Assembly (NCBI RefSeq): GCF_006738645.1
Contig: NZ_AP019700.1
Span: 570,001-634,000, forward strand
Source: Stella humosa
Lineage (GTDB): Bacteria > Pseudomonadota > Alphaproteobacteria > ATCC43930 > Allostellaceae
Direction of reading: 5' to 3'
DNA: 64,000 bases
Of this stretch, positions 1 to 64,000 are shown piece after piece. Below the pieces are notes generated by a model. It ran no database searches, was not told where the DNA came from, and worked only from the letters and a program-made list of their open reading frames with translations. How positions within the stretch are numbered: the stretch's first letter is position 1; the number at the start of each line of letters is the position of its first letter. The position numbers and the translations under genes were made by a program.

Positions 1-423
1 TGCGGCGATGGCGAGATGGCCCAGCGTGTCCGCGGTCCAGGCGGCCAGCGCCTCCAGCGCCGGGGGGCCGTCCAGCCCCGCGGGCGGCAGCGCCAGGGTC
101 GCCTTCGGCAGCCCGTCCACGACCAGCAGCGGCGGATCTGGGTCGGGCGCGCCGCCGGCCAGGGCGGCCAGCATCTGCGCCGGCAGCACGGCCGAGAACA
201 GCGACTTGCTCCAGACCGAAGCCGATGCCCTGGCACAGGCGTCGACGCCGAACCGCCCCCGGCGATGGCGTTCGATCGCTTCGGCCAGGGTCGCCGACGC
301 CACGACCTGCGACAACGGCATGACCGCTTCGCCGTCCGGCCGCGGCCCGTCATCCTGTGGCATCATGTGCAGCCATGGGCGGGCCACGGCGGCGATGGGT
401 TCGAAGGGGTCCGGGCTGGTCAC
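1..423 (-). CDS. FhuF-like siderophore iron reductase, N-terminal part (runs off window)
   Basis: This minus-strand frame is open from a GTG at 423 to the window edge, giving 141 residues that begin MTSPDPFEPIAAVARPWL. The segment with Trp-Ser-Lys-Ser-Leu-Phe followed by LPAQMLAAL resembles the N-terminal half of FhuF-type ferric-siderophore reductases, which release iron from siderophores in the cytoplasm. The diagnostic C-terminal cysteine cluster that binds a [2Fe-2S] centre lies outside the window, so the family call rests on the N-terminal pattern only. A Fur-like palindrome sits 25 bp upstream of the start and fits iron control. The gene is divergent from the flavin oxidoreductase at 481. 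It could also be another IucA/IucC-associated reductase. Confidence 0.55.
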   Translation of the reverse strand, partial: MTSPDPFEPIAAVARPWLHMMPQDDGPRPDGEAVMPLSQVVASATLAEAIERHRRGRFGVDACARASASVWSKSLFSAVLPAQMLAALAGGAPDPDPPLLVVDGLPKATLALPPAGLDGPPALEALAAWTADTLGHLAIAA

Positions 424-447
424 GCGGGGCTATGTGTGTCTTTTGCG

Positions 448-466
448 AATGAAATGCAATTCCATT
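448..466. promoter_or_regulatory. Fur-like 19-bp palindrome
   Basis: AATGAAATGCAATTCCATT is an imperfect inverted repeat; about 14 of 19 positions match its own reverse complement. It is an A/T-rich island in a very GC-rich background and lies between the divergent starts at 423 and 481. Fur-family operators are 19-bp A/T-rich palindromes, and the leftward gene looks like an iron-siderophore reductase, so I infer an iron-responsive operator. Whether it also controls the rightward flavin oxidoreductase is unknown. Confidence 0.45.
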
Positions 467-480
467 GTGGCGGGGACGAA

Positions 481-1605
481 ATGACGGCGAAGCGATCGAC
501 CGACGAGGCGCATGCGGCCGCCCTGTGGCAGCCTTTCCGGGCCGGCCCGCTGACCCTGCCCAACCGCTTCGTCATGGCGCCGATGACGCGGCGGCGCTCG
601 CCGGGCGGCATTCCCGGTGCGGACGTGGCGGCCTACTACGCCCGCCGTGCCGCGGGCGGCACCGGCCTCATCGTCACCGAGGGCACCTATGTCGACCACC
701 CGACCGCCGGCGGCTCCGCCGAGGTGCCGCGCTTCGACGAATCGACCGCGTCGGCCTGGGGCCATGTGGTCGAGCGGGTGCATGCCGAGGGGGCCGCCAT
801 CTTCCCCCAGCTCTGGCACATCGGCACCGGCCGCGACCCCGGCGCGCCGCCCTTTCCCGATGCACCGGTGCTGGGCCCGTCGGGCCTCGACCTGGCCGGC
901 CTGCCGAAGGGCCGCGCGGCCACGGAGGCGGAGATCGCCGACCTGGTCGATGCCTACGCCCGCGGCGCCGCGCTGGCGCGGCGGATCGGCTTCGACGGGG
1001 TCGAGGTCCACGCCGCCCATGGCTATCTGATCGACCAGTTCCTGTGGGACCGCACCAACCGCCGCACCGATGGCTATGGCGGCGATGCCCGCGGCCGGGC
1101 CCGTTTCGCGGCCGAGATCGTGGCCGCGATCCGCGCGGCGACAGGGCCGGATTTCCCGATCGCCTTCCGCTTCTCGCAATGGAAGGTCCACCATTACGAC
1201 GCCTGCAACGCCGAGACGCCCGATGAACTGCGCGACCTGCTGGCGCCGATCGCGGCTGCGGGCGTGACCCTGTTCCACGTCTCCGTGCGGCGCTACTGGG
1301 AGGCGGCCTTCGCCGGCTCCGACCTGACCCTGGCCGGCTGGACCCGGAACCTCTTTGGCCTGCCCACCATCACCGTCGGCTCGGTTGGCCTGGGCGGCCC
1401 CTTCGTGGCTGGCGCGGATGCCGGCGGCGCGGTGCCGGCGGCGGATCTGGCCCCGTTGGTCGCCCGCTTCGAGGCGGGAGAGTTCGACCTGGTCGCCGTC
1501 GGCCGCGCCCTGATCGCCGACCCCGGCTGGGTGGCCAAGGTCCGCGACGGCCGGATGGACGAACTGGTGGGCTTCACACCCGAGGCGACGAAGACCTTCG
1601 CCTGA
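481..1605 (+). CDS. Old Yellow Enzyme family NADH:flavin oxidoreductase
   Basis: The product is 374 residues, the usual length for single-domain OYE/12-oxophytodienoate reductase-like enzymes: FMN-bound TIM barrels that reduce activated C=C bonds with NAD(P)H. The N-terminal FRAGPLTLPNRFVMAPMTR matches the family opening. The hallmark VEVHAAHGYLIDQFL follows at about residues 178-192, and a C-terminal phosphate-binding stretch ends in VAVGRALIADP. The ATG at 481 aligns with the conserved start; a longer upstream frame runs through the neighbouring gene and is ignored. A GC-rich inverted repeat (about 1614-1637) just downstream may be a weak terminator. The physiological substrate cannot be told from sequence. 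Confidence 0.9.
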   Translation: MTAKRSTDEAHAAALWQPFRAGPLTLPNRFVMAPMTRRRSPGGIPGADVAAYYARRAAGGTGLIVTEGTYVDHPTAGGSAEVPRFDESTASAWGHVVERVHAEGAAIFPQLWHIGTGRDPGAPPFPDAPVLGPSGLDLAGLPKGRAATEAEIADLVDAYARGAALARRIGFDGVEVHAAHGYLIDQFLWDRTNRRTDGYGGDARGRARFAAEIVAAIRAATGPDFPIAFRFSQWKVHHYDACNAETPDELRDLLAPIAAAGVTLFHVSVRRYWEAAFAGSDLTLAGWTRNLFGLPTITVGSVGLGGPFVAGADAGGAVPAADLAPLVARFEAGEFDLVAVGRALIADPGWVAKVRDGRMDELVGFTPEATKTFA

Positions 1606-1690
1606 AGACAACCGGCGGGCGGTTGACCCGGCCCGCCCGGCGGCGCAACCCTTTCCGGCAACAAGAACTGTCGGAGGGAGCCACAGGACG

Positions 1691-1972
1691 ATGATTCACT
1701 TTCTCGTACATGACGAGGGCGACTCCTGCGGGGTCGTCGTCGTAGAGGGCATCAAGGCCGGTCAGAAGCTGACCGGCTGGATCATGGATCAGGACCGCAC
1801 GATCGAGATCGCGGTCACCCAGGACATTCCGATCGGCCACAAGCTCGCCACCCGCGACCTGGCCGAGGGCGACACGGTGATCAAGTACGGCGTCGACATC
1901 GGCCGCGTCGTGGCGCCGATCCCGACCGGCGCCCATCTCCACGTCCACAACGTCAAGACGAAGCGGTGGTAG
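1691..1972 (+). CDS. UxaA-family lyase small subunit (SAF domain; SuyA-like)
   Basis: This 93-residue protein is a single SAF domain. It contains [27 protein letters not shown] and the C-terminal [10 protein letters not shown]. In UxaA-type dehydratases this domain is either the N-terminus of one long chain or a separate small subunit. Here it is separate and followed directly by the large subunit, the layout of (2R)-sulfolactate sulfo-lyase SuyAB and of split altronate/galactarate dehydratases. A purine-rich ribosome site (ggagggagccacagg) precedes the ATG. From memory of the families I prefer SuyA, which acts with SuyB to split sulfolactate into pyruvate and sulfite, but no sulfite-handling gene is adjacent. 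Confidence 0.8.
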
Positions 1973-1974
1973 GG

Positions 1975-3144
1975 ATGGACATCACCAAGGCCACCTTCCA
2001 GGGCTATGTGCGCGAGAACGGCCGCGTCGGCGTTCGCAACCATGTCGTGGTCCTGCCCGTCGACGACCTGTCGAACGCCGCCAGCGAGGCCGTCGCCAAC
2101 AACATCAAGGGCGCGATCGCCATTCCCCACCCCTATGGCCGGCTGCAGTTCGGCGCCGACCTCGACCTGCATTTCGCCACCCTGATCGGCACCGGCTGCA
2201 ACCCCAACGTGGCGGCCGTCGTCGTCATCGGCATCGAACCCGGCTGGACCAAGCGGGTGGTCGACGGCATCGCGGCCTCCGGCAAGCCGGTCGAGGGCTT
2301 CTGGATCGAGGGCAATGGCGACATCCAGACGATCGCCAACGCCAGCCGGGCCGCCTACCGCTTCGTCAAGCACGCCTCGACGCTGACCCGGGTCGAGCGG
2401 CCGATCCAGGACCTGTGGGTGTCGACCAAGTGCGGCGAGTCCGACACGACGTCGGGCTGCGGCTCCAACCCCACCGTCGGCAACGCCTTCGACAAGCTCT
2501 ATGCCGCCGGCTGCACCCTGGTCTTCGGCGAGACGACGGAGCTGACCGGCGGCGAGCACCTCGTGGCGGCGCGCTGCCGCACGCCGGAAGTGCGCGAGCG
2601 CTTCCAGTTCATGTTCGACCGCTATCAGGCCCTGGTCGAGCGCCACAAGACCAGCGACCTGTCGGAATCCCAGCCGACCAAGGGCAACATCGCCGGCGGG
2701 CTGACGACGATCGAGGAAAAGGCGCTCGGCAACATCCAGAAGATCGGCCGCCACTGCATCGTCGACGGCGTGCTCGACAAGGCCGAGATCCCGACCGGCC
2801 CCGGCCTGTGGTTCATGGATTCATCCTCGGCCGCGGCCGAGATGGTGACGCTGTGCGCGGCGTCCGGCTATGCCGTCCACTTCTTCCCGACCGGGCAAGG
2901 CAACGTCATCGGCAACCCGATCCTGCCGGTGATCAAGCTGTGCGCCAACCCCAAGACCGTGCGCACCATGCCCGAGCATATTGACCTCGACTGCTCGGGC
3001 CTGCTGCGGCGCGAGCAGAACCTCGACCAGACCGGCGATGCGCTGCTCGACGTGATGCTGCGCACCGCCAATGGCGAACTGACGGCGGCCGAGCTGCTGG
3101 GCCACCGCGAGTTCGTGCTGACCCGCCTGTTCGAGAGCGCCTAG
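1975..3144 (+). CDS. UxaA-family lyase large subunit (SuyB-like)
   Basis: The product is 389 residues and carries the UxaA/GarD C-terminal domain. Visible family patterns are [15 protein letters not shown] near the start, [14 protein letters not shown] (Cys and Glu probably metal ligands), [12 protein letters not shown], and [17 protein letters not shown]. The ATG at 1975 lies 2 bp after the stop of the small subunit, and an alternative GTG at 1966 overlaps it, so the two are translationally coupled and surely form one enzyme. The reaction is a metal-dependent lyase or dehydratase step on a hydroxy acid: sulfolactate if SuyB, altronate or galactarate if not. The gene ends at a strong hairpin shared with the convergent TPR gene. 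Confidence 0.8.
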
Positions 3145-3159
3145 ACTAGGGCCAGCCGC

Positions 3160-3190
3160 CCGGGGTGTCGCCGGTCAGGCGGCACCCCGG
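3160..3190. terminator. Bidirectional hairpin between convergent genes
   Basis: An inverted repeat of 13 pairs, including one T-G wobble, has the 5-nt loop ggtca (3173-3177). It lies between the lyase stop at 3144 and the stop of the convergent TPR gene, whose stop codon (3175-3177) is in the loop. No T-run follows, so it would act as a two-way transcription block or RNA 3' end rather than as a textbook terminator. Confidence 0.55.
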
Positions 3191-4500
3191 AGGTCGGCGG
3201 CGGCATCGCGGTAGCGCCGGGCCTGCGGGTCGTCGGGCTTCACCGCCAGGCGCTCGTGCGCCAGCGCCCGCAGCAGGGGCGCGCGGCCGTCGCGGCGGGC
3301 GGCTTCCAGCAGGGTCAGGTCGATCAGGTCGCGCTGGGCATGGCTGCCCCCGAAGCGGTGGGCGATGGCCCGCAGTGGCCGCAGGATGGCGATGGCGCCG
3401 CCGAAATCACGCCGGCCAAAGGCATGGAGCGCGCGCGCCAGCGGCAAGCCGACGTCGCGCGTCATCATCTGGTTGCTGCCGTTGCGGTCGAGCCGGGCGC
3501 GCATGGTCAGCAGCAACTGGTCGGCCAGGTCCCAGCGGCCGGCACCGACAAAGGCCATCATCGCGTGGGCGTCGTTGAAGGCGTACCAGCCGTCGCAGAT
3601 GAAGGGCGCCCATTGCTCGGCCAGGCGCTTCCAGCGCTGGCCGCAATCGACGCCGGCGAGCTGCAGCCGCCACAGGAGGGCCGAGGCGTCGACCAGGTCG
3701 AGGGCGACCGCGCCATTGCCGGCGACCCTGGCATCATGGAGGGCCAGCACCTCGTCGGTGCGCTCGCCCGCCAGCAGGAAGAGCGCCAGGTGCCACCAGT
3801 TGTGGACGGCCAGTGCGCTGTCGGGCGCCCAGTGGGCCTCGCGCTCCTGCATCCAGGCGATGCCTTCCTGGCGGCGGCCCTGCATCTCCATGACGTGGGC
3901 GACCGCGTGGTGGGCCCAGCCGTCGCGCGGCTCCATGGCGAGCGCGTCGCGGCCGCATTCCTCGGCCTGGGAATAGTCGCCGCATTCCTCCAGCCCGAAG
4001 GCATGCATGGCCAGCACGCCGTGATAGCCGGGCAGCGCGGGGGACCAGGCATGGCGCACACGGGCGACGCGGTCGCGCAGGTTGCGGCAGTCGCCGCGAT
4101 AGAAATCCAGCAGATGGCCCTGGTGCAGCGCCAGCAGGTCGCGTGGATACTCGATGACGATATCGTCCAGGCGCTCGGCCGCACCCTGGAAGTCGCCGGC
4201 GGCATAGGCGGCGATGGCCGCCGCATGCATGCGCTCGCGCTCGCTGGCCGCGCAGCGCTGCAGGTCGGGCAGCATGGCGGCGACCTGGGCGGCGCCGGCC
4301 GCCTCCGACCCGCACAGGTGCAGGTAGGCAAGCAGTGCACGGCCCATGGCGAAGTCGGGGCTGTCCTCCAGGGCCGCCTGGCATGCCGCCAGCGGGTCGC
4401 CCCGGCCGCACATCAGCAGGCCCAGCGCTGTCTCGAATGCGTCGACGGCGCCGGCACCGGCGCCGTTCACGCACATGCCGCGATGGTCGGTACGGGTCAT
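3175..4500 (-). CDS. Tetratricopeptide repeat protein (TTC38-like)
   Basis: The product is about 441 residues of helical repeats with no signal peptide or membrane segment, so it should be cytoplasmic. Recurrent Trp/Tyr/His-containing helices such as GYHGVLAMHAFGLEECG, AHHAVAHVMEMQGR and VHNWWHLALFLLAGE are typical of the TTC38-like TPR family found in alphaproteobacteria. The ATG at 4500 was chosen because sequence upstream reads as unrelated low-quality peptide through the divergent mscL promoter region. TPR proteins scaffold other proteins, but no partner is evident here. The family has no defined biochemical role that I can name. Confidence 0.8.
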   Translation of the reverse strand: MTRTDHRGMCVNGAGAGAVDAFETALGLLMCGRGDPLAACQAALEDSPDFAMGRALLAYLHLCGSEAAGAAQVAAMLPDLQRCAASERERMHAAAIAAYAAGDFQGAAERLDDIVIEYPRDLLALHQGHLLDFYRGDCRNLRDRVARVRHAWSPALPGYHGVLAMHAFGLEECGDYSQAEECGRDALAMEPRDGWAHHAVAHVMEMQGRRQEGIAWMQEREAHWAPDSALAVHNWWHLALFLLAGERTDEVLALHDARVAGNGAVALDLVDASALLWRLQLAGVDCGQRWKRLAEQWAPFICDGWYAFNDAHAMMAFVGAGRWDLADQLLLTMRARLDRNGSNQMMTRDVGLPLARALHAFGRRDFGGAIAILRPLRAIAHRFGGSHAQRDLIDLTLLEAARRDGRAPLLRALAHERLAVKPDDPQARRYRDAAADLRGAA

Positions 4501-4697
4501 CGGTCCTGTCACCCTTGAGGCATCGCCGGCCAGGAGCGGCCGGCGACAGCCGATTTCGTTGGTGATCTGTCGCGCCAGCCGGCCTGGAGGTTCGACACCG
4601 CGTGAGGGAATGCTATGCGCGATGCGCGTCCATGTCCTAGAAATCGATTCGGACGCGCGGGTTGCCCGCGTGTCGTGGACCAGAGGGAGGGGCCAGG

Positions 4698-5111
4698 ATG
4701 TTCCAGGAATTCCGGGCATTCATTGCCCGAGGCAACGTCATCGACCTTGCCGTGGGCATCATCATCGGCGCGGCGTTCACTTCGATCGTCGATTCGCTGG
4801 TCAAGGACATCATCATGCCGCCGATCGGCGTCGTCCTGGGCGGCATCGATTTCTCGGACTTCTACATCAACCTCAGCGGCACACCGTATCCTTCGCTGGC
4901 TGCCGCCAAGGAGGCGGGTGCGGCCACGATCAACTACGGCGTCTTCATCAACGCCTGCATCAAGTTCCTGATCGTAGCCTTCGCGGTCTTCATCCTGGTG
5001 AAGCAGGTGAACCGCATCCACAAGAAGCCGCCCCCGCCGCCGCCGTCCATCTCGGCGGAAGTGAAGCTGCTGACGGAAATCCGCGACCTGATGAAGGCCC
5101 GCACCGACTGA
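4698..5111 (+). CDS. mscL: Large-conductance mechanosensitive channel MscL
   Basis: This 137-residue inner-membrane protein forms a pentameric pore that opens under membrane tension and releases osmolytes during hypo-osmotic shock. The N-terminus MFQEFRAFIARGNVIDLAVGIIIGAAF is the canonical MscL amphipathic helix plus the first membrane helix. A periplasmic loop (about 45-75) and the second membrane helix (about 77-98, INACIKFLIVAFAVFIL) follow. The cytoplasmic tail has a run of six prolines and the helical bundle. The ATG at 4698 has a strong upstream ribosome site (agggaggggcc) and matches family length. A terminator-like hairpin follows 10 bp after the stop. Confidence 0.97.
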   Translation: MFQEFRAFIARGNVIDLAVGIIIGAAFTSIVDSLVKDIIMPPIGVVLGGIDFSDFYINLSGTPYPSLAAAKEAGAATINYGVFINACIKFLIVAFAVFILVKQVNRIHKKPPPPPPSISAEVKLLTEIRDLMKARTD

Positions 5112-5120
5112 TAGACGGCG

Positions 5121-5143
5121 AAGGGGCGCCGCTGGCGCCCCTT
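5121..5143. terminator. Terminator hairpin between mscL and CoA-transferase
   Basis: AAGGGGCGCC and GGCGCCCCTT form a perfect 10-bp stem around the 3-nt loop gct. The hairpin lies between the convergent stops at 5111 and 5161 and can serve both strands; in each direction the stem ends in TT. Confidence 0.75.
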
Positions 5144-5160
5144 CTGTCCGGTGCTGCGTC

Positions 5161-6372
5161 TCAGGCCGCTGGGCCGACGATGATCCGGCGCGCCTCCAGG
5201 TCGGCGATGGCCTCGGCGGCGTAGCCGAGCTCGGCCAGCACCGCGCGGGAATGCTCGCCCAGGGTCGGCGCCTCCAGGCGCAGGCCCAGGTCGTGGCTGT
5301 CCATCTCTACCGGCAGCTTGGGCAGCTTGGTCGTGGCCCCGCTCGGCAGGCGGACCGGCATCAGGTAGCCGTTGGCATTCAGTTGCGGGTCGTCGAACAG
5401 GTCCTCGGTCGTCACGACGGGCGCGAAGGGGATCTCCGCCTGCTCCAGCCGGGCGGTTGCCTGGGCACGGTCGAGCCGGGCGATCACGTCGCCCACCAGG
5501 GCCACCAGGCGGGGCCGGGCGGCGACCCGGTCCTCGTTCGATTGCAGCGCCGGGTCGTCGCGGAGCGACGCCAGGCGCGGGTCCTCGTCGGCGAACTGGT
5601 CGCAGAAGCGGTGCCAGTGGCCGTTCGACGTGATGCCGACGAAGACCTGCTCGCCATCTTTGGCGTTGAACGGGTCGTAGACGGCCCAGGCGCCGCGGCG
5701 GGCCGGCATCGGCGGGATCTTCTCGCCGGTGATGGCGTGGCCGGCCATGTGCGAGCCCATCAGGAAGGCGCCGCTCTCGAAGAGCGCGCTCTTCACGAAC
5801 TGGCCTTCGCCGGTGCGGTCGCGCTCGCGCAGGGCGGCCAGGATGGCGATCGCCCCATAGGCCCCGCCCAGGATGTCGATGATGGACGCGCCCGCCCGCA
5901 ACGGCCGCCCGGGCGGCCCGGTCATGTAGGCGATGCCCGACATGAACTGCACGATCTCGTCGAGCGCCGGCCGGTTCTCGTAGGGGCCCGACAGGAAGCC
6001 CTTCAGCGCGCAATAGACCAGCCGCGGGTTGACGCGGCGCGCATCCTCCCAGCCCATGCCGAGCCGGTCGGCGGTGCCGGGGCCGAAATTCTCCAGAAGC
6101 ACGTCGGCGCCGGCCAGCAGCCGGTTCACCACCTCGCGGCCCTCGGGCGTCTTCAGGTCGACGGCCAGGCTGCGCTTGTTGCGGTTGAAGAGGGTGAAGA
6201 AGCCGGACGCGAAGCCGGGCAGCCGCCGCGTGTGGTCGCCGGCCGGCGCCGGCTCGATCTTGATCACGTCGGCGCCGAGGTCGGCCAGGGCCACGCCGCA
6301 GGACGGGCCCATGATCGTGTGCGTCATCTCGACGACACGGATGCCGTCGAGGGGAAGGGGGCGTTCGGTCAT
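5161..6372 (-). CDS. CaiB/BaiF family (class III) CoA-transferase
   Basis: The product is 403 residues, a standard length for class III CoA-transferases, which move CoA between carboxylic acids through an aspartyl-CoA intermediate. The N-terminal PLDGIRVVEMTHTIMGPSCG, then LGADVIKIEPAPAGDHTR and the central LDEIVQFMSGIAYMTGPPGR, match the family. The ATG at 6372 is chosen because the family motif starts five residues later; an in-frame ATG at 6426 is possible but adds atypical sequence. The gene is transcribed away from the lipid A cluster and shares its upstream region. The acyl substrate is not predictable. Confidence 0.88.
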   Translation of the reverse strand: MTERPLPLDGIRVVEMTHTIMGPSCGVALADLGADVIKIEPAPAGDHTRRLPGFASGFFTLFNRNKRSLAVDLKTPEGREVVNRLLAGADVLLENFGPGTADRLGMGWEDARRVNPRLVYCALKGFLSGPYENRPALDEIVQFMSGIAYMTGPPGRPLRAGASIIDILGGAYGAIAILAALRERDRTGEGQFVKSALFESGAFLMGSHMAGHAITGEKIPPMPARRGAWAVYDPFNAKDGEQVFVGITSNGHWHRFCDQFADEDPRLASLRDDPALQSNEDRVAARPRLVALVGDVIARLDRAQATARLEQAEIPFAPVVTTEDLFDDPQLNANGYLMPVRLPSGATTKLPKLPVEMDSHDLGLRLEAPTLGEHSRAVLAELGYAAEAIADLEARRIIVGPAA

Positions 6373-6478
6373 GAGGGGGATCGGCCAACCGCTGCGAGGG
6401 AAGGGAGGTGCGATCAGATTAGACATGAGTGCCGGCTGGGCGAAGAGGCGATTGCGGGGCGTGCGGCGAAGCCGGCCC

Positions 6479-6507
6479 TTGACAGGCGGGCGCCCGGGCG
6501 GTCGGTT
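6479..6507 (+). promoter_or_regulatory. Candidate promoter for the lipid A VLCFA cluster
   Basis: TTGACA at 6479-6484 is a perfect -35 hexamer, but 17 bp further on only a poor -10 (TCGGTT, 6502-6507) is present. It lies 39 bp before the first gene of a seven-gene cluster. The -35 match is notable in such GC-rich DNA; the -10 is weak, so confidence is low. Confidence 0.25.
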
Positions 6508-6545
6508 GGCGGCCCGTTCACCCTCCGACGCGAAGTTCCTTCCAG

Positions 6546-7541
6546 ATGGCGATGCTGCGCCTGAAGCTCCTGTTGCTGCGTTGGGCCACCGCCGTCGGTG
6601 CCGGGCTGGTGACGCTGTTCTTCCTGGCCGCACGGGTCATCCCCTATGACTGGATGGCGGCGTTCGGCGGCGGCTTCGCGCGCCTGATCGGCCCGCACCT
6701 GCGGCCGAGCCGGACAGCGCGGGCCAACCTGGAACTGGCCTTTCCCGAGAAGAGCCCGGCCGAGCGCGAGGCGATCCTGCGTGGCGCCTGGGACAATCTC
6801 GGCCGCACGGCGGTCGAGTACCCTTATATCGGCCGGCTGTGGGACTACGATCCCGAACGCCCCGATGCCACCGGCCGGATCGAGGTGGTGGGGCAGGAGC
6901 ATTTCCTGTCGCTGCGCGACGACGGCCGGCCCGGCATCGTCTTCGCCGCCCACCTCGCCAACTGGGAACTGCTGGCGGTGGCCGCCGCCCGCCACGGGCT
7001 GGAGATCGCCGTGCTCTATCGCGAACCCAACAACCCGGCGATCGCGCGCATCATCCGGCGCATCCGCGGCCAGAACATGGGCCGCCTGATCCCGACCGAC
7101 CTGCGCGGTGGGCTGGCGCTGGTGGGCGTGCTGAAGGGCGGCGGCCATGTCGGCATGCTGGTCGACCAGCATTTCAGCCGGGGACCGCTCGGCCGCTTCT
7201 TCGGCCATCCGGTGCGCACGGCGCCGGCCGCCGCCAAGTTCGCGCGCGCCTTCGACTGCCCGATCCACGGCGCGCGCGTCATGCGGCTGGAAGGCGGCCG
7301 CTTCCGGCTGGAGATCACCCCGCCGCTCGTCCTGCCGCCGCCCTCGGACAATCCGGCCGCCGACGAGGCGGCATTGACCCAGACCATCACCGGCATCATC
7401 GAGGGCTGGGTGCGCGACCGGCCGCAGGACTGGCTGTGGATGCACCGGCGCTGGCGGGTGCCGGCATCGGAGGCCCCAGCCATGCCGCCGGCACCGCAGA
7501 AACACGCGGCGGACGTTGACAAACCGGAAGGCGGCCGATAG
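6546..7541 (+). CDS. Lipid A acyltransferase, LpxL/HtrB family (LpxXL-like)
   Basis: This 331-residue protein has one N-terminal membrane helix (about 8-30) and the lysophospholipid/lipid A acyltransferase fold. The catalytic H-x4-D/E box is visible as HLANWE (about residues 138-143). MLVDQHFSRGPLGRFFG is a second conserved block, and DWLWMHRRW is the typical C-terminal motif. Because acpXL follows directly, it most likely transfers the very long chain (27-OH-C28 type) acyl group from AcpXL to lipid A at the inner membrane, as LpxXL does in Rhizobium. In rhizobia this gene sits at the end of the cluster; here it comes first. Confidence 0.85.
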   Translation: MAMLRLKLLLLRWATAVGAGLVTLFFLAARVIPYDWMAAFGGGFARLIGPHLRPSRTARANLELAFPEKSPAEREAILRGAWDNLGRTAVEYPYIGRLWDYDPERPDATGRIEVVGQEHFLSLRDDGRPGIVFAAHLANWELLAVAAARHGLEIAVLYREPNNPAIARIIRRIRGQNMGRLIPTDLRGGLALVGVLKGGGHVGMLVDQHFSRGPLGRFFGHPVRTAPAAAKFARAFDCPIHGARVMRLEGGRFRLEITPPLVLPPPSDNPAADEAALTQTITGIIEGWVRDRPQDWLWMHRRWRVPASEAPAMPPAPQKHAADVDKPEGGR

Positions 7542-7634
7542 GGCTTCGACGGGTGATCGAGAGGCCGGTTGCGCGCGATCCCGCCGACCTTCTCCCCCCT
7601 GTCCTGCCAACCTGACGAGGCTGCACGGAGTCCC

Positions 7635-7919
7635 ATGGCCGAAACCGTCGATGCCATCGCCGAGATCATCGCCACGACCTGCAACCTCGATCGGGCGACG
7701 ATCACCGCGGACTCCCACATCATCGACGACCTGGGCGTCGACAGCCTGGACTTCCTCGATATCGCGTTCGCGATCGACAAGCGCTTCGAGATCAAGATGC
7801 CGGTCGAGAAGTGGATGGAGGACGTCAATGCCGGCCGCGCCAGCAGCGACGATTTCTTCGTCATGCGCAACCTCGCGGCGCGGATCGACGCGCTGGTCGC
7901 CGCCAAGAGCGCCGGCTGA
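7635..7919 (+). CDS. acpXL: Acyl carrier protein AcpXL
   Basis: This 94-residue acyl carrier protein has its phosphopantetheine site at Ser37 in [13 protein letters not shown]. It is longer than the primary-metabolism AcpP (about 78), and the C-terminal extension containing [11 protein letters not shown] and [12 protein letters not shown] is characteristic of rhizobial AcpXL. AcpXL carries the growing C26-C28 chain for lipid A. The ATG at 7635 aligns with the family start, and an upstream in-frame ATG at 7569 gives unrelated residues. The fabZ, fabF2, fabF1, fabG and MDR reductase genes that follow complete the known VLCFA gene set. Confidence 0.92.
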
Positions 7920-7959
7920 CAGCCGGACGGCCCCCGCCGGCCGTCCGCGCCCCACGGGC

Positions 7960-8445
7960 ATGGAATTCGAATCCTTCCGCCTTGTCGACCAGCTCGAGCG
8001 GCTGACCCTCGACCCCGGCCGCATCGCCATGCGCGGCGTGGTGCCGACCCGCTCCACCATCCTGGACGCCCACTTTCCGGGCCACCCGATCATGCCGGGG
8101 GTGCTGATGGTGGAGGCGATGGCCCAGACCTCCGGCTTTCTGCTGCTGGCGATCAACAAGGCCGAGCGCATGCCTTTCCTGGCCGAAGTGAAGGAGGCCA
8201 AGCTGCGCGCCTTCGTGGCGCCCGGCACCGTGCTGTCGATCGAGGCCGACCTGGAGCATGAGGGCTCCGGCTATGCCGTCACCCACGGCCGCATCCTGCG
8301 CGACGGCAAGCGCGTGGCCGAGGCCGAGCTGCGCTTCCGCACCGTGCCTTTCCCGTCGGCCGAATTGGCGGCGATGACGCGGGCCGAGATGGCGCGCGTC
8401 GGCATCCCGGCCACGGCCGAACCCACGGACGGCGAGCGGGCATGA
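7960..8445 (+). CDS. 3-hydroxyacyl-ACP dehydratase, FabZXL type
   Basis: The product is a 161-residue hot-dog-fold dehydratase. The catalytic His38 and Glu52 are in the block from HFPGHPIMPG to VEAMAQ with the expected 14-residue spacing. It should remove water from 3-hydroxyacyl-AcpXL in each elongation round of the very long chain. The C-terminus extends about 15 residues past the usual FabZ end and overlaps the next gene by ATGA (8442-8445), indicating translational coupling. Its position right after acpXL is the order known from rhizobial clusters. Confidence 0.9.
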   Translation: MEFESFRLVDQLERLTLDPGRIAMRGVVPTRSTILDAHFPGHPIMPGVLMVEAMAQTSGFLLLAINKAERMPFLAEVKEAKLRAFVAPGTVLSIEADLEHEGSGYAVTHGRILRDGKRVAEAELRFRTVPFPSAELAAMTRAEMARVGIPATAEPTDGERA

Positions 8446-9629
8446 CCCCCCCCGGCCGCGAGGTCTGGATCACGGGCGTCGGCCTCGTCTCGTCGCTGGG
8501 CGAGGGACGTGCCGCGCACATGGCGGCGCTGGCCGATCCCGCCCGCATCGCGGCTGGCCGCGACGGCGGCACCTACAGCCCGTTCCATATCCACCCGATC
8601 CGGGAACTGGCGGTCGACCGCTTCATGCCCCGGCGCGCCGACCAGCGCACCACCGGCCCCTGGATGCATTACGGCATCCACGCCGCCGGGCTGGCGCTGG
8701 AAGAGGCGGGCGTGCTGGGCGATGCTGCGCTGCTGGCGGCGACCCACGTGCTGACGGCGGCCGGCGGCGGCGAGCGCGACATCGCGCTCGACGAGGAGAT
8801 CCTGGCCGAGATCGCGGCGATGGAAGCGCCCGAGGTGCTGATCAACCGGCGCCTGACCGAGGGGCTGCGGCCGACCGCCTTCCTGGCCCAGCTATCGAAC
8901 ATGCTGGCCGGCAACCTGTCGATCGTGCTGGGGCCGGCTGCATCCAGCCGCACCTTCATGGGCGAGGAGTCGGCCGGGGTCGAGGCGCTGCGCGTCGCGT
9001 GGCGCCGGGCGGCGACCGGGCAGGGCGACCTGTTCCTCGTCGCCGCGGCCTACAATTCCCTGCGCGCCGACATGCTGCTGCAGCACCAGACCGGCGGCCG
9101 CCTGCTCCAGGGGCCGTGGCGCGACCTGTGGGACCGGCCGGCCGGCGGCATGTGCCTCGGCAGCATGGGGGCGGCCCTGGTGGTGGAAAGTGCCGACCAC
9201 GCGGTGGCCCGCGGCGCGCGGCCGATCGCGCGGCTGGCCGACATCGCCCATGGCTGGTCCAGGCGCGAGCCGGGCGCCGCCGCGGCCCTGGCCGCCGCAT
9301 CCTGGCCAGACGCGGTTGCGGGCCGGACGCTGGTATTGAGCGGGGCCAGCGGCGCCGGTCCGATCACTGCCGAGGAGAAGGCGTTCCTGGCCGGCCAGGG
9401 TGGCGGCATCGCCGTGCGTGGCACGGCCGCCGCCATCGGCCATGGGGTGGAGGCCTCCTTCGCGGCCAATGTGGCGCTCGGCGCCTGGTGCGCGCAGGCG
9501 CAGTTCGCCTTCCCGCCGCTGTCGGCGGACCCGGTCGAGGTGGTGGCCGGTGCGATAGAGCGGGTCGCGGTGACGGCCTGGGGTGCCCGCCGTGGCGAGG
9601 GGCTGGCCTTGCTGGAGCCCGTCGCATGA
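8442..9629 (+). CDS. Ketosynthase-like FabF2XL lacking the active-site cysteine
   Basis: This 395-residue thiolase-fold protein opens with VWITGVGLVSSLG as KAS II enzymes do. Where the nucleophilic cysteine motif is expected it reads LGPAASSRTFMGEESAG, with no Cys. The NAHGTGT histidine block is also replaced (LSGASGAGPITAEE), while IGHGVEASF keeps the third-site histidine. It is therefore probably not a condensing enzyme on its own but a KS-beta/chain-length-factor-like partner of the intact FabF1XL encoded next. Coupling to both neighbours is tight: ATGA overlaps at 8442-8445 and 9626-9629. This pairing is inferred from type II polyketide KS-alpha/KS-beta heterodimers. Confidence 0.85.
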   Translation: MTPPGREVWITGVGLVSSLGEGRAAHMAALADPARIAAGRDGGTYSPFHIHPIRELAVDRFMPRRADQRTTGPWMHYGIHAAGLALEEAGVLGDAALLAATHVLTAAGGGERDIALDEEILAEIAAMEAPEVLINRRLTEGLRPTAFLAQLSNMLAGNLSIVLGPAASSRTFMGEESAGVEALRVAWRRAATGQGDLFLVAAAYNSLRADMLLQHQTGGRLLQGPWRDLWDRPAGGMCLGSMGAALVVESADHAVARGARPIARLADIAHGWSRREPGAAAALAAASWPDAVAGRTLVLSGASGAGPITAEEKAFLAGQGGGIAVRGTAAAIGHGVEASFAANVALGAWCAQAQFAFPPLSADPVEVVAGAIERVAVTAWGARRGEGLALLEPVA

Positions 9630-10870
9630 CGCGGTCCGTCGCCATCACCGGCACCGGGCTGGTCACGTCGCTGGCCCGCGGCGTCGAGGCGAACTGGACG
9701 GCCTTGCTGGCCGGCTGCTCCGGCATCCGCCGTATCACGCGCTTCCCGGTCGAGGGGCTGAAGGTCACCTTCGGCGGCGCGGTCGACCATATGGGGCTGG
9801 ACGCGCTGCCGGCCAGTGGCCGCTGCCTTGCCATGGGCCAGGCGGTGGCCGCCGAGGCGCTGGCGCAGGCCGGGCTGGCGGGCCAGTCCTTTGCCGGGCC
9901 GCTGGTGCTGGCCCTGCCGCCGGTCGAGATCGAGTGGCCGCAGCGCCGCCGGCTCGCCCACCTGGCGGCGCTGCCGACCTATGCCGGCATGCTGGCGGTG
10001 GCCGATGGCGGGTCGGAAAGCCCGGCCCATGTCGATTTCCTGTTCGCGACCGTGGGCGACCGGCTGGCCGAGGCGTTCGGCACCGAGGGCCCGCCCATCA
10101 CGCTGTCGACGGCCTGTGCCTCGGGGGCGACCGCCATCCAGACGGCCGTCGAGGCGATCCGGCGCGGCGACTGCGAGCGCGCGCTGGTGATCGGCAGCGA
10201 GGGCTCGCTGCAGGTGGAGGCGCTGATCCGCTTCGGCCTGCTGTCGGCCCTGTCGACCCGCAACGACGATCCGGCGGGTGCGGCGCGCCCGTTCGCCCAG
10301 GATCGCGACGGCTTCGTCATGGCCGAAGGGGCAGCCGCCCTGGTGCTGGAACGTGCCGACCTGGCCGATGCCCGCGGCGCGCGGCCGCTGGCCTATGTCC
10401 GGGGCTGCGGCGAGGCGGCCGACACCTTCCACCGCACCCGCAGCAACCCCGACGGCAGCGCCATCGTGCGCGCCATGGCCGGCGCCATCGCCGATGCCGG
10501 GCTGACGCCCGACGACATCGACCATGTGAACGCGCACGGCACCGGCACGCCCGAGAACGACAAGATGGAATGCCTGGCGATGGAACTGGTGTTCGGCGCG
10601 CGCGCCGGCGCCGTGCCCGTCACCGCGAACAAGTCGATGATCGGCCATACGCTGAGTGCGGCGGGCGCCATCGAGGCCGTCGTCTCGGTCCTGTCGCTCG
10701 ACCGCCAGATCCTGCCGCCGACGATCAATCGCGATACGCCCGATCCGGCCATCGCGCTGGACATCGTCAGCGGCGCGGCGCGGCCGGCGGCCGTGCGCAC
10801 CGTCCTTTCCAACTCGTTCGGCTTCGGCGGCCAGAACGTCTCGCTCGTCCTGGGGCTCGACCCGGAATGA
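9626..10870 (+). CDS. 3-oxoacyl-ACP synthase II, FabF1XL type
   Basis: This 414-residue beta-ketoacyl synthase keeps the full catalytic set: Cys164 in STACASGATA, His in VNAHGTGTPEND and His in KSMIGHTLSAAG. FGFGGQN closes the C-terminal core. It should catalyse chain elongation of acyl-AcpXL toward C28, probably as a heterodimer with the cysteine-less FabF2XL encoded immediately upstream. The start ATG overlaps the upstream stop (ATGA, 9626-9629), and its own stop overlaps the next start (10867-10870). A longer open frame upstream is only the shadow of fabF2XL. Confidence 0.92.
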   Translation: MTRSVAITGTGLVTSLARGVEANWTALLAGCSGIRRITRFPVEGLKVTFGGAVDHMGLDALPASGRCLAMGQAVAAEALAQAGLAGQSFAGPLVLALPPVEIEWPQRRRLAHLAALPTYAGMLAVADGGSESPAHVDFLFATVGDRLAEAFGTEGPPITLSTACASGATAIQTAVEAIRRGDCERALVIGSEGSLQVEALIRFGLLSALSTRNDDPAGAARPFAQDRDGFVMAEGAAALVLERADLADARGARPLAYVRGCGEAADTFHRTRSNPDGSAIVRAMAGAIADAGLTPDDIDHVNAHGTGTPENDKMECLAMELVFGARAGAVPVTANKSMIGHTLSAAGAIEAVVSVLSLDRQILPPTINRDTPDPAIALDIVSGAARPAAVRTVLSNSFGFGGQNVSLVLGLDPE

Positions 10871-11592
10871 CGGCGGGCGGCGGGCAGGGCCGGCGCGTGC
10901 TGGTGACCGGCGGCGGCCGCGGCATCGGGGCGGCCATCGTCCGCTGCCTGGCGGACGCCGGCTATGCCGTCGACTATACCCACCGCCGCGAAGCGGGCGC
11001 CGGGCCCGGCCGGCCGATCGCCTGCGACCTGGCCGACCGCGCGGCGGTCGACGCCCTGGCGGAAGCGGGGGCGGGGGCGGGCTATTACGGCTTCGTCCAC
11101 AATGCCGGCCTGACCTACGACCGCCTGGCCGCCATGGTCGACCAGGACCAGGGCGAGGCGGTGATGCAGGTGAATTTCTGGGCGATGACCCGGCTGGTGA
11201 AGGCGCTGGTGCGGCCGATGACGGCGGCCGGCGGCGGCCGCATCGTCCTGGTGGGCTCGGTCGCGGCCCTGGCCGGTGGGCGCGGCAATGCGATCTATGC
11301 CGCTTCCAAGGCGGCCGCGCTGGGCTACATGCGCACGCTCGTGCAGGAGGTCGCGCGCAAGGGCGTGACCGCCAACTATGTGGCCCCCGGCTTCGTCGAC
11401 ACCGAGATGATGGCGGCCTACGGCGCCCATCGCGCGCGGCTGGAGGCGCAGATCCCGGCCGGCCGCTATGCGGCCGCGGGCGACGTGGCGGCGGCGGTGG
11501 GCTTCCTGCTGTCGGACGCCGCCGGCTACGTCAACGGCGCGGTGCTGCCGGTCGATGGCGGGCTGTCGTCGGCGATGGCCGTGCAGCGATAA
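10867..11592 (+). CDS. 3-oxoacyl-ACP reductase, FabG-like SDR
   Basis: The product is a 241-residue classical short-chain dehydrogenase/reductase. TGGGRGIGAAI binds NADP(H), VHNAGLTYDRL is the NNAG-type block, and YAASKAAALG holds the catalytic Tyr and Lys. Ser lies in LVGSVAALAGG, and PVDGG is near the C-terminus. It is translationally coupled to fabF1XL and should reduce the 3-ketoacyl-AcpXL product. As I recall them, rhizobial VLCFA clusters rely on housekeeping FabG, so a dedicated SDR here is a local addition that makes the elongation set self-contained. Confidence 0.88.
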   Translation: MTAGGGQGRRVLVTGGGRGIGAAIVRCLADAGYAVDYTHRREAGAGPGRPIACDLADRAAVDALAEAGAGAGYYGFVHNAGLTYDRLAAMVDQDQGEAVMQVNFWAMTRLVKALVRPMTAAGGGRIVLVGSVAALAGGRGNAIYAASKAAALGYMRTLVQEVARKGVTANYVAPGFVDTEMMAAYGAHRARLEAQIPAGRYAAAGDVAAAVGFLLSDAAGYVNGAVLPVDGGLSSAMAVQR

Positions 11593-11603
11593 AGGGGTCG
11601 ACG

Positions 11604-12632
11604 ATGCAGGCGCTGCGGCTGATGGCCGAACGGCAGCTGGAACTGGTGGAGATGGCCGATCCCCCGCCGCCCGCCGCCGACGAGGTGCAGGTGCGGGTGC
11701 GCGCCGTCGCCCTCAACCATATCGACCTGTGGGGCTTCCGCGGCATGGCATTCGCCAAGCGCACCCTGCCGCTCACGGTCGGCGTCGAGGCGGTGGGCGA
11801 GGTGGCTGCCGTCGGCGCCGATGTCCGCACTCATCGCCCGGGCGACCGCGTGGCGCTCTATGGCGGACGCACCTGCGGGGTGTGCCAGGCCTGCCGCCAG
11901 GGCCGCGACAATCTCTGCGCCGACGTGACGGGGATCGCCGGCTTCCATGTCGACGGCTTCGCGCGCACCGCCTGCAACCTGCCGGCGCGGCTTTGCGTGG
12001 CGATCCCGGACGGGTTGTCCTGGACGGATGCCGCCTGCGCGCCGCTGACCTTCGCCACGGTCGAGCACATGCTGTTCGACAATGCCCGCCTGATGGCCGG
12101 CGAATGGATCCTGATCCATGCCGCCGGCAGCGGCATCGGCTCGGCCGCGATCCGTCTTGCCAAGGACCAGGGCGCCACGGTGATCGCGACGGCGGGCGAC
12201 GACGCCAAGCTGGAAAAGGCGCTGGCGCTGGGCGCCGACCATGTCGTGAACTATCGCACGCAACGGTTCGAGAGCATGGCCCGCCGGCTGACCGGCAAGC
12301 GCGGCGTCGATGTCGTGTTTGAGCATGTCGGCCCCGACACCTGGTCGGGCAGCCTGCTGGCACTCTGCCGCGGCGGCCGGCTCGTCACCTGCGGGTCGAC
12401 GGGCGGCATCCTGGCCGAGACCAACCTGTTCCAGGTCTTCCAGCAGCAACTGCGGATCTTCGGCTCGTTCGGGGCGACGCGGCGGAACGTGCGCGACGTG
12501 CTGGCGCGCATGGCATCCGGCCGGGTCGCAGCCGTGATCGACAGCGTCATTCCGCTCGACCGCTGGTCGGAGGGGCTGACCCGGCTGGAGGAGCGCCGGG
12601 TGTTCGGCAAGATCGTGGTGACGATGCCCTGA
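11604..12632 (+). CDS. Zinc-type MDR oxidoreductase (Adh2XL-like)
   Basis: This 342-residue medium-chain dehydrogenase/reductase has a GroES-like N-terminal half. Its structural-zinc cysteines lie in CGVCQACRQGRDNLC, and its NAD(P)-binding Rossmann motif is HAAGSGIGSAAIRLA. In rhizobial lipid A VLCFA clusters the equivalent gene is called adh2XL and is thought to supply the enoyl reduction or the 27-hydroxylation-linked redox step; the exact role is not established. It starts 11 bp after the SDR stop with gggg as ribosome site and is the last gene of the coupled cluster. Confidence 0.85.
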   Translation: MQALRLMAERQLELVEMADPPPPAADEVQVRVRAVALNHIDLWGFRGMAFAKRTLPLTVGVEAVGEVAAVGADVRTHRPGDRVALYGGRTCGVCQACRQGRDNLCADVTGIAGFHVDGFARTACNLPARLCVAIPDGLSWTDAACAPLTFATVEHMLFDNARLMAGEWILIHAAGSGIGSAAIRLAKDQGATVIATAGDDAKLEKALALGADHVVNYRTQRFESMARRLTGKRGVDVVFEHVGPDTWSGSLLALCRGGRLVTCGSTGGILAETNLFQVFQQQLRIFGSFGATRRNVRDVLARMASGRVAAVIDSVIPLDRWSEGLTRLEERRVFGKIVVTMP

Positions 12633-12639
12633 GCGGACC

Positions 12640-12855
12640 CTACGCGCGCAAACGCGCCGTCAGGGCCGCGGCAACGCCGAAAGCCATGGCCAGCGCTGCC
12701 AGGGCGATTGCCCCGGCCGGGTCCGTGGCGGGTGCCGCCATCGACACGGTGGCGGCATGGGCCGTCGGGTTGGCGAGCGCCGCTGCATTCGCGAACAGGG
12801 CGGCAAGGGCGCTGGCTGCGGCCGGCAGGATGGTGGCGAGGCGGGATGACGGCAT
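12640..12855 (-). CDS. Small hydrophobic membrane protein, function unknown
   Basis: This 71-residue frame on the opposite strand, 7 bp from the end of the MDR gene, encodes two hydrophobic segments (about 8-30 and 46-66) rich in alanine. The third codon positions are strongly G/C like the surrounding genes. A GGAG ribosome site lies 7 nt before the ATG, which is the main reason to accept it. The N-terminal segment could instead be a signal peptide cut near AHA. I do not recognise a family. It could be spurious, since alanine-rich frames are common at this GC content. Confidence 0.45.
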   Translation of the reverse strand: MPSSRLATILPAAASALAALFANAAALANPTAHAATVSMAAPATDPAGAIALAALAMAFGVAAALTARLRA

Positions 12856-12963
12856 GGCTGAACTCCGGTTGCCCGCGTCCGTCGCGCCGGGGCGGCGGTC
12901 GGTTCACCGGATCGGCTTCAGCATCCCTTGCCGCGGACGCGGCCTGCGTGTAGCCATCGAGCC

Positions 12964-14055
12964 ATGATCAGAGCCTTGATCTGCCTTCTCGTCGTCGCCG
13001 TGTGGGCGCCGGCGGCAGCGCAGGCGCCCCGTGGCGCGCCGGCGTTCCACGAGAATCCACCGGCCGCCTATCGCATCCAGATCCCCCCTGGATGGCAGGC
13101 GGTCCCCAATGACGAGGTCGATTTCGCCATGCGCGACGCGCAGGCGGACATGACCCTCTATGTGCGCGTGCTGGAGGGGCCGTTCGGCGACGACCGCGAC
13201 GCCTATCGCGTGCTGACGGAGTTCTTCAAGGGCGATCTCGACTATCTCGTCCTGCGCACCAGCCCCAAGCCGCTGGCGGCGATCGGGCGCGAGGGCTGGA
13301 ACATCGTCATGCGCCGCACCGGCCAGCCGCGGGTGGAGATCGTGACGATCATCCCGCAGCAGCCCAACGGCGAGAGTTCCATCTACTACCATCTGCGGCT
13401 GGAGACCGCGGTTCGGCGGCTGGATGCGCTGGAGAGCGAGATGGACCGCTTGCTGAACGGCTTCCGCATCACGGGCGAGCCGGCGGCCCAGCCGGTGCGG
13501 CCCAAGAGCGACGGCGGCCAGTTCCGCCCGCCGGTGCAGCAGGGGGCGACCCCTGCCAAGCCCGCCGCGCCCGAGGCGCTGCCGGAGCGGCTGGAGGCCT
13601 GGCAGCTAGGCTATGCCCTGCGCTATCCGACCGGGTGGACGGCGGTACGGCTCAACGACTTCACCTATCGCCTGTCGGCGGGGCGGGACGCCGCCAGCCG
13701 CGAGTCGGCCGTCACCATCCAGAACATGGCCAGCACGGCGGCCGGCGGCGCCTACGAAAAGGCCGAGGACGTCGCCGGCGCGTTCCGCAAGCAGATCCTG
13801 GGCCTCGATCCCAAGGCCCAGTTCCGCAACGAGCGCCCCTTCCAGTACAACCGCACCCGCCTGCGCATCGTCGGCACGGAATTCAGCGCCACCTATCGCG
13901 TCGGCGGCAACGAGTGGCGGCAGTGGCAGGTGGTCCTGCCACGGCCCGACGGCAACGCCTTCCACGCCTGGGGCCTGACCGCGCCGGCCGACCGCTTCGA
14001 CGACTATGCACGGGTGGCCGGCGCGATCTTCGAAAGCTGGGCTATCGCCCCCTGA
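12964..14055 (+). CDS. Exported protein with two PsbP/DcrB-like domains
   Basis: This 363-residue protein has a clear signal peptide (MIRALICLLVVAVWAPAAAQA). Two related domains follow, each opening with a Tyr-x-hydrophobic-Pro-x-Gly-Trp pattern: YRIQIPPGWQAV near residue 36 and YALRYPTGWTAV near residue 218. They are joined by a Pro/Ala/Gln-rich linker (about 172-205). The pattern resembles DcrB/PsbP/DUF1795-like exported domains of unknown function. The ATG at 12964 is preferred because the longer frame (from 12928) would add charged residues before the signal peptide. It is convergent with the dehydrogenase gene and ends just before the 30-bp tandem repeat. Confidence 0.7.
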   Translation: MIRALICLLVVAVWAPAAAQAPRGAPAFHENPPAAYRIQIPPGWQAVPNDEVDFAMRDAQADMTLYVRVLEGPFGDDRDAYRVLTEFFKGDLDYLVLRTSPKPLAAIGREGWNIVMRRTGQPRVEIVTIIPQQPNGESSIYYHLRLETAVRRLDALESEMDRLLNGFRITGEPAAQPVRPKSDGGQFRPPVQQGATPAKPAAPEALPERLEAWQLGYALRYPTGWTAVRLNDFTYRLSAGRDAASRESAVTIQNMASTAAGGAYEKAEDVAGAFRKQILGLDPKAQFRNERPFQYNRTRLRIVGTEFSATYRVGGNEWRQWQVVLPRPDGNAFHAWGLTAPADRFDDYARVAGAIFESWAIAP

Positions 14056-14070
14056 GGCGCCTTCTTGCGC

Positions 14071-14180
14071 GCGTCTGCGCGCGGTCCAGCCCCCCAGCGC
14101 GCGTCAGCGCGCGGTCCAGCCCCCCAGCGCGCGTCAGCGCGCGGTCCAGCCCCCCAGCGCGCGTCAGCGCGCGGTCCAGC
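14071..14180. repeat. 30-bp tandem repeat across the bdhA stop codon
   Basis: About 3.7 copies of a 30-bp unit lie head to tail at 14071-14100, 14101-14130, 14131-14160 and the partial copy 14161-14180. They are identical except for gcgtct instead of gcgtca in the outermost unit. The unit carries the last codons (Trp-Thr-Ala-Arg) and TGA of the minus-strand dehydrogenase, so its 3' end has been copied downstream three times. Each unit also contains the mini-hairpin GCGCG-TCAG-CGCGC. There are no spacers, so this is not a CRISPR array. It occupies the gap between the two convergent genes. Confidence 0.9.
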
Positions 14181-14967
14181 CATTATCGATCGGCAGTGCC
14201 GCACCGTTGAAGGACTGCCCGTTCGGCCCGCACAGCAGCAGGGCCAGCGCCCCGATCTCCTCCACCGTCGTGAAACGCTTGGCCGCCTGCGGCGCCAGCA
14301 TGACGTCGCGGATCACCGCCTCGCGGTCGATGCCATGGGTCCGGGCCTGGTCGTCGATCTGCTTCTCGACCAGCGGCGTCCAGACATAGCCGGGGCAGAT
14401 GGCGTTGGCGGTGATGCCGAACTCTGCTCCTTCGAGCGCGGTCGTCTTGGTAAAGCCGAGGACGCCGTGCTTGGCCGCGACATAGGCCGACTTGAACGGC
14501 GAGGCGACGAGGCCGTGGGCCGAGGCGATGTTGACGATGCGGCCCCACTTGCGCGCCTTCATCCCCGGCAGCGCGGCACGCGTCGCGTGGAAGACCGCCG
14601 ACAGGTTGATGGCGATGATGGCGTCCCACTTCTCGATCGGGAAATCCTCGATCGCGGCCACATGCTGGATGCCGGCATTGTTGACCAGGATGTCGACGCC
14701 GCCGCCCAGCTTGTCGGCCGCGAAGTCGAACATGCCGGCGATCTCGGCCGGCTTGCTCATGTCGGCCGGGCAGTGGACGACCTTGACGCCGGCCGAGGTC
14801 GAGAGCTCCTGGACCAGCTCGTCGATCGCCTTGGCATCGCCGAAGCCGTTCAGCAGGATGGCGGCGCCGGCGTCGGCCAGCGCCCGGGCGATGCCCAGCC
14901 CGATGCCGCTGGTGGAGCCGGTGACGATGGCGGTGCGGCCGGCGAGCGGTCGGGTGGATTCGGTCAT
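14164..14967 (-). CDS. bdhA: 3-hydroxybutyrate dehydrogenase (SDR)
   Basis: The product is 267 residues. TGSTSGIGLGIARAL binds NAD, NNAGIQHVAAIEDFP is typical of bacterial 3-hydroxybutyrate dehydrogenases, and the catalytic Ser and Tyr-x3-Lys are in NIASAHG and YVAAKHG. The C-terminus (SFNGAALPIDNGW) also fits. It oxidises 3-hydroxybutyrate to acetoacetate in the cytosol during polyhydroxybutyrate breakdown. The ATG at 14967 is preceded by an aaggagcacc ribosome site. The stop codon lies inside a 30-bp tandem repeat, so mRNA downstream carries three more copies of the gene's end. It is divergent from the MDR gene at 15060. Confidence 0.93.
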   Translation of the reverse strand: MTESTRPLAGRTAIVTGSTSGIGLGIARALADAGAAILLNGFGDAKAIDELVQELSTSAGVKVVHCPADMSKPAEIAGMFDFAADKLGGGVDILVNNAGIQHVAAIEDFPIEKWDAIIAINLSAVFHATRAALPGMKARKWGRIVNIASAHGLVASPFKSAYVAAKHGVLGFTKTTALEGAEFGITANAICPGYVWTPLVEKQIDDQARTHGIDREAVIRDVMLAPQAAKRFTTVEEIGALALLLCGPNGQSFNGAALPIDNGWTAR

Positions 14968-15059
14968 GGGTGCTCCTTCGTGACTGCGACTATAAATCGG
15001 GGCGCGCCGCCGGGCGGGCAAGGGCCGAGGCCGGCCGGCAGGGCATGGGAGGGTTGCGG

Positions 15060-16037
15060 ATGAAGCGGGTGGTGTTCCATGCATTCGGCGAGCCGGGCCA
15101 GGTACTGGCGGTCGAGGACGTGCCCGATCCCGTGCCGGGAGCGGGTGAGGTGCTGGTGCGCATGCGCCTCTGCCCGATCAACCCGGCGGACCTGCTGACC
15201 GTCCGCGGCCTCTACGGCACGCGGCCGCGCCTGCCGGCGGTGCCGGGCTACGAGGGCTTGGGGATCGTGGCAGCCCTGGGCCAGGGCGTGACGGCGCCTG
15301 CCATCGGCACCCGCGTCGTGCCAATGGCCAGCAACGGCACCTGGCAGGAGTTGTGCGTGGCCAAGGCCGCGGCCCTGCTGCCGCTGCCCGACGCGATCGG
15401 CGACGAGAGTGCTGCGCAGTTCGTGGTGAACCCGCTGACGGCGCTGGCGATGGTGGAGGAGCTGGCGACGCGCCCCGGCGACTGGCTGGTGCAGACGGCG
15501 GCCGGCTCCACCCTGGGCCGCATCGTCCTGCAACTGGCCCGCACCAGCGGCTTCCACACCGTGAACCTGGTGCGCCGGCCGGAGCAGGCGGCCGAACTGG
15601 CTGGGCTGGGGGCCGATCTGGCCCTGACGCCTGACGATGGCGAACTGGGCCGCCGGGTGGTGGCGGCCACCGGCGGTGCCACCCTCCTGCGGGCGACCGA
15701 TGCCGCGGGTGGGTCGATGGCGGCCGCGGCCCTGGGGCTGCTGGCACCGGGCGGCACGCTGCTGTCTTACGGCATGATGTCGGGCGAGCCCATCCCGGTC
15801 GACCCCGCGCACCTGGTGTTCCGCGACATCACCGTTCGCGGCTTTTGGCTGACGAACTGGATGCGGCGCGCTGGCGGCGAGCGGCGGGCGGCCCTGATCG
15901 CCCGGCTCGCCGGGCTGATGGGGCAGGGGCTGGTGGTGCCGCCGGTGGCGGCAATCCTGCCGCTGGACCGCATCGCCGAGGCGGTGGCGGCGGCCGAGCG
16001 TCCCGGCCGGGCGGGCAAGGTGCTGCTGTCGGCGTAG
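15060..16037 (+). CDS. MDR-family enoyl/quinone reductase
   Basis: This 325-residue protein contains a GroES-like domain (VEDVPDPVPGAGEVLVRMRLCPINPADLL) and a Rossmann domain with VQTAAGSTLGRIVLQLA. There are no zinc-ligand cysteines, so it belongs to the zinc-free branch of quinone reductases and trans-2-enoyl-CoA (mitochondrial ETR-like) reductases. It probably reduces a C=C bond with NADPH. The ATG at 15060 is chosen over an upstream frame because VVFHAFGEPGQVL is the conserved beginning. Its neighbour bdhA is divergent, and whether the two share a pathway is unknown. Confidence 0.82.
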   Translation: MKRVVFHAFGEPGQVLAVEDVPDPVPGAGEVLVRMRLCPINPADLLTVRGLYGTRPRLPAVPGYEGLGIVAALGQGVTAPAIGTRVVPMASNGTWQELCVAKAAALLPLPDAIGDESAAQFVVNPLTALAMVEELATRPGDWLVQTAAGSTLGRIVLQLARTSGFHTVNLVRRPEQAAELAGLGADLALTPDDGELGRRVVAATGGATLLRATDAAGGSMAAAALGLLAPGGTLLSYGMMSGEPIPVDPAHLVFRDITVRGFWLTNWMRRAGGERRAALIARLAGLMGQGLVVPPVAAILPLDRIAEAVAAAERPGRAGKVLLSA

Positions 16038-16128
16038 GGCCATTCCCTATCGCGCGACGGTAGTGTAACGAATCCGTAGCCGAGCGCGCCTATTGTCGCA
16101 TCGGCCATCGGAGGAGGAAACCGGACCC

Positions 16129-16479
16129 ATGCAGATGTCGGTCGAGAAGCTGTCGGACGCGGTGACGCGGGTGATCCTGTCCGGCGCGCTGGACATCAAG
16201 GGCGCGGCGGAGGTCGAGCTGCCGTTTTCCACCGTCACGGCCAAGAATGAGCGCGTGGTGGTCGACGTGGCCGAGGTGGACTATGTCGCCTCGATCGGCC
16301 TGCGGCTGCTGGTGGGGGCGGCCCGGACGGTGACGCGTCGCGGCGGCCGGCTGGTCCTGTGCAACGCCACGCCCAATGTCACGCGGGTGCTGGAGACCTC
16401 CGGGCTGAGCGGGCTCCTGCCCAATTTTCCCAGCCTACAACTGGCGGTGGCCGCGGCGAGCCAGCCGGCGACCGCGTGA
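16129..16479 (+). CDS. STAS-domain anti-sigma factor antagonist (copy 1)
   Basis: The product is 116 residues, one STAS domain. The likely phosphorylated Ser55 sits in DYVASIGLRLL, the position used by SpoIIAA/RsbV. The gaggagg ribosome site at 16111-16117 selects the ATG at 16129. The next gene, 17 bp on, encodes an RsbW-like kinase, so this is an antagonist/kinase pair of a partner-switching system: unphosphorylated STAS captures the kinase and frees its target. A second such pair with a matching phosphatase lies at 19.8-25.1 kb. Confidence 0.87.
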   Translation: MQMSVEKLSDAVTRVILSGALDIKGAAEVELPFSTVTAKNERVVVDVAEVDYVASIGLRLLVGAARTVTRRGGRLVLCNATPNVTRVLETSGLSGLLPNFPSLQLAVAAASQPATA

Positions 16480-16496
16480 GATAGCGTCCGGCCGCC

Positions 16497-16898
16497 ATGC
16501 CCGCCATCGTTCTGCCGGCCGAGCCGGCGTCGGTGTCCAGGCTTTGGGACTGGCTGGAAGTCGAACTCGCCCATCTCGATCTCGATGCGACCCGGCGGGA
16601 CGCGATCCGCCTCTGCGCAGAGGAGATCGCGACCAACATCGTCACCCATGCCTACCCGGATGGGCCAGCGGGGGCGCAGTTCACGGTCGGCCTCGATGCC
16701 GGGCCGCCCGTCGCGCTGACCTTCGAGGACGCGGGCATCGCCTTCGACCCGACCGCCCACCAGGCGGTGCCGGCCGCCGGCCGGGCCGAGGACCTGGACA
16801 TCGGCGGCGTCGGCATCCGCCTGGTGCGCGGCTTCGCCCAGGGCATGGCCTATGGCCGGGCGGGTGGCACCAACCGCCTGCGGCTCACCTTCTCCTGA
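16497..16898 (+). CDS. RsbW-like anti-sigma regulatory serine kinase (copy 1)
   Basis: The product is a 133-residue HATPase_c domain protein. The N-box is EEIATNIVTHAYP, the G1 box is FEDAGIAFDP and the later glycine box is DIGGVGIRLVRGFA. Such proteins bind ATP, phosphorylate a partner STAS protein and otherwise hold a sigma factor or another effector. It is paired with the STAS gene directly upstream. No sigma-factor gene lies in the window, so the captive partner is unknown. Its stop lies 3 bp from the convergent glutaminase stop. Confidence 0.87.
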   Translation: MPAIVLPAEPASVSRLWDWLEVELAHLDLDATRRDAIRLCAEEIATNIVTHAYPDGPAGAQFTVGLDAGPPVALTFEDAGIAFDPTAHQAVPAAGRAEDLDIGGVGIRLVRGFAQGMAYGRAGGTNRLRLTFS

Positions 16899-16901
16899 CC
16901 G

Positions 16902-17927
16902 TCACCGCATCATCGTCGTCACGAACAGCGAGCCCGCGTTCGTGCATTCGAAGGCGTGCAGGCCGAAATCGGACGACAGGTCGGCAAAGGCCGCAAGGCC
17001 GCGCACGGAATTGCCCTGGGCATCCAGCCGGGGCGAGAAGGTGCCGATGCCGAGCTGGCGGTTGACGACGCCGACGATGCCGCCGCCGACGCCGCTCTTG
17101 GCCGGGATGCCGACATTGAAGGCCCAGCCGCCCGAATAGTCGTACATGCCGCAGGTGAACATGACCGCCAGCGTGTCGCGCACGGCGTTCAGCTCGAAGA
17201 CCTGGCGACGGGTGGACGGGTTCTCGCCGATATGGGCCAGCGTCGCACCCATGTGCGCCAGATCGGTCGCCGTCACCTCGATCGAGCATTGCCGGAAATA
17301 GGTGTCGAGGATGGCATCGACCGGGCCGTCGATCGCCCCGCAATTGCGCAGCAGATGGCCGATGGCGCGATTGCGGTGCCCGGTCTCCACCTCCGACCGA
17401 TAGACCGCCTCGTTGATCGCCAGGGGCCGTCCGGCCGCCTGCGACAGCCGGTCGAGGATGAGGGGGAATGCCCCCTCGCCGACCTGCTCGTAGAGGATGC
17501 CGGCGACCGTGATGGCGCCGGCATTGACCATCGGATTGAAGGCCCGGTTGGTCTTGGGGTCGAAGATGATGGCATTGAAGGCGTCGCCGCTCGGCTCGAC
17601 GCCGACCCGGCCCAGGATCGCCTTGCGGCCGATCATCTCCAGCGCGATGCAATAGGCGTAGGGCTTGGAGACAGACTGGATGGTGAAGGGCCGGTCCGCG
17701 TGGCCGGCGGTGAAAAGCTGGCCATCGGTGGTGGCGACGGCAACCCCGAACTGGTCGGGCTCGACCATGGCGAGTTGCGGAATGTAGTCGGCCAGCGCCC
17801 CGTCCAGGTTGCCGCGATGACGCTCATGCAGCTCGATCAGTGCCTGCTGCATTCCATAGGCCTCATGTTCGCCCGCCATGCCCGGTTCGGCATGCAGACC
17901 GCGGGCGGGCTGATGCGACATGTTCAT
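16902..17927 (-). CDS. glsA: Glutaminase A
   Basis: The product is about 341 residues. It belongs to the serine beta-lactamase-like glutaminases, which hydrolyse glutamine to glutamate and ammonia in the cytoplasm. FTIQSVSKPYAYCIAL contains the catalytic Ser-x-x-Lys, and NPMVNAGAI, the GENPSTRR region and PAKSGVGGGI are further hallmarks. The start is ATG at 17927 (MNMSHQ) or 17921. The usual glutaminase domain begins about 30 residues in, so the first 25 residues are an extension. The gene stands between two partner-switching modules on the opposite strand, with no clear functional link. Confidence 0.93.
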   Translation of the reverse strand: MNMSHQPARGLHAEPGMAGEHEAYGMQQALIELHERHRGNLDGALADYIPQLAMVEPDQFGVAVATTDGQLFTAGHADRPFTIQSVSKPYAYCIALEMIGRKAILGRVGVEPSGDAFNAIIFDPKTNRAFNPMVNAGAITVAGILYEQVGEGAFPLILDRLSQAAGRPLAINEAVYRSEVETGHRNRAIGHLLRNCGAIDGPVDAILDTYFRQCSIEVTATDLAHMGATLAHIGENPSTRRQVFELNAVRDTLAVMFTCGMYDYSGGWAFNVGIPAKSGVGGGIVGVVNRQLGIGTFSPRLDAQGNSVRGLAAFADLSSDFGLHAFECTNAGSLFVTTMMR

Positions 17928-17971
17928 GACAGGGTCGCACGCAAATCGTGGGCCAGTCCATCCGCATTCGC

Positions 17972-19615
17972 CTATTCGGCGGCGGCCGTCCGCCAGGCCG
18001 CGGCCCTGGCCCCGCGATCCTTCGCCGCCAGGCGGACGATGCGCCCGGCGATCCACAGGGTGCGCTCGAACAGGCCGGTCAGGCGCAACAGGTCTTCCTG
18101 GGTGTCGGCGGGCAGGTCCTGTTGCTGGCGGATGGCACCCTGGCGCATGGCCTCCACCACGTCGCCGCGGTCGCCCGTCATCAGCGCCAGCATGGCGATC
18201 TGGTCGGCCTGCGGGTCGGCCAGGCATTCCGCCAGCAATTCCAGCACCAGGTGCAGCGATTCGGCCATGCCGCTCAGCAGCGGCTCCAGCGCCCGATGCG
18301 GGCCGAGGCGCCCGATCGTTGCCGTCAGGCTGACCAGCGTATCGATCTGCGACAGCAGCAGCTCGTTGCGGCTGCGCAAGTCGACGGCGTCCGCCACGGC
18401 GGTTGCGTCCGTCCGGCGCGCCAGGATCTCGTTGAGGAAGCGGTCGATCGCCTGGCCCAGCGCCTTCAGCCCATGCGGCAGGGCCGGCCCGGCGGCCTGC
18501 GACGGGCCTGCGTCGGCGCGGACGGCGTCCAGCAAGGACGGCAACAGCGCTGCCAGCCGCACCTGCTCCCGGCCGGCCAGGTCCACGGCGCCGGCCGGCT
18601 CTGCCAGGGCCTCGTCGTAGAGGTATTTCGGCCGGGCCAGGGCCTCGCCGGCGTCGGGCGGGGACAGGCGGGCGCACAGGCGGGACAGCGGGCCGATGGC
18701 CGCCGTGGCCAGAAGGGCGGCGGCGACTTGCACGGCCGTGAAGGCGATGCCGGTCTGTGCGCCCGGCCCATCGGCGAATGCGGCCACCGCCATCGCCATG
18801 GTCGAGGGCAGGCCCAGCATGACCTCGACGGCGGCCAGGGCCAGCAGGGCCGCCACCCCCAGCACCTTGGCGAATGCCTGGAACAGCAGGAGCTGGCGGC
18901 CGGTGCCCTGCATCCGCCAGCCGAGGATGAGGCTCGATCCGGCCGAGCCGAGCGAGGCGCCATAGACCAGTGCCGCCAGCGCCTCGAAGCTGAACCAGCT
19001 CGTGGCGGCGAGTGCCACCACGGCCGCGGCGACGGTGCTGGACGACTGCACCACCAGGGCCAGTGCCGCACCCAGCAGCAGCAGGACCACCGGCGCCCCG
19101 TGCGAGAAGGCGACGACGTCGGCGAACCATGGCGCCTCGGTCATCGGGCCCAGCGACCGGCGCAGGATCTGCAGGCCGAGGAACAGCGTCCCGACGCCGA
19201 AGAGGGCGCTGATGCCGGGGCCCCAGAGCGGCGAATCGCGCAGGCGGCTGACCTGGAGGAAGCCGGTGATGCCGACCAGGTACAGCACCACCAGCTCCAG
19301 CCGGATGGTCGCGAGCAGGACGATGGCGGCCGTGCCGACGGCGGACCAGGCGACCGCCAGCAGCCCGCGCCGCAGCGGCATGAAGCCGGCGCCGACCAGG
19401 CTGAGCACGATGTAGGCGGCGGCGTTGGTGCTCTGCGTGATCGCGCCGATGCCGGCACCCGTCAGCGCGGCCCGCAGCGGCGAGTGGGTGGCGTGGCGCA
19501 GCAGGTCGCGCAGGCGCCGGCCGGCCATCGCCTGCAGGCTGATCTGCACCTGGCGCATTCCGTACATGGCCAGGCCGAGGCCGCCCAGAATGGCCGAGAT
19601 GACTTCGAACAGCAT
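17972..19615 (-). CDS. Na+/Pi cotransporter family protein (NptA/YjbB-like)
   Basis: This 547-residue inner-membrane protein has two inverted membrane repeats, each with a Gln-Ser-rich substrate motif: GAITQSTNAAAYIVL (about 57-71) and ALVVQSSSTVAAAVVAL (about 192-208). About ten hydrophobic helices occupy the first 310 residues. The C-terminal 230 residues are helical and PhoU-like. Family members move phosphate with sodium, often outward. It precedes glsA in transcription with a 44-bp gap, so the two could share a transcript. The upstream 170 bp separates it from the divergent anti-sigma kinase gene; I see no clear promoter there. Confidence 0.88.
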   Translation of the reverse strand: MLFEVISAILGGLGLAMYGMRQVQISLQAMAGRRLRDLLRHATHSPLRAALTGAGIGAITQSTNAAAYIVLSLVGAGFMPLRRGLLAVAWSAVGTAAIVLLATIRLELVVLYLVGITGFLQVSRLRDSPLWGPGISALFGVGTLFLGLQILRRSLGPMTEAPWFADVVAFSHGAPVVLLLLGAALALVVQSSSTVAAAVVALAATSWFSFEALAALVYGASLGSAGSSLILGWRMQGTGRQLLLFQAFAKVLGVAALLALAAVEVMLGLPSTMAMAVAAFADGPGAQTGIAFTAVQVAAALLATAAIGPLSRLCARLSPPDAGEALARPKYLYDEALAEPAGAVDLAGREQVRLAALLPSLLDAVRADAGPSQAAGPALPHGLKALGQAIDRFLNEILARRTDATAVADAVDLRSRNELLLSQIDTLVSLTATIGRLGPHRALEPLLSGMAESLHLVLELLAECLADPQADQIAMLALMTGDRGDVVEAMRQGAIRQQQDLPADTQEDLLRLTGLFERTLWIAGRIVRLAAKDRGARAAAWRTAAAE

Positions 19616-19788
19616 GGCGCTCCGCCGGCGACGGCCGGTCAGGGGCTGTATGGCGGCTCCCGGTTACGGTTTGATGAAGGGCCGAAATGTCGGGCCGCGT
19701 GCATCTCGGCCGTTGCCAGCCAGTCGCGGTCGCCTATGGTAGCGCCGCAGGCTGGGTTCCCGCCTGCGCGAGACGGGGGCGTCTGGGC

Positions 19789-20226
19789 ATGGCGACGGCG
19801 GAGCGGACGGTGGAGATGCGGGCGACCACCGACGAAATACCGGTGCTGCTGGACCGCATGGAGGCCGAAGGCGGGCAGGTGGGCGCGCCGGCCGGCCTGC
19901 TTTCCGATCTGCGCCTGTGCCTCGACGAATTGCTGGTGAACGTCGTGATGCACGGCGCGCCGGCGCCGTCGGCCATCATCACCGTCCACTACCGGCTGCA
20001 GGCGGACGGCGTCTGGGCGGAGATCGTCGATCCGGGGCCGCCCTTCGATCCCCTGTCCCTGCCCGACCCCGATATCGAGCTGTCGCTCGACGATCGCGTG
20101 CCGGGCGGGCTCGGCATCTACTTCGTCCGCCGATTGATGGACGAGGTGGTGTATGAGAGGCGGGACGCATTCAATCGGTTGCGGCTCGCCAAGCGGGCCG
20201 CTTCATCCCCCGAGGCAACTCTCTGA
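19789..20226 (+). CDS. RsbW-like anti-sigma regulatory serine kinase (copy 2)
   Basis: The product is a 145-residue HATPase_c domain protein with N-box DELLVNVVMHGAP, G1 box EIVDPGPPFDPLSLPD and glycine box VPGGLGIYFVRRLMDEV. The ATG at 19789 starts MATAERTVEMRATTDEIP, which matches family length. It lies 12 bp before a STAS gene and opens a run of five co-directional signalling genes ending with a PP2C phosphatase. Together they form a complete partner switch: kinase, antagonist, sensor kinase, receiver and phosphatase. Confidence 0.87.
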   Translation: MATAERTVEMRATTDEIPVLLDRMEAEGGQVGAPAGLLSDLRLCLDELLVNVVMHGAPAPSAIITVHYRLQADGVWAEIVDPGPPFDPLSLPDPDIELSLDDRVPGGLGIYFVRRLMDEVVYERRDAFNRLRLAKRAASSPEATL

Positions 20227-20238
20227 AGGTTCGATATC

Positions 20239-20565
20239 ATGCGGATCGTTGAAGAACCCTTTGGCAGCGGCGTGGTCGTGAAGCCGATCGGCCGGCTCGA
20301 CAGCACGACGGCGCCGGCCGCCGAACAGGCCATCCGCGACGCCCTGACGCGCTCGGGCCATCGGCTCCTGCTCGACATGGGCGAGCTCGACTATGTCAGC
20401 AGCGCCGGGTTGCGGGTCGTGCTGGCCGCGGCCAAGCAGAGCAACGCCGCCAACGGCAAGTTCCTCGTCTGCGATCTTCGTCCGCAGGTGCGCCAGGTGT
20501 TCGAGCTGAGCGGCTTCACCCGCATCATCTCCATCGTGGCGACCAGGGCCGAGGCCGAACTCTGA
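20239..20565 (+). CDS. STAS-domain anti-sigma factor antagonist (copy 2)
   Basis: The product is 108 residues, one STAS domain. The probable phosphorylation site is Ser55 within DYVSSAGLRVV, exactly aligned with the copy at 16129; Ser54 is next to it. Unlike that copy it follows its kinase gene rather than preceding it. It should be phosphorylated by the upstream kinase and dephosphorylated by the REC-PP2C protein encoded at 23811. The next gene, a hybrid kinase, begins 40 bp downstream. Confidence 0.88.
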   Translation: MRIVEEPFGSGVVVKPIGRLDSTTAPAAEQAIRDALTRSGHRLLLDMGELDYVSSAGLRVVLAAAKQSNAANGKFLVCDLRPQVRQVFELSGFTRIISIVATRAEAEL

Positions 20566-20604
20566 CCGGCGCCGGCGCCCCGGGTTGAAGGCGGGAGTGC
20601 CGGC

Positions 20605-23430
<2,826 letters not shown>

Positions 23431-23436
23431 GGGACC

Positions 23437-23814
23437 ATGACGAAAATCCTCATCGTCGAGGACAACGAGATGAACCGGGACCTCCTGTCGCGCCGGCTGG
23501 TCAAGAAGGGCTACGAGGTGGCGCTGGCGCTCGATGGCCATGAGGGCGTCGAGGCGGCGGGGCGCGAGATGCCGGACCTGATCCTGATGGATGTGGGTCT
23601 GCCCGGCATCGACGGCCACGAGGCCACCCGCCGGATCAAGGCCGCGGCCGCCACGACCGCGATCCCGATCATCGCGCTGACGGCGCACGCCATGTCCGAC
23701 GACCGGACCAAGGCGCTCGATGCCGGCTGCGACGACTACGACACCAAGCCGATCGACATGCCCCGGCTGTTGGGCAAGATCGAGGTGCTACTGGCACGGA
23801 CGGGAACGCGATGA
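23437..23814 (+). CDS. Single-domain response regulator (DivK/CheY-like)
   Basis: This 125-residue stand-alone receiver has phospho-acceptor Asp52 in LILMDVGLPGIDG, acidic residues in VEDNEMNRD, and the switch Thr and Lys in IALTAHAM and TKPIDMPRL. There is no output domain. It starts 6 bp after the hybrid kinase and its stop overlaps the next start (ATGA, 23811-23814), so it is co-translated with the kinase and the phosphatase. It probably shuttles phosphate within this pathway, as DivK-like proteins do. Confidence 0.93.
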   Translation: MTKILIVEDNEMNRDLLSRRLVKKGYEVALALDGHEGVEAAGREMPDLILMDVGLPGIDGHEATRRIKAAAATTAIPIIALTAHAMSDDRTKALDAGCDDYDTKPIDMPRLLGKIEVLLARTGTR

Positions 23815-25070
23815 GCGAGACCATGGAACGCACGCCGGCCGACCGCCGCGCGGCCAACGAAGAGCAGCGCCGCGCCGCCATGGCGCGAATCGGCGGCGGG
23901 GCGGTGTCGGTGCTGGTCGTCGACGACCATCCCGACAATCGCGACCTCCTGAAGCGCCGCCTGGAGCGGCTGGGCGTCACCCATGTCGGCATGGCGGTCG
24001 ACGGGCTGGAGGCGGTGGCGATGATCCGCGCCCAGCCCTTCGACCTGGTCTTCCTCGACGTCATGATGCCGAACATGAACGGCTACGAGGTGCTGGAGCG
24101 GCTGCGCGACGAGAACCGCCTGGCAGACCTGCCCGTGGTCATGATCTCGGCCCTGACCGAGATGGACAGCGTCGTGCGCTGCATCGAACTGGGGGCCGAG
24201 GACTATCTGGCCAAGCCCTTCAACCCGACGCTGCTGCGCGCGCGCCTCTATGCCCTGCTGGAGAAGAAGCGCCTGCGGGATGCGGTGCGCGAGAACCTGC
24301 GCCGGCTGGAAAGCGACCTGGAGGCGGCGCGCTCGAGCCAGCTCGGCATGGTGCCCCCGGCCATGGAGCCGCGCGGCGCCGACTGGCCGGTCGGCATCCA
24401 GGCCAAGCTGGAGCCGGCGCGCCAGGTCGGCGGCGACCTGATCGACTTCTTCCCGCTGGGGGCGGGGCATTGCTGCTTCCTCCTGGGCGACGTCTCCGGC
24501 AAGGGGCCGGCTGCGGCGCTCTTCATGGCACGGGCCTGGGGCACGCTGCGATCGGCGGCACCGCTGTGGACCGAGCGCACGGACGACAATGCCGGCGTGG
24601 CCGCGATGATGCAGGCGGTCAACCAGCGCATGAGCGAGGCCAACCCCGCCTTCGAGTTCCTGACGCTGTTCGTGGGCGTGCTCGACGTGGCGACCGGGCG
24701 CATCGTCTATTCCAATGCCGGCCATCCGCCGCCATACCGCATGCGGGCGGGCGAGGCGCCGCTGCCCCTGCCGTTGGTGGGCGGCATGCCGGTCGGCATC
24801 GACGAGCGGGTCGGATACACTGTGGGGTCGATCGACCTGGCGCCCGGCGACCGCATCGTCGTCTATTCCGACGGCGTCACCGAGGCGATGAACACGGCCA
24901 AGGAATTCTATGGCGACGACCATCTGGCCGATGTCCTCGACCAGGTCCGCGAAGCCGACCCGGCCGGCCTGGTGGCCCATGTCCGCCAGTCGGTAGCCGA
25001 GTTCGCGCTGGGCGAGGAACAGTCCGACGACATCGCCATCCTGGCGCTGGGCTGGAAGGTCGGCGACTGA
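23811..25070 (+). CDS. Receiver-PP2C (SpoIIE/RsbU-type) phosphatase
   Basis: This 419-residue response regulator has a receiver (about 33-150, phospho-acceptor Asp83 in LVFLDVMMPNMNGY), a short coiled coil and a PP2C serine phosphatase domain. The metal-binding aspartates are in QVGGDLIDFF, LGDVSGKGPAAALF, YSDGVTEAM and QSDDIAILAL. It should dephosphorylate the STAS antagonist(s) at 20239 and perhaps 16129 when its receiver is phosphorylated, so linking the two-component input to the partner switch. Coupling to the upstream receiver gene is by ATGA overlap. It ends 7 bp from the convergent MFS gene. Confidence 0.92.
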   Translation: MSETMERTPADRRAANEEQRRAAMARIGGGAVSVLVVDDHPDNRDLLKRRLERLGVTHVGMAVDGLEAVAMIRAQPFDLVFLDVMMPNMNGYEVLERLRDENRLADLPVVMISALTEMDSVVRCIELGAEDYLAKPFNPTLLRARLYALLEKKRLRDAVRENLRRLESDLEAARSSQLGMVPPAMEPRGADWPVGIQAKLEPARQVGGDLIDFFPLGAGHCCFLLGDVSGKGPAAALFMARAWGTLRSAAPLWTERTDDNAGVAAMMQAVNQRMSEANPAFEFLTLFVGVLDVATGRIVYSNAGHPPPYRMRAGEAPLPLPLVGGMPVGIDERVGYTVGSIDLAPGDRIVVYSDGVTEAMNTAKEFYGDDHLADVLDQVREADPAGLVAHVRQSVAEFALGEEQSDDIAILALGWKVGD

Positions 25071-25077
25071 GATCGGT

Positions 25078-26250
25078 CTAGCCGTCGGCCCGCCACCCTT
25101 CCGGGTCGGGCAGGCGGATGCTGGCGACGACCGCCAGGGCCGACAGCAGCGCGCAGGCGCCGATCGGCCAAGTGTAGGAGCCGAGGCGATCGAAGGCGAA
25201 GCCGGCCAGCGGCGGCCCCAGCAGGCAGCCGACGGCGACGCCGCTGAAGACCGCGCCCATGATGGCGCCGATGGCGCGCGCGCCGAAGAAGTCCGCGCAA
25301 AGCGTCGGCACGAGCGCGACATAGCCGCCATAGCTGAGGCCGAAGGCGACCGCGAACACGGCCAGCATCCACAACTGGCCGGCCGCCATCCAGAAGACGA
25401 GCAGGGCCGCCTGGCCGGCCACCACGGCGATCAGCACGCGGCGGCGGCCGAGCCGGTCGGCGGCCGAGCCGATGACGAAGCGGCCGAGGATGCTGCCGGC
25501 GCCGATCAGGCCGAGCAGGGAGGCAGCGGCGCGCTCCGACGCGCCGAGGTCGATAGCGGCCGGCGCCAGGTGGACGAACGGCACGAAGATCCCGAACGAG
25601 GTGAGGAAGGTCGCAATCGCCATCAGGCGGAACGGCCGGCTGCGGGCGGCCGCCCGGAAGTCGAGCCCGCTCATGGCGCGCGGCCCGATGCCGGGGCTGG
25701 CGGCTGGCAGGCCGTCCGGCGCCAGGCCGCGGCGCTGCGGCCGGCTGTCGAGCAGCAGGGCGCCCGTGCCGCCCACCAGCAGGGTGCCGGCGGCCAGTAC
25801 CAGATAGCTGTCGCGCCAGCCGATCGCCCCCACCAGCCAGGCGGCGACGGGGGGTATCACCAGCGTGCCGGCGCCGATGCCGGCGATGGCGATGCCCGTG
25901 GCGAACGCCCGGCGGCGCACGAACCAGGGCTGCACCGCGCCCACCGACGGCACGTAGGAAAAGCCGACGCCGATGCCGACGCCCAGCCCCGCCGCCAGGT
26001 AGATCTGCCACAGGGCGTCCGCCCGGCTGGCCAGCGCCAGGCCGGCCGTCATGATCGCCATGCCGAGGAAGGCGACGCGGCGCGGCCCCCAGCGGTCGGC
26101 CGCCGCCCCGCTGGCCAGCCCCAGGCCGAAATAGAGCGAGCCCGAGATCGCGAAGACGATGGAAAGGTCGCCGCGCCGGGCCGCGAACTCGCGCTCCAGC
26201 GCGGTGAAGAAGGCCCCGAAGCTGTAGCCGACGCCGAAGCCCGCGAACAT
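25078..26250 (-). CDS. MFS transporter (OFA/monocarboxylate-like), start uncertain
   Basis: The frame from the ATG at 26250 gives 390 residues with about twelve membrane helices. It contains the MFS loop motif as GAAADRWGPRR, and SAADRLGRRR in the second half. It resembles oxalate/formate and monocarboxylate carriers. The in-frame sequence continues upstream without ATG, GTG or TTG and reads PTLPIFHGWIVVGAAFAV, which looks like the true beginning of helix 1; a CTG at 26298 could be the start. With the ATG, helix 1 would be cut in half. It is divergent from a ThDP enzyme gene, so a keto- or dicarboxylate cargo is possible. Confidence 0.85.
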   Translation of the reverse strand: MFAGFGVGYSFGAFFTALEREFAARRGDLSIVFAISGSLYFGLGLASGAAADRWGPRRVAFLGMAIMTAGLALASRADALWQIYLAAGLGVGIGVGFSYVPSVGAVQPWFVRRRAFATGIAIAGIGAGTLVIPPVAAWLVGAIGWRDSYLVLAAGTLLVGGTGALLLDSRPQRRGLAPDGLPAASPGIGPRAMSGLDFRAAARSRPFRLMAIATFLTSFGIFVPFVHLAPAAIDLGASERAAASLLGLIGAGSILGRFVIGSAADRLGRRRVLIAVVAGQAALLVFWMAAGQLWMLAVFAVAFGLSYGGYVALVPTLCADFFGARAIGAIMGAVFSGVAVGCLLGPPLAGFAFDRLGSYTWPIGACALLSALAVVASIRLPDPEGWRADG

Positions 26251-26503
26251 GACCGCGAACGCCGCGCCGACGACGATCCAGCCGTGGAATATGGGCAGGG
26301 TCGGGATGAGACGGGATCGGGCGGGGCGGGCATGGGCGGCGGAGGCTAGCAGGGCCGGCGGCCGCCGTCGCGTGCCGGCGTGTCCTGCCGCGCCGGCCGT
26401 GGCGTCCCGGGGGTGCGCCGGCCGGGCCGCCCATGCTAGGTTTGGCGGCGCGCCCGGCTGCCCGGCGGCGGGGACGCATCGGCATTCGTAAGAAGGATAA
26501 TCC

Positions 26504-28138
26504 GTGACAAAAATGACCGGCGGACAGGCGCTCGTGGGCGCCCTGCACCAGCATGGGGTGGATACGGTTTTCGGCCTGCCCGGCGTTCAGCTCGACTGGC
26601 TGTTCAACGCCTTTCATGACCGCAAGAATCAGGTCCGCGTCATCCATAGCCGGCACGAGCAGGGCGTCGCCTACATGGCTTATGGCTATGCCCAGGCCAG
26701 CGGCCGCGTCGGCACCTATGCGGTCGTCCCCGGCCCGGGTGTGCTGAACACGACGGCCGCCCTGGCGACGGCCTATGCCTGCAACAGCCCCGTCCTGTGC
26801 CTGACCGGCCAGATCCATTCGGCCCATATCGGCCGCGGCGTCGGCCAGTTGCATGAGATCCCCGACCAGCTCGGCGTCATCGAGCGCCTGACGAAATGGT
26901 CCGCGCGCGCCAACCACCCGACCGAGATTCCGGGCCTGGTGCGCGAGGCGTTCCGCCAGATGGGCACGGGCCGCCCGCGGCCGGCGGGCCTGGAAGTGCC
27001 GCCCGACATCCTGCAACTGGAGACCGACGTCGACCTGGGTAGCGTGGCCCAGCCCGAAGCCGCGCCGGAGCCCGATTCGGATGCCATCGCCCGGGCAGCC
27101 AAGCTGCTGGGCGAGGCCAAGCGGCCGATGATCTTCGTCGGCAGCGGCTGCTGGGACGCGACCGAGGAGCTGCTGGCCCTGGCCGAGATGCTGCAGGCGC
27201 CGGTGATCGCCTCGCGCAACGGCATCGGCGCCATCGACGACCGCAACCCCCTGTCGCAGAAGCTGCAGGCGGCGTGGGAGATGTGGGCGACGGCCGACGT
27301 GGTGCTGGGCGTCGGCACCCGCCTGTCGCCCAACGTGCCGTCCTGGGGCGTCGATGCCGACCTCAAGATCATCCGCATGGACATCGACCCCGTCGAGGTC
27401 ACCCGCAACGGCAAGCCCGACGTCGGCATCGTCACGACGGCCAAGCGCGGCCTGGTGGCGCTGGCCGACGCGGTCGCCAAGGTGGCCGTCGCCCGCCCGT
27501 CGCGCACCGACGAGCTGAAGGCCCTCCAGGGCAAGACGCACGCCTTCTACGAGGAGAAGCTGGCGCCGCAGATGTCCTGGATCAACGCGCTGCGCCGCGC
27601 GCTGCCGGACGATGTGGTGCTGGTCGACGAGCTGACCCAGATCGGTTACGTCGCCCGCGTCGGCTTTCCCTGCTATCGCCCGCGCAGCTACATCACGTCG
27701 GGCTACCAGGGCACGCTGGGCTTCGGCTTCGCCACGGCGCTCGGCGCCAAGGTGGCCTGCCCGGACCGGCCGGTCGTCTCCATCACCGGCGACGGCGGCT
27801 TCATGTTCAACGTCCAGGAACTGTCGACCGCGGTCCAGAACGGCATCCACCTGATCACCGTCGTCTTCGCCGACGGGGCCTTCGGCAACGTCCAGCGCAT
27901 GCAGCGCCAGGACTATGGCGACCGGGTGATCGCGACCGAGCTGCACAACCCGGACTTCGTGAAGCTGGCCGAGAGCTTCGGCGCCCAGGGTGCCCGCGTC
28001 GATACCCCGGCCGAGCTGGAGAAGGCGCTGGCCCGCGCGCTGCGCGAGCCCGGCCCGTGGCTGATCGAGGCCCGCGTCGGGCGCCTGCCCGATCCCTGGC
28101 CGGTGCTGGGCGTCGGCCGGGCGCGCGGGCGCAAGTAG
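26504..28138 (+). CDS. Thiamine diphosphate-dependent enzyme (acetolactate synthase-like)
   Basis: This 544-residue three-domain ThDP enzyme has the N-terminal catalytic Glu in SRHEQGVAYMAYGYA and a central Rossmann-like domain (about 190-320). The ThDP/Mg motif begins GDGGFMFN and continues with VQELSTAVQNG. The GTG at 26504 is chosen because the agaagga ribosome site is 7 bp upstream; an ATG at 26513 is less well spaced. The family includes acetolactate synthase, benzoylformate decarboxylase and oxalyl-CoA decarboxylase relatives. No regulatory small subunit is nearby, so biosynthetic acetolactate synthase is unlikely. The divergent MFS carrier could import its substrate, but this is inference. 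Confidence 0.87.
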   Translation: MTKMTGGQALVGALHQHGVDTVFGLPGVQLDWLFNAFHDRKNQVRVIHSRHEQGVAYMAYGYAQASGRVGTYAVVPGPGVLNTTAALATAYACNSPVLCLTGQIHSAHIGRGVGQLHEIPDQLGVIERLTKWSARANHPTEIPGLVREAFRQMGTGRPRPAGLEVPPDILQLETDVDLGSVAQPEAAPEPDSDAIARAAKLLGEAKRPMIFVGSGCWDATEELLALAEMLQAPVIASRNGIGAIDDRNPLSQKLQAAWEMWATADVVLGVGTRLSPNVPSWGVDADLKIIRMDIDPVEVTRNGKPDVGIVTTAKRGLVALADAVAKVAVARPSRTDELKALQGKTHAFYEEKLAPQMSWINALRRALPDDVVLVDELTQIGYVARVGFPCYRPRSYITSGYQGTLGFGFATALGAKVACPDRPVVSITGDGGFMFNVQELSTAVQNGIHLITVVFADGAFGNVQRMQRQDYGDRVIATELHNPDFVKLAESFGAQGARVDTPAELEKALARALREPGPWLIEARVGRLPDPWPVLGVGRARGRK

Positions 28139-28170
28139 GCCGCGGCGATCGGGGCTGGGGGGCGACCGCC

Positions 28171-29343
28171 TTGCGCGTCCTGTTCTACACGGTCAACGGC
28201 AAGGGGCTGGGGCATCTGATGCGGGCGCTGGCCGTCGCGCGCCAGATGCGCCGGCTCGCCCCCGCCACCCGCTTCCTATTCGCCACCTCGTGCGAGGATC
28301 CGGGCGTCCTATGGCGCGAGGGCTTCCACTATGTGAAGACCCTGGCGCCAGAGGCCATCGAAGATCACAAGATGGGGCTGGAGCGGCACCGCACCATGGT
28401 GTCGGCCTTTATGCGCGCGCTCTTCGAGGGCTTCCGGCCGGACATGCTGGTGGTCGACAGCTTCGCCTACGGCTCGATCGGCGAACTGCGGCCGTTCCTC
28501 GACGGGCCATGGCGGCGGGTGCTGATCAGCAACCTGTTCCTGCTGCAACGCGACGTCGAGCGCTATCGCCAGAGCGTGACGTACTACGACCTGGTGGTGT
28601 TTCCCTTCCATCGGGAGGAGGCGGCGGGCCATCCGGCCCTGGCGCGGCTGCCGACCAGCGGCTTCTTCGCGGGGCCGATCGCCGGTGTGCGCCCGGACGA
28701 CCTGCTGCCGCGGGCAGAGGCGCGCGCCATCCTCGGCCTGCCGGCCGAAGGGCCCATCGTTCTGGTGGCGGCCGGCGGCGGGGGCGGCGAAAGCGTGGCG
28801 CCGGTGCTGGCGCGGGTGGCGGCCGCCCTGCCGCTGATGCCCGACCTGGGATTTGCCTTGCTGGAGCCGCCGCTGGCGCGCGAGCTGCCGGCGATCGCCT
28901 GGGGGCCGAACGTGCGGATCGTGCGGCGGGTGCCGATCGCGCCCTGCTTTGCCGCCTTCGACGGCGCGATCAGCACCGCCGGCATGAACAGTGCGGCCGA
29001 GATGATGACGGCCGGGCTGCCCATGGTGTGGACGCCGCTCGGGCCGCCGTCGGTCGACCAGGATCGCAACGTCCGGCGCTGGATGGGGGCGGGCATCGGC
29101 CGGACGCCGGCCGACGAGACGCCGGCAGCCCTGGCGGCTGCCGTGCGCGACGTGCTGCGACCCGAGACCGCCCTGGCGATCCGCGGGGCGATGGCAGCCG
29201 GCTGGTCGGTAGACGGTGCCAGCCGGGCGGCCATGGCGATCCTGCGCGTGCCCCGCACGCCGCGGCCGCCGGCGGCGGAAGCGGGGCCGATACCGGCAGA
29301 GAAAGGGAGCGACGATGCGAACGGCAAGCCTGCCAACGGGTGA
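28171..29343 (+). CDS. GT-B glycosyltransferase (MurG/MGT-like)
   Basis: The product is 390 residues. The N-terminus RVLFYTVNGKGLGHLMRAL carries the glycine-rich GLGH motif of GT28/GT1-type GT-B enzymes. The C-terminal half has VLVAAGGGGGESVAPVL and the nucleotide-sugar site ISTAGMNSAAEMMTAGLPMVWTPLG. No membrane segment or signal peptide is seen, so it acts in the cytoplasm, possibly at the membrane face. The start is TTG at 28171; no ATG or GTG fits the conserved start. It overlaps the aldo/keto reductase gene by 29 bp. The sugar donor and acceptor are unknown. Confidence 0.82.
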   Translation: MRVLFYTVNGKGLGHLMRALAVARQMRRLAPATRFLFATSCEDPGVLWREGFHYVKTLAPEAIEDHKMGLERHRTMVSAFMRALFEGFRPDMLVVDSFAYGSIGELRPFLDGPWRRVLISNLFLLQRDVERYRQSVTYYDLVVFPFHREEAAGHPALARLPTSGFFAGPIAGVRPDDLLPRAEARAILGLPAEGPIVLVAAGGGGGESVAPVLARVAAALPLMPDLGFALLEPPLARELPAIAWGPNVRIVRRVPIAPCFAAFDGAISTAGMNSAAEMMTAGLPMVWTPLGPPSVDQDRNVRRWMGAGIGRTPADETPAALAAAVRDVLRPETALAIRGAMAAGWSVDGASRAAMAILRVPRTPRPPAAEAGPIPAEKGSDDANGKPANG

Positions 29344-30148
29344 GACGGTGCCGGCCCTGGGCCTCGGCACCTGGCGGATGGGCGAGCGCGGCGGCGATCG
29401 CCGCGAGGAGTTGGCCGCCCTGCGGCTCGGCCTCGATCTTGGCATGACGCTGGTCGACACGGCCGAGATGTATGGCGACGGCCGCTCGGAAGAACTGGTG
29501 GGCGAAGCCATCGCCGGCCGCCGCGACGAGGTGTTTCTCGTCACCAAGTTCTATCCGCACAACGCCTCGCGCGCCGGGGTGCCGGCCGCCTGCGCCCGCA
29601 GCCTGAAGCGCCTGGGCACCGACCGGATCGACCTCTACCTGCTGCATTGGCCGGGGGCCGTGCCGCTGGCCGAGACGGTGACGGCCCTGGAGCGGTTGAA
29701 GTCGGCCGGCCATATCCGCCATTGGGGCGTCAGCAATTTCGACACCGACGACATGGACGAGCTGTCGGCGGTGCCGGGCGGCGAGGGCTGCGCCACCGAC
29801 CAGGTCCTCTACAATCTGGGCCGGCGCGGCATCGAGTTCGACCTGCTGCCCTGGGCTGGCCGGCGGTCGATGCCGGTCATGGCCTATACGCCGCTGGAGC
29901 CGGACCGGCTCGCCGCCAAGCCGGCCTTGCAGAAGATCGCGGACGCCCGCGGCGTGGCGCCGTTGCAGGTGGCGCTGGCGTGGGTCCTGGGCCGGCCGCA
30001 GGTCATCGCCATTCCCAAGGCGTCGCGCACCGCGCACGTGCGCCAGAACCGGGCGGCACACGACCTGGAACTGACCGAAGACGAGCGGGCCGCCCTCGAC
30101 CAGGCCTTTCCGCCGCCCACGCGCAAGCGCGCGCTGGAGATGCTGTAG
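29315..30148 (+). CDS. Aldo/keto reductase
   Basis: This 277-residue NADPH-dependent TIM-barrel reductase keeps the catalytic tetrad: Asp and Tyr in VDTAEMYGDGRSEELVG, Lys in LVTKFYP and His in YLLHWPG. The phosphate-binding IPKASRTAHVRQN is near the C-terminus. The ATG at 29315 has a gaaagggag ribosome site and lies inside the end of the glycosyltransferase gene. It is followed 11 bp later by a YjbR-family gene in the same direction. The substrate is not predictable. Confidence 0.92.
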   Translation: MRTASLPTGETVPALGLGTWRMGERGGDRREELAALRLGLDLGMTLVDTAEMYGDGRSEELVGEAIAGRRDEVFLVTKFYPHNASRAGVPAACARSLKRLGTDRIDLYLLHWPGAVPLAETVTALERLKSAGHIRHWGVSNFDTDDMDELSAVPGGEGCATDQVLYNLGRRGIEFDLLPWAGRRSMPVMAYTPLEPDRLAAKPALQKIADARGVAPLQVALAWVLGRPQVIAIPKASRTAHVRQNRAAHDLELTEDERAALDQAFPPPTRKRALEML

Positions 30149-30159
30149 GAGCGACCGGC

Positions 30160-30504
30160 ATGAGCGAAGGGGCCGTCATCCATCCGACCGACCGCCTGCG
30201 CACCATCTGCCTGGCGCTGCCGGACGCGGTCGAGAAGGAAACCTGGGGGGACCCGACCTATCGGATCGGCGAGCGGATCTTCGCCATGCAGAAGAGCGGC
30301 GACGCCCGCATCTCCGTCTGGTGCAAGGCACCGCCCGGCAGCCAGGAGGTGCTGGTCGGGGCGGCACCCGAGCGGTTCTTCGTGCCGCCCTATGTCGGCC
30401 ACAAGGGCTGGGTTGGCATGCGGCTGGACGACGATCCGGACTGGCAGGAGGTGGCGACGCTGGTCGCCCGCAGCTACAGCCTGGTGCGCAAGCCGGCCCG
30501 CTAG
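30160..30504 (+). CDS. MmcQ/YjbR family protein
   Basis: The product is 114 residues. The order of motifs (LALPDAVEKETWGDPTYRI, FAMQKSGDARISVWCKA, then GHKGWVGMRLDDDPDW) matches the MmcQ/YjbR family, a small alpha/beta fold often called DNA-binding by structural similarity, without a proven function. It follows the aldo/keto reductase gene by 11 bp. Its stop codon overlaps that of the convergent LysE-type gene (ctag, 30501-30504). Confidence 0.85.
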   Translation: MSEGAVIHPTDRLRTICLALPDAVEKETWGDPTYRIGERIFAMQKSGDARISVWCKAPPGSQEVLVGAAPERFFVPPYVGHKGWVGMRLDDDPDWQEVATLVARSYSLVRKPAR

Positions 30505-31112
30505 TTCACGGCCAGCCGGCCGGCCGCCAGGATCAGCAGCCCGCCCGAGGTGCCCTCGACGATCCGGCGGCGACGGTCGTCGAAGCGGACCCCACGGCCG
30601 AGCGTGCCGATCGCCAGGCTGAGGACGGTGTAGACCAGCCCGCACAGGCCGACGAAGATCGCCGACAGGACCGCGGCTTGGGCGGCGACGGAGCCGGTAT
30701 GGTCGATGAACTGGGGCAGGATGGCGACGTAGATCATCATGCCCTTGGGGTTGAGGAAGGCCGTCAGGAACCCGCGGCGCACCTGGCGCTGTGCCGGCCG
30801 CGCCGAAAGGGCGATCCCGCCGGGACGCATGGCCGAGCGGATGAGCTGAAGCGCCAGCCAGACGAGATAGGCGATGCCCAGCCAGCGCAGTGCCTCGAAG
30901 AGGATCGGCGAGGCGGCGATGACGGCGGCGACGCCAAGCGCCACCAGGATCGAGTGGCAGACATAGCCCAGGCACACGCCCAGCGTCGAACGCAGGCCGG
31001 CCGGCGCGCCGCCGGCCAGCGTCTGCGAGGCGACGAACAGCATGTCCGGTCCCGGCGTGCAGATGAGCGGCAGCACCGTCGCCGCGAACAACAGGGCCGC
31101 ACCCGCTTCCAT
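30501..31112 (-). CDS. LysE/RhtB family amino acid exporter
   Basis: This 203-residue inner-membrane protein has about six helices. The family signature near the N-terminus reads LPLICTPGPDMLFV, then GLRSTLGVCLGYVCHS. FLTAFLNPKGMMIYVAILPQF is the second conserved block. LysE/RhtB carriers export amino acids or their analogues. The divergent Lrp-type regulator (31240) is the usual genomic partner and probably controls it; the 127 bp between them would hold the operator. Confidence 0.93.
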   Translation of the reverse strand: MEAGAALLFAATVLPLICTPGPDMLFVASQTLAGGAPAGLRSTLGVCLGYVCHSILVALGVAAVIAASPILFEALRWLGIAYLVWLALQLIRSAMRPGGIALSARPAQRQVRRGFLTAFLNPKGMMIYVAILPQFIDHTGSVAAQAAVLSAIFVGLCGLVYTVLSLAIGTLGRGVRFDDRRRRIVEGTSGGLLILAAGRLAVN

Positions 31113-31239
31113 TGCCGTCCTTTCGCCTCGCCAGAGTGCCGAGGATAGACGGTGCGGCGTGGAATCCGGTTGTGAAGATTGCCAGGGCCGTCGCAGGATT
31201 GGCTGCCGATATCACGAAATCGGCAAAGGGTCGCACGAG

Positions 31240-31701
31240 ATGCTGCTGGACGAGATCGACAAGCGCATCCTGCGCGCGCTGCAACGCGACGGACGGATGC
31301 AGAACATCGAGCTGGCGAAGTTGGTCGGCCTGTCGCCGTCGCCCTGCCTGCGGCGGGTGCGATTGCTGGAAGAGGCGGGCGTGATCGACCGCTATGTCGC
31401 GGTGGTGAACCCGGGCCGGGTCGGCATCGGGCTGACGCTCTTCACCCGCGTCTCGCTGACCGCCCAGGATGCCGAGACGATCGACCGCTTCACCGCCGCG
31501 ATGCAGCGCCTGCCCGAGGTGATGGAGTGCTACATCATCCTGGGCGAGAGCGACGCCATGCTGCGCGTGGTGGTGGCCGACCTGGCCGACTATCGCCGAT
31601 TCCAGTCGGCCCATCTGACGGCGGTGAACGGCATCCGCAACGTGAAGACCGACCTGCCGAGCGAGGTCGTGAAGCAGACCTACGCACTGCCGATCCGCTA
31701 G
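31240..31701 (+). CDS. Lrp/AsnC family transcriptional regulator
   Basis: The product is 153 residues. An N-terminal helix-turn-helix (DEIDKRILRALQRDGRMQNIELAKLVGLSPSP, written here in two parts: DEIDKRILRALQRDG and NIELAKLVGLSPSP) is followed by a RAM/AsnC ligand-binding domain with VMECYIILGESDAML and LPSEVVKQTYALP. It should sense an amino acid and regulate the divergent LysE exporter. The ATG at 31240 is preceded by cgcacgag, a modest ribosome site. The reading frame continues upstream without typical family residues. Confidence 0.92.
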   Translation: MLLDEIDKRILRALQRDGRMQNIELAKLVGLSPSPCLRRVRLLEEAGVIDRYVAVVNPGRVGIGLTLFTRVSLTAQDAETIDRFTAAMQRLPEVMECYIILGESDAMLRVVVADLADYRRFQSAHLTAVNGIRNVKTDLPSEVVKQTYALPIR

Positions 31702-31707
31702 GCCAGC

Positions 31708-32439
31708 CTACATGGCGGCATCGCTGCCGGCGCCGCGGTGCTGGATCGACACGAACAGCATCGGCCGATGGACCGCCGCCCCCGTCACTGGCGGGCGGCC
31801 GTGGAAGGAATTGTCGGTCTTGAGGAAGGCCAGGCCGCTGTTCGGGGCATAGGGAAATGTCCGCACCGGATCGAACCACTCGAACGGATACTTGAGTGCC
31901 TGCTCCGACCGGAACATGGGGTCCTTGGGAACGTAGATCGAGGTGCCGAGGTCGGCCCGCCGGTCGTCCTCGGGCAGGTAGAAGAGCATGCTCACCACCT
32001 TCTTCGGGCTGTCGGTATGGGGCTGGATGGCATAGTTCTCGCGGTCGACATTGATCTCGATCCGGCTGACCAGGTCGAGTGGGCGGTTGCCATAGCGGGC
32101 GGCGATGCCGGCCTTGAAGCAGCCGAGCACCGTGCGGGTGAAGGTCGGACCGGCCAGCCATTCCCACGCCGTCGACCAGAAGGCACGCTGGCCCGCCTCC
32201 ATCCTGGCCAGGTGGGGCGGGTCGATCGCGAACTTGCGCCGGTTGACGGCGAACGGGTTGTTCGACCGGGCGGGATCGGTGGCTTCCAGCGCATCGTCTG
32301 GCGGCAGGTTTGCGCGCAGGGCTCGGAACAGGGCGTCGGGAAAGACGTCGCGCATATAGATGTGCGGGAATGGCGCGTCGGTGGCCGTCATGGCGGCAAG
32401 ACGGCGTTCCGTGTCCTGCCGGACCTGGTCCCAGTTCAT
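31708..32439 (-). CDS. 2-oxoglutarate/Fe(II)-dependent oxygenase-like protein
   Basis: The product is about 243 residues in a double-stranded beta-helix pattern. The iron site is visible as IQPHTDSPKKVVSMLFYLP (His-x-Asp) and the distal His in DNSFHGRPPV; the 2-oxoglutarate-binding Arg is probably in that last segment. Such proteins hydroxylate small molecules, sugars or proteins. The ATG at 32439 (MNWDQV) follows a gcaggg ribosome site; an in-frame ATG at 32475 would add twelve residues. It is convergent with the Lrp gene and divergent from trpB2. Substrate unknown. Confidence 0.8.
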   Translation of the reverse strand: MNWDQVRQDTERRLAAMTATDAPFPHIYMRDVFPDALFRALRANLPPDDALEATDPARSNNPFAVNRRKFAIDPPHLARMEAGQRAFWSTAWEWLAGPTFTRTVLGCFKAGIAARYGNRPLDLVSRIEINVDRENYAIQPHTDSPKKVVSMLFYLPEDDRRADLGTSIYVPKDPMFRSEQALKYPFEWFDPVRTFPYAPNSGLAFLKTDNSFHGRPPVTGAAVHRPMLFVSIQHRGAGSDAAM

Positions 32440-32606
32440 CCCTGCGCGCTCATTCCCGTCTCGTCCCGCGGCCAATTGTTATCTGCCGCCCGCCCGGACC
32501 GTCAATCCGGCCGGGGCCGGATGATCGCGCGGCGGTTGTCCGCGGCGCCGCCCGGCGCTAGGTTCCGCGCACCCGACCCCGACGGCAGAACACGAAGGAA
32601 GCGGCG

Positions 32607-33971
32607 ATGTCCGACCAGGTGAAATACCTGCTCTCCGAAGAGCAGATGCCCAAGAGCTGGTACAACATCGCAGCCGACCTGCCGGTGCCGCTGCCGCCGC
32701 CGCTGCATCCCGGCACCGGGCAGCCGATCGGCCCCGACGATCTGGCACCGATCTTCCCGATGGAGGTGATCCGCCAGGAGGTTTCGACCGAGCGCCGGAT
32801 CGACATTCCCAAGGAGGTGCGGGACATCTTCCGCCAGTGGCGGCCGAGCCCGCTCTACCGCGCCCGGCGGCTGGAGAAGGCGCTGGGGACGCCCGCGCGC
32901 ATCTACTACAAGTATGAAGGCGTCAGCCCCGCCGGCAGCCACAAGCCCAACACCTCGATCCCGCAGGCCTTCTACAACAAGGCCGAGGGCGTGCGCCGCC
33001 TGACGACCGAGACCGGGGCCGGGCAGTGGGGCTCGTCGCTCGCCTTCGCCGGCGCGCTCTTCGGGCTCGAGGTCGAGGTCTTCATGGTCCGCGTCAGCTA
33101 CGATCAGAAGCCCTATCGCCGCGCCCTGATGGAGGCCTATGGCGCGCGCTGCGTCGCCAGCCCCAGCCCGGAGACGGAATCCGGCCGGGCGATCCTGGCC
33201 AGCAATCCCGACAGCACCGGCAGCCTGGGCATCGCCATCAGCGAGGCGGTCGAGCGCGCCGTGCAGTCGCCCGACACCAAGTATGCGCTGGGCAGCGTGC
33301 TGAACCATGTCCTGCTGCACCAGACCATCCTGGGCGAGGAGGCGATGCTGCAGCTCGAGATGGCGGGGGACTATCCGGACGTCATCGTCGGCTGCACCGG
33401 CGGCGGCAGCAATTTCGGCGGCATCGCCTTCCCCTTCCTGGGCGAGAAGCTGCGCGGCGGCCGCGACGTGGAGATCATCGCGGTCGAGCCGGCGGCCTGC
33501 CCGACGCTGACCAAGGGCGTCTATGCCTATGACTTCGGCGATACCGGCCACCTGACGCCGCTGGTGAAGATGCACACGCTGGGCTCCACCTTCGTGCCGC
33601 CGGGCTTCCATTCGGGTGGCCTGCGCTATCACGGCATGGCGCCGCTGGTCAGTCACATCCAGGAACTGGGGCTGATCTCGTCGCGCGCCTACAAGCAGCT
33701 TGAGACGTTCGAGGCGGGCGTCCTGTTCGGCCGGGCCGAGGGCATCCTGCCCGCGCCCGAGGCCAACCACGCGGTCAAGGGCGCCATCGACGTGGCGCTC
33801 GAATGCAAGCGCGACGGCCGGGCCCGCACGATCCTCTTCAACCTGTGCGGCCACGGCCATTTCGACATGCAGGCCTATATCGACTTCGCGGCCGGCAAGT
33901 TGAAGGACATCGACTACAGCCAGGCCGACCTGGAACGTGCGCTGGCAGGCCTGCCCAAGGTCGCGGCCTGA
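32607..33971 (+). CDS. Tryptophan synthase beta-like PLP enzyme (TrpB2 type)
   Basis: The product is 454 residues, longer than TrpB1 (about 400). The N-terminal extension and [27 protein letters not shown] are typical of the TrpB2 branch. The PLP lysine is in [11 protein letters not shown], the phosphate-binding loop is [10 protein letters not shown], and [10 protein letters not shown] is a further signature. TrpB2 makes tryptophan from indole and serine without needing TrpA, or acts on other serine-like donors. No trpA is adjacent. It lies 31 bp before an amino acid ABC importer operon, perhaps co-transcribed. Confidence 0.92.
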
Positions 33972-34002
33972 ACCGACCAAGACGAAAAAGGGGGGACAGG
34001 GG

Positions 34003-35187
34003 ATGAAGCGTTTCCAGGCGGCGGCACTGGCCGCAACCTTGCTGGCGGTGGCAGCACCGGCATCGGCCCAGGCACCGATCAGGATCGGCTTGGTCCTGCC
34101 CTATTCGGCCGGGCCGTTCGTCGCCATCGCCAACGAGATCACCGACAGCATGGCGCTGGCGCTGGAGGAGACCGGCTACATGGTGGCCGGCCGCAAGATC
34201 GAGCTGGTGCGCGAGGATACCGCCCACAAGCCCGACGTCGCCCAGGCCAAGGCCAAGAAGCTGGTGTTCGAGGACAAGGTCGACATGCTGGTCGGCCCCG
34301 TCGCCTCGGCCGAGCTTACGGCGCTGTTCGACTTCGCCCACCAGGCGAAGGTGCCGCTCGTCATCCCCAATGCCGGCGACAACGAGGTGACGGGCGAGAA
34401 ATGCAGCCCGTGGGTGTTGCGGACCTCGTTCTCCAACGACCAGATCGTGCGCGATATGGGCCGCTGGATGGCGGCCAAGGGCTTCAAGAAGGTCGCGCTC
34501 CTGGCCTTCGACTACAAGGCGGGCCACCAGTTGATGGGCGGCTTCAAGAAGCCCTTCGTCGAGGCGGGCGGCACCATCGTCACCGAGCAGTACCCGCCCT
34601 TCGGCCGCCTGTCGGACTTCGGGCCGTGGCTGGGCCGCATCCGCGACGCCAAGCCCGACGCCATCTTCAGCTTCTTCGCCGGCCCGCCGGCCACGCTCCT
34701 GGTGCAGCAGTTCCAGGAATTCGGCCTCGACCGCGAGATGAAGCTGACGGGCGCCGGCTGGCTCGTCTCGCCCTTGAACCTGCCGAGCCAGGGCAAGGCC
34801 GCGGCCGGGGTCATCGGCGCGCTGAACTACGTCCCGGCGATCGACAACCCGGTGAACAAGTCCTACCAGGAGCGCTTCCAGGCCAAGTTCAAGCGCGTCG
34901 GGTCGGAGTTCGGGGCCCAGGGCTACGACACCGCCAAGCTGATCCATGCCGCGCTGGCCCAGGCCGGCGGCAAGACCGACGACAAGGCCGGGCTGGTGAA
35001 GGCCATGCATGCGGTGAAGATCGAGGGCACGCGCGGGCCGCTGCGCATCGACCCCAAGACCAACAACGTCGTCCAGGACATCTACGTCTTCGAGACCGAG
35101 ATGCAGGGCGACGCGGTCGGCTACAAGGTGCTCGACCGCATCCGCGACGTCCAGGACCCGCCCAACGGCTGCACGCTGGGCGGCTGA
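34003..35187 (+). CDS. ABC importer substrate-binding protein, Liv/amide-urea type
   Basis: This 394-residue periplasmic protein has a signal peptide (MKRFQAAALAATLLAVAAPASAQA) and a type I periplasmic binding fold (Peripla_BP_6). IRIGLVLPYSAGPF opens the mature protein, DMLVGPVASAELTALFDFA and VPLVIPNAGDNEVTG follow, and GYDTAKLIHAAL is near the end. The ggggacagggg ribosome site fixes the ATG at 34003. Two permeases and two ATPases follow, so it delivers ligand to a branched-chain amino acid-like importer. The ligand may be an aromatic or other carboxylate rather than leucine. Confidence 0.93.
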   Translation: MKRFQAAALAATLLAVAAPASAQAPIRIGLVLPYSAGPFVAIANEITDSMALALEETGYMVAGRKIELVREDTAHKPDVAQAKAKKLVFEDKVDMLVGPVASAELTALFDFAHQAKVPLVIPNAGDNEVTGEKCSPWVLRTSFSNDQIVRDMGRWMAAKGFKKVALLAFDYKAGHQLMGGFKKPFVEAGGTIVTEQYPPFGRLSDFGPWLGRIRDAKPDAIFSFFAGPPATLLVQQFQEFGLDREMKLTGAGWLVSPLNLPSQGKAAAGVIGALNYVPAIDNPVNKSYQERFQAKFKRVGSEFGAQGYDTAKLIHAALAQAGGKTDDKAGLVKAMHAVKIEGTRGPLRIDPKTNNVVQDIYVFETEMQGDAVGYKVLDRIRDVQDPPNGCTLGG

Positions 35188-35219
35188 TCCGGCCCGGGCG
35201 CGGCAGCCGGGCAGGCCGC

Positions 35220-36077
35220 ATGATCATCCAGCTCCTCAACGGCATGCAGCTCGCCATGCTGCTGTTCCTGCTGTCGGTCGGGCTGTCGGTGGTGTTCGGG
35301 CTGATGCGCTTCGTCAACCTGGCGCATGGCACGCTGTTCATGCTGGGCGCCTTCGTCGGCCTGTCCACCGCCGAGGCCACGGGGTCGTTCTGGCTGGCGC
35401 TGGTGGCCGGTACGCTGGCCTCCGCCGTGGTCGGCGGGCTGCTCTATCTGGGCCTGCTGCGCCGCTTGCAGGCCGAGAGCCCGCTGAAGCAGGTGCTGGT
35501 CACCTTTGGCCTCATCTTCATCGGGCTGGAGGCCGCGCGCATGATCTGGGGCGACTATGCCGCCCGCCTGCCGGGGCCGGCCATGCTGGCGGGCAGCAGC
35601 GAGGTTTTCGGCGTCGTCTACCCGACCTATCGGCTGTTCGTGATCGCGGTCGGCCTGGTGGTGGCGGCGGTCCTCTATTTCGGGCTGGAGCGCACGCGCA
35701 TCGGTGCCATCGTGCGCGCCGGGGTCGACGACCGGACGATGACGGCCGCGCTCGGCATCGACATCGGCCGGGTCTTCTTCGCCGTCTTCGTGCTGGGCTG
35801 CGGCCTGGCCGGGCTGGCGGGCGTGGTCGCCGGGCCCGTGCTGTCGGTCTATGCCGGCATGGACATGGGCGTGCTGATCCTGGCCCTGGTCGTCGTCGTG
35901 ATCGGCGGGCCGGGAAGCCTGAAGGGCGCCTTCGTCGGCGCCGTCCTGGTCGGCATGGTCGAGACGTTCGGCCAGGTCTGGCTACCGGAGGTGGCCGGCA
36001 TGCTGCTCTATGGCCTGATGGCGGCGGTCCTGGCGCTTCGGCCGCAGGGCCTGCTGCCGGCCGGCCCGCGCCCGTGA
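35220..36077 (+). CDS. livH: ABC importer permease LivH
   Basis: This 285-residue inner-membrane permease has about eight helices. FVNLAHGTLFMLGAF near residue 35 is a LivH signature, and RAGVDDRTMTAALGIDIGRVF is the cytoplasmic loop that contacts the ATPases. IGGPGSLKGAFVGA lies near the C-terminus. It forms the translocation pore with LivM encoded next; the two genes overlap by GTGA (36074-36077). It is part of the operon with the binding protein at 34003. Confidence 0.93.
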   Translation: MIIQLLNGMQLAMLLFLLSVGLSVVFGLMRFVNLAHGTLFMLGAFVGLSTAEATGSFWLALVAGTLASAVVGGLLYLGLLRRLQAESPLKQVLVTFGLIFIGLEAARMIWGDYAARLPGPAMLAGSSEVFGVVYPTYRLFVIAVGLVVAAVLYFGLERTRIGAIVRAGVDDRTMTAALGIDIGRVFFAVFVLGCGLAGLAGVVAGPVLSVYAGMDMGVLILALVVVVIGGPGSLKGAFVGAVLVGMVETFGQVWLPEVAGMLLYGLMAAVLALRPQGLLPAGPRP

Positions 36078-37036
36078 ACCCGCCCGCATCCGGCAGCCGT
36101 CACGCCGCAGCCCTGGTGCTGCTGGCGGTGGCATTGGGCTACTGGCTGGTCTCTGGCTATTACGGCAAGGAAATCCTGGCGGAGATCGCGATCACCGCCA
36201 TCCTGGCCATGAGCCTGTCGCTGCTGGTCGGGCAGGCGGGGTTGGTCTCGCTCGGCCATGCGGCCTTTTTCGGCATCGGCGCCTATGGCATGGCGGGGTT
36301 CGCGGCCAAGCTCGGCTGGCCGCCCGCCCTGGCGATGGCGGCGGCGGTCGCCGTGGGGGCCGCCGCAGCCCTGCTGGTCGGGCTGGTGGCGGTGCGGCTG
36401 GCCGGCGTCTTCTTCATCATGATCACGCTGGCCGTGGGCGAGATGGTGCATGCCTGGTTCCTCAAGGACCGGGCCTTCGGCGGCGTCGGCGGCATGTCGG
36501 GCGTGCCCCGGCTCGATCTGTCGGCGGTCGGGCTCGACGCGGCCGACCCGGCGGTGTTCGCGCTGCTGGCGGTCGCAGCCGCCCTGCTCGTTTATGTGCT
36601 GCTCGACCGGCTGGTGCTGTCGCCCTTCGGCCAAACGTTGCGGGCGATCCACCAGAACGAGGAGCGCACCCGCGCGCTGGGCTGCCCGGTCGGGCGCTAC
36701 AAGCTGGCGGCCTTCGTCGTGGCCGGCGCCGTCGCCGCCCTGGCCGGGACGCTGGCGGCCCAGCGTTCGGCCTTCGTCTCGCCCGAGTTGATGACCTGGA
36801 CCCTGTCGGGCGAGATCCTGATCGTCGTCATCGTCGGCGGCGGCGCCAGCCTGCTGGGCGTGGCGACGGCGGCCGCCCTGTGGGTGGCGCTGCGCGACCA
36901 ACTCTCCAGCCTGACCGACCACTGGATGCTGGCCATGGGCATCCTCTTCGTCGTCCTGGTGCTGGTCGCGGGCGACGGGATCGACGGCGCCCTGCGCGGA
37001 CTGTGGCGCCGCGTCGCGCGGCAGCGGGGCCGATGA
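36074..37036 (+). CDS. livM: ABC importer permease LivM
   Basis: The product is 320 residues with about nine helices. SLSLLVGQAGLVSLGHAAFFGIGAY is the LivM hallmark (written SLSLLVGQAGLVSLG then HAAFFGIGAY), and AIHQNEERTRALGCPVGRYKL is the ATPase-coupling loop, again split as AIHQNEERTRALG and CPVGRYKL. The start is GTG at 36074, overlapping the livH stop. Its stop overlaps the next start (ATGA, 37033-37036). It pairs with LivH as the membrane core of the importer. Confidence 0.93.
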   Translation: MNPPASGSRHAAALVLLAVALGYWLVSGYYGKEILAEIAITAILAMSLSLLVGQAGLVSLGHAAFFGIGAYGMAGFAAKLGWPPALAMAAAVAVGAAAALLVGLVAVRLAGVFFIMITLAVGEMVHAWFLKDRAFGGVGGMSGVPRLDLSAVGLDAADPAVFALLAVAAALLVYVLLDRLVLSPFGQTLRAIHQNEERTRALGCPVGRYKLAAFVVAGAVAALAGTLAAQRSAFVSPELMTWTLSGEILIVVIVGGGASLLGVATAAALWVALRDQLSSLTDHWMLAMGILFVVLVLVAGDGIDGALRGLWRRVARQRGR

Positions 37037-37797
37037 CCGCGGCACCGGTGCCCGCGGCCCTCGCGGCCGAGGACCTGCGCAAGTCCTTCGGCGCGCTGGA
37101 GGCGACCGGCGGCGTCTCGCTCGCCCTGCCGCCCGGCCGGCGCCATGCGGTGATCGGTCCCAACGGCGCCGGCAAGACGACCCTCTTCAACCTGCTGTCG
37201 GGCGCGCTGCGGCCGGACGGCGGCCGGGTGCGCCTGGGGGCGGCCGACGTCACCGCAGAGGGGCCCGATGCGCGCGCCCGCCGCGGCCTCGCCCGCAGCT
37301 TCCAGCGCAACAGCCTGTTTCCGGGCATGACGGTGGAGGCCGCCCTGATGACGGCGGCTGCCATCGCCGGCGGCCGCTCGGCCGTGTTCTGGCGCCGCTT
37401 CGACCGCGAGCGCGGCCTGGCGGGCGAGGCGACCGCGATTGCCGAGCGCATCGGCCTGGCCGACCAGTTGGGCCAGGTCGCGGGCAGCCTCGCCTATGGC
37501 GCCCAACGGCAGCTCGAGATCGGCCTGGCGCTGGCCACGCGCCCGTCCGTCCTGCTGCTGGACGAGCCGACCGCCGGGATGAGCCCGGAGGAGACCCGGG
37601 CGATGCAGCGGCTGCTGGCGGGCCTGCCGGCGGCCATGACCATCCTCGTCATCGAGCACGACATGGACGTGGTCTTCGACCTGGCCGACCGGGTCACGGT
37701 GCTGGACCATGGCGCGGTCCTGCTCGAAGGCACCCCCGACGAGATCCGCGGCTCGGACCTGGTCCGCCGGCGCTACCTGGGCGAGCGCACGGGATGA
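37033..37797 (+). CDS. livG: ABC importer ATPase LivG
   Basis: The product is a 254-residue ABC ATPase: Walker A GPNGAGKTTLFN, Q-loop in ARSFQRNSLF, Walker B VLLLDEPTAG and H-loop VIEHDMDVV. The signature loop is LAYGAQRQLEIG, the LivG variant of LSGGQ. It starts in an ATGA overlap with livM and ends in one with livF (37794-37797), so all four importer genes after the binding protein are translationally chained. Confidence 0.94.
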   Translation: MTAAPVPAALAAEDLRKSFGALEATGGVSLALPPGRRHAVIGPNGAGKTTLFNLLSGALRPDGGRVRLGAADVTAEGPDARARRGLARSFQRNSLFPGMTVEAALMTAAAIAGGRSAVFWRRFDRERGLAGEATAIAERIGLADQLGQVAGSLAYGAQRQLEIGLALATRPSVLLLDEPTAGMSPEETRAMQRLLAGLPAAMTILVIEHDMDVVFDLADRVTVLDHGAVLLEGTPDEIRGSDLVRRRYLGERTG

Positions 37798-38489
37798 CCC
37801 CGCCGCTGCTGTCCGTCTCGGGCCTGCACGTCCACTACGACCGCAGCCACATCCTCCAGGGTGTCGACCTCGATGTGCCGGCGGGCGGCGTGGTCGCCAT
37901 CCTCGGCCGCAACGGTGCCGGCAAGACGACGACGCTGAAGGCGATCATGGGGATCGCCCGGCGCAGTGCCGGCACCATCGCCTTCGCCGGGCACCCGATC
38001 GAACGCGAGGCGACCGACCGCATCGCCCGCCTGGGCATCGCTTATGTGCCCGAGACGCGGGGCATCTTCCCCTCGCTGTCGGTCGAGGAGCATTTGACGC
38101 TGGCGGCCCGGCGCGGCGGCTGGACGCTGGAGCGGGTCTATGACCGCTTTCCCCGCCTGGCGGAGCGCCGGCGGGCCGGCGGCGGCACGCTGTCGGGCGG
38201 CGAGCAGCAGATGCTGACGATCGCCCGCGCGATGACGACCGCGCCGCGCCTGCTGCTGCTGGACGAGCCGACCGAGGGGCTGGCGCCGCTGGTGGTGGCC
38301 GAGATCGAGGCGATGCTGCGCGCGCTGAAGGGCGAGGGGACGACCGTGCTGCTGGTCGAGCAGAACCTGGCCTTCGCGCTGGCATTTGCCGACCATGTGA
38401 TCCTGCTCGGCCGGGGGCTGGTGCGCTGGAGCGGCCGGCCGGCCGATTTCCACGATGCGGCTGCGGCGCGGGCCTGGCTCGCCGTGTAG
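37794..38489 (+). CDS. livF: ABC importer ATPase LivF
   Basis: The product is a 231-residue ABC ATPase: Walker A GRNGAGKTTTLK, Q-loop VPETRGIFPSLSV, signature LSGGEQQML, Walker B LLLLDEPTEGLAP and H-loop followed by LLVEQNLAFAL. It has the standard LivF length and forms the ATPase heterodimer with LivG. It is the last gene of the importer operon; the DUF2585 gene begins 24 bp later and may be read through. Confidence 0.94.
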   Translation: MTPPLLSVSGLHVHYDRSHILQGVDLDVPAGGVVAILGRNGAGKTTTLKAIMGIARRSAGTIAFAGHPIEREATDRIARLGIAYVPETRGIFPSLSVEEHLTLAARRGGWTLERVYDRFPRLAERRRAGGGTLSGGEQQMLTIARAMTTAPRLLLLDEPTEGLAPLVVAEIEAMLRALKGEGTTVLLVEQNLAFALAFADHVILLGRGLVRWSGRPADFHDAAAARAWLAV

Positions 38490-38513
38490 GCCGCGGCCGT
38501 GTAGCTTCGCACC

Positions 38514-39107
38514 ATGACTCGAAGACATCGCCGGTCCGCCGGCTCGACCATCGGCGGCGGCCGCTGGCTGCTGCTGGCCCTGGCGCTGGTCGCGGCCCAG
38601 GTGGCGATCCTGCTGGCCATGGGCCAGCCGGCCATCTGCGCTTGCGGCCATGTCGTGCTGTGGCAGGGCGACGTGACCGGTCCGGAGAATTCCCAGCAGA
38701 TCACCGACTGGTACACGCCCTCCCACATCATCCACGGCATGATCTTCTATGCCCTGGCCCGACTGGTCCTGCCACGAGGACGAATGTCGGCCCGCCTCCT
38801 CCTGGCCGTCGCGATCGAGGTGGCGTGGGAGATCGCCGAGAACTCGCCGCCGGTGATCGAGCGCTACCGCCAGCAGGCGCTGGCCCAGGGCTATGTCGGC
38901 GACAGCGTGCTCAACTCGGTGTTCGACACGGTGGCGATGGCCTTGGGCTTCCTGCTGGCCCGACTGCTGCCCGTGGGTGTCACGGTAGCGCTGGCCCTGG
39001 CGCTGGAGGTGCTGGTGCTCTGGTCGATCCGCGACAACCTCACCCTCAACGTCGTCCAGCTTGTCCACCCGATCGAGGCGGTGTCGCGCTGGCAGACGGG
39101 CAAGTAA
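38514..39107 (+). CDS. DUF2585/UPF0314 membrane protein
   Basis: This 197-residue protein has four or five membrane helices. CACGHVVLWQGDVTGPENSQQ followed by DWYTPSHIIHGMIFYALARL is the UPF0314 signature (cited here in parts: CACGHVVLWQG, GPENSQQ, DWYTPSHIIHG), as are the Glu-rich VAWEIAENSPPVIERYR and GDSVLNSVFDT. The family is found mainly in Alphaproteobacteria and has no assigned function. Its stop codon lies in a 15-bp tandem duplication. It is convergent with hemF. Confidence 0.9.
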   Translation: MTRRHRRSAGSTIGGGRWLLLALALVAAQVAILLAMGQPAICACGHVVLWQGDVTGPENSQQITDWYTPSHIIHGMIFYALARLVLPRGRMSARLLLAVAIEVAWEIAENSPPVIERYRQQALAQGYVGDSVLNSVFDTVAMALGFLLARLLPVGVTVALALALEVLVLWSIRDNLTLNVVQLVHPIEAVSRWQTGK

Positions 39108-39126
39108 GAGCCGGGCAAGTAAGAGC
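39097..39126. repeat. 15-bp tandem duplication across the DUF2585 stop codon
   Basis: cgggcaagtaagagc occurs twice without a gap (39097-39111 and 39112-39126). The first copy contains the gene's last codons and the TAA stop at 39105-39107, so the second is a duplicate of the 3' end in the untranslated region. It resembles, at smaller scale, the 30-bp repeats across the bdhA stop codon. Confidence 0.85.
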
Positions 39127-39144
39127 AGTCCGGCAAACAGGCGG

Positions 39145-40008
39145 CTACGGCCAGCGCACCTCGGGCGGCATCGACATCAGGATGGCTTCGGTGTTGCCGC
39201 CGGTCTTCAGGCCGAACAGGGTGCCGCGGTCGTAGAGCAGGTTGAACTCGACGTAGCGGCCGCGGCGCACGAGTTGGTGCTCGCGCTCGGCCGCGGTCCA
39301 GGGCTCGTCCATGTGGCGGCGGACGATCTCGGGATATGTCGCAAGGAACGTCTCGCCGACATCGCGGGTGAAGGCGAAGTCGCGGTCCCAGTCGCCGCTG
39401 TCGAGATTGTCGAAGAAGATGCCGCCCACGCCGCGGGGCTCCTGGCGGTGCGGCAGAAAGAAGTAGCGGTCGCACCATTCCTTGAAGCGCGGATAGTAGG
39501 CCGGGTCGTGGCGGTCGCAGCAGGCGGCGAGGCACTCGTGGAAGGTGGCGGTGTCGGCCGCGTCCGGCACCATCGGCGTCAGGTCGGCGCCGCCGCCGAA
39601 CCAGGCCATCCGGGTGCGGATGTGGCGGGTGTTCATGTGCACGGCCGGCACGCGCGGCGAATGCATGTGGGCGACCAGCGAGATGCCGCAGGCCCAGAAG
39701 CGCGGGTCCTCGGCCGCACCCGGGATGTTGCGGCGGAACTCCTCGCTGAACTCGCCATGGACGGCCGACACATTGACGCCGACCTTCTCGAACACCCGGC
39801 CGCGCATCACCGACATCACGCCGCCGCCGCCGCCGGGGCGCTCCCAGGCGGTGCGCTCGAACCGGCCGGGCGGGTGCTCCGCGGCCATCGGCCCGACCAG
39901 ATCGTCTTCCAGCGCCTCGAAGGCCGCGCAGATGCGGTCGCGCAGATCGGTGAACGCGATTCGCGCCGCTTCCTTGCGCACCACTTCGTTTCCTGGCTCG
40001 TCGTTCAT
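39145..40008 (-). CDS. hemF: Oxygen-dependent coproporphyrinogen III oxidase
   Basis: The product is 287 residues. It performs the O2-dependent double oxidative decarboxylation of coproporphyrinogen III to protoporphyrinogen IX in haem synthesis. Recognisable blocks are [35 protein letters not shown], and the tail with [18 protein letters not shown]. The cytosolic enzyme is complete. It lies 9 bp downstream of trmL and is probably co-transcribed with it. The next genes on the other strand encode the bc1 complex, which needs haem, but no shared control is visible. Confidence 0.95.
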
Positions 40009-40017
40009 TGCCGCTCC

Positions 40018-40497
40018 TCAGCCGGCCGGCTCGCCGTCGGCCGTGGGGAAACCCGCGGTCTGGCGCAACGCCTCGCCCAGAATCATGGCGGCAACCACCG
40101 CCACGTTCAACGAGCGCAGCCCGCGGCACAGCGGCACAGTGACACGGGCGTCGGCCTCGCCGTGCACGGCCGGCGGCACGCCCGCACTCTCCCGACCCAG
40201 CAGCAGCGTGTCGCCGGGCGCGAAGGCGAAGGCCGTGTAGGGCAGGGGGGCATGCCGGGTCAGCAGCACGAGGCGCCCGGACGCGCGCTCCGGCCGGTCG
40301 CGATAGGCCCGCCAGGACACGTGGCGCGACACCGCTGCCAAGTCGAGATAATCCATTCCGGCTCGCCGGAGACGCTGGTCGTTCCAGACGAAGCCGAAGG
40401 GCTCGATCAGGTCGACCGGCACGCCCAGGCAGGCGCCCAGGCGGATGATGGTGCCGACGTTCTGGGGGATGTCTGGCTCGTACAGGGCAATGCGCAA
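40018..40497 (-). CDS. trmL: tRNA (cytidine/uridine-34 2'-O)-methyltransferase TrmL
   Basis: This SPOUT methyltransferase should methylate the wobble ribose of leucine tRNAs. ALYEPDIPQNVGTIIRLGACLG is the N-terminal hallmark (ALYEPDIPQN then VGTIIRLGACLG). LLLGRESAGVP and VPLCRGLRSLNVAVVAAMILGEALR make the SAM-binding knot. Family proteins begin directly with M-R-I-A-L-Y, so I place the start at TTG 40497 (159 residues, usual length). An in-frame ATG at 40611 would add 38 unusual residues and overlap the petA promoter. It is followed by hemF. Confidence 0.88.
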   Translation of the reverse strand: MRIALYEPDIPQNVGTIIRLGACLGVPVDLIEPFGFVWNDQRLRRAGMDYLDLAAVSRHVSWRAYRDRPERASGRLVLLTRHAPLPYTAFAFAPGDTLLLGRESAGVPPAVHGEADARVTVPLCRGLRSLNVAVVAAMILGEALRQTAGFPTADGEPAG

Positions 40498-40526
40498 GCG
40501 GCGTCCGATCGGCTGGGCCCGAGCCT

Positions 40527-40554
40527 TTGCAGCCGGTGGATTTTGCTTTATAGC
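40527..40554 (+). promoter_or_regulatory. Candidate promoter of petABC
   Basis: TTGCAG (40527-40532) and TATAGC (40549-40554) are separated by 16 bp in an A/T-rich pocket (ttttgctttatag). The pocket lies about 140 bp upstream of petA, between it and the divergent trmL. Both hexamers match the -35 and -10 consensus reasonably for this GC-rich DNA. Confidence 0.4.
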
Positions 40555-40689
40555 CCAAGCTGCTCTGACGCCAGGGGACGGCGTCCTCGGCCGTGCGGCA
40601 GCGTGTCGCATCCCTTGGGGCGGTGATCCGTCTAGCTTGCGCCCGCGCGGACGACGGCCGACCCGTCCGCTCGATGAAGGTGACCCTAG

Positions 40690-41265
40690 ATGGCGAATTC
40701 CCCTGCTAACGCCCCCGATGCCGGACACGGACACGCGTCCGGGCACGATGACGGTGGCACCCGACGCGACTTCCTGTTCCTGGCCGCGGGTGCCGTGGGC
40801 GCGGTTGGCGTGGCCTCGGCCGTCTGGCCGTTCATCAGCTCGATGAACCCCTCGGCCGACGTGCTCGCCCTGTCCTCGACCGAACTCGACCTGGCGCCCA
40901 TCCGCGAGGGCCAGGCGATCACCGTGACCTGGCGCGGCAAGCCCGTGTTCGTGCGCCGCCGCACCGCCGACGAGATCAAGCTGGCGGGCGACGTGAAGCT
41001 GTCCGACCTGCCCGACCCGCAGCCCGACCAGAGCCGTGTCAAGAAGCCGGAATGGCTTGTCGTCGTCGGCGTCTGCACGCATCTGGGCTGCGTGCCGCTG
41101 GGCCAGAAGTCGACCGATCCGCGCGGCGACTACGGCGGCTGGTTCTGCCCCTGCCACGGCTCGCACTACGACACGTCCGGCCGTATCCGGAAGGGACCCG
41201 CCCCGGCGAACCTGACGGTTCCGGGCTACGAGTTCCTGTCCGACACCAAGATCCGCATCGGGTAA
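40690..41265 (+). CDS. petA: Ubiquinol-cytochrome c reductase Rieske iron-sulfur subunit
   Basis: The product is 191 residues. A Tat signal/anchor with [17 protein letters not shown] begins at about residue 24 and holds the protein in the inner membrane. The [2Fe-2S] cluster is bound by CTHLGC and CPCHGSHYD. The subunit carries electrons from ubiquinol at the Qo site to cytochrome c1. It heads the petABC operon, 10 bp before petB. His-rich [10 protein letters not shown] precedes the twin arginines, an unremarkable N-region. Confidence 0.96.
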
Positions 41266-41275
41266 GGGAACCGTC

Positions 41276-42523
41276 ATGGCGCTGCAGACCCAGAATGCGC
41301 TTATCCGGTGGATCGACCACCGGCTGCCCGTCTTCTCGTTCCTCGACCACGAGCTGAACGAGTATCCGACGCCGCGCAATCTCAACTACTGGTGGAATTT
41401 CGGCTCGCTGGCCGGGATCGTGCTGGTCATCATGATCGCCACGGGCCTGTTCCTGGCGATGCAGTACACCCCGCACACCGCCCATGCCTTCGACAGCGTC
41501 GAGCGCATCATGCGCGACGTGAACTTCGGCTGGCTCATCCGCTACGTCCACATGAACGGGGCGTCGTTCTTCTTCGTGGTGGTGTTCATCCACATCTTCC
41601 GCGGGCTCTACTACGGATCCTACAAGGCCCCGCGCGAGATCCTGTGGATGCTGGGCGTCGTAATCCTGCTGCTGATGATGGCCACCGCCTTCCTGGGCTA
41701 CGTGCTGCCCTGGGGCCAGATGAGCTTCTGGGGTGCGACCGTCATCACCAACCTGTTCTCGGCCTTCCCGCTGGTCGGCGAAAGCATCGTGACCTGGCTG
41801 TGGGGCGGCTTCTCGGTCGACAACCCGACGCTGAATCGCTTCTTCGCGCTGCACTTCCTGCTGCCGTTCGTCATCGTCGGCGTGGTCGTGCTGCACATCG
41901 TGGCGCTGCACCAGCACGGCTCGAACAACCCGCTCGGCATCGACCGCAAGGGCCCGCAGGACGCGATCCCCTTCCACCCCTACTACACGATCAAGGACCT
42001 CTTCGGCCTGGGCGTGTTCCTGATCGTCTTCTGCGCGTTCGTCTTCTTCGCGCCGAACTTCCTGGGGCACCCGGACAACTATATCCCGGCCAACCCGATG
42101 GTGACGCCGGCGCACATCGTGCCCGAATGGTACTTCCTGCCGTTCTACGCGATCCTGCGCGCGGTGCCGGACAAGCTGGGCGGCGTGCTGCTGATGTTCG
42201 GCGCGGTCGCCGTGCTGTTCGTCGTGCCCTGGCTCGACACCTCGCGGGTGCGCAGCGCCAAGTTCCGGCCGATCTATCGCCAGTTCTTCTGGCTGCTGGT
42301 GATCGACTGCATCGTGCTGGGCTGGGTCGGCGGCAACCCGCCGGAAGGCGCCTTCATCATCATCGGCCGCGTCGCGACCGTGTATTACTTCCTCCACTTC
42401 CTCGTGATCCTGCCGCTGCTCGGCAAGCTGGAGCGGCCGCTGCCGCTGCCCACCAGCATTGCCCAGCCGGTTCTTCCGGGCGGCCTTGCCGGGGCCGGTG
42501 CCGCACCGATGGAGAAGCGCTGA
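41276..42523 (+). CDS. petB: Cytochrome b of the bc1 complex
   Basis: This 415-residue cytochrome b has eight helices, full-length bacterial type. Haem-ligand histidines lie in [19 protein letters not shown] and in [20 protein letters not shown]. The Qo-site PEWY motif is in [12 protein letters not shown]. The chain starts ATG 41276 after aagggaaccgtc. Its stop overlaps the petC start (TGATG, 42521-42525). It forms the quinol-oxidising core with the Rieske and c1 subunits. Confidence 0.97.
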
Positions 42524-43278
42524 TGCGTAACTTCCTCCTCGCCGCCCTCGTGGCAGCCGGCCTCTCCGGGCCGGCACTCGCCGCCGGCGACGCCCCGAAG
42601 CCGCCCGCCCAGAACTGGTCCTTCGGCGGGATCTTCGGCACCTTCGACCGGGCGGCCGCCCAGCGCGGCTATCAGGTCTACAAGGAGGTCTGCGCCTCCT
42701 GCCACGGCGTCTACCAGCTCTCCTACCGCAACCTCGCGGCCATCGGCTTCAACGAGGACGAGGTGAAGGGGATCGCGGCCCAGGCGACCGTGCGCGACGG
42801 CCCCAACGACGAGGGCGAGATGTTCGAGCGGCCGGGCCGTCCATCCGACAAGTTCGTCCGCCCGTTCGCCAACGAGAAGGCGGCGCGCGCGGCCAACAAC
42901 GGCGCCTATCCGCCGGACCTGTCGCTGATGACCAAGGCGCGGCCCGACGGCGCCAACTACGTGCATGGGCTGCTGACCGGCTATGCCCCGCCGCCCGCCG
43001 GCGTCGCGATGGGCGAGGGGATGAACTACAACAAGTACTTCCCCGGCCATCAGATCGCGATGGCCCAGCCGCTGAACGACAACCAGGTCACCTATTCCGA
43101 CGGGACCCCGGCCAACATCGACCAGATGGCGAAGGACGTGACCACCTTCCTCGCCTGGGCGGCCGAGCCGGAGCTGGAGCAGCGCAAGCGCACCGGCATC
43201 AAGGTGATCCTGTTCCTGCTGGTGCTGACGGGTCTCCTGTTCGCCGCCAAGCGCAAGGTCTGGGCCGGGCTGCACTGA
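42523..43278 (+). CDS. petC: Cytochrome c1
   Basis: The product is 251 residues with a signal peptide ([20 protein letters not shown]), the single haem-binding CASCH at about residues 56-60 and a Met axial ligand probably in VAMGEGMNYN. The C-terminal membrane anchor is IKVILFLLVLTGLLFAAKRKVW. It passes electrons from the Rieske protein to soluble or membrane cytochrome c. It is not fused to cytochrome b, unlike fbcH of Bradyrhizobium. A strong terminator follows 25 bp after the stop. Confidence 0.97.
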   Translation: MRNFLLAALVAAGLSGPALAAGDAPKPPAQNWSFGGIFGTFDRAAAQRGYQVYKEVCASCHGVYQLSYRNLAAIGFNEDEVKGIAAQATVRDGPNDEGEMFERPGRPSDKFVRPFANEKAARAANNGAYPPDLSLMTKARPDGANYVHGLLTGYAPPPAGVAMGEGMNYNKYFPGHQIAMAQPLNDNQVTYSDGTPANIDQMAKDVTTFLAWAAEPELEQRKRTGIKVILFLLVLTGLLFAAKRKVWAGLH

Positions 43279-43303
43279 TCCGCGACCGATAGATCGTCGA
43301 CAG

Positions 43304-43331
43304 CGGGCCGCCATCCACCGATGGCGGCCCG
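43304..43331 (+). terminator. Rho-independent terminator of petABC
   Basis: CGGGCCGCCATC and GATGGCGGCCCG form a perfect 12-bp stem with the loop cacc. It is followed by TTTCCGTT, 25 bp after the petC stop. Confidence 0.85.
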
Positions 43332-43355
43332 TTTCCGTTCCGGGGAAGGCCAGCC

Positions 43356-43694
43356 ATGATCGACATCGCCTATTTCTACCTGGGCGTGGCGATCCTGACC
43401 GAGATCGTGGCGACCTCGGCGCTCAAGGCCTCGGACGGCTTCACCCGGCTGCTGCCGGCGGCGATCGCGGTCGCGGGCTATGTGGCCTCCTTCTATTGCC
43501 TGTCGCTGGCGCTGCGCACGCTGCCGCTCGGCATCGCCTATGCCTTGTGGTCGGGGGCGGGCATCCTGCTGCTGTCGCTCATCGGCTGGGTCTGGTATCG
43601 CCAGCGGCTGGACGGCGCGGCCATATTGGGCCTCTGCCTGATCATCGCCGGCATCCTCGTGATCAAGCTCTTCTCGCGCTCGGTCGGGCGCTAG
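43356..43694 (+). CDS. Small multidrug resistance (EmrE-type) transporter
   Basis: This 112-residue four-helix inner-membrane protein has the essential membrane Glu at residue 16 in ILTEIVATSALKAS. YALWSGAGILLLSLIG and the C-terminal GLCLIIAGILVIKLFS are the other family blocks. SMR dimers exchange protons for lipophilic cations, or guanidinium in the Gdx branch. The residues around the Glu look more EmrE-like (LTEIVATSALK). It stands alone between the petABC terminator and mtnP. Confidence 0.93.
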   Translation: MIDIAYFYLGVAILTEIVATSALKASDGFTRLLPAAIAVAGYVASFYCLSLALRTLPLGIAYALWSGAGILLLSLIGWVWYRQRLDGAAILGLCLIIAGILVIKLFSRSVGR

Positions 43695-43724
43695 GATGCC
43701 AGCCACGCAGTTGGGGGAGGACTG

Positions 43725-44617
43725 ATGGGCACGCCTGGAAATCCTGTCGTCGTCGGCATTCTTGGCGGCAGCGGGCTCTACAGCATCGACGGGCTGGCGG
43801 ACGGCGACTGGCGGGCGGTCGACAGCCCCTGGGGCACGCCGTCGGATGCGATCTGCTTCGGCACGGTCGGCGGGGTGCCGGTGCGCTTCCTGCCGCGCCA
43901 TGGCCGCGGCCACCGCCTGCCGCCGTCGGAGATCGATTTCCGCGCCAATGTCGATGCGCTGAAGCGGGCAGGGGCCACCATCATCGTCTCGCTCAGCGCG
44001 GTCGGCTCGCTGCGCGGCCATCTGCCGCCCGGCACCTTCGTGCTGGTCGACCAGTTCATCGACCGCACCTTCGCGCGCACCAAGAGCTTCTTCGGCACCG
44101 GCTGCGTCGGCCACGTGTCTGTCGCCCGGCCGGTCTGCGGCCATGTCGGCTGTCATGTCGCGGCCGCCGCAGGGGAGATCGGCCTGCCGCTGCACGAAGG
44201 CGGGACCTACCTGGCGATGGAGGGGCCGCAATTCTCCACCTTCGCCGAATCGGAGCTCTATCGCGCCTGGAACTGCGATGTGATCGGCATGACGAACATG
44301 CCCGAGGCCAAGCTGATCCGCGAGGCGGAGATGTGCTACGCCAGCATCGCCATGGTCACCGACTATGACTGCTGGCACCCCGACCATGACGATGTGACGG
44401 TCGACCAGATCGTCGATGTCCTGCACCGCAATGCCGCCACCGCGCGGGCACTGGTGCAGGCGCTGGTACCAAGGCTCGCGGCCCATGCCGGCCCCTGCCC
44501 GCAGGGTTGCCACACGGCTCTGGACCACGCCCTGATCACGGCCCCCGAGGCGCGCGACCCGGCCCTGCTGGCCAGGCTCGATGCGGTCGCGGGCCGGGTC
44601 CTGAAGGCGGCGCGGCC

Positions 44618-44621
<4 letters not shown>
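43725..44621 (+). CDS. mtnP: S-methyl-5'-thioadenosine phosphorylase
   Basis: This 298-residue purine-nucleoside phosphorylase-like enzyme splits methylthioadenosine with phosphate into adenine and 5-methylthioribose 1-phosphate. Motifs are GGSGLYSIDG, the phosphate site in LPRHGRGHRLPPSEI, YLAMEGPQFSTFAESELYR and MCYASIAMVTDYDCWH. The last two are typical of MTAP rather than PNP. The stop overlaps the GTG start of mtnA, which uses the product, so the two first steps of methionine salvage are coupled. Confidence 0.95.
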
Positions 44622-45712
<1,091 letters not shown>

Positions 45713-45774
45713 CGCTGCCGCGCGCCGGTTTTCTACTGCGGCGCGACCGCCTGTGGCACCGCAGCCACAAGTCT

Positions 45775-45822
45775 GGACAAGGAAGTTAAATAGTTACTGG
45801 ATACTGAACAAGCAACTTGCTT
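45775..45822 (+). promoter_or_regulatory. A/T-rich upstream region of RTX gene 1 with inverted repeat
   Basis: In the 221-bp gap before the first RTX gene, about 50 bp are strongly A/T-rich. They contain a direct repeat agTTA-n-agTTA (about 45784-45796), a possible -35 TGGACA (45774-45779) and GATACT 20 bp on. A perfect inverted repeat AAGCAA-c-TTGCTT lies at 45810-45822. I infer promoter plus operator. The rest of the gap is GC-rich and shows nothing else I recognise. Confidence 0.35.
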
Positions 45823-45933
45823 TCGGTCCGCCGCCCGGCCAATTTCCCCTCGTCGCACTCGTGGGCTGGGGCGGCGGCCGGGGCGACCCGGAGGGTGCCA
45901 TACGGGGGCGGTATACGGGAAGGGTAGCCGCCA

Positions 45934-47814
45934 ATGGCCATTTTCAGTTGGGATGGCGTCAGCAATCTCGATCTCAAGATCCTCGGGCAGACGTTCGACT
46001 TCCGGACGGACGTGCTCCAGATCTCCGATCCGGGCCTGCAGGCGCAGCAATTCGATCTCGTCGAAGTCGGAACCGACCTCGCGATCGTCAAGGTGCGCGA
46101 CGAGAACGGCGATCCGCTGCCGGCCTCGGAGGTCACCTACGCCTACATCCCGAACATGCTGCTCCGGCAGGTCGGCGGGACGACCACCGCCCCGATCAGC
46201 TCCAACATCGTCCTGTCGAACGGCGGCCAGCTCTGGGTCGGCGATCGCCTGACCGACACCATCCTCGACGATGCCGGCAACAGCATCGTCGACCTGTCGA
46301 CGCAGCTTCAGTCGGTGCAGGTCTATGGCCTGGGCGGCGCCGACACGATCTGGACCGGCGACGGCAACGATCGCGTCTACGGCAACACGGGCGCCGACAG
46401 CATCCGTGCCGGCAAGGGTGACGACTCGGTCTATGGCGGCCAGGAGAACGACACCATCGACGGCGGCGACGGCGACGACCTGGTCGCCGGCGACCTCGGC
46501 AACGACAGCCTGTTGGGCGGTGCCGGGAACGACATCCTCTATGGCGGCCAGGGCAACGACGTGCTCGATCCGGGCACCGGCAACGACACGATCTTCGCCG
46601 GTGCGGGCGAGGACACGGTCTCGCTCGGCAACAGCGACACCGGCAACAAGCTGATCTACATGGATCGCGGCCAGGACTCGGTCTCGATCATCTCGACCAC
46701 CGGCGACCACGTCATCTATCTCGGCGCCAACAACGACATCGCCGAGATGAGCGCCAACTCGGGCGACATCCAGGTCTTCGGCGACGGCGGCAACGACACG
46801 ATCGTGTCGCAGAATGCCGGCTCCGACACGCTGGACGGCGGCGAGGACAATGACGTCCTGGTCATCGAGCAGGGCTCGATCGGCAACAAGACGCTGATCG
46901 GCGGCCTGGGCGACGACGAGATCGTCATCGTCGACAGCTCCGGCATCGCCTCCAGCCAGATCCTGCCGAACACGCAGGTGAACGTCGATGCCGGAGGTGG
47001 CGACGATACGGTCAGCTACGCGCGTGGCCTGTTCATCACCGACCAGAACAACGGCGGTGCGGACGACGACGTCATCAGCTTCGGTGGCCAGACCATCCTC
47101 ACCCTGCGCGACAAGTCGATCGAGAACTTCGAGACGGTCAACTTCAGCTACTACAGCGACCGTGTCGTGTTCGCCGACGGCAACGTCGCCGCCGGGCGCA
47201 CGCTGACCGTGAATGCCGGCGAGGGCGAGGACTACATCGACGGCTCGCGCGAGACCGACGGCACCTTCAAGCTGTTCGGCGGCAGCGGCGACGACACGCT
47301 GATCGGCGGTGCCGGTGCCGACACGCTGGAAGGCGGTGCCGGCGAGGACCTGCTGGTCGGCGGCGCCGGTGCCGACCAGTTCCGCTTCATGGACCAGTGG
47401 AACAGCGGCAACTATCGCGACGTGATCGGTGATTTCGTCGGCGGGCTCGACCGGATCGTGTTCAACGGCAATGCCTTCGGCGACGTGTCGGCGATCGACG
47501 GCTACAAGGGCACCAGCGGCGTTGGCGCCAGCGCCAACGACAACCTGCTGATCGCCACCGGCCAGGGCTATTCCGACCTGTCGCAGTTCGACAGCTTCCT
47601 GTCGGAAGGCGATGCCGACAACAACAAGCCCGGTTTCTACATCTTCTTCAACACCAGCACGAACCGGGCCGAGATGTACTTCGACACGGACATGACCAGC
47701 ACCGGTGGTGCCGTCCTGATCGCGACCTTCAACAACATCACCGCGGTCAGCCAGCTCGACAAGCTGAACGAAGGTGCGGCCGGAAACAATTCGGGCGACT
47801 TCGTCATCCTGTGA
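45934..47814 (+). CDS. RTX calcium-binding secreted protein, copy 1
   Basis: The product is a 626-residue, acidic, cysteine-free protein. Residues 1-130 form an N-terminal domain (FSWDGVSNLDLKILGQTFDF, then IPNMLLRQVGG and NIVLSNGGQLW) without a signal peptide. A block of about ten nonapeptide repeats (GGAGNDILYG type, about 135-235) follows, then a beta-rich middle, a second block of about four repeats (about 446-485, IGGAGADTLEGGAGEDLLVGG in two pieces) and a conserved C-terminus ending SGDFVIL. GGxGxDxUx repeats bind calcium outside the cell, and the uncleaved aliphatic C-terminus is typical of type I secretion. It is the most divergent of three tandem paralogues. A surface-layer or matrix role is inferred. 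Confidence 0.88.
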   Translation: MAIFSWDGVSNLDLKILGQTFDFRTDVLQISDPGLQAQQFDLVEVGTDLAIVKVRDENGDPLPASEVTYAYIPNMLLRQVGGTTTAPISSNIVLSNGGQLWVGDRLTDTILDDAGNSIVDLSTQLQSVQVYGLGGADTIWTGDGNDRVYGNTGADSIRAGKGDDSVYGGQENDTIDGGDGDDLVAGDLGNDSLLGGAGNDILYGGQGNDVLDPGTGNDTIFAGAGEDTVSLGNSDTGNKLIYMDRGQDSVSIISTTGDHVIYLGANNDIAEMSANSGDIQVFGDGGNDTIVSQNAGSDTLDGGEDNDVLVIEQGSIGNKTLIGGLGDDEIVIVDSSGIASSQILPNTQVNVDAGGGDDTVSYARGLFITDQNNGGADDDVISFGGQTILTLRDKSIENFETVNFSYYSDRVVFADGNVAAGRTLTVNAGEGEDYIDGSRETDGTFKLFGGSGDDTLIGGAGADTLEGGAGEDLLVGGAGADQFRFMDQWNSGNYRDVIGDFVGGLDRIVFNGNAFGDVSAIDGYKGTSGVGASANDNLLIATGQGYSDLSQFDSFLSEGDADNNKPGFYIFFNTSTNRAEMYFDTDMTSTGGAVLIATFNNITAVSQLDKLNEGAAGNNSGDFVIL

Positions 47815-47837
47815 TGCGGTAGTCCGCCCGGCGGCAA

Positions 47838-47863
47838 GGGGTCGGCGGCTCGCCGCCGACCCC
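47838..47863 (+). terminator. Hairpin after RTX gene 1
   Basis: GGGGTCGGCGG and CCGCCGACCCC make a perfect 11-bp stem with loop ctcg, 24 bp after the stop. No T-run follows, so it may stabilise the mRNA end as much as terminate. Confidence 0.65.
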
Positions 47864-47870
47864 GATCCCG

Positions 47871-47928
47871 TTGTCGCGGGATGCCCGATCATCTATCGTC
47901 CATCCTCTCCTATTCCTAGAGATGGACG
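47871..47928 (+). promoter_or_regulatory. Candidate promoter and leader inverted repeat of RTX gene 2
   Basis: TTGTCG (47871-47876) and TATCGT (47894-47899) are spaced by 17 bp and lie just after the hairpin of RTX gene 1. Overlapping the -10, CGTCCATC (47897-47904) is repeated inverted as GATGGACG (47921-47928) with a 16-nt loop. The second arm is part of the ribosome-binding region 10 bp before the ATG at 47938. The repeat could be an operator or, if transcribed, mask the ribosome site. Confidence 0.35.
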
Positions 47929-47937
47929 GATACCAAG

Positions 47938-48774
47938 ATGGCGGTCATCAGCTGGACCGGGGCGAGCAATCTCGACCTGAAGATCCTGGGTCAGACGTTC
48001 GACTTCCGTTCGGACGTGCTGCAGATCTCGGACCCGTCGCTGCAGGCGAACCAGTTCGACCTGGTCGAGAACGGCACCGACCTGGTGATCGTGAAGTCGC
48101 GCGACGCGACGGGCGCGCCGCTGCCGGCCGCTTCGGTCACCTATGCCTACATCCCGAACATGCTCCTGCGCCAGGTCGGCGGCACGGACAGCTCGCCCGT
48201 CAGCTCGAACATCGTGCTGTCGAACGGCGGCCAGCTCTACATCGGCGACCGGATCACCGACACGCTGACGGACGACGCCGGCAACGACGCCACTGCGCTG
48301 TCGACGCAGCTCCAGTCGGTGCAGGTGTGGGGCCTCGGTGGCGCCGACACGATCTCGACGGGTGACGGTGCGGACCGCGTCTATGGCAACACGGGTGCGG
48401 ACAGCATCAGCGGTGGTGCCGGCAACGACAGCATCTATGGCGGCCAGGAGAACGACACGGTCTCCGGCGGCGGCGGCAACGACAACGTCGCTGGCGACGC
48501 CGGCAACGACCAGGTCAATGGCGGCTCGGGCAACGACATCCTGTACGGCGGTGCCGGCAACGACGTCATCGACCCGGATACCGGCAACGACACGATCTTC
48601 GCCGGCAACGGCAACGACACCGTGACGGTCGGCGACAGCGACACCGGCAACAAGCTTATCTACATGGATAAGCTGCAGGACTATGTGAACATCATCTCGA
48701 CCACGGGCGACCATGTCGTCTATCTGGGCGAGAACAACGATATCGCCGAACTCGAAGCCAACTCGGGCGACATC
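47938..48774 (+). repeat. Near-identical 837-bp tract shared with RTX copy 3 (first copy)
   Basis: This segment matches 50021-50857 at an offset of 2083 bp. By eye there are about 11 differences, five of them in the first 50 bases, and only one changes an amino acid (codon 7). Similarity falls sharply at both ends: upstream the leaders are unrelated, and downstream the coding sequences diverge. This is the pattern of recent duplication followed by divergence, or of gene conversion. Confidence 0.9.
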
Positions 48775-49824
48775 TACGTCCATGGCGATGGCGGCAACGA
48801 CGAGATCTATGCCCAGAACTCCGGCTCCGACACGCTGGACGGCGGCAACGACGACGACATCGTCGCGATCCTGAACGGTTCGGTCGGCAAGAAGACGCTG
48901 ATCGGCGGCTTCGGAGACGATGAGATCTCGGTCGAGGACAGCTCGGGCAACGCCAACGACCAGATCCTGCCGAACACGCAGGTGACCGTGTCGGGCGGCG
49001 AGGGCGACGACGAGATCTACTATAATCGTGGCCTGTTCATCACTGACGCCAACGACGGCGGCACGGACGACGACTACATCTCGTTCGTCGGCCCGACCGT
49101 CCTGACGCTGCGGGACCAGTCCCTCCAGAACATCGAGACGGTGGAGTTCAGCCACGAGAGCGACCATGTCGTTTTCTCCGACGGCAACGTCGCTGCCGGC
49201 GGGACGCTCACCATCATCGGGATCCGTGGCAAGGCCGGCGACATCTTCGACGGCCACCGGGAAACCGACGGCAGCTTCGTGATGTTCGGCGGCGACGCCG
49301 GCGACACCCTTACCGGGGGCGCAAGGAACGACACGCTGGAGGGTGGATTTGGCCGGGACCTGCTCTCGGGCGGCGGCGGGGCCGACCAGTTCGTGTTCGA
49401 CATCGAATGGAACTACGACGCCGACAGCGACGTGCTCGCGGACTTCACGGGCGGCCTGGACAGGATGGTCTTCAACGGCAACGCCTTCGGCGGCATGTCG
49501 GCGGTCGACGGCTACAAGGGCACGAGCGGTGCGGGTGCCACGGCCAACGACAACCTGATGATCGCGACCGGCCAGGGCTACTCCACCCTGACGCAGTTCG
49601 ACAGCTTCTTGTCCGAAGGGGTAGCGGCCAACGGCAAGCCCGGCTTCTACATCTTCTTCAACACCAGCACGAACCGGGCCGAGATGTACTTCGACACGGA
49701 CATGACCAGCACGGATGGCGCCGTGCTGGTCGCGACCTTCAACAACATCACGGCGGTCAGCCAGCTCGACAAGCTGAACGAGGGTGCTGGCGGCCACAAT
49801 TCTGGTGACTTCGTCATCCTCTGA
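47938..49824 (+). CDS. RTX calcium-binding secreted protein, copy 2
   Basis: This 628-residue cysteine-free paralogue has the same plan as copy 1: N-terminal domain (1-130), RTX block about 135-233 with units such as GGAGNDSIYGG and GDAGNDQVNGGSG, a beta-rich middle, a short second repeat cluster about 450-480 (weaker than in copy 1) and a C-terminus ending HNSGDFVIL. Residues 1-279 equal those of copy 3 except Thr7 versus Asn7, and their DNA differs at only about a dozen sites. After GDI at 277-279 the two diverge. No signal peptide is present, so type I secretion is expected. The gene has its own promoter-like region and terminator. Confidence 0.88.
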   Translation: MAVISWTGASNLDLKILGQTFDFRSDVLQISDPSLQANQFDLVENGTDLVIVKSRDATGAPLPAASVTYAYIPNMLLRQVGGTDSSPVSSNIVLSNGGQLYIGDRITDTLTDDAGNDATALSTQLQSVQVWGLGGADTISTGDGADRVYGNTGADSISGGAGNDSIYGGQENDTVSGGGGNDNVAGDAGNDQVNGGSGNDILYGGAGNDVIDPDTGNDTIFAGNGNDTVTVGDSDTGNKLIYMDKLQDYVNIISTTGDHVVYLGENNDIAELEANSGDIYVHGDGGNDEIYAQNSGSDTLDGGNDDDIVAILNGSVGKKTLIGGFGDDEISVEDSSGNANDQILPNTQVTVSGGEGDDEIYYNRGLFITDANDGGTDDDYISFVGPTVLTLRDQSLQNIETVEFSHESDHVVFSDGNVAAGGTLTIIGIRGKAGDIFDGHRETDGSFVMFGGDAGDTLTGGARNDTLEGGFGRDLLSGGGGADQFVFDIEWNYDADSDVLADFTGGLDRMVFNGNAFGGMSAVDGYKGTSGAGATANDNLMIATGQGYSTLTQFDSFLSEGVAANGKPGFYIFFNTSTNRAEMYFDTDMTSTDGAVLVATFNNITAVSQLDKLNEGAGGHNSGDFVIL

Positions 49825-49850
49825 TCGGCAATATCGAACCGGTCGCCACC

Positions 49851-49878
49851 CGGGCCGGGGGAAAAATCCCCCGGCCCG
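49851..49878 (+). terminator. Terminator after RTX gene 2
   Basis: CGGGCCGGGGG and CCCCCGGCCCG form an 11-bp perfect stem with loop aaaaat, followed by TCATTTT, 27 bp after the stop codon. Confidence 0.85.
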
Positions 49879-49913
49879 TCATTTTAGGGTAGTGGAGCGG
49901 TTGGCGAATTCAC

Positions 49914-49940
49914 TTGAAGGCCGCGGCCGGCGGCGATAAT
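49914..49940 (+). promoter_or_regulatory. Candidate promoter of RTX gene 3
   Basis: TTGAAG (49914-49919) and GATAAT (49935-49940) are separated by 15 bp, slightly short. They lie after the terminator of RTX gene 2 and about 80 bp before the ATG of copy 3. The -10 and its flank (gataatttt) stand out in GC-rich DNA. Confidence 0.35.
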
Positions 49941-50020
49941 TTTGCGGTTGATTTCGCGGGGGGTGGGCGGTTGCGGGTGCAGCCGCGGGCGCACCCGTCT
50001 GCACGAAGGGGGCTATGGAC

Positions 50021-50857
50021 ATGGCAGTCATCAGTTGGAACGGGGCGAGCAATCTCGACCTCAAGATTCTGGGTCAGACGTTCGACTTCCGTTCGGACGT
50101 GCTGCAGATCTCGGACCCGTCGCTGCAGGCGAACCAGTTCGACCTGGTCGAGAACGGCACCGACCTGGTGATCGTGAAGTCGCGCGACGCGACGGGCGCG
50201 CCGCTGCCGGCCGCCTCGGTCACCTATGCCTACATCCCGAACATGCTGCTGCGCCAGGTCGGCGGCACGGACAGCTCGCCGGTCAGCTCGAACATCGTGC
50301 TGTCGAACGGCGGCCAGCTCTACATCGGCGACCGGATCACCGACACGCTGACGGACGACGCCGGCAACGACGCCACTGCGCTGTCGACGCAGCTCCAGTC
50401 GGTGCAGGTGTGGGGCCTCGGTGGCGCCGACACGATCTCGACGGGTGACGGTGCGGACCGCGTCTATGGCAACACGGGTGCGGACAGCATCAGCGGTGGT
50501 GCCGGCAACGACAGCATCTATGGCGGCCAGGAGAACGACACGGTCTCCGGCGGCGGCGGCAACGACAACGTCGCTGGCGACGCCGGCAACGACCAGGTCA
50601 ATGGCGGCTCGGGCAACGACATCCTGTACGGCGGCGCCGGCAACGACGTCATCGACCCGGATACCGGCAACGACACGATCTTCGCCGGCAACGGCAACGA
50701 CACCGTGACGGTCGGCGACAGCGACACCGGCAACAAGCTTATCTACATGGATAAGCTGCAGGACTATGTGAACATCATCTCGACCACGGGCGACCATGTC
50801 GTCTATCTGGGCGAGAACAACGACATCGCCGAGCTCGAAGCCAACTCGGGCGACATC
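50021..50857 (+). repeat. Near-identical 837-bp tract shared with RTX copy 2 (second copy)
   Basis: This is the partner of 47938-48774. It covers the N-terminal domain and the whole first calcium-repeat block; the boundary falls at the codons for ANSGDI. Copy 1 is clearly more distant over the same region, so copies 2 and 3 have been homogenised or duplicated later than the split from copy 1. Confidence 0.9.
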
Positions 50858-51922
50858 CAGGTGTTCGGCCAGGATGGCAACGACGAGATCTATGCCCAGA
50901 ACTCCGGCTCCGACACGCTCGACGGCGGCAACGACGACGACGATATCCTGGTCGGCAACGGTTCGGTCGGCGACAAGGTGCTGATCGGCGGCTTCGGCGA
51001 CGACAATATCTATGTCTCCGATACGTCGGGCTTCGCCGATGACCAGATCCTGCCGAATACCCACGTGACCGTGTCGGGTGGCGAGGGCGAGGATTTCGTC
51101 GGTTACAATCGTGGCCTGTTCATCACCGACGCCAATGACGGCGGCACCGACGACGACACGATCCAGTTCCTGCAGCAGACGATCCTGACGCTGCGCGACA
51201 AGTCGATCGAGAACTTCGAGACGGTGTCGTTCAGCTACTATTCCGGCGACCGCGTGATCTTCGCCGACGGCAACGTCGCGTCGGGTGCGTCCATGGACGT
51301 CTACGGCAATGGCGGCGAGGATTACCTCGATGCCGGCCGCGAGACCAATGGCACCTACGTCCTGTTCGGCGGCGAGGATTCCGACACCCTGATCGGCGGC
51401 GCCAAGAACGACACGCTGGTCGGCGGCGAGGATACCGACCTGCTGACGGGCGGTGCGGGCAAGGACCAGTTCGTGTTCGAGGACGGCGACTTCGCCGACA
51501 CGATCAGCCCCTACTACCCGGAGCCGGACGTCCTGCAGGACTTCACGGGCGGCACGGACCAGGCGATCTTCAACGGCAATGCCTTCGGCGGCGTGTCGGC
51601 GATCGACGGCTACAAGGGCACGACGGGCGTCGGCGCCAGCGCCAACGACAACCTGTTGATCGCCACCGGCCAGGGCTACTCGACCATCACGCAGTTCGAC
51701 ACGTTCCTGTCGGAAGGGGCCGCGGACAACAACAAGCCCGGCTTCTACATCTTCTTCAACACCAGCGCGAACCGTGCGGAGATGTACTTCGACACGGACA
51801 TGACGAGCACGGCCGGCGCGATCCTGATCGCGACCTTCAACAACATCACGGCGGTCAGCCAGCTCGACAAGCTGAACGAAGGCCCGACCGGCAACAACTC
51901 CGGCGACTTCGTCATCATCTGA
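50021..51922 (+). CDS. RTX calcium-binding secreted protein, copy 3
   Basis: This 633-residue cysteine-free paralogue has an N-terminal domain and RTX block (1-279) practically identical to copy 2. The middle is its own, and a second repeat cluster (LFGGEDSDTLIGG, then LVGGEDTDLLTGG) lies at about 448-480. An insertion with ISPYYPEPD precedes the shared C-terminus, which ends NNSGDFVII. The ATG at 50021 is preferred to 50015 because the aaggggg ribosome site is then 8 bp away and the start aligns with copies 1 and 2. It should be exported by a type I system encoded elsewhere. S-layer, adhesin or matrix function is inferred; no enzyme domain is recognisable. Confidence 0.88.
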   Translation: MAVISWNGASNLDLKILGQTFDFRSDVLQISDPSLQANQFDLVENGTDLVIVKSRDATGAPLPAASVTYAYIPNMLLRQVGGTDSSPVSSNIVLSNGGQLYIGDRITDTLTDDAGNDATALSTQLQSVQVWGLGGADTISTGDGADRVYGNTGADSISGGAGNDSIYGGQENDTVSGGGGNDNVAGDAGNDQVNGGSGNDILYGGAGNDVIDPDTGNDTIFAGNGNDTVTVGDSDTGNKLIYMDKLQDYVNIISTTGDHVVYLGENNDIAELEANSGDIQVFGQDGNDEIYAQNSGSDTLDGGNDDDDILVGNGSVGDKVLIGGFGDDNIYVSDTSGFADDQILPNTHVTVSGGEGEDFVGYNRGLFITDANDGGTDDDTIQFLQQTILTLRDKSIENFETVSFSYYSGDRVIFADGNVASGASMDVYGNGGEDYLDAGRETNGTYVLFGGEDSDTLIGGAKNDTLVGGEDTDLLTGGAGKDQFVFEDGDFADTISPYYPEPDVLQDFTGGTDQAIFNGNAFGGVSAIDGYKGTTGVGASANDNLLIATGQGYSTITQFDTFLSEGAADNNKPGFYIFFNTSANRAEMYFDTDMTSTAGAILIATFNNITAVSQLDKLNEGPTGNNSGDFVII

Positions 51923-51939
51923 TCCAAGGCCCAAGCAGT

Positions 51940-51971
51940 AAGGCCCGGGGGAGCGATCCCCCGGGCCTTTT
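51940..51971 (+). terminator. Rho-independent terminator after RTX gene 3
   Basis: AAGGCCCGGGGG and CCCCCGGGCCTT pair perfectly over 12 bp with loop agcgat and run into TTTT. It begins 17 bp after the stop codon and is the most canonical terminator in the window. Confidence 0.92.
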
Positions 51972-52028
51972 CTGCTTTACGGCCGGCCTCCGCGGGCCGG
52001 CGCGCGCAATGGCCAGCCGGCGTAATGG

Positions 52029-52700
52029 TCAGGCGGCGAGGTGCTGGGCGAAGAAGGCCTGGGTCCGCTCCCACGCCTGCTCGGCGCAGGCCGGGGTGAA
52101 GTCCTTGCGCTCGTCGCAGGCAAAGCCGTGTCCGGCGGGATAGATGTGGATTTCCACCGCCGGCTGGGCGCGCGCGATCTTCAGCACGTCGGCCATCGGG
52201 ATGCCGCCGTCGCGATCGCCGAAATGCAGCATGGTGGGCACCTTCGGCGCCTCGCCCAGGAAGGGGACGATCTGCCCGCCGTAATAGCCGACCGCGGCCG
52301 CGACCGGCAGCCGGGCGGCGGCCAGGTAGGAGACCGAGCCACCCCAGCAGAAGCCGACCGAGCCCACCTTCAGCCCCTCGCCGGCCAGCAGGGCGACAGC
52401 GGCACCGATGTCGGCCACCACCGCGTTCCAGTCGGTCTTGGCGCGGATGTCGCGCCCGGCGGCGATGTCGTCCGGCTCGTAGCCCAGCGCCACGCCGCGT
52501 TCCACCCGGTCGAAGAGGGCGGGGCAGACGGCGGCATACCCGGCCGCGGCATAGCGGTCGGTCACGTTGCGCATGTGCTGGTTGACCCCGAATATCTCCT
52601 GGATCACCACGATGCCGGCCTTGGGCTTGCCCGCAGGGTCGGCGCGATAGGCGGCCAGCTTGTGGCCGTCCTTGGCCGTAAGTTCGATGTCCTTGCCCAT
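52029..52700 (-). CDS. Dienelactone hydrolase family protein
   Basis: The product is a 223-residue alpha/beta hydrolase. The nucleophile is Cys in VGFCWGGSVSY, the Asp is in HFGDRDGGIPM and the His in YPAGHGFACDERKDF, the classic Cys-Asp-His triad of dienelactone hydrolases. IVVIQEIFGVNQHMRNVTDR is the N-terminal family motif. The ATG at 52700 follows an aaggagag ribosome site. It is the last of four co-directional genes, downstream of three M20 peptidases with a 23-bp gap. Carboxymethylenebutenolidase or a related esterase activity is likely; no other ring-cleavage genes are near. Confidence 0.92.
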   Translation of the reverse strand: MGKDIELTAKDGHKLAAYRADPAGKPKAGIVVIQEIFGVNQHMRNVTDRYAAAGYAAVCPALFDRVERGVALGYEPDDIAAGRDIRAKTDWNAVVADIGAAVALLAGEGLKVGSVGFCWGGSVSYLAAARLPVAAAVGYYGGQIVPFLGEAPKVPTMLHFGDRDGGIPMADVLKIARAQPAVEIHIYPAGHGFACDERKDFTPACAEQAWERTQAFFAQHLAA

Positions 52701-52723
52701 GGGGCTCTCCTTGGTTGGGGTCT

Positions 52724-53908
52724 TCAGGCGGCCGGCTGGCCGAGCTTGGCCTCGACCAGGCGCGCGAACAGCGTGGCGCCCAGCGGCAGCACCTCGTCGT
52801 TGAAGTCGTAGCCGGGGTTGTGGACCTCGCAACTGCCGCCGGAATCCCCGGACCCGCCCTGGCCGGTCAGGATGAAGGCGCCCGGAACGGCGTTCAGCAT
52901 GTAGGAGAAATCCTCCGACCCCATGACGAGCGCGCCGTTGCGGTTCACGTTCTCCTCGCCCACGAGGGACGCGGCCACGTCGGCGATGAAGTTCGTCTCG
53001 TCCGGGTTGTTCACCAGCGGCGGGTAGCCCTGGCGGATGTCGCAGACGGCCGTGGCGCCGTAGGCGCCGGCGATCTGTGTCGCCACCCGCTCCAGCGAGC
53101 GCATCAGGGTCTGCATCACCTCGGGCTTGAAGGCGCGGATGGTGCCGCGCAGGACGGCCGTCTCGGGGATGACGTTGTAGGCGTCGCCGGCATGGATCTG
53201 GGTGATGCTGAGGACGGCCGGGTCGTGCGGCGACAGCGTGCGCGAGCGGATGGTCTGGGCCGCGGTCACGATGTGCGAGGCGACGACAACCGGGTCGATG
53301 CCGGATTCGGGCCGCGCGCCGTGGGCGCCCTTGCCCTTGATGGTGATGTCGAAGCTGCCGGCACCCGCCATCATCGGGCCGGGGCGGATCTGGAACTTGC
53401 CGACCGGCAGGCTCGGGCGGTTGTGCATGCCGAAGACGGAATCGCAGGGGAACTTCTGGAACAGCCCCTCCTCGACCATCACCCGGCCGCCGCCCGGCCC
53501 TTCCTCGGCCGGCTGGAAGATGAAGTGGACGGTGCCCTGGAACTTGCGCGTCTCGGCCAGGTAGCGGGCGGCCGTCAGCAGCATGGCGGTGTGCCCGTCA
53601 TGGCCGCAGCCATGCATCTTGCCCTTGTGGGTGGAGCGGTGGGCGAAGGTGTTGGTCTCCTCCATCGGCAGCGCGTCCATGTCGGCGCGCAGGCCGATGG
53701 AGTTCGGGCTGTTGCCGACGCGGATGGTGCCGACGACGCCGGTCTTGGCGATGCCGGTCGTCACCTCGCAGCCATAGGACCGCAGCTTCTCGGCGACGAT
53801 GGCGCTGGTGCGCTCCTCCTCGAAGGCCAGTTCGGGATGGGCATGGATGTCGCGGCGGACGGCCGTCATCTCTTCGTGCCAGCCGGCGATGATGGGGTCG
53901 ATCTTCAT
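52724..53908 (-). CDS. M20 family amidohydrolase, tandem copy A
   Basis: This 394-residue M20D-type amidohydrolase is related to hippurate and N-acyl amino acid hydrolases. Metal ligands are in MHGCGHDGHTAMLL, FQPAEEGPGGG, FGMHNRPSLPVG and CEVHNPGYDFND. It removes acyl groups from amino acids or similar amides in the cytosol. The ATG at 53908 (MKIDPIIAGWHEEM) aligns with the starts of copies B and C. It is the most divergent of the three tandem paralogues and third in transcription order. Its Gly-Ser insertion (GQGGSGDSGGS) before the last histidine motif varies among the copies. Confidence 0.93.
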   Translation of the reverse strand: MKIDPIIAGWHEEMTAVRRDIHAHPELAFEEERTSAIVAEKLRSYGCEVTTGIAKTGVVGTIRVGNSPNSIGLRADMDALPMEETNTFAHRSTHKGKMHGCGHDGHTAMLLTAARYLAETRKFQGTVHFIFQPAEEGPGGGRVMVEEGLFQKFPCDSVFGMHNRPSLPVGKFQIRPGPMMAGAGSFDITIKGKGAHGARPESGIDPVVVASHIVTAAQTIRSRTLSPHDPAVLSITQIHAGDAYNVIPETAVLRGTIRAFKPEVMQTLMRSLERVATQIAGAYGATAVCDIRQGYPPLVNNPDETNFIADVAASLVGEENVNRNGALVMGSEDFSYMLNAVPGAFILTGQGGSGDSGGSCEVHNPGYDFNDEVLPLGATLFARLVEAKLGQPAA

Positions 53909-53953
53909 GGGTTCGTTCCTTGTCAGGCGGCCCTGTTTCAGGCTGGTCAAGCT

Positions 53954-55156
53954 TCAGGCTGGCCGGGCGGCCAGCTTGGCCTCGACGAGGCGCGCGAACA
54001 GCGTGGCGCCCAGCGGCAGCAGGTCGTCGTTGAAATCGTAGCCCGGGTTGTGCAGCTCGCAGCCGCCCCCGCTGCCCATATGGCCACTGCCGCTGTGCCC
54101 GCCGCCCTGGCCGGACAGGATGAAGGCGCCGGGGACGGCCTCCAGCATGTAGGAGAAATCCTCCGAGCCCATCACCCGCGGCCCGTTGCGCTGCACGTTC
54201 TCCTCGCCCACCAGCGACACGGCGACGTCGGCCATGAAGGCGGCCTCCTTGGCGTCGTTCACCAGCGGTGGATAGCCCCGGCGGATGTTGGGCACCGCCT
54301 CGGCGCCGAAGGCGGCCGCCACCTCGCGCGCGACCCGCGAGAGCGCGGTCGTGACGGCCTCGCGCACCTCGTTGCTGTAGCAGCGCAGGGTGCCGCGCAG
54401 CACCGCCGTCTCCGGGATGACGTTGTAGGCGTCGCCCGCATGGATCTGGGTGATGCTGAGGACGACCGGGTCGTGCGGGCTGGTGTTGCGCGACACGATG
54501 GTCTGGGCCGCACCCACGATGTGGGCCGCCACCACCACCGGGTCGATGCTGGATTCGGGCCGGGCGCCATGGCCGCCCTTGCCCTTGATGGCGATGTCGA
54601 AGCGGGTGCCGCCGGCCAGCATCGGCCCCGGCCGGATCGAGAACTGGCCGACCGGCAGGCTCGGCCGGTTGTGCATGGCAAAGACCGTGTCGCAGGGGAA
54701 CTTCTGGAACAGCCCCTCCTCGACCATCACCCGGCCGCCGCCGCCGCCCTCCTCGGCCGGCTGGAAGATCAGGTGCACGGTGCCCTGGAAGTTGCGGGTC
54801 TCGGCCAGGTACTTGGCCGCCCCCAGCAGCATGGTGGTGTGGCCGTCATGGCCGCAGCCATGCATCTTGCCCTTGTACTTCGAGGCATGCTCGAAGGTGT
54901 TGGTCTCCTGCATCGGCAGGCAGTCCATGTCGGCGCGCAGGCCGATGGAATCCGGGCTGTTGCCGACGCGGATGGTGCCGACGACGCCGGTCCTGGCCAA
55001 TCCGGTCGCGACCTCGCAGCCGAACTCGCGCAGCTTCTCGGCGACGATGGCGCTGGTGCGCTCCTCCTCGAAGCCCAGCTCCGGGTGGGCATGGATGTCG
55101 CGCCGCCAGCGCGTCATCTCGTCGTGGAAGGCGGCGATCCTTGGTTCGATATTCAT
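53954..55156 (-). CDS. M20 family amidohydrolase, tandem copy B
   Basis: The product is a 400-residue paralogue with the same metal motifs: MHGCGHDGHTTMLLGAAKYL, FQPAEEGGGGGRVMVEEG, MHNRPSLPVGQF and CELHNPGYDFND. The Gly/Ser/His insertion before the last motif is the longest of the three (GQGGGHSGSGHMGSGGG). It starts MNIEPRIAAFHDEMTRWRRD, nearly the same as copy C. Copies B and C are separated by 17 bp and copies A and B by 45 bp, so a single transcript is likely. All ligands are present in all copies, so each is probably active, perhaps on different acyl amino acids. Confidence 0.93.
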   Translation of the reverse strand: MNIEPRIAAFHDEMTRWRRDIHAHPELGFEEERTSAIVAEKLREFGCEVATGLARTGVVGTIRVGNSPDSIGLRADMDCLPMQETNTFEHASKYKGKMHGCGHDGHTTMLLGAAKYLAETRNFQGTVHLIFQPAEEGGGGGRVMVEEGLFQKFPCDTVFAMHNRPSLPVGQFSIRPGPMLAGGTRFDIAIKGKGGHGARPESSIDPVVVAAHIVGAAQTIVSRNTSPHDPVVLSITQIHAGDAYNVIPETAVLRGTLRCYSNEVREAVTTALSRVAREVAAAFGAEAVPNIRRGYPPLVNDAKEAAFMADVAVSLVGEENVQRNGPRVMGSEDFSYMLEAVPGAFILSGQGGGHSGSGHMGSGGGCELHNPGYDFNDDLLPLGATLFARLVEAKLAARPA

Positions 55157-55173
55157 CGCTGTGCCCTCCGGCG

Positions 55174-56367
55174 TCAGGCGGCGGCTTCGGTCGACAGCTT
55201 CTTCTCGACCAGGCGGGCGAACAGCGTGGCGCCCAGCGGCAGCACGTCGTCGTTGAAGTCGTAGCCGGGATTGTGGACTTCGCAGGACGTGTGGCCGCTT
55301 CCTGACGTGCCGCCGCCCTGGCCCAGCATGACGAAGGCGCCGGGCACGGCCTGCAGCATGTAGGAGAAATCCTCCGACCCCATGATGCGCGGGCCGTTGC
55401 GCTCGACATTCTCGGCCCCCACGATCTCGGTCGCGACGTCGGCCAGGAAGCCTGCCTCCTTCTCGTCGTTCACCAGCGGCGGGTAGCCGTCCTTGATGTC
55501 GACGATGGCCTCGGCGCCAAAGGCGCCGGCCATCTCGTGGGCGATGCGGGTGAAGGTGGCGCGCACCTGCTCGCGCGCCTGCTCGCTGAAGCAGCGGATG
55601 GTGCCGCGCAGGACGGCCGTCTCGGGGATGACGTTGTAGGCGTCGCCCGCATGGATCTGCGTCACGCTGAGGACGACCGGCTCGTGCGGGCTCATGGTGC
55701 GCGACACGATGCTCTGGGCGGCGGTCGCGATGTGGGCCGCCGTGATCACCGGGTCGATGCCGGTCTCGGGCTTGGCGCCGTGCGTGCCGCGGCCCTTCAC
55801 CGTGATGTCGAAGCGCATGCCACCGGCCAGCATCGGGCCGGGCCGGATCTGGAACTTGCCCGCCTCCAGCACCGGCCAGTTGTGCATGGCGAAGATGGCG
55901 TCGCACGGGAACTTCTCGAACAGCCCTTCCTCGACCATCACCCGGCCGCCGCCCTGGCCTTCCTCGGCCGGCTGGAAGATCAGGTGGACGGTGCCCTGGA
56001 AGTTGCGCGTCTCGGCCAGGTACTTGGCGGCACCCAGCAGCATGGTGGTGTGGCCGTCATGGCCGCAGCCATGCATCCGCCCCTTGAACTTCGAGGCATG
56101 GGCGAAGCTGTTCATCTCCTGCATCGGCAGGCAGTCCATGTCGGCCCGCAGCCCGACCGCGCGCGGGCTGTTGCCGACGCGGATGGTGCCGACGACGCCC
56201 GTCTTGGCGATGCCGGTCGTGACCTCGCAGCCATATTCCCTGAGCTCGCGGGCGACGATGGCGCTGGTGCGTTCCTCCTCGAAGCCAAGCTCGGGATGGG
56301 CGTGGATGTCACGCCGGATGCGGGTCAATTCCTCGTGCCAGGCGGCAATCCGCGGTTCGATGTTCAT
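55174..56367 (-). CDS. M20 family amidohydrolase, tandem copy C
   Basis: The product is a 397-residue paralogue and the first of the three in transcription order. Motifs are MHGCGHDGHTTMLL, FQPAEEGQGGGRVMVEEG, FAMHNWPVLEAGKF and CEVHNPGYDFND. The substitution WPVLEAG for RPSLPVG next to the metal His differs from the other copies and may change substrate choice. The ATG at 56367 follows a gggaatccc stretch; upstream lies a 417-bp region with a gene remnant on the other strand. No dedicated permease is adjacent. Confidence 0.93.
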   Translation of the reverse strand: MNIEPRIAAWHEELTRIRRDIHAHPELGFEEERTSAIVARELREYGCEVTTGIAKTGVVGTIRVGNSPRAVGLRADMDCLPMQEMNSFAHASKFKGRMHGCGHDGHTTMLLGAAKYLAETRNFQGTVHLIFQPAEEGQGGGRVMVEEGLFEKFPCDAIFAMHNWPVLEAGKFQIRPGPMLAGGMRFDITVKGRGTHGAKPETGIDPVITAAHIATAAQSIVSRTMSPHEPVVLSVTQIHAGDAYNVIPETAVLRGTIRCFSEQAREQVRATFTRIAHEMAGAFGAEAIVDIKDGYPPLVNDEKEAGFLADVATEIVGAENVERNGPRIMGSEDFSYMLQAVPGAFVMLGQGGGTSGSGHTSCEVHNPGYDFNDDVLPLGATLFARLVEKKLSTEAAA

Positions 56368-56469
56368 GGCTGGGATTCCCTTGGAAGGGGGTCGGAAGGG
56401 GAGTGGGCCGATGCTACCCCCTCATGCCGCCGCGGTCACGGGCTGCCGCGCGCACCGCGCCCGGGGCCT

Positions 56470-56661
56470 GGGTTTGCTCGGGTCGGCGGGGCCGCGGTCG
56501 GGGCTATCGGCACGGTCGCCTATTTGCGCACCGCCCCCCTCGGCGTCACGGCCGGGATCGGCGCCCGCGCCCGCCAGGCGGCCGCCGCCGTCGATCTGCT
56601 GCCCGTAACCCTGCACGGGCTGGACGGGTTCGCAGGCTGTGCGACCGCCATCCGCGACGCG
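56470..56661 (+). pseudogene. Remnant of a YeeE/YedE-type membrane transport gene
   Basis: In the 417-bp gap between the M20 genes and the carbonic anhydrase gene, one frame reads VGAIGTVAYLRTAPLGVTAG, then IGARARQAAAAVDLLP and LHGLDGFAGCATAIRDA. From memory this resembles an internal stretch of the long YeeE/YedE family of sulfur-compound permeases (Pro-Leu-Gly-Val-Thr and Gly-Cys-Ala-Thr motifs). Neither the preceding nor the following membrane helices are present and no start codon fits, so it looks like a decayed fragment. The rest of the gap shows nothing I recognise. Chance similarity cannot be excluded. Confidence 0.45.
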
Positions 56662-56784
56662 CGGGCGTCCGCCCGGGCCTGGCCGCCGGCCGCCGCCTGT
56701 CGCCCGCCGGTTGAAGAGGCATCTGGCGGTCCGCCCTCCATTTCCGCCATGATGGCTGGGACATAAGGTCGGGAGGGGGACGAG

Positions 56785-57324
56785 ATGGGACGGATTCATC
56801 CAACAGGCTGCGCCTGCTGCCAGCCGACGCGACGGCGGTTTCTGGCGGGCGGCCTCGCCATGGGCATGCTGGCGGCAGCGCCGGGCCTGGCGCGGGCGGC
56901 CGATTATGGCCGGATCGACGCCTTCCTGGTCAATTGCATGGACCCGCGCATCGTCATTGCCAGCCACCGCTACATGCAGGCCGCCGGTCTGGCCGAGGGG
57001 CGCTATAGCCAGTTCGTGATGGCCGGCGGACCGCTGGCCGTCATCGCCGACAGCTTTGCCGACTGGCGCAAGACCTTCTGGGACAATCTCGGCGCCACCA
57101 TCCAGCTCCACAACATCCACCGCGTCGTGGCCCTGTCGCACCGCGACTGCGGCGCCGTGCGCATCGCCTTCGGGCCGGAAGCCGTGGCGACGCCGGAGTT
57201 GGAGACCGCCCGCCACGCCCTGCTGCTGGGCCAGTTCCGCCAGGCCGTCCTGGCAGCCCACCCGACCTTGACGGTCGAGACGGGCATCATGGCGCTGGAT
57301 GGGAGCGTGCAGGCCGTCGTCTGA
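56785..57324 (+). CDS. Tat-exported beta-carbonic anhydrase-like protein
   Basis: The product is 179 residues. A twin-arginine signal (TRRRFLAGGLAMGMLAAAPGLARA) ends near residue 38, so the protein should reach the periplasm folded. The beta-class zinc site is visible as VNCMDPRI (Cys plus the Asp-Arg dyad) and ALSHRDCGAVR (His-x2-Cys). It is shorter than usual beta-carbonic anhydrases (about 200-220). CO2/bicarbonate interconversion is likely, but catalytic competence is not certain. The N-region CACCQP before the arginines is unusual. Neighbours give no pathway context. Confidence 0.8.
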   Translation: MGRIHPTGCACCQPTRRRFLAGGLAMGMLAAAPGLARAADYGRIDAFLVNCMDPRIVIASHRYMQAAGLAEGRYSQFVMAGGPLAVIADSFADWRKTFWDNLGATIQLHNIHRVVALSHRDCGAVRIAFGPEAVATPELETARHALLLGQFRQAVLAAHPTLTVETGIMALDGSVQAVV

Positions 57325-57352
57325 GCGAAACGGCGACCGGTCGGGGCGGCCG

Positions 57353-58378
57353 CTACTCGGCCGCCTGCCGCCCGTCCTCGTCGCGCGGCGGGAACAGGCT
57401 CTCGCGCGCGCTCTGGCGGGCGTCGAAGCGGGTCCAGGTCTCGGCCCACTCGCCGCGCGTCGCGGCCTTGGAGTATTCGGTCGAGCGCGTCTCGAAGAAG
57501 TTGGCGTGCTCGACGCCGTTCAGGATCGAGGTCAGCCAGGGCAGGGGGTGCTGGTCGACCTTGTAGACGGCGGGCAGGCCAAGCTGCTTCAGGCGCCAGT
57601 CGGCGATGTAGCGGATATAGCGCTTCAGGTCCTCGGCCTTCATGCCCTCGACCGGCCCCATCTCGAATGCCAGGTCGATGAAGTCGTCCTCCAGCCGCAC
57701 CACGGTCCGGCAGCAATCGACGATGTCGTCCTTCACCGCGCGGGTCAGGCAGCCGGTCTCGCGCGCGAAGGCGTGGAACAGCCGCACGATGCCCTCGCAA
57801 TGCAGGCTCTCGTCGCGCACCGACCAGGAGACGATCTGGCCCATCCCCTTCATCTTGTTGAAGCGCGGGAAGTTCATCAGCATGGCGAAGCTGGCGAAGA
57901 GCTGCAGCCCCTCGGTGAAGGCGCCGAACATGGCCAGCGTGCGGGCGATGTCGGCATCGTTCTCGACGCCGAAATTCTGCATGTAGTCATGCTTGGCCGC
58001 CATCTCGCGGTGCTGCATGAAGGCGCCGTACTCGGACTCCGGCATGCCGATGGTGTCGAGCAGGTGGCTGTATGCCGCGATGTGGATCGTCTCCATGTTG
58101 GAGAACGAGGTCAGCATCATCTTCACTTCGGTCGGCTTGAACACCCGGCCATAGCGCTCGTGGTAGCAGTCCTGCACCTCGACATCGGCCTGGGTGAAGA
58201 AGCGGAAGATCTGGGTCAGCAGGTTGCGCTCGTGCGGCGTCAGCTTGCGCGCCCAGTCGCGGCAATCCTCGCCCAGCGGCACCTCCTCCGGCATCCAGTG
58301 GATCTGCTGCTGGCGCTTCCAGAACTCGTACGCCCACGGATATTCGAAGGGCTTGTAGAGCTTGCGGGCGGAGAGGAG
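57353..58378 (-). CDS. nrdB: Ribonucleotide reductase beta subunit, start codon out of frame
   Basis: The homologous region has about 341 codons. The class Ia diiron site and tyrosyl radical are intact: Asp in FTQADVEVQDC, Glu-x2-His and the radical Tyr in METIHIAAYSHLL, Glu in FTEGLQLF and Glu-x2-His in RDESLHCEG. The conserved N-terminus LLSARKLYKPFEYPWAYEFW is encoded up to 58378 but has no in-frame ATG, GTG or TTG. An ATG at 58382 with a gaagg ribosome site is one base out of frame (a surplus C). The first in-frame ATG is 58294, which would drop about 28 conserved residues. It is third in the nrdA-dut-nrdB transcript. Confidence 0.9.
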   Translation of the reverse strand, partial: LLSARKLYKPFEYPWAYEFWKRQQQIHWMPEEVPLGEDCRDWARKLTPHERNLLTQIFRFFTQADVEVQDCYHERYGRVFKPTEVKMMLTSFSNMETIHIAAYSHLLDTIGMPESEYGAFMQHREMAAKHDYMQNFGVENDADIARTLAMFGAFTEGLQLFASFAMLMNFPRFNKMKGMGQIVSWSVRDESLHCEGIVRLFHAFARETGCLTRAVKDDIVDCCRTVVRLEDDFIDLAFEMGPVEGMKAEDLKRYIRYIADWRLKQLGLPAVYKVDQHPLPWLTSILNGVEHANFFETRSTEYSKAATRGEWAETWTRFDARQSARESLFPPRDEDGRQAAE

Positions 58379-58412
58379 GCATGGGGCCTTCGGGGCTGGG
58401 CTGGCGTGAAGT

Positions 58413-58889
58413 TCAGGAGCGGGCGATGCCGGTCGAGCCGAAGCCGCCGGTGCCGCGATCGGACGGGGCCGAGAATTCGGCGACGACGGTCAGTTCCGGC
58501 CGCAGGATCGGCACGAACACCATCTGGGCGATGCGGTCGCCGGGCTGGATGGTGATGACGTCCATCCCCGACGTCGGGTTGCGGTTCCACACGGATACCA
58601 TGATCTCCCCCTGATAGTCGGGGTCGATGACGGCGACGCCGTTGCCCAGCACCAGCCCCTTCTTGTGGGCAAGGCCCGAACGCGGATAGAGCATCGCGGC
58701 CATGCCGGGATCGGCCATGTGGATGGCGATGCCGGTCGGCACCAGGATGGCCGGCGCCTGCGGATGGAGCGCCAGCGGCAGGTCGAGGCAGGCGACGAGG
58801 TCGATGCCGGCCGCCATCGGCGTCTGGTAGCCGGGCATGCCGAAGCGCTCCAGCATCGCCGGCCGCAGCAGGCGGATCTCGCAACGCAT
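58413..58889 (-). CDS. dut: Deoxyuridine triphosphatase
   Basis: This 158-residue trimeric dUTPase hydrolyses dUTP to dUMP, keeping uracil out of DNA and feeding dTMP synthesis. Motifs are [25 protein letters not shown] (uracil site), [21 protein letters not shown] and the C-terminal GTGGFGSTG loop that closes on the phosphates. It sits between nrdA (26 bp upstream) and nrdB, a logical but uncommon order joining dNTP synthesis and dUTP removal in one transcript. Confidence 0.95.
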
Positions 58890-58915
58890 GGCCGTTCCCG
58901 CTGCCGACGACCGCG

Positions 58916-60730
58916 CTACTGGCAGGCCAGGCATTCGTCGTAGTCGCGCACCTCGGCCACCAGGCGGCGGCGGTCGATGGTGTTGTCGGCCTCCACCCCG
59001 CCCGCGAAGGATGCCCGCTGCACGCTCTTGGAGCGGCAGTAGTAGAGGCTCTTCAGCCCCATCTCCCACGCGCGGTAGTGCAGCATCAAGAGGTCCCACT
59101 TCTCGGCGTCGCCCGCCAGGAAGAGGTTGAGCGAGGTCGACTGGCAGATATAGGGCGTGCGGTCGGCCGCGAACTCCAGCAGCCAGCGCTGGTCGATCTC
59201 GAAGGCGGTGCGGAAGCAGGCGCGCTCGTCCTCGGACAGGCATTCCAGGTGCTGGACAGAGCCCTCATGCTCGAGGATCGACTGCCACACCTCCTCGCGG
59301 TCCCAGCCCTTCTCGCGCAGCAGGCGCTGGAGGTGGATGTTCTTCACCGCGAACGAGCCCGACAGGGTCTTGTGGGTATAGAGGTTGGCCGGGATCGGCT
59401 CGATGCCGGCCGACGTGCCGCCGCAGATGATCGAGATGGAGGCGGTCGGCGCGATCGCGATCTTGTGCGAGAAGCGCTCCATGGTGCCCGTGTCGGCCGC
59501 ATCCAGGCAGGGGCCGCGCTCGACCGCCAGCATCATGCTGGCCGCATCCGCGCGCTCCTTGATGTGGCGGAAGATGCGCATGTTCCACGACTTGGCGAGC
59601 GCGCTTTCCAGCGGGATGCCCATGCCTTGCAGGAAGCTGTGGAAGCCCATGACGCCCAGCCCGACCGAGCGCTCGCGCATGGCGCTGTACTTGGCCCGCG
59701 CCATCGGCTCGGGCGCGCGGTCGATGAAGTCCTGCAGGACGTTGTCGAGGAAGCGCATCACGTCCTCGACGAAATGCTTCTCGCCGCGCCACTCCTCCCA
59801 GGTCTCGCAGTTGAGCGAGGACAGGCAGCAGACGGCCGTGCGCTCCTGGCCCAGATGGTCGGGGCCGGTCGCCAGCGTGATCTCGCTGCACAGGTTGGAG
59901 GTGGTGACCTTCAGCCCCAGCTCGCGCTGGTGGGCCGGCAGGTTGCGGTTGACCGTGTCGATGAAGACGACATAGGGCTCGCCCGTCGCGATGCGCGTCT
60001 CGACGATGCGCTGGAAGAGGGCGCGCGCATCGACCCGCGACATCACCTCGCCCGTGCGCGGGCTCTTCAGCGGGAAGTCCGTGCCGTCGCGCACCGCCTC
60101 CATGAAGGCATCCGTCAGCAGCACGCCGTGATGCAGGTTGAGGGACTTGCGGTTGAAGTCGCCGGACGCCTTGCGGATCTCGATGAACTCCTCGATCTCC
60201 GGATGGTCGACGTCCAGATAGACCGCGGCCGAGCCGCGCCGCAGCGAGCCCTGGCTGATCGCCAGCGTCAGCGAATCCATGACGCGGATGAAGGGGATGA
60301 TGCCGGACGTCTTGCCGTTCAGGCCGACCGGCTCGCCGATGCCGCGCACCCGGCCCCAATAGGTGCCGATGCCGCCGCCGCGCGCCGACAGCCAGACATT
60401 CTCGTTCCAGGTGTTGACGATGTCGTCCAGGCTGTCGCCGACCGAGTTCAGGTAGCACGAGATCGGCAGGCCGCGGCCGGTGCCGCCGTTCGACAGCACG
60501 GGCGTCGCCGGCATGAACCACAGGCGGCTCATGTAGTCGTAGATGCGCTGGGCGTGGGCGCCGTCGTCGGCATAGGCGTCGGCCACGCGCGCGAACAGCG
60601 ACTGGTAGGTCTCGCCGGGCAGCAGGTAGCGGTCGTTCAGCGTCGCCTTGCCGAAATCGGTCAGCAGGGCATCCCGCGTGGGGTCGATCGTCACCCGTCC
60701 AACCCGCAGTGCCCGGAAATCGCCGTCCAT
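58916..60730 (-). CDS. nrdA: Ribonucleotide reductase alpha subunit
   Basis: This 604-residue catalytic subunit reduces ribonucleoside diphosphates. Redox cysteines are visible in [11 protein letters not shown] and [10 protein letters not shown]. The thiyl-radical loop is SNLCSEITL, and the tail CLACQ carries the C-terminal dithiol. The protein starts close to the catalytic core and lacks room for the usual N-terminal ATP-cone (about 100 residues), so allosteric activity control by dATP should be absent or different. The ATG at 60730 is followed by [17 protein letters not shown]. Upstream are an NrdR-like palindrome and a 120-nt leader. Confidence 0.95.
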
Positions 60731-60849
60731 GATCTTCCCCCAGAACCCCCGGAAATGCTGGCTTCCAGGGGTACGATATGGCTTCCCCCGCCTGTGCCGG
60801 CAACGGCGCGACGCGGGGCTTGATGAACCCGACGCGAAGCGCGGCCCCA

Positions 60850-60890
60850 TATCTAGGTTCAGTTTAAGGTCGCCTGTCAATATCTTGACA
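60850..60890 (-). promoter_or_regulatory. nrdA promoter region with NrdR-like palindrome
   Basis: On the minus strand TGTCAAGATATTGACA (60890-60875) is a near-perfect 16-bp palindrome. Its core CAAGATATTG fits the centre of the NrdR-box consensus at about nine of ten positions, although the outer bases differ. It contains a perfect -35 TTGACA; a -10 such as CTAGAT or TAGATA follows after 18-19 bp (60856-60850). Repressor binding would block the promoter. The A/T-rich tract is conspicuous in this GC-rich region. A second box, usual for NrdR, is not obvious. Confidence 0.5.
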
Positions 60891-60959
60891 TAACCGGATT
60901 TCGTTGCCGGCCCGGTCCGGCCCATGATACCGCCACTGTTCCCCGCCGCAGGAGCCGCC

Positions 60960-61751
60960 ATGCCCGCCGCCGACCAGCCCTCCACCCCGCCGGTCCTGAC
61001 CATCGAGGGCGCGCGGGCGACCGTCCGCCTGAATCGCCCGGCCCAGCACAATCGCATCGAACCGGACGACCTGCGGGTCCTGATGGACCATTTCTCGGCC
61101 GCCGCGGCCGATCCGGCGGTGCGCGTGCTGGTGCTGACGGGCACCGGCCGCACCTTCTGCGCCGGCTACGACATCGGCGCGCTGGCCCGCGGCCGGGTGC
61201 CGGTCGGCGGCGCCGATTCGCCGCCCCTCTTCGGCGACGTGGTCGACCGGCTGGAGGACCTGACGCTGCCCACCATCGTGGCGCTGAACGGCGGCGTGTT
61301 CGGCGGCGGCACCGACCTGGCGCTCGCCTGCGACTTCCGCATCGGCGTCGAGGGCGCGCGCATGTTCATGCCGGCAGCCCGCCTGGGCCTGCAATACTAC
61401 ACGACCGGCCAGCGCCGCTATGTGGAGCGGCTGGGGCTGGGTGCGGCCAAGCGCCTCTTCCTGGCGGGGGAGACGCTGGATGCCCAGGCGATGCGCGATA
61501 TCGGCTATCTCGACGAGATCGTCCCGGCCGAGGGGCTGGAGGCGCGCGTCGACGGACTGGTCGGGCAACTCGCGGTCGGCTCTCCCCGGGCCATCGTCGG
61601 CATGAAGCGGACGCTGAACTCGATCGCCCGCGGCACGCTCGACCGTGCGGCGGCCGATGCCGCCTATGCCCAGAGCATCCAGTCGGCCGACGCGGCCGAG
61701 GGCGTGCGCGCCTGGCACGAGAAGCGGCCGCCGAACTTCACCGGCAACTGA
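60960..61751 (+). CDS. Enoyl-CoA hydratase/isomerase family protein
   Basis: This 263-residue crotonase-fold protein has its CoA oxyanion-hole segments in LTGTGRTFCAGYDIGAL and NGGVFGGGTDLALACDFRIG. The usual first catalytic Glu is Gly/Val-like here (NGGVFGGG), while the later position reads PAARLGLQY, so classical hydratase activity is uncertain and another crotonase reaction is possible. The aggag ribosome site selects the ATG at 60960 over 60924. It overlaps the end of the convergent 2H phosphoesterase gene by 14 bp. Confidence 0.87.
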   Translation: MPAADQPSTPPVLTIEGARATVRLNRPAQHNRIEPDDLRVLMDHFSAAAADPAVRVLVLTGTGRTFCAGYDIGALARGRVPVGGADSPPLFGDVVDRLEDLTLPTIVALNGGVFGGGTDLALACDFRIGVEGARMFMPAARLGLQYYTTGQRRYVERLGLGAAKRLFLAGETLDAQAMRDIGYLDEIVPAEGLEARVDGLVGQLAVGSPRAIVGMKRTLNSIARGTLDRAAADAAYAQSIQSADAAEGVRAWHEKRPPNFTGN

Positions 61752-62277
61752 TCCCCAGGCGGACGGTCGCCCGCACGTCCAGCCGGCGCCCGTCCCATGC
61801 GACCAGCGACAGCGCGTCGATGGTGAGGGGCGTTCCCGCCAGCCCGGCGGCCAGCCGCCGCACCCGGCGCGCGCCCGCGGCGTCGAGGCCGGCTGCCACG
61901 GTGACGTGCGGGTGATAGGGGGCGGTGCCGCGCCGGTTGCCGTCGAGCGGCGGCCGCGACAGGCGGTGGTGCAGCCGGGCGAGCCGCCGGCCGCCGGCCG
62001 CAAGCGGCATCAGGACATACCAGCCGCGCGGCCCCGGGGTGCGCAGGGCATGCGCGTGGCCCAGCGTGCCGCGGATCGCCCCCGGCGTGGCGGATGCGGC
62101 CTGGCGGAGGCGGGCGAGGCCGGCGTCCATGGCCACGCCCGCCTTGGGGAAAGCCACGGTGACATGGGTGGGGACGATGCGGGCGCGGGGGTCGAACCGG
62201 GCGCGCAGGCGCTCGATCCGCCGGCCGGCTAGGCCGCGCACGACCGGGCGGCCGATCACCGCCAGCATCGCCACCAT
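61738..62277 (-). CDS. 2H phosphoesterase (2'-5' RNA ligase/ThpR-like)
   Basis: The product is 179 residues with the two His-x-Thr catalytic motifs of the 2H superfamily: PTHVTVAFPK near residue 45 and YHPHVTVAAGL near residue 127. This family includes 2'-5' RNA ligase/cyclic phosphodiesterases acting on tRNA halves or cyclic phosphates. The ATG at 62277 begins 2 bp after the stop of the upstream gene. It is the last of four tightly packed genes starting with gyrB. The N-terminus (MVAMLAVIGRPVVRG) is somewhat hydrophobic, but not a clear signal peptide. Confidence 0.8.
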   Translation of the reverse strand: MVAMLAVIGRPVVRGLAGRRIERLRARFDPRARIVPTHVTVAFPKAGVAMDAGLARLRQAASATPGAIRGTLGHAHALRTPGPRGWYVLMPLAAGGRRLARLHHRLSRPPLDGNRRGTAPYHPHVTVAAGLDAAGARRVRRLAAGLAGTPLTIDALSLVAWDGRRLDVRATVRLGISCR

Positions 62278-62279
62278 CG

Positions 62280-62885
62280 CTAGGCCAGCAGGTGGGCGGT
62301 GGCTCCCGGCAGCAGGGGCGGCACCAGCATCGGCGTGCCCGATTGCCGCAAGCCTGCCTCGAACTTGGCCATGGTATCGCCCGGCAGGCCGGCGGGCGGG
62401 CGGCGCCACGCATGGCGAATCCATGAGGTCTCGAACACCCAGGCGCCGCTGCCGGCGTCGATCGCGGCCGGCTCCTCCCCCGGCTCCACCGGCACGCCCT
62501 GGCGCGTGCCGCCGGCGCAGATCAAGGCACGATGCCCCAGCAGGCAGTTGCCGGCGCTATACAGGAACCGTCGATCGAGCGCTGCCCCGGGCGCCACGAA
62601 CATGCCATAGAGGGTGGGCAGGAACCAGGCGAAGACCAGCGGCGCCCACGACGCGAGCGGCCGGTCGCTGCGCAGGATCTGCACCTGGGGCCGGCCGGCC
62701 GGGTCGGCCAGGGCCACGACCGCCGGGTCGTGGTCGGGCTGCACCACCCAGATGGCGACGGGCCGCCGCTGCTGGGCCCGCAGCATGGCGATCTGGGCCG
62801 CTACCGCGTCGGCCTGACCGCCCTGCAGCAGGGCCGTGACCGGGAACGGATTGTAGACGAACTCGGAAGCGCTGGCGTCGCTCAT
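62280..62885 (-). CDS. Degenerate GT-A glycosyltransferase-like protein
   Basis: This 201-residue protein is not recognisable by itself, but it aligns by eye with the glycosyltransferase encoded just upstream. AAQIAMLRAQQRRPVAIWV parallels ARQLQALAGQTRRPDAIWI, APGAALDRRFL parallels DDDMMPGRRWL, and IDAGSGAWVFETSWIRHAW parallels VDFGCCSWLFRTELAHHMW. The metal-binding Asp triad is missing (VAPGAALD), so it is probably catalytically dead or altered and may act as a partner. Its start overlaps the upstream stop (ATGA, 62882-62885). A direct paralogy is my inference. Confidence 0.7.
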   Translation of the reverse strand: MSDASASEFVYNPFPVTALLQGGQADAVAAQIAMLRAQQRRPVAIWVVQPDHDPAVVALADPAGRPQVQILRSDRPLASWAPLVFAWFLPTLYGMFVAPGAALDRRFLYSAGNCLLGHRALICAGGTRQGVPVEPGEEPAAIDAGSGAWVFETSWIRHAWRRPPAGLPGDTMAKFEAGLRQSGTPMLVPPLLPGATAHLLA

Positions 62886-63637
62886 CGGGGCTGCTTGGAC
62901 TTGGGGTTGGCCGGATCGGACCGCAGCCGCCAGCCCAGCGCGCGCAGATAGCCCAGCGTCGCGTTGCGCTCGAGCGCGTAGCGGGCCTCGTTGCGGAACG
63001 ATGCGTGCTCGTCGAAGGTCCAATCCGGCTCGATGTCGGCGCTGGTCTCGTTGGCCGTCTGCTGGGGAACGACGGTGGCGATGCCCAGGCGCGCACAGGC
63101 GGCGCCGAAATGCATGTCCTCGGCGTTGCGCAGATGCAGCGGCGGGATCGACCACATGTGGTGCGCCAGTTCCGTCCGGAACAGCCACGAGCAGCAGCCG
63201 AAATCGACGCGCGTGTCCTTGGCCGCGCGGCCCTTGAGCGCGGGATAGAGGCCGGCGCGGATGTCGTTCGAACGCACCGGCAGCAGGCATCCCTGACCCG
63301 ATATGACGGCCTTGTGGTGCGCCTGCTTGGCCAGCGCATATTCCAGCCAGCGCCGCCCGGGCATCATGTCGTCGTCGATGATCGTGGTCAGTGCCGTGCT
63401 CGCCATCGTCGCCAGGGCGAAGCGGCCGAAATACCCCAGGTCATGCTCGGCCCGGAAGTAGTTCACGTCGGCCCAGTCGATCGACCGCACGATGGCCGAG
63501 ACGTCCAGGTGCGTGCCGCAGTGATAGATCCAGATGGCGTCCGGGCGCCTGGTCTGCCCGGCCAGGGCCTGCAACTGCCGGGCAAGGGATTCCCGTTTCC
63601 AGACCGTCAGGATGGCGGTCAATCCGGTATCGGCCAT
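62882..63637 (-). CDS. GT-A family glycosyltransferase
   Basis: This 251-residue GT2-like protein begins AILTVWKRESLARQLQALAG, the usual first strand and helix of GT-A enzymes. The metal/nucleotide motif is Asp-Asp-Asp in TTIIDDDMMPGRRWLEYAL, and the acceptor-side catalytic acid may be in LRNAEDMHFGAACARLG. No membrane segment is seen. The ATG at 63637 lies 2 bp after the gyrB stop. It is followed by the degenerate paralogue and a 2H phosphoesterase gene in one tight run. The sugar and acceptor are unknown. Confidence 0.78.
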   Translation of the reverse strand: MADTGLTAILTVWKRESLARQLQALAGQTRRPDAIWIYHCGTHLDVSAIVRSIDWADVNYFRAEHDLGYFGRFALATMASTALTTIIDDDMMPGRRWLEYALAKQAHHKAVISGQGCLLPVRSNDIRAGLYPALKGRAAKDTRVDFGCCSWLFRTELAHHMWSIPPLHLRNAEDMHFGAACARLGIATVVPQQTANETSADIEPDWTFDEHASFRNEARYALERNATLGYLRALGWRLRSDPANPKSKQPR

Positions 63638-63639
63638 GG

Positions 63640-64000
63640 CTAGACGTCGAGGTTGGCGACCTTCAGGGCATTCTCCTGGATGAAGTCGCGGCGCGGCTCC
63701 ACCTCGTCGCCCATCAGGGTCTCGAACACGCTCTTGGCATCGGCCTCGTCGCTCACCTTCACCTGAAGGAGGGCGCGGGCGTTCTGGTCCAGCGTGGTCT
63801 CCCACAACTGGTCGGGGTTCATCTCGCCCAGCCCCTTGTAGCGCTGGGTGGTGACGCCGCGGCGGCCCTCGGCCATCACGCCGTCGACCAGCGACAGCGG
63901 CCCGGTCACGGGGTAGCTGCGATCCTTGATGCGCAGCGTGCCGGCGCCGGCGTAGCTGGCGGCCAGGTCGGCCGACATGGCCGAAAGGCGTCGCGCCTCG
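63640..64000 (-). CDS. gyrB: DNA gyrase subunit B, C-terminal end (runs off window)
   Basis: The last 120 codons of gyrB are present. [19 protein letters not shown] is the GyrB C-terminal signature next to the TOPRIM domain, and [24 protein letters not shown] is the end (cited as [16 protein letters not shown] and LKVANLDV). Pro-Arg-Arg and the terminal Asn-Leu-Asp-Val favour GyrB over ParE. The 5' part lies beyond the window. Gyrase introduces negative supercoils using ATP; GyrB carries the ATPase. Its stop is 2 bp from a glycosyltransferase start. Confidence 0.95.

What the first reader, a model, noticed from the sequence alone, without database searches (positions are those of the whole stretch)
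8442..10870. KS-alpha/KS-beta-like pair: FabF2XL lacks the cysteine and one histidine of the catalytic triad
FabF1XL has STACASG, NAHGTGT and KSMIGH, while its neighbour has GPAASSRTF at the cysteine position and no NAHGTGT block. The arrangement copies type II polyketide KS and chain-length factor. A lipid A C28 chain needs length control, so FabF2XL may act as the ruler in a heterodimer.
Basis: partly seen in the sequence, partly recalled or inferred. Interest (0 to 1): 0.55.

Follow-up and report, generated by a model that had tools for sequence, protein, structure and literature searches.

The report
Dead synthase partnered with live one
Two neighbouring genes for making the extra-long fatty acid of the bacterial outer membrane look like a working enzyme and an obligate non-working twin, a pairing known from antibiotic pathways but so far labelled as two ordinary enzymes here.

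Summary
FabF1XL (9626-10870) keeps the full ketosynthase active site. FabF2XL (8442-9629) has lost the nucleophile, one histidine and the active-site lysine, and keeps one histidine. One detail is wrong: the cysteine position is not GPAASSRTF but Glu176 in MGEE, four residues further on. The Glu-Glu is invariant: 46 of 46 profile-picked FabF2XL, the window's own included, and 91 of 91 in a larger, partly pattern-picked set. No alternative cysteine is conserved. FabF2XL models confidently as a complete FabF fold, so it is a maintained pseudo-ketosynthase, not a decayed gene. It occurs essentially only with FabF1XL, beside AcpXL, FabZ, Adh and LpxXL. Published mutants show that fabF2XL is needed for the very-long-chain lipid A acid. 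A synthase-dead protein that is nevertheless required is best explained as the non-catalytic half of a KS-CLF-like heterodimer. Genes and pathway are known; the papers seen and NCBIfam call both proteins beta-ketoacyl-ACP synthases.

The parts
8442..9629 (+). FabF2XL: pseudo-ketosynthase (KS-beta-like), 395 aa; Cys to Glu176, His303 to Ser303, Lys335 to Ala329, His334 kept
   Evidence: (NF005084, 403.9 bits, cut-off 320)
8964..8969 (+). invariant Glu175-Glu176 codons at the position of Ala162-Cys163 of FabF
9626..10870 (+). FabF1XL: ketosynthase with intact Cys164, His304, Lys336, His341
   Evidence: (best NCBIfam hit NF005076, 593 bits, below its cut-off of 629)
10115..10117 (+). Cys164 codon of FabF1XL (nucleophile)
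9626..9629 (+). ATGA overlap of the fabF2XL stop and the fabF1XL start
7635..7919 (+). AcpXL, acyl carrier protein of the VLCFA pathway
   Evidence: NF005079, 140 bits, cut-off 83
7960..8445 (+). FabZ-like dehydratase (fabZXL); overlaps fabF2XL by ATGA
   Evidence: PF07977
10867..11592 (+). FabG-like ketoreductase, additional to the rhizobial six-gene set; overlaps fabF1XL by 4 bases
11604..12632 (+). zinc-type dehydrogenase (adh2XL-like)
6546..7541 (+). LpxXL-like lipid A acyltransferase, here upstream of acpXL
   Evidence: NF005120, 368 bits, cut-off 273

Best explanation
FabF1XL and FabF2XL form a KS-CLF-like heterodimer that elongates acyl-AcpXL to the very-long-chain acid of lipid A. FabF1XL does all the chemistry. 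FabF2XL has the complete ketosynthase fold but no nucleophile, so its own acyl pocket stays empty; sitting across the dimer axis it can close off or extend FabF1XL's acyl channel and so permit, and perhaps limit, chains far longer than a FabF homodimer makes. Shown here: loss of catalytic residues, invariance of the replacement, intact fold (predicted), strict pairing and gene coupling. Shown in print: fabF2XL is needed for VLCFA in Agrobacterium. Inferred: the physical heterodimer, the shared channel, length control and the product of this organism.
For: Catalytic residues: Glu at the cysteine position in 46 of 46 and 91 of 91 (biased set); FabF1XL intact in 45 of 45 and 88 of 88. No conserved alternative cysteine: only two columns reach 20% Cys (residue 18 in 31 of 91, residue 273 in 20 of 91) and 11 of 91 have Cys at the His303 column. 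Fold: AlphaFold pLDDT 91.6, pTM 0.92, with Glu176 starting a helix after the strand 169-172; VIA-align Z 45.6, rmsd 2.5 over 374 residues to FabF 2rjt_A. Pairing: FabF1XL (E up to 1e-120) in 14 of 289 genomes of the class, all 14 among the 15 with FabF2XL over its cut-off; the fifteenth FabF2XL hit lies at a contig end. FabF1XL beside FabF2XL on the same strand in 45 of 46 loci and in all 85 non-redundant pairs measured. CLF-like signature: -AEQAGG- in 1tqy_B. Need: the A. fabrum fabF2XL insertion mutant has no VLCFA in lipid A and is partly complemented by a fragment carrying fabF2XL (PMC11901934, passages and sections 8 and 14); S. meliloti fabF1XL and fabF2XL mutants both have a growth disadvantage (PMC5539429, passages). 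Precedents for KS plus non-KS heterodimers: ApeO-ApeC (PMC8358021, passages), AmcF-AmcG (PMC10698177, passages).
Against: No direct evidence of a complex; only monomers could be predicted. A coupling analysis of 55 paired loci (Neff 38.6) showed no excess of FabF1XL-FabF2XL couplings over cluster controls (too shallow to decide). FabF2XL scores best against FabF structures, not CLFs, and the data do not show that it groups with CLFs. It has Glu, not the Gln of the polyketide CLFs seen here. Complementation in A. fabrum was partial, so polar effects on fabF1XL are not excluded. Homodimeric KasA of mycobacteria makes very long chains (recalled), so a dead partner is not required for length in general. 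One named genome (Xanthobacter tagetidis, L087) has the two genes at separate places.
Confidence: 0.68

Rival explanations
1. FabF2XL is a KSQ-like decarboxylase: Glu176 in place of Cys mimics the Gln of loading ketosynthases, and FabF2XL decarboxylates malonyl-AcpXL to prime or supply the pathway.
For: Gln at the cysteine position is the hallmark of decarboxylating KS variants (recalled), and Glu is close to it; one histidine (His334) is kept in 44 of 46 and 82 of 91.
Against: The other histidine is gone in every row and the active-site lysine is replaced in every row. The VLCFA pathway extends existing fatty acids and needs no new starter (established knowledge).
Confidence: 0.08
2. FabF2XL is a scaffold or chaperone of the pathway: it binds AcpXL or stabilises FabF1XL, possibly as a heterodimer, without touching chain length.
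For: Strict pairing and the need for fabF2XL are equally explained. AmcG, a heterodimer partner without functional motifs, has no known role in length control (PMC10698177, passages).
Against: The complete KS fold with an invariant motif exactly at the active-site loop suggests a role at the active site or dimer axis, not general scaffolding.
Confidence: 0.17
3. FabF2XL is catalytic by an unrecognised chemistry, with Glu176 or another residue as nucleophile, and both proteins are separate synthases for different chain lengths.
For: NCBIfam and the papers seen name both proteins beta-ketoacyl-ACP synthases, and both genes matter.
Against: No conserved cysteine; His303 and Lys335 equivalents lost. 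A glutamate acyl-enzyme is not known for this fold (recalled).
Confidence: 0.04
4. FabF2XL is a decaying pseudogene product kept by linkage.
For: It diverges more than its partner: mean column identity 62% against 71%.
Against: Invariant motif and intact frame in the lineages read, confident fold, retained in a genome where the cluster was split, and required in A. fabrum.
Confidence: 0.01

Closest known systems
acpXL-lpxXL VLCFA cluster of rhizobia and Agrobacterium (FabF1XL/FabF2XL)
   Same: Same gene families; AcpXL, FabZ, FabF2XL, FabF1XL in the same order as in Sinorhizobium meliloti; same Glu-Glu in S. meliloti FabF2XL.
   Different: lpxXL lies upstream of acpXL and a FabG-like gene follows fabF1XL; the genes from fabZ to fabG overlap by ATGA. 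Product of this organism not known.
Type II polyketide KS-alpha / chain length factor (actinorhodin, 1tqy)
   Same: Adjacent KS pair, one with an intact active site and one without nucleophile; acid at -1 and Gln/Glu at the cysteine position.
   Different: Glu instead of Gln; lysine lost and one histidine kept, whereas the two Streptomyces CLFs read keep the lysine and lose both histidines; VLCFA pathway, not a polyketide; common origin neither shown nor rejected.
ApeO-ApeC of aryl polyene synthesis
   Same: KS plus non-KS heterodimer in a fatty-acid-like pathway of Gram-negative bacteria (PMC8358021, passages).
   Different: ApeC is about half size with one thiolase-fold domain (237 aa in L122); FabF2XL is full length with both.
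AmcF-AmcG of cispentacin synthesis
   Same: KS with an unrecognised non-KS partner shown to be a heterodimer (PMC10698177, passages).
   Different: One elongation plus cyclisation, not repeated elongation.
FabF (KAS II)
   Same: Fold of FabF2XL and active site of FabF1XL.
   Different: FabF is a homodimer of two live subunits (recalled); FabF2XL cannot supply a live one.

Membership tests
FabF2XL family (NCBIfam NF005084) | profile score over the curated cut-off | tested here: met
   403.9 bits against 320; the next-best genes in the class survey fall to 94 bits, a clean gap
FabF2XL family (NCBIfam NF005084) | sits in an acpXL-fabZ-fabF1XL-adh-lpxXL neighbourhood | tested here: met
FabF1XL family (NCBIfam NF005076) | profile score over the curated cut-off | tested here: not met
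   593 bits against 629; 7 of the 14 FabF1XL in the class survey also fall short, so the cut-off is narrower than the clade; filed by clade, see next row
FabF1XL (by descent) | groups with S. meliloti FabF1XL in a tree | tested here: met
   18 FabF1XL rows are one side of a branch, support 100/100
Type II PKS KS-alpha / CLF heterodimer | one subunit with Cys-His-His-Lys, the partner without the nucleophilic cysteine | tested here: met
Type II PKS KS-alpha / CLF heterodimer | Gln at the cysteine position of the partner | tested here: not met
   Glu in 46 of 46; Gln in 1tqy_B and in the two Streptomyces CLFs read
Type II PKS KS-alpha / CLF heterodimer | physical heterodimer with a channel at the interface | not testable with these tools
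   only single chains could be predicted; coupling test inconclusive
Type II PKS KS-alpha / CLF heterodimer | partner belongs to the CLF clade | tested here: inconclusive
   AU test does not reject FabF2XL plus CLF as one clade (p 0.462), nor FabF2XL plus FabF1XL (p 0.471)
Type II PKS KS-alpha / CLF heterodimer | polyketide biosynthetic gene cluster | tested here: not met
   lipid A VLCFA cluster
KSQ-type decarboxylase | Gln at Cys with both histidines and the lysine kept | tested here: not met
   Glu176, Ser303, Ala329; only His334 kept
FabF / KAS II active synthase (for FabF2XL) | nucleophilic cysteine at the start of the active-site helix | tested here: not met
   Glu176 there
FabF / KAS II fold (for FabF2XL) | two-domain thiolase fold of KAS II | tested here: met
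   Z 45.6 to 2rjt_A, 374 residues aligned

The most novel reading that the evidence does not exclude
The VLCFA of alphaproteobacterial lipid A is built by an obligate heterodimer of one live and one dead ketosynthase, in which the dead subunit lends its empty acyl pocket so that one chain can occupy a channel running across the dimer axis. This would be a chain length factor of membrane lipid metabolism, with a Glu-Glu signature of its own, hidden because databases call it a synthase.
Probability: 0.45. Interest if true: 0.7.

Novelty: new variant of a known kind. Interest (0 to 1): 0.5.

Why it matters
How some bacteria extend ordinary 16-18 carbon chains to 26-30 carbons for lipid A is known genetically but not mechanistically. 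If FabF2XL is a length-controlling dead subunit, the question of what sets the length becomes a two-protein experiment, the standing name 'beta-ketoacyl-ACP synthase' for this family is wrong, and KS-CLF pairing is shown to serve membrane lipids as well as polyketides and pigments. The VLCFA matters for symbiosis and envelope strength in rhizobia.

Tried and rejected
Cysteine at GPAASSRTF: rejected; profile and multiple alignments put Glu176 there.

Alternative cysteine nucleophile: rejected; no column of FabF2XL reaches even half Cys.

FabF2XL as a direct member of the polyketide CLF clade: tested by tree and AU test, undecided. FabF2XL sits on a long branch (2.7 changes per column), so the tree cannot place it. 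ApeC (half size) was left out of the tree.

Chain-length positions: I looked at the region homologous to FabF 96-175 to compare gate residues; its first part is too gapped between FabF1XL, FabF2XL, FabF and CLF, and no claim is made.

Heterodimer by residue coupling: 55 loci with all five genes, reduced alphabet; FabF1XL-FabF2XL pairs were not enriched among the strongest (22 in the top 50, 25.3 expected) and neither were control pairs. Inconclusive.

CLFs among fold matches: the 50 rows listed by VIA-align are FabF/FabB-type or mitochondrial KS entries; the Foldseek list holds 6kxd_A and chains B and K of 6smp, both KS-CLF entries, and I did not check which subunit chain K is. By sequence profile, 6smo_C (371 aa) matches at E 2.2e-16. 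The absence of other CLF chains from short lists excludes nothing.

Promoters and terminators by consensus: none found at 6300-12900. Defence-system models: none.

One search translated the acpXL region in the wrong frame, so one search found no family for it; corrected with 7635-7919.

Literature: gene names fabF2XL/fabF1XL occur in four held papers. In the A. fabrum paper 'ketosynthase', 'chain-length factor' and 'heterodimer' occur 0 times; passages on the genes were read in the other three, without a remark on the missing cysteine in what I saw. Searches for a CLF reading. This covers open-licence papers only; Haag 2011, Basu 2002 and Du 2020 (names recalled) are not held, so 'not in print' is not claimed.
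Full report
What is there. The window carries a seven-gene run on the + strand: lpxXL-like 6546-7541, acpXL 7635-7919, fabZ-like 7960-8445, fabF2XL 8442-9629, fabF1XL 9626-10870, fabG-like 10867-11592 and a zinc-type dehydrogenase 11604-12632. From fabZ to fabG each stop overlaps the next start as ATGA. AcpXL, FabF2XL and LpxXL pass the curated NCBIfam cut-offs (NF005079 140 bits against 83, NF005084 404 against 320, NF005120 368 against 273); FabF1XL's best model is NF005076 at 593 bits, below its cut-off of 629. The cluster is the known VLCFA-lipid A cluster of rhizobia; in Sinorhizobium meliloti the order is acpXL, fabZ, fabF2XL, fabF1XL, dehydrogenase, lpxXL.

The observation. FabF1XL has Cys164, His304, Lys336 and His341. 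FabF2XL has none of the first three: aligned to E. coli FabF, Cys163 is Glu176, His303 is Ser303, Lys335 is Ala329, and His340 is kept as His334. The window's genome has one further close FabF-type match to FabF1XL, a housekeeping FabF.

How general. I collected FabF2XL in two ways. By profile in whole genomes: 15 of 289 genomes of the class, 35 of 398 of the phylum and 5 of 61 relatives, 49 genomes in all, of which 46 gave loci, the window's own among them. All 46 have Glu-Glu at Ala162-Cys163 (close relatives were not thinned out). By DNA pattern in named genomes: 80 loci (577 relatives were found and the best 80 kept; one of the two patterns was SRTFMGEE, so these cannot be used as independent evidence for that motif). 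In the joint set of 97 rows, 91 after dropping six at 95% identity or more, Glu is at the cysteine in 91 of 91, His303 is never His, Lys335 is never Lys (one row has a gap at each), and His340 is His in 82; the 88 partners have Cys, His, Lys and His in 88 of 88. No other cysteine is conserved: residue 18 is Cys in 31 of 91, residue 273 in 20 of 91, and the His303 column is Cys in 11 of 91. In one search the score falls from 371 bits to 94 bits between FabF2XL and the next gene, so no intermediate form was seen.

Pairing. With the same 289 genomes, FabF1XL at E up to 1e-120 occurs in 14, all among the 15 with FabF2XL over cut-off. The fifteenth, G227, has its FabF2XL at a contig end and no close FabF1XL (630 contigs, contamination 10). 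In 45 of the 46 profile-picked loci FabF1XL lies on the same strand in the locus (the exception is that G227 locus). Of the 80 named loci two lack FabF1XL nearby: L055 ends 202 bases after FabF2XL and its genome has FabF1XL at the start of another contig, and Xanthobacter tagetidis (L087) has FabF1XL, dehydrogenase and LpxXL at another place. Among 85 non-redundant pairs all are on one strand, with a median of 72 bases from the FabF2XL stop to the first aligned FabF1XL residue and a maximum of 948; AcpXL and FabZ are in the locus for 82 of 85.

Structure. AlphaFold2 gives FabF2XL with mean pLDDT 91.6 and pTM 0.92; Glu176 opens helix 176-191 after strand 169-172. FabF1XL: 92.6 and 0.94. FabF2XL aligns to FabF 2rjt_A with Z 45.6, rmsd 2.5 over 374 residues. 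By established knowledge of the thiolase fold, the strand before the active-site cysteine pairs across the dimer axis, so the conserved SRTFMGEE stretch would lie at the interface with the partner; this was not modelled, because only single chains could be predicted here.

Comparison with CLFs. Actinorhodin CLF (1tqy_B) reads -AEQAGG- and two Streptomyces plasmid CLFs -SDQAGG- at the position where FabF2XL has -GEE[x][AS]G-. So both kinds have an acid before, and Gln or Glu at, the cysteine position. They differ in that these CLFs keep the lysine and lose both histidines, while FabF2XL loses the lysine and keeps one histidine. In a tree of 49 rows FabF2XL and FabF1XL are each one side of a branch (100/100), with a branch of 2.7 for FabF2XL. 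Joining FabF2XL with FabF1XL (p-AU 0.471) or with the CLFs (0.462) is not rejected, so one origin or two cannot be told.

Function in print. In Agrobacterium fabrum C58 an insertion in fabF2XL leaves lipid A without VLCFA, and a plasmid with a 1513-bp fragment containing fabF2XL restores it partly (PMC11901934, passages and sections 8 and 14). In S. meliloti, insertions in fabF1XL or fabF2XL cause a growth disadvantage in MOPS medium (PMC5539429, passages). In Bradyrhizobium ORS278 no mutant of acpXL, fabZXL, fabF1XL or fabF2XL could be obtained (PMC5613085, passages). The A. fabrum paper labels both gene products 3-oxoacyl-ACP synthase II and the Oligotropha paper labels both beta-ketoacyl-ACP synthase (PMC7663294, passages). 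A protein that by its residues cannot form the usual acyl-enzyme, yet is needed for the product, is what a KS-CLF pair predicts. That A. fabrum FabF2XL itself lacks the cysteine was not read here; it is inferred from the invariance in the family.

Mechanism. FabF1XL carries the chain and condenses. FabF2XL, with the same fold but no nucleophile, sits across the two-fold axis; its acyl pocket is free and may continue the channel of FabF1XL. This would relieve the clash of two long chains meeting at the axis of a homodimer. In the aryl polyene ApeR homodimer the two cavities do join across the dimer (PMC8358021, passages), which shows that such a channel is possible. Mycobacterial KasA makes long chains as a homodimer (recalled), so the argument is not compelling by itself. 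A coupling analysis of 55 loci gave no signal for FabF1XL-FabF2XL nor for controls.

Verdict. The finding is real. The dead-subunit reading is strong, the heterodimer likely, the ruler role open. The pathway, gene names and mutant phenotypes are known; the reclassification of FabF2XL is, as far as the papers and profile libraries searched here show, not made. I therefore rate it a new variant of a known kind, interest 0.5.

Noticed in passing
10867-11592: A FabG-like ketoreductase follows fabF1XL with a 4-base overlap. It is not in the rhizobial six-gene set but lies directly after fabF1XL (under 400 bases) in 29 of 85 non-redundant pairs.
   Followed up: partly
6546-7541: lpxXL lies upstream of acpXL here, whereas in S. 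meliloti it is the last gene of the cluster.
   Followed up: partly
L116 4974-7495 (Bradyrhizobium sp. Ash2021 plasmid): A fabF2XL-fabF1XL pair with GEE on a plasmid typed as conjugative, next to a methyltransferase gene and without AcpXL, FabZ, dehydrogenase or LpxXL in the 11 kb: an orphan pair that may serve another product.
   Followed up: partly
L087 and L126 (Xanthobacter tagetidis): The cluster is split: acpXL-fabZ-fabF2XL at one place, fabF1XL-dehydrogenase-lpxXL at another.
   Followed up: partly
window genome G000 and relatives: Patchy occurrence: all four genomes searched of the window's genus have FabF2XL, none of the 39 searched from another family of the same order has (E up to 1e-40).
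   Followed up: no
L120 4301-5602 (Streptomyces sp. NBC_01003 plasmid): A second ketosynthase with Ala at the cysteine position beside a live one, in a malonyltransferase/ACP cluster; of the four comparators scored against the FabF2XL profile it scores highest (101 bits; E. coli FabF 88.6).
   Followed up: partly
FabF2XL at 8442-9629, as named by NCBIfam NF005084: The family model names the protein beta-ketoacyl-ACP synthase (equivalog), although all 46 profile-picked members read here lack the nucleophile.
   Followed up: yes
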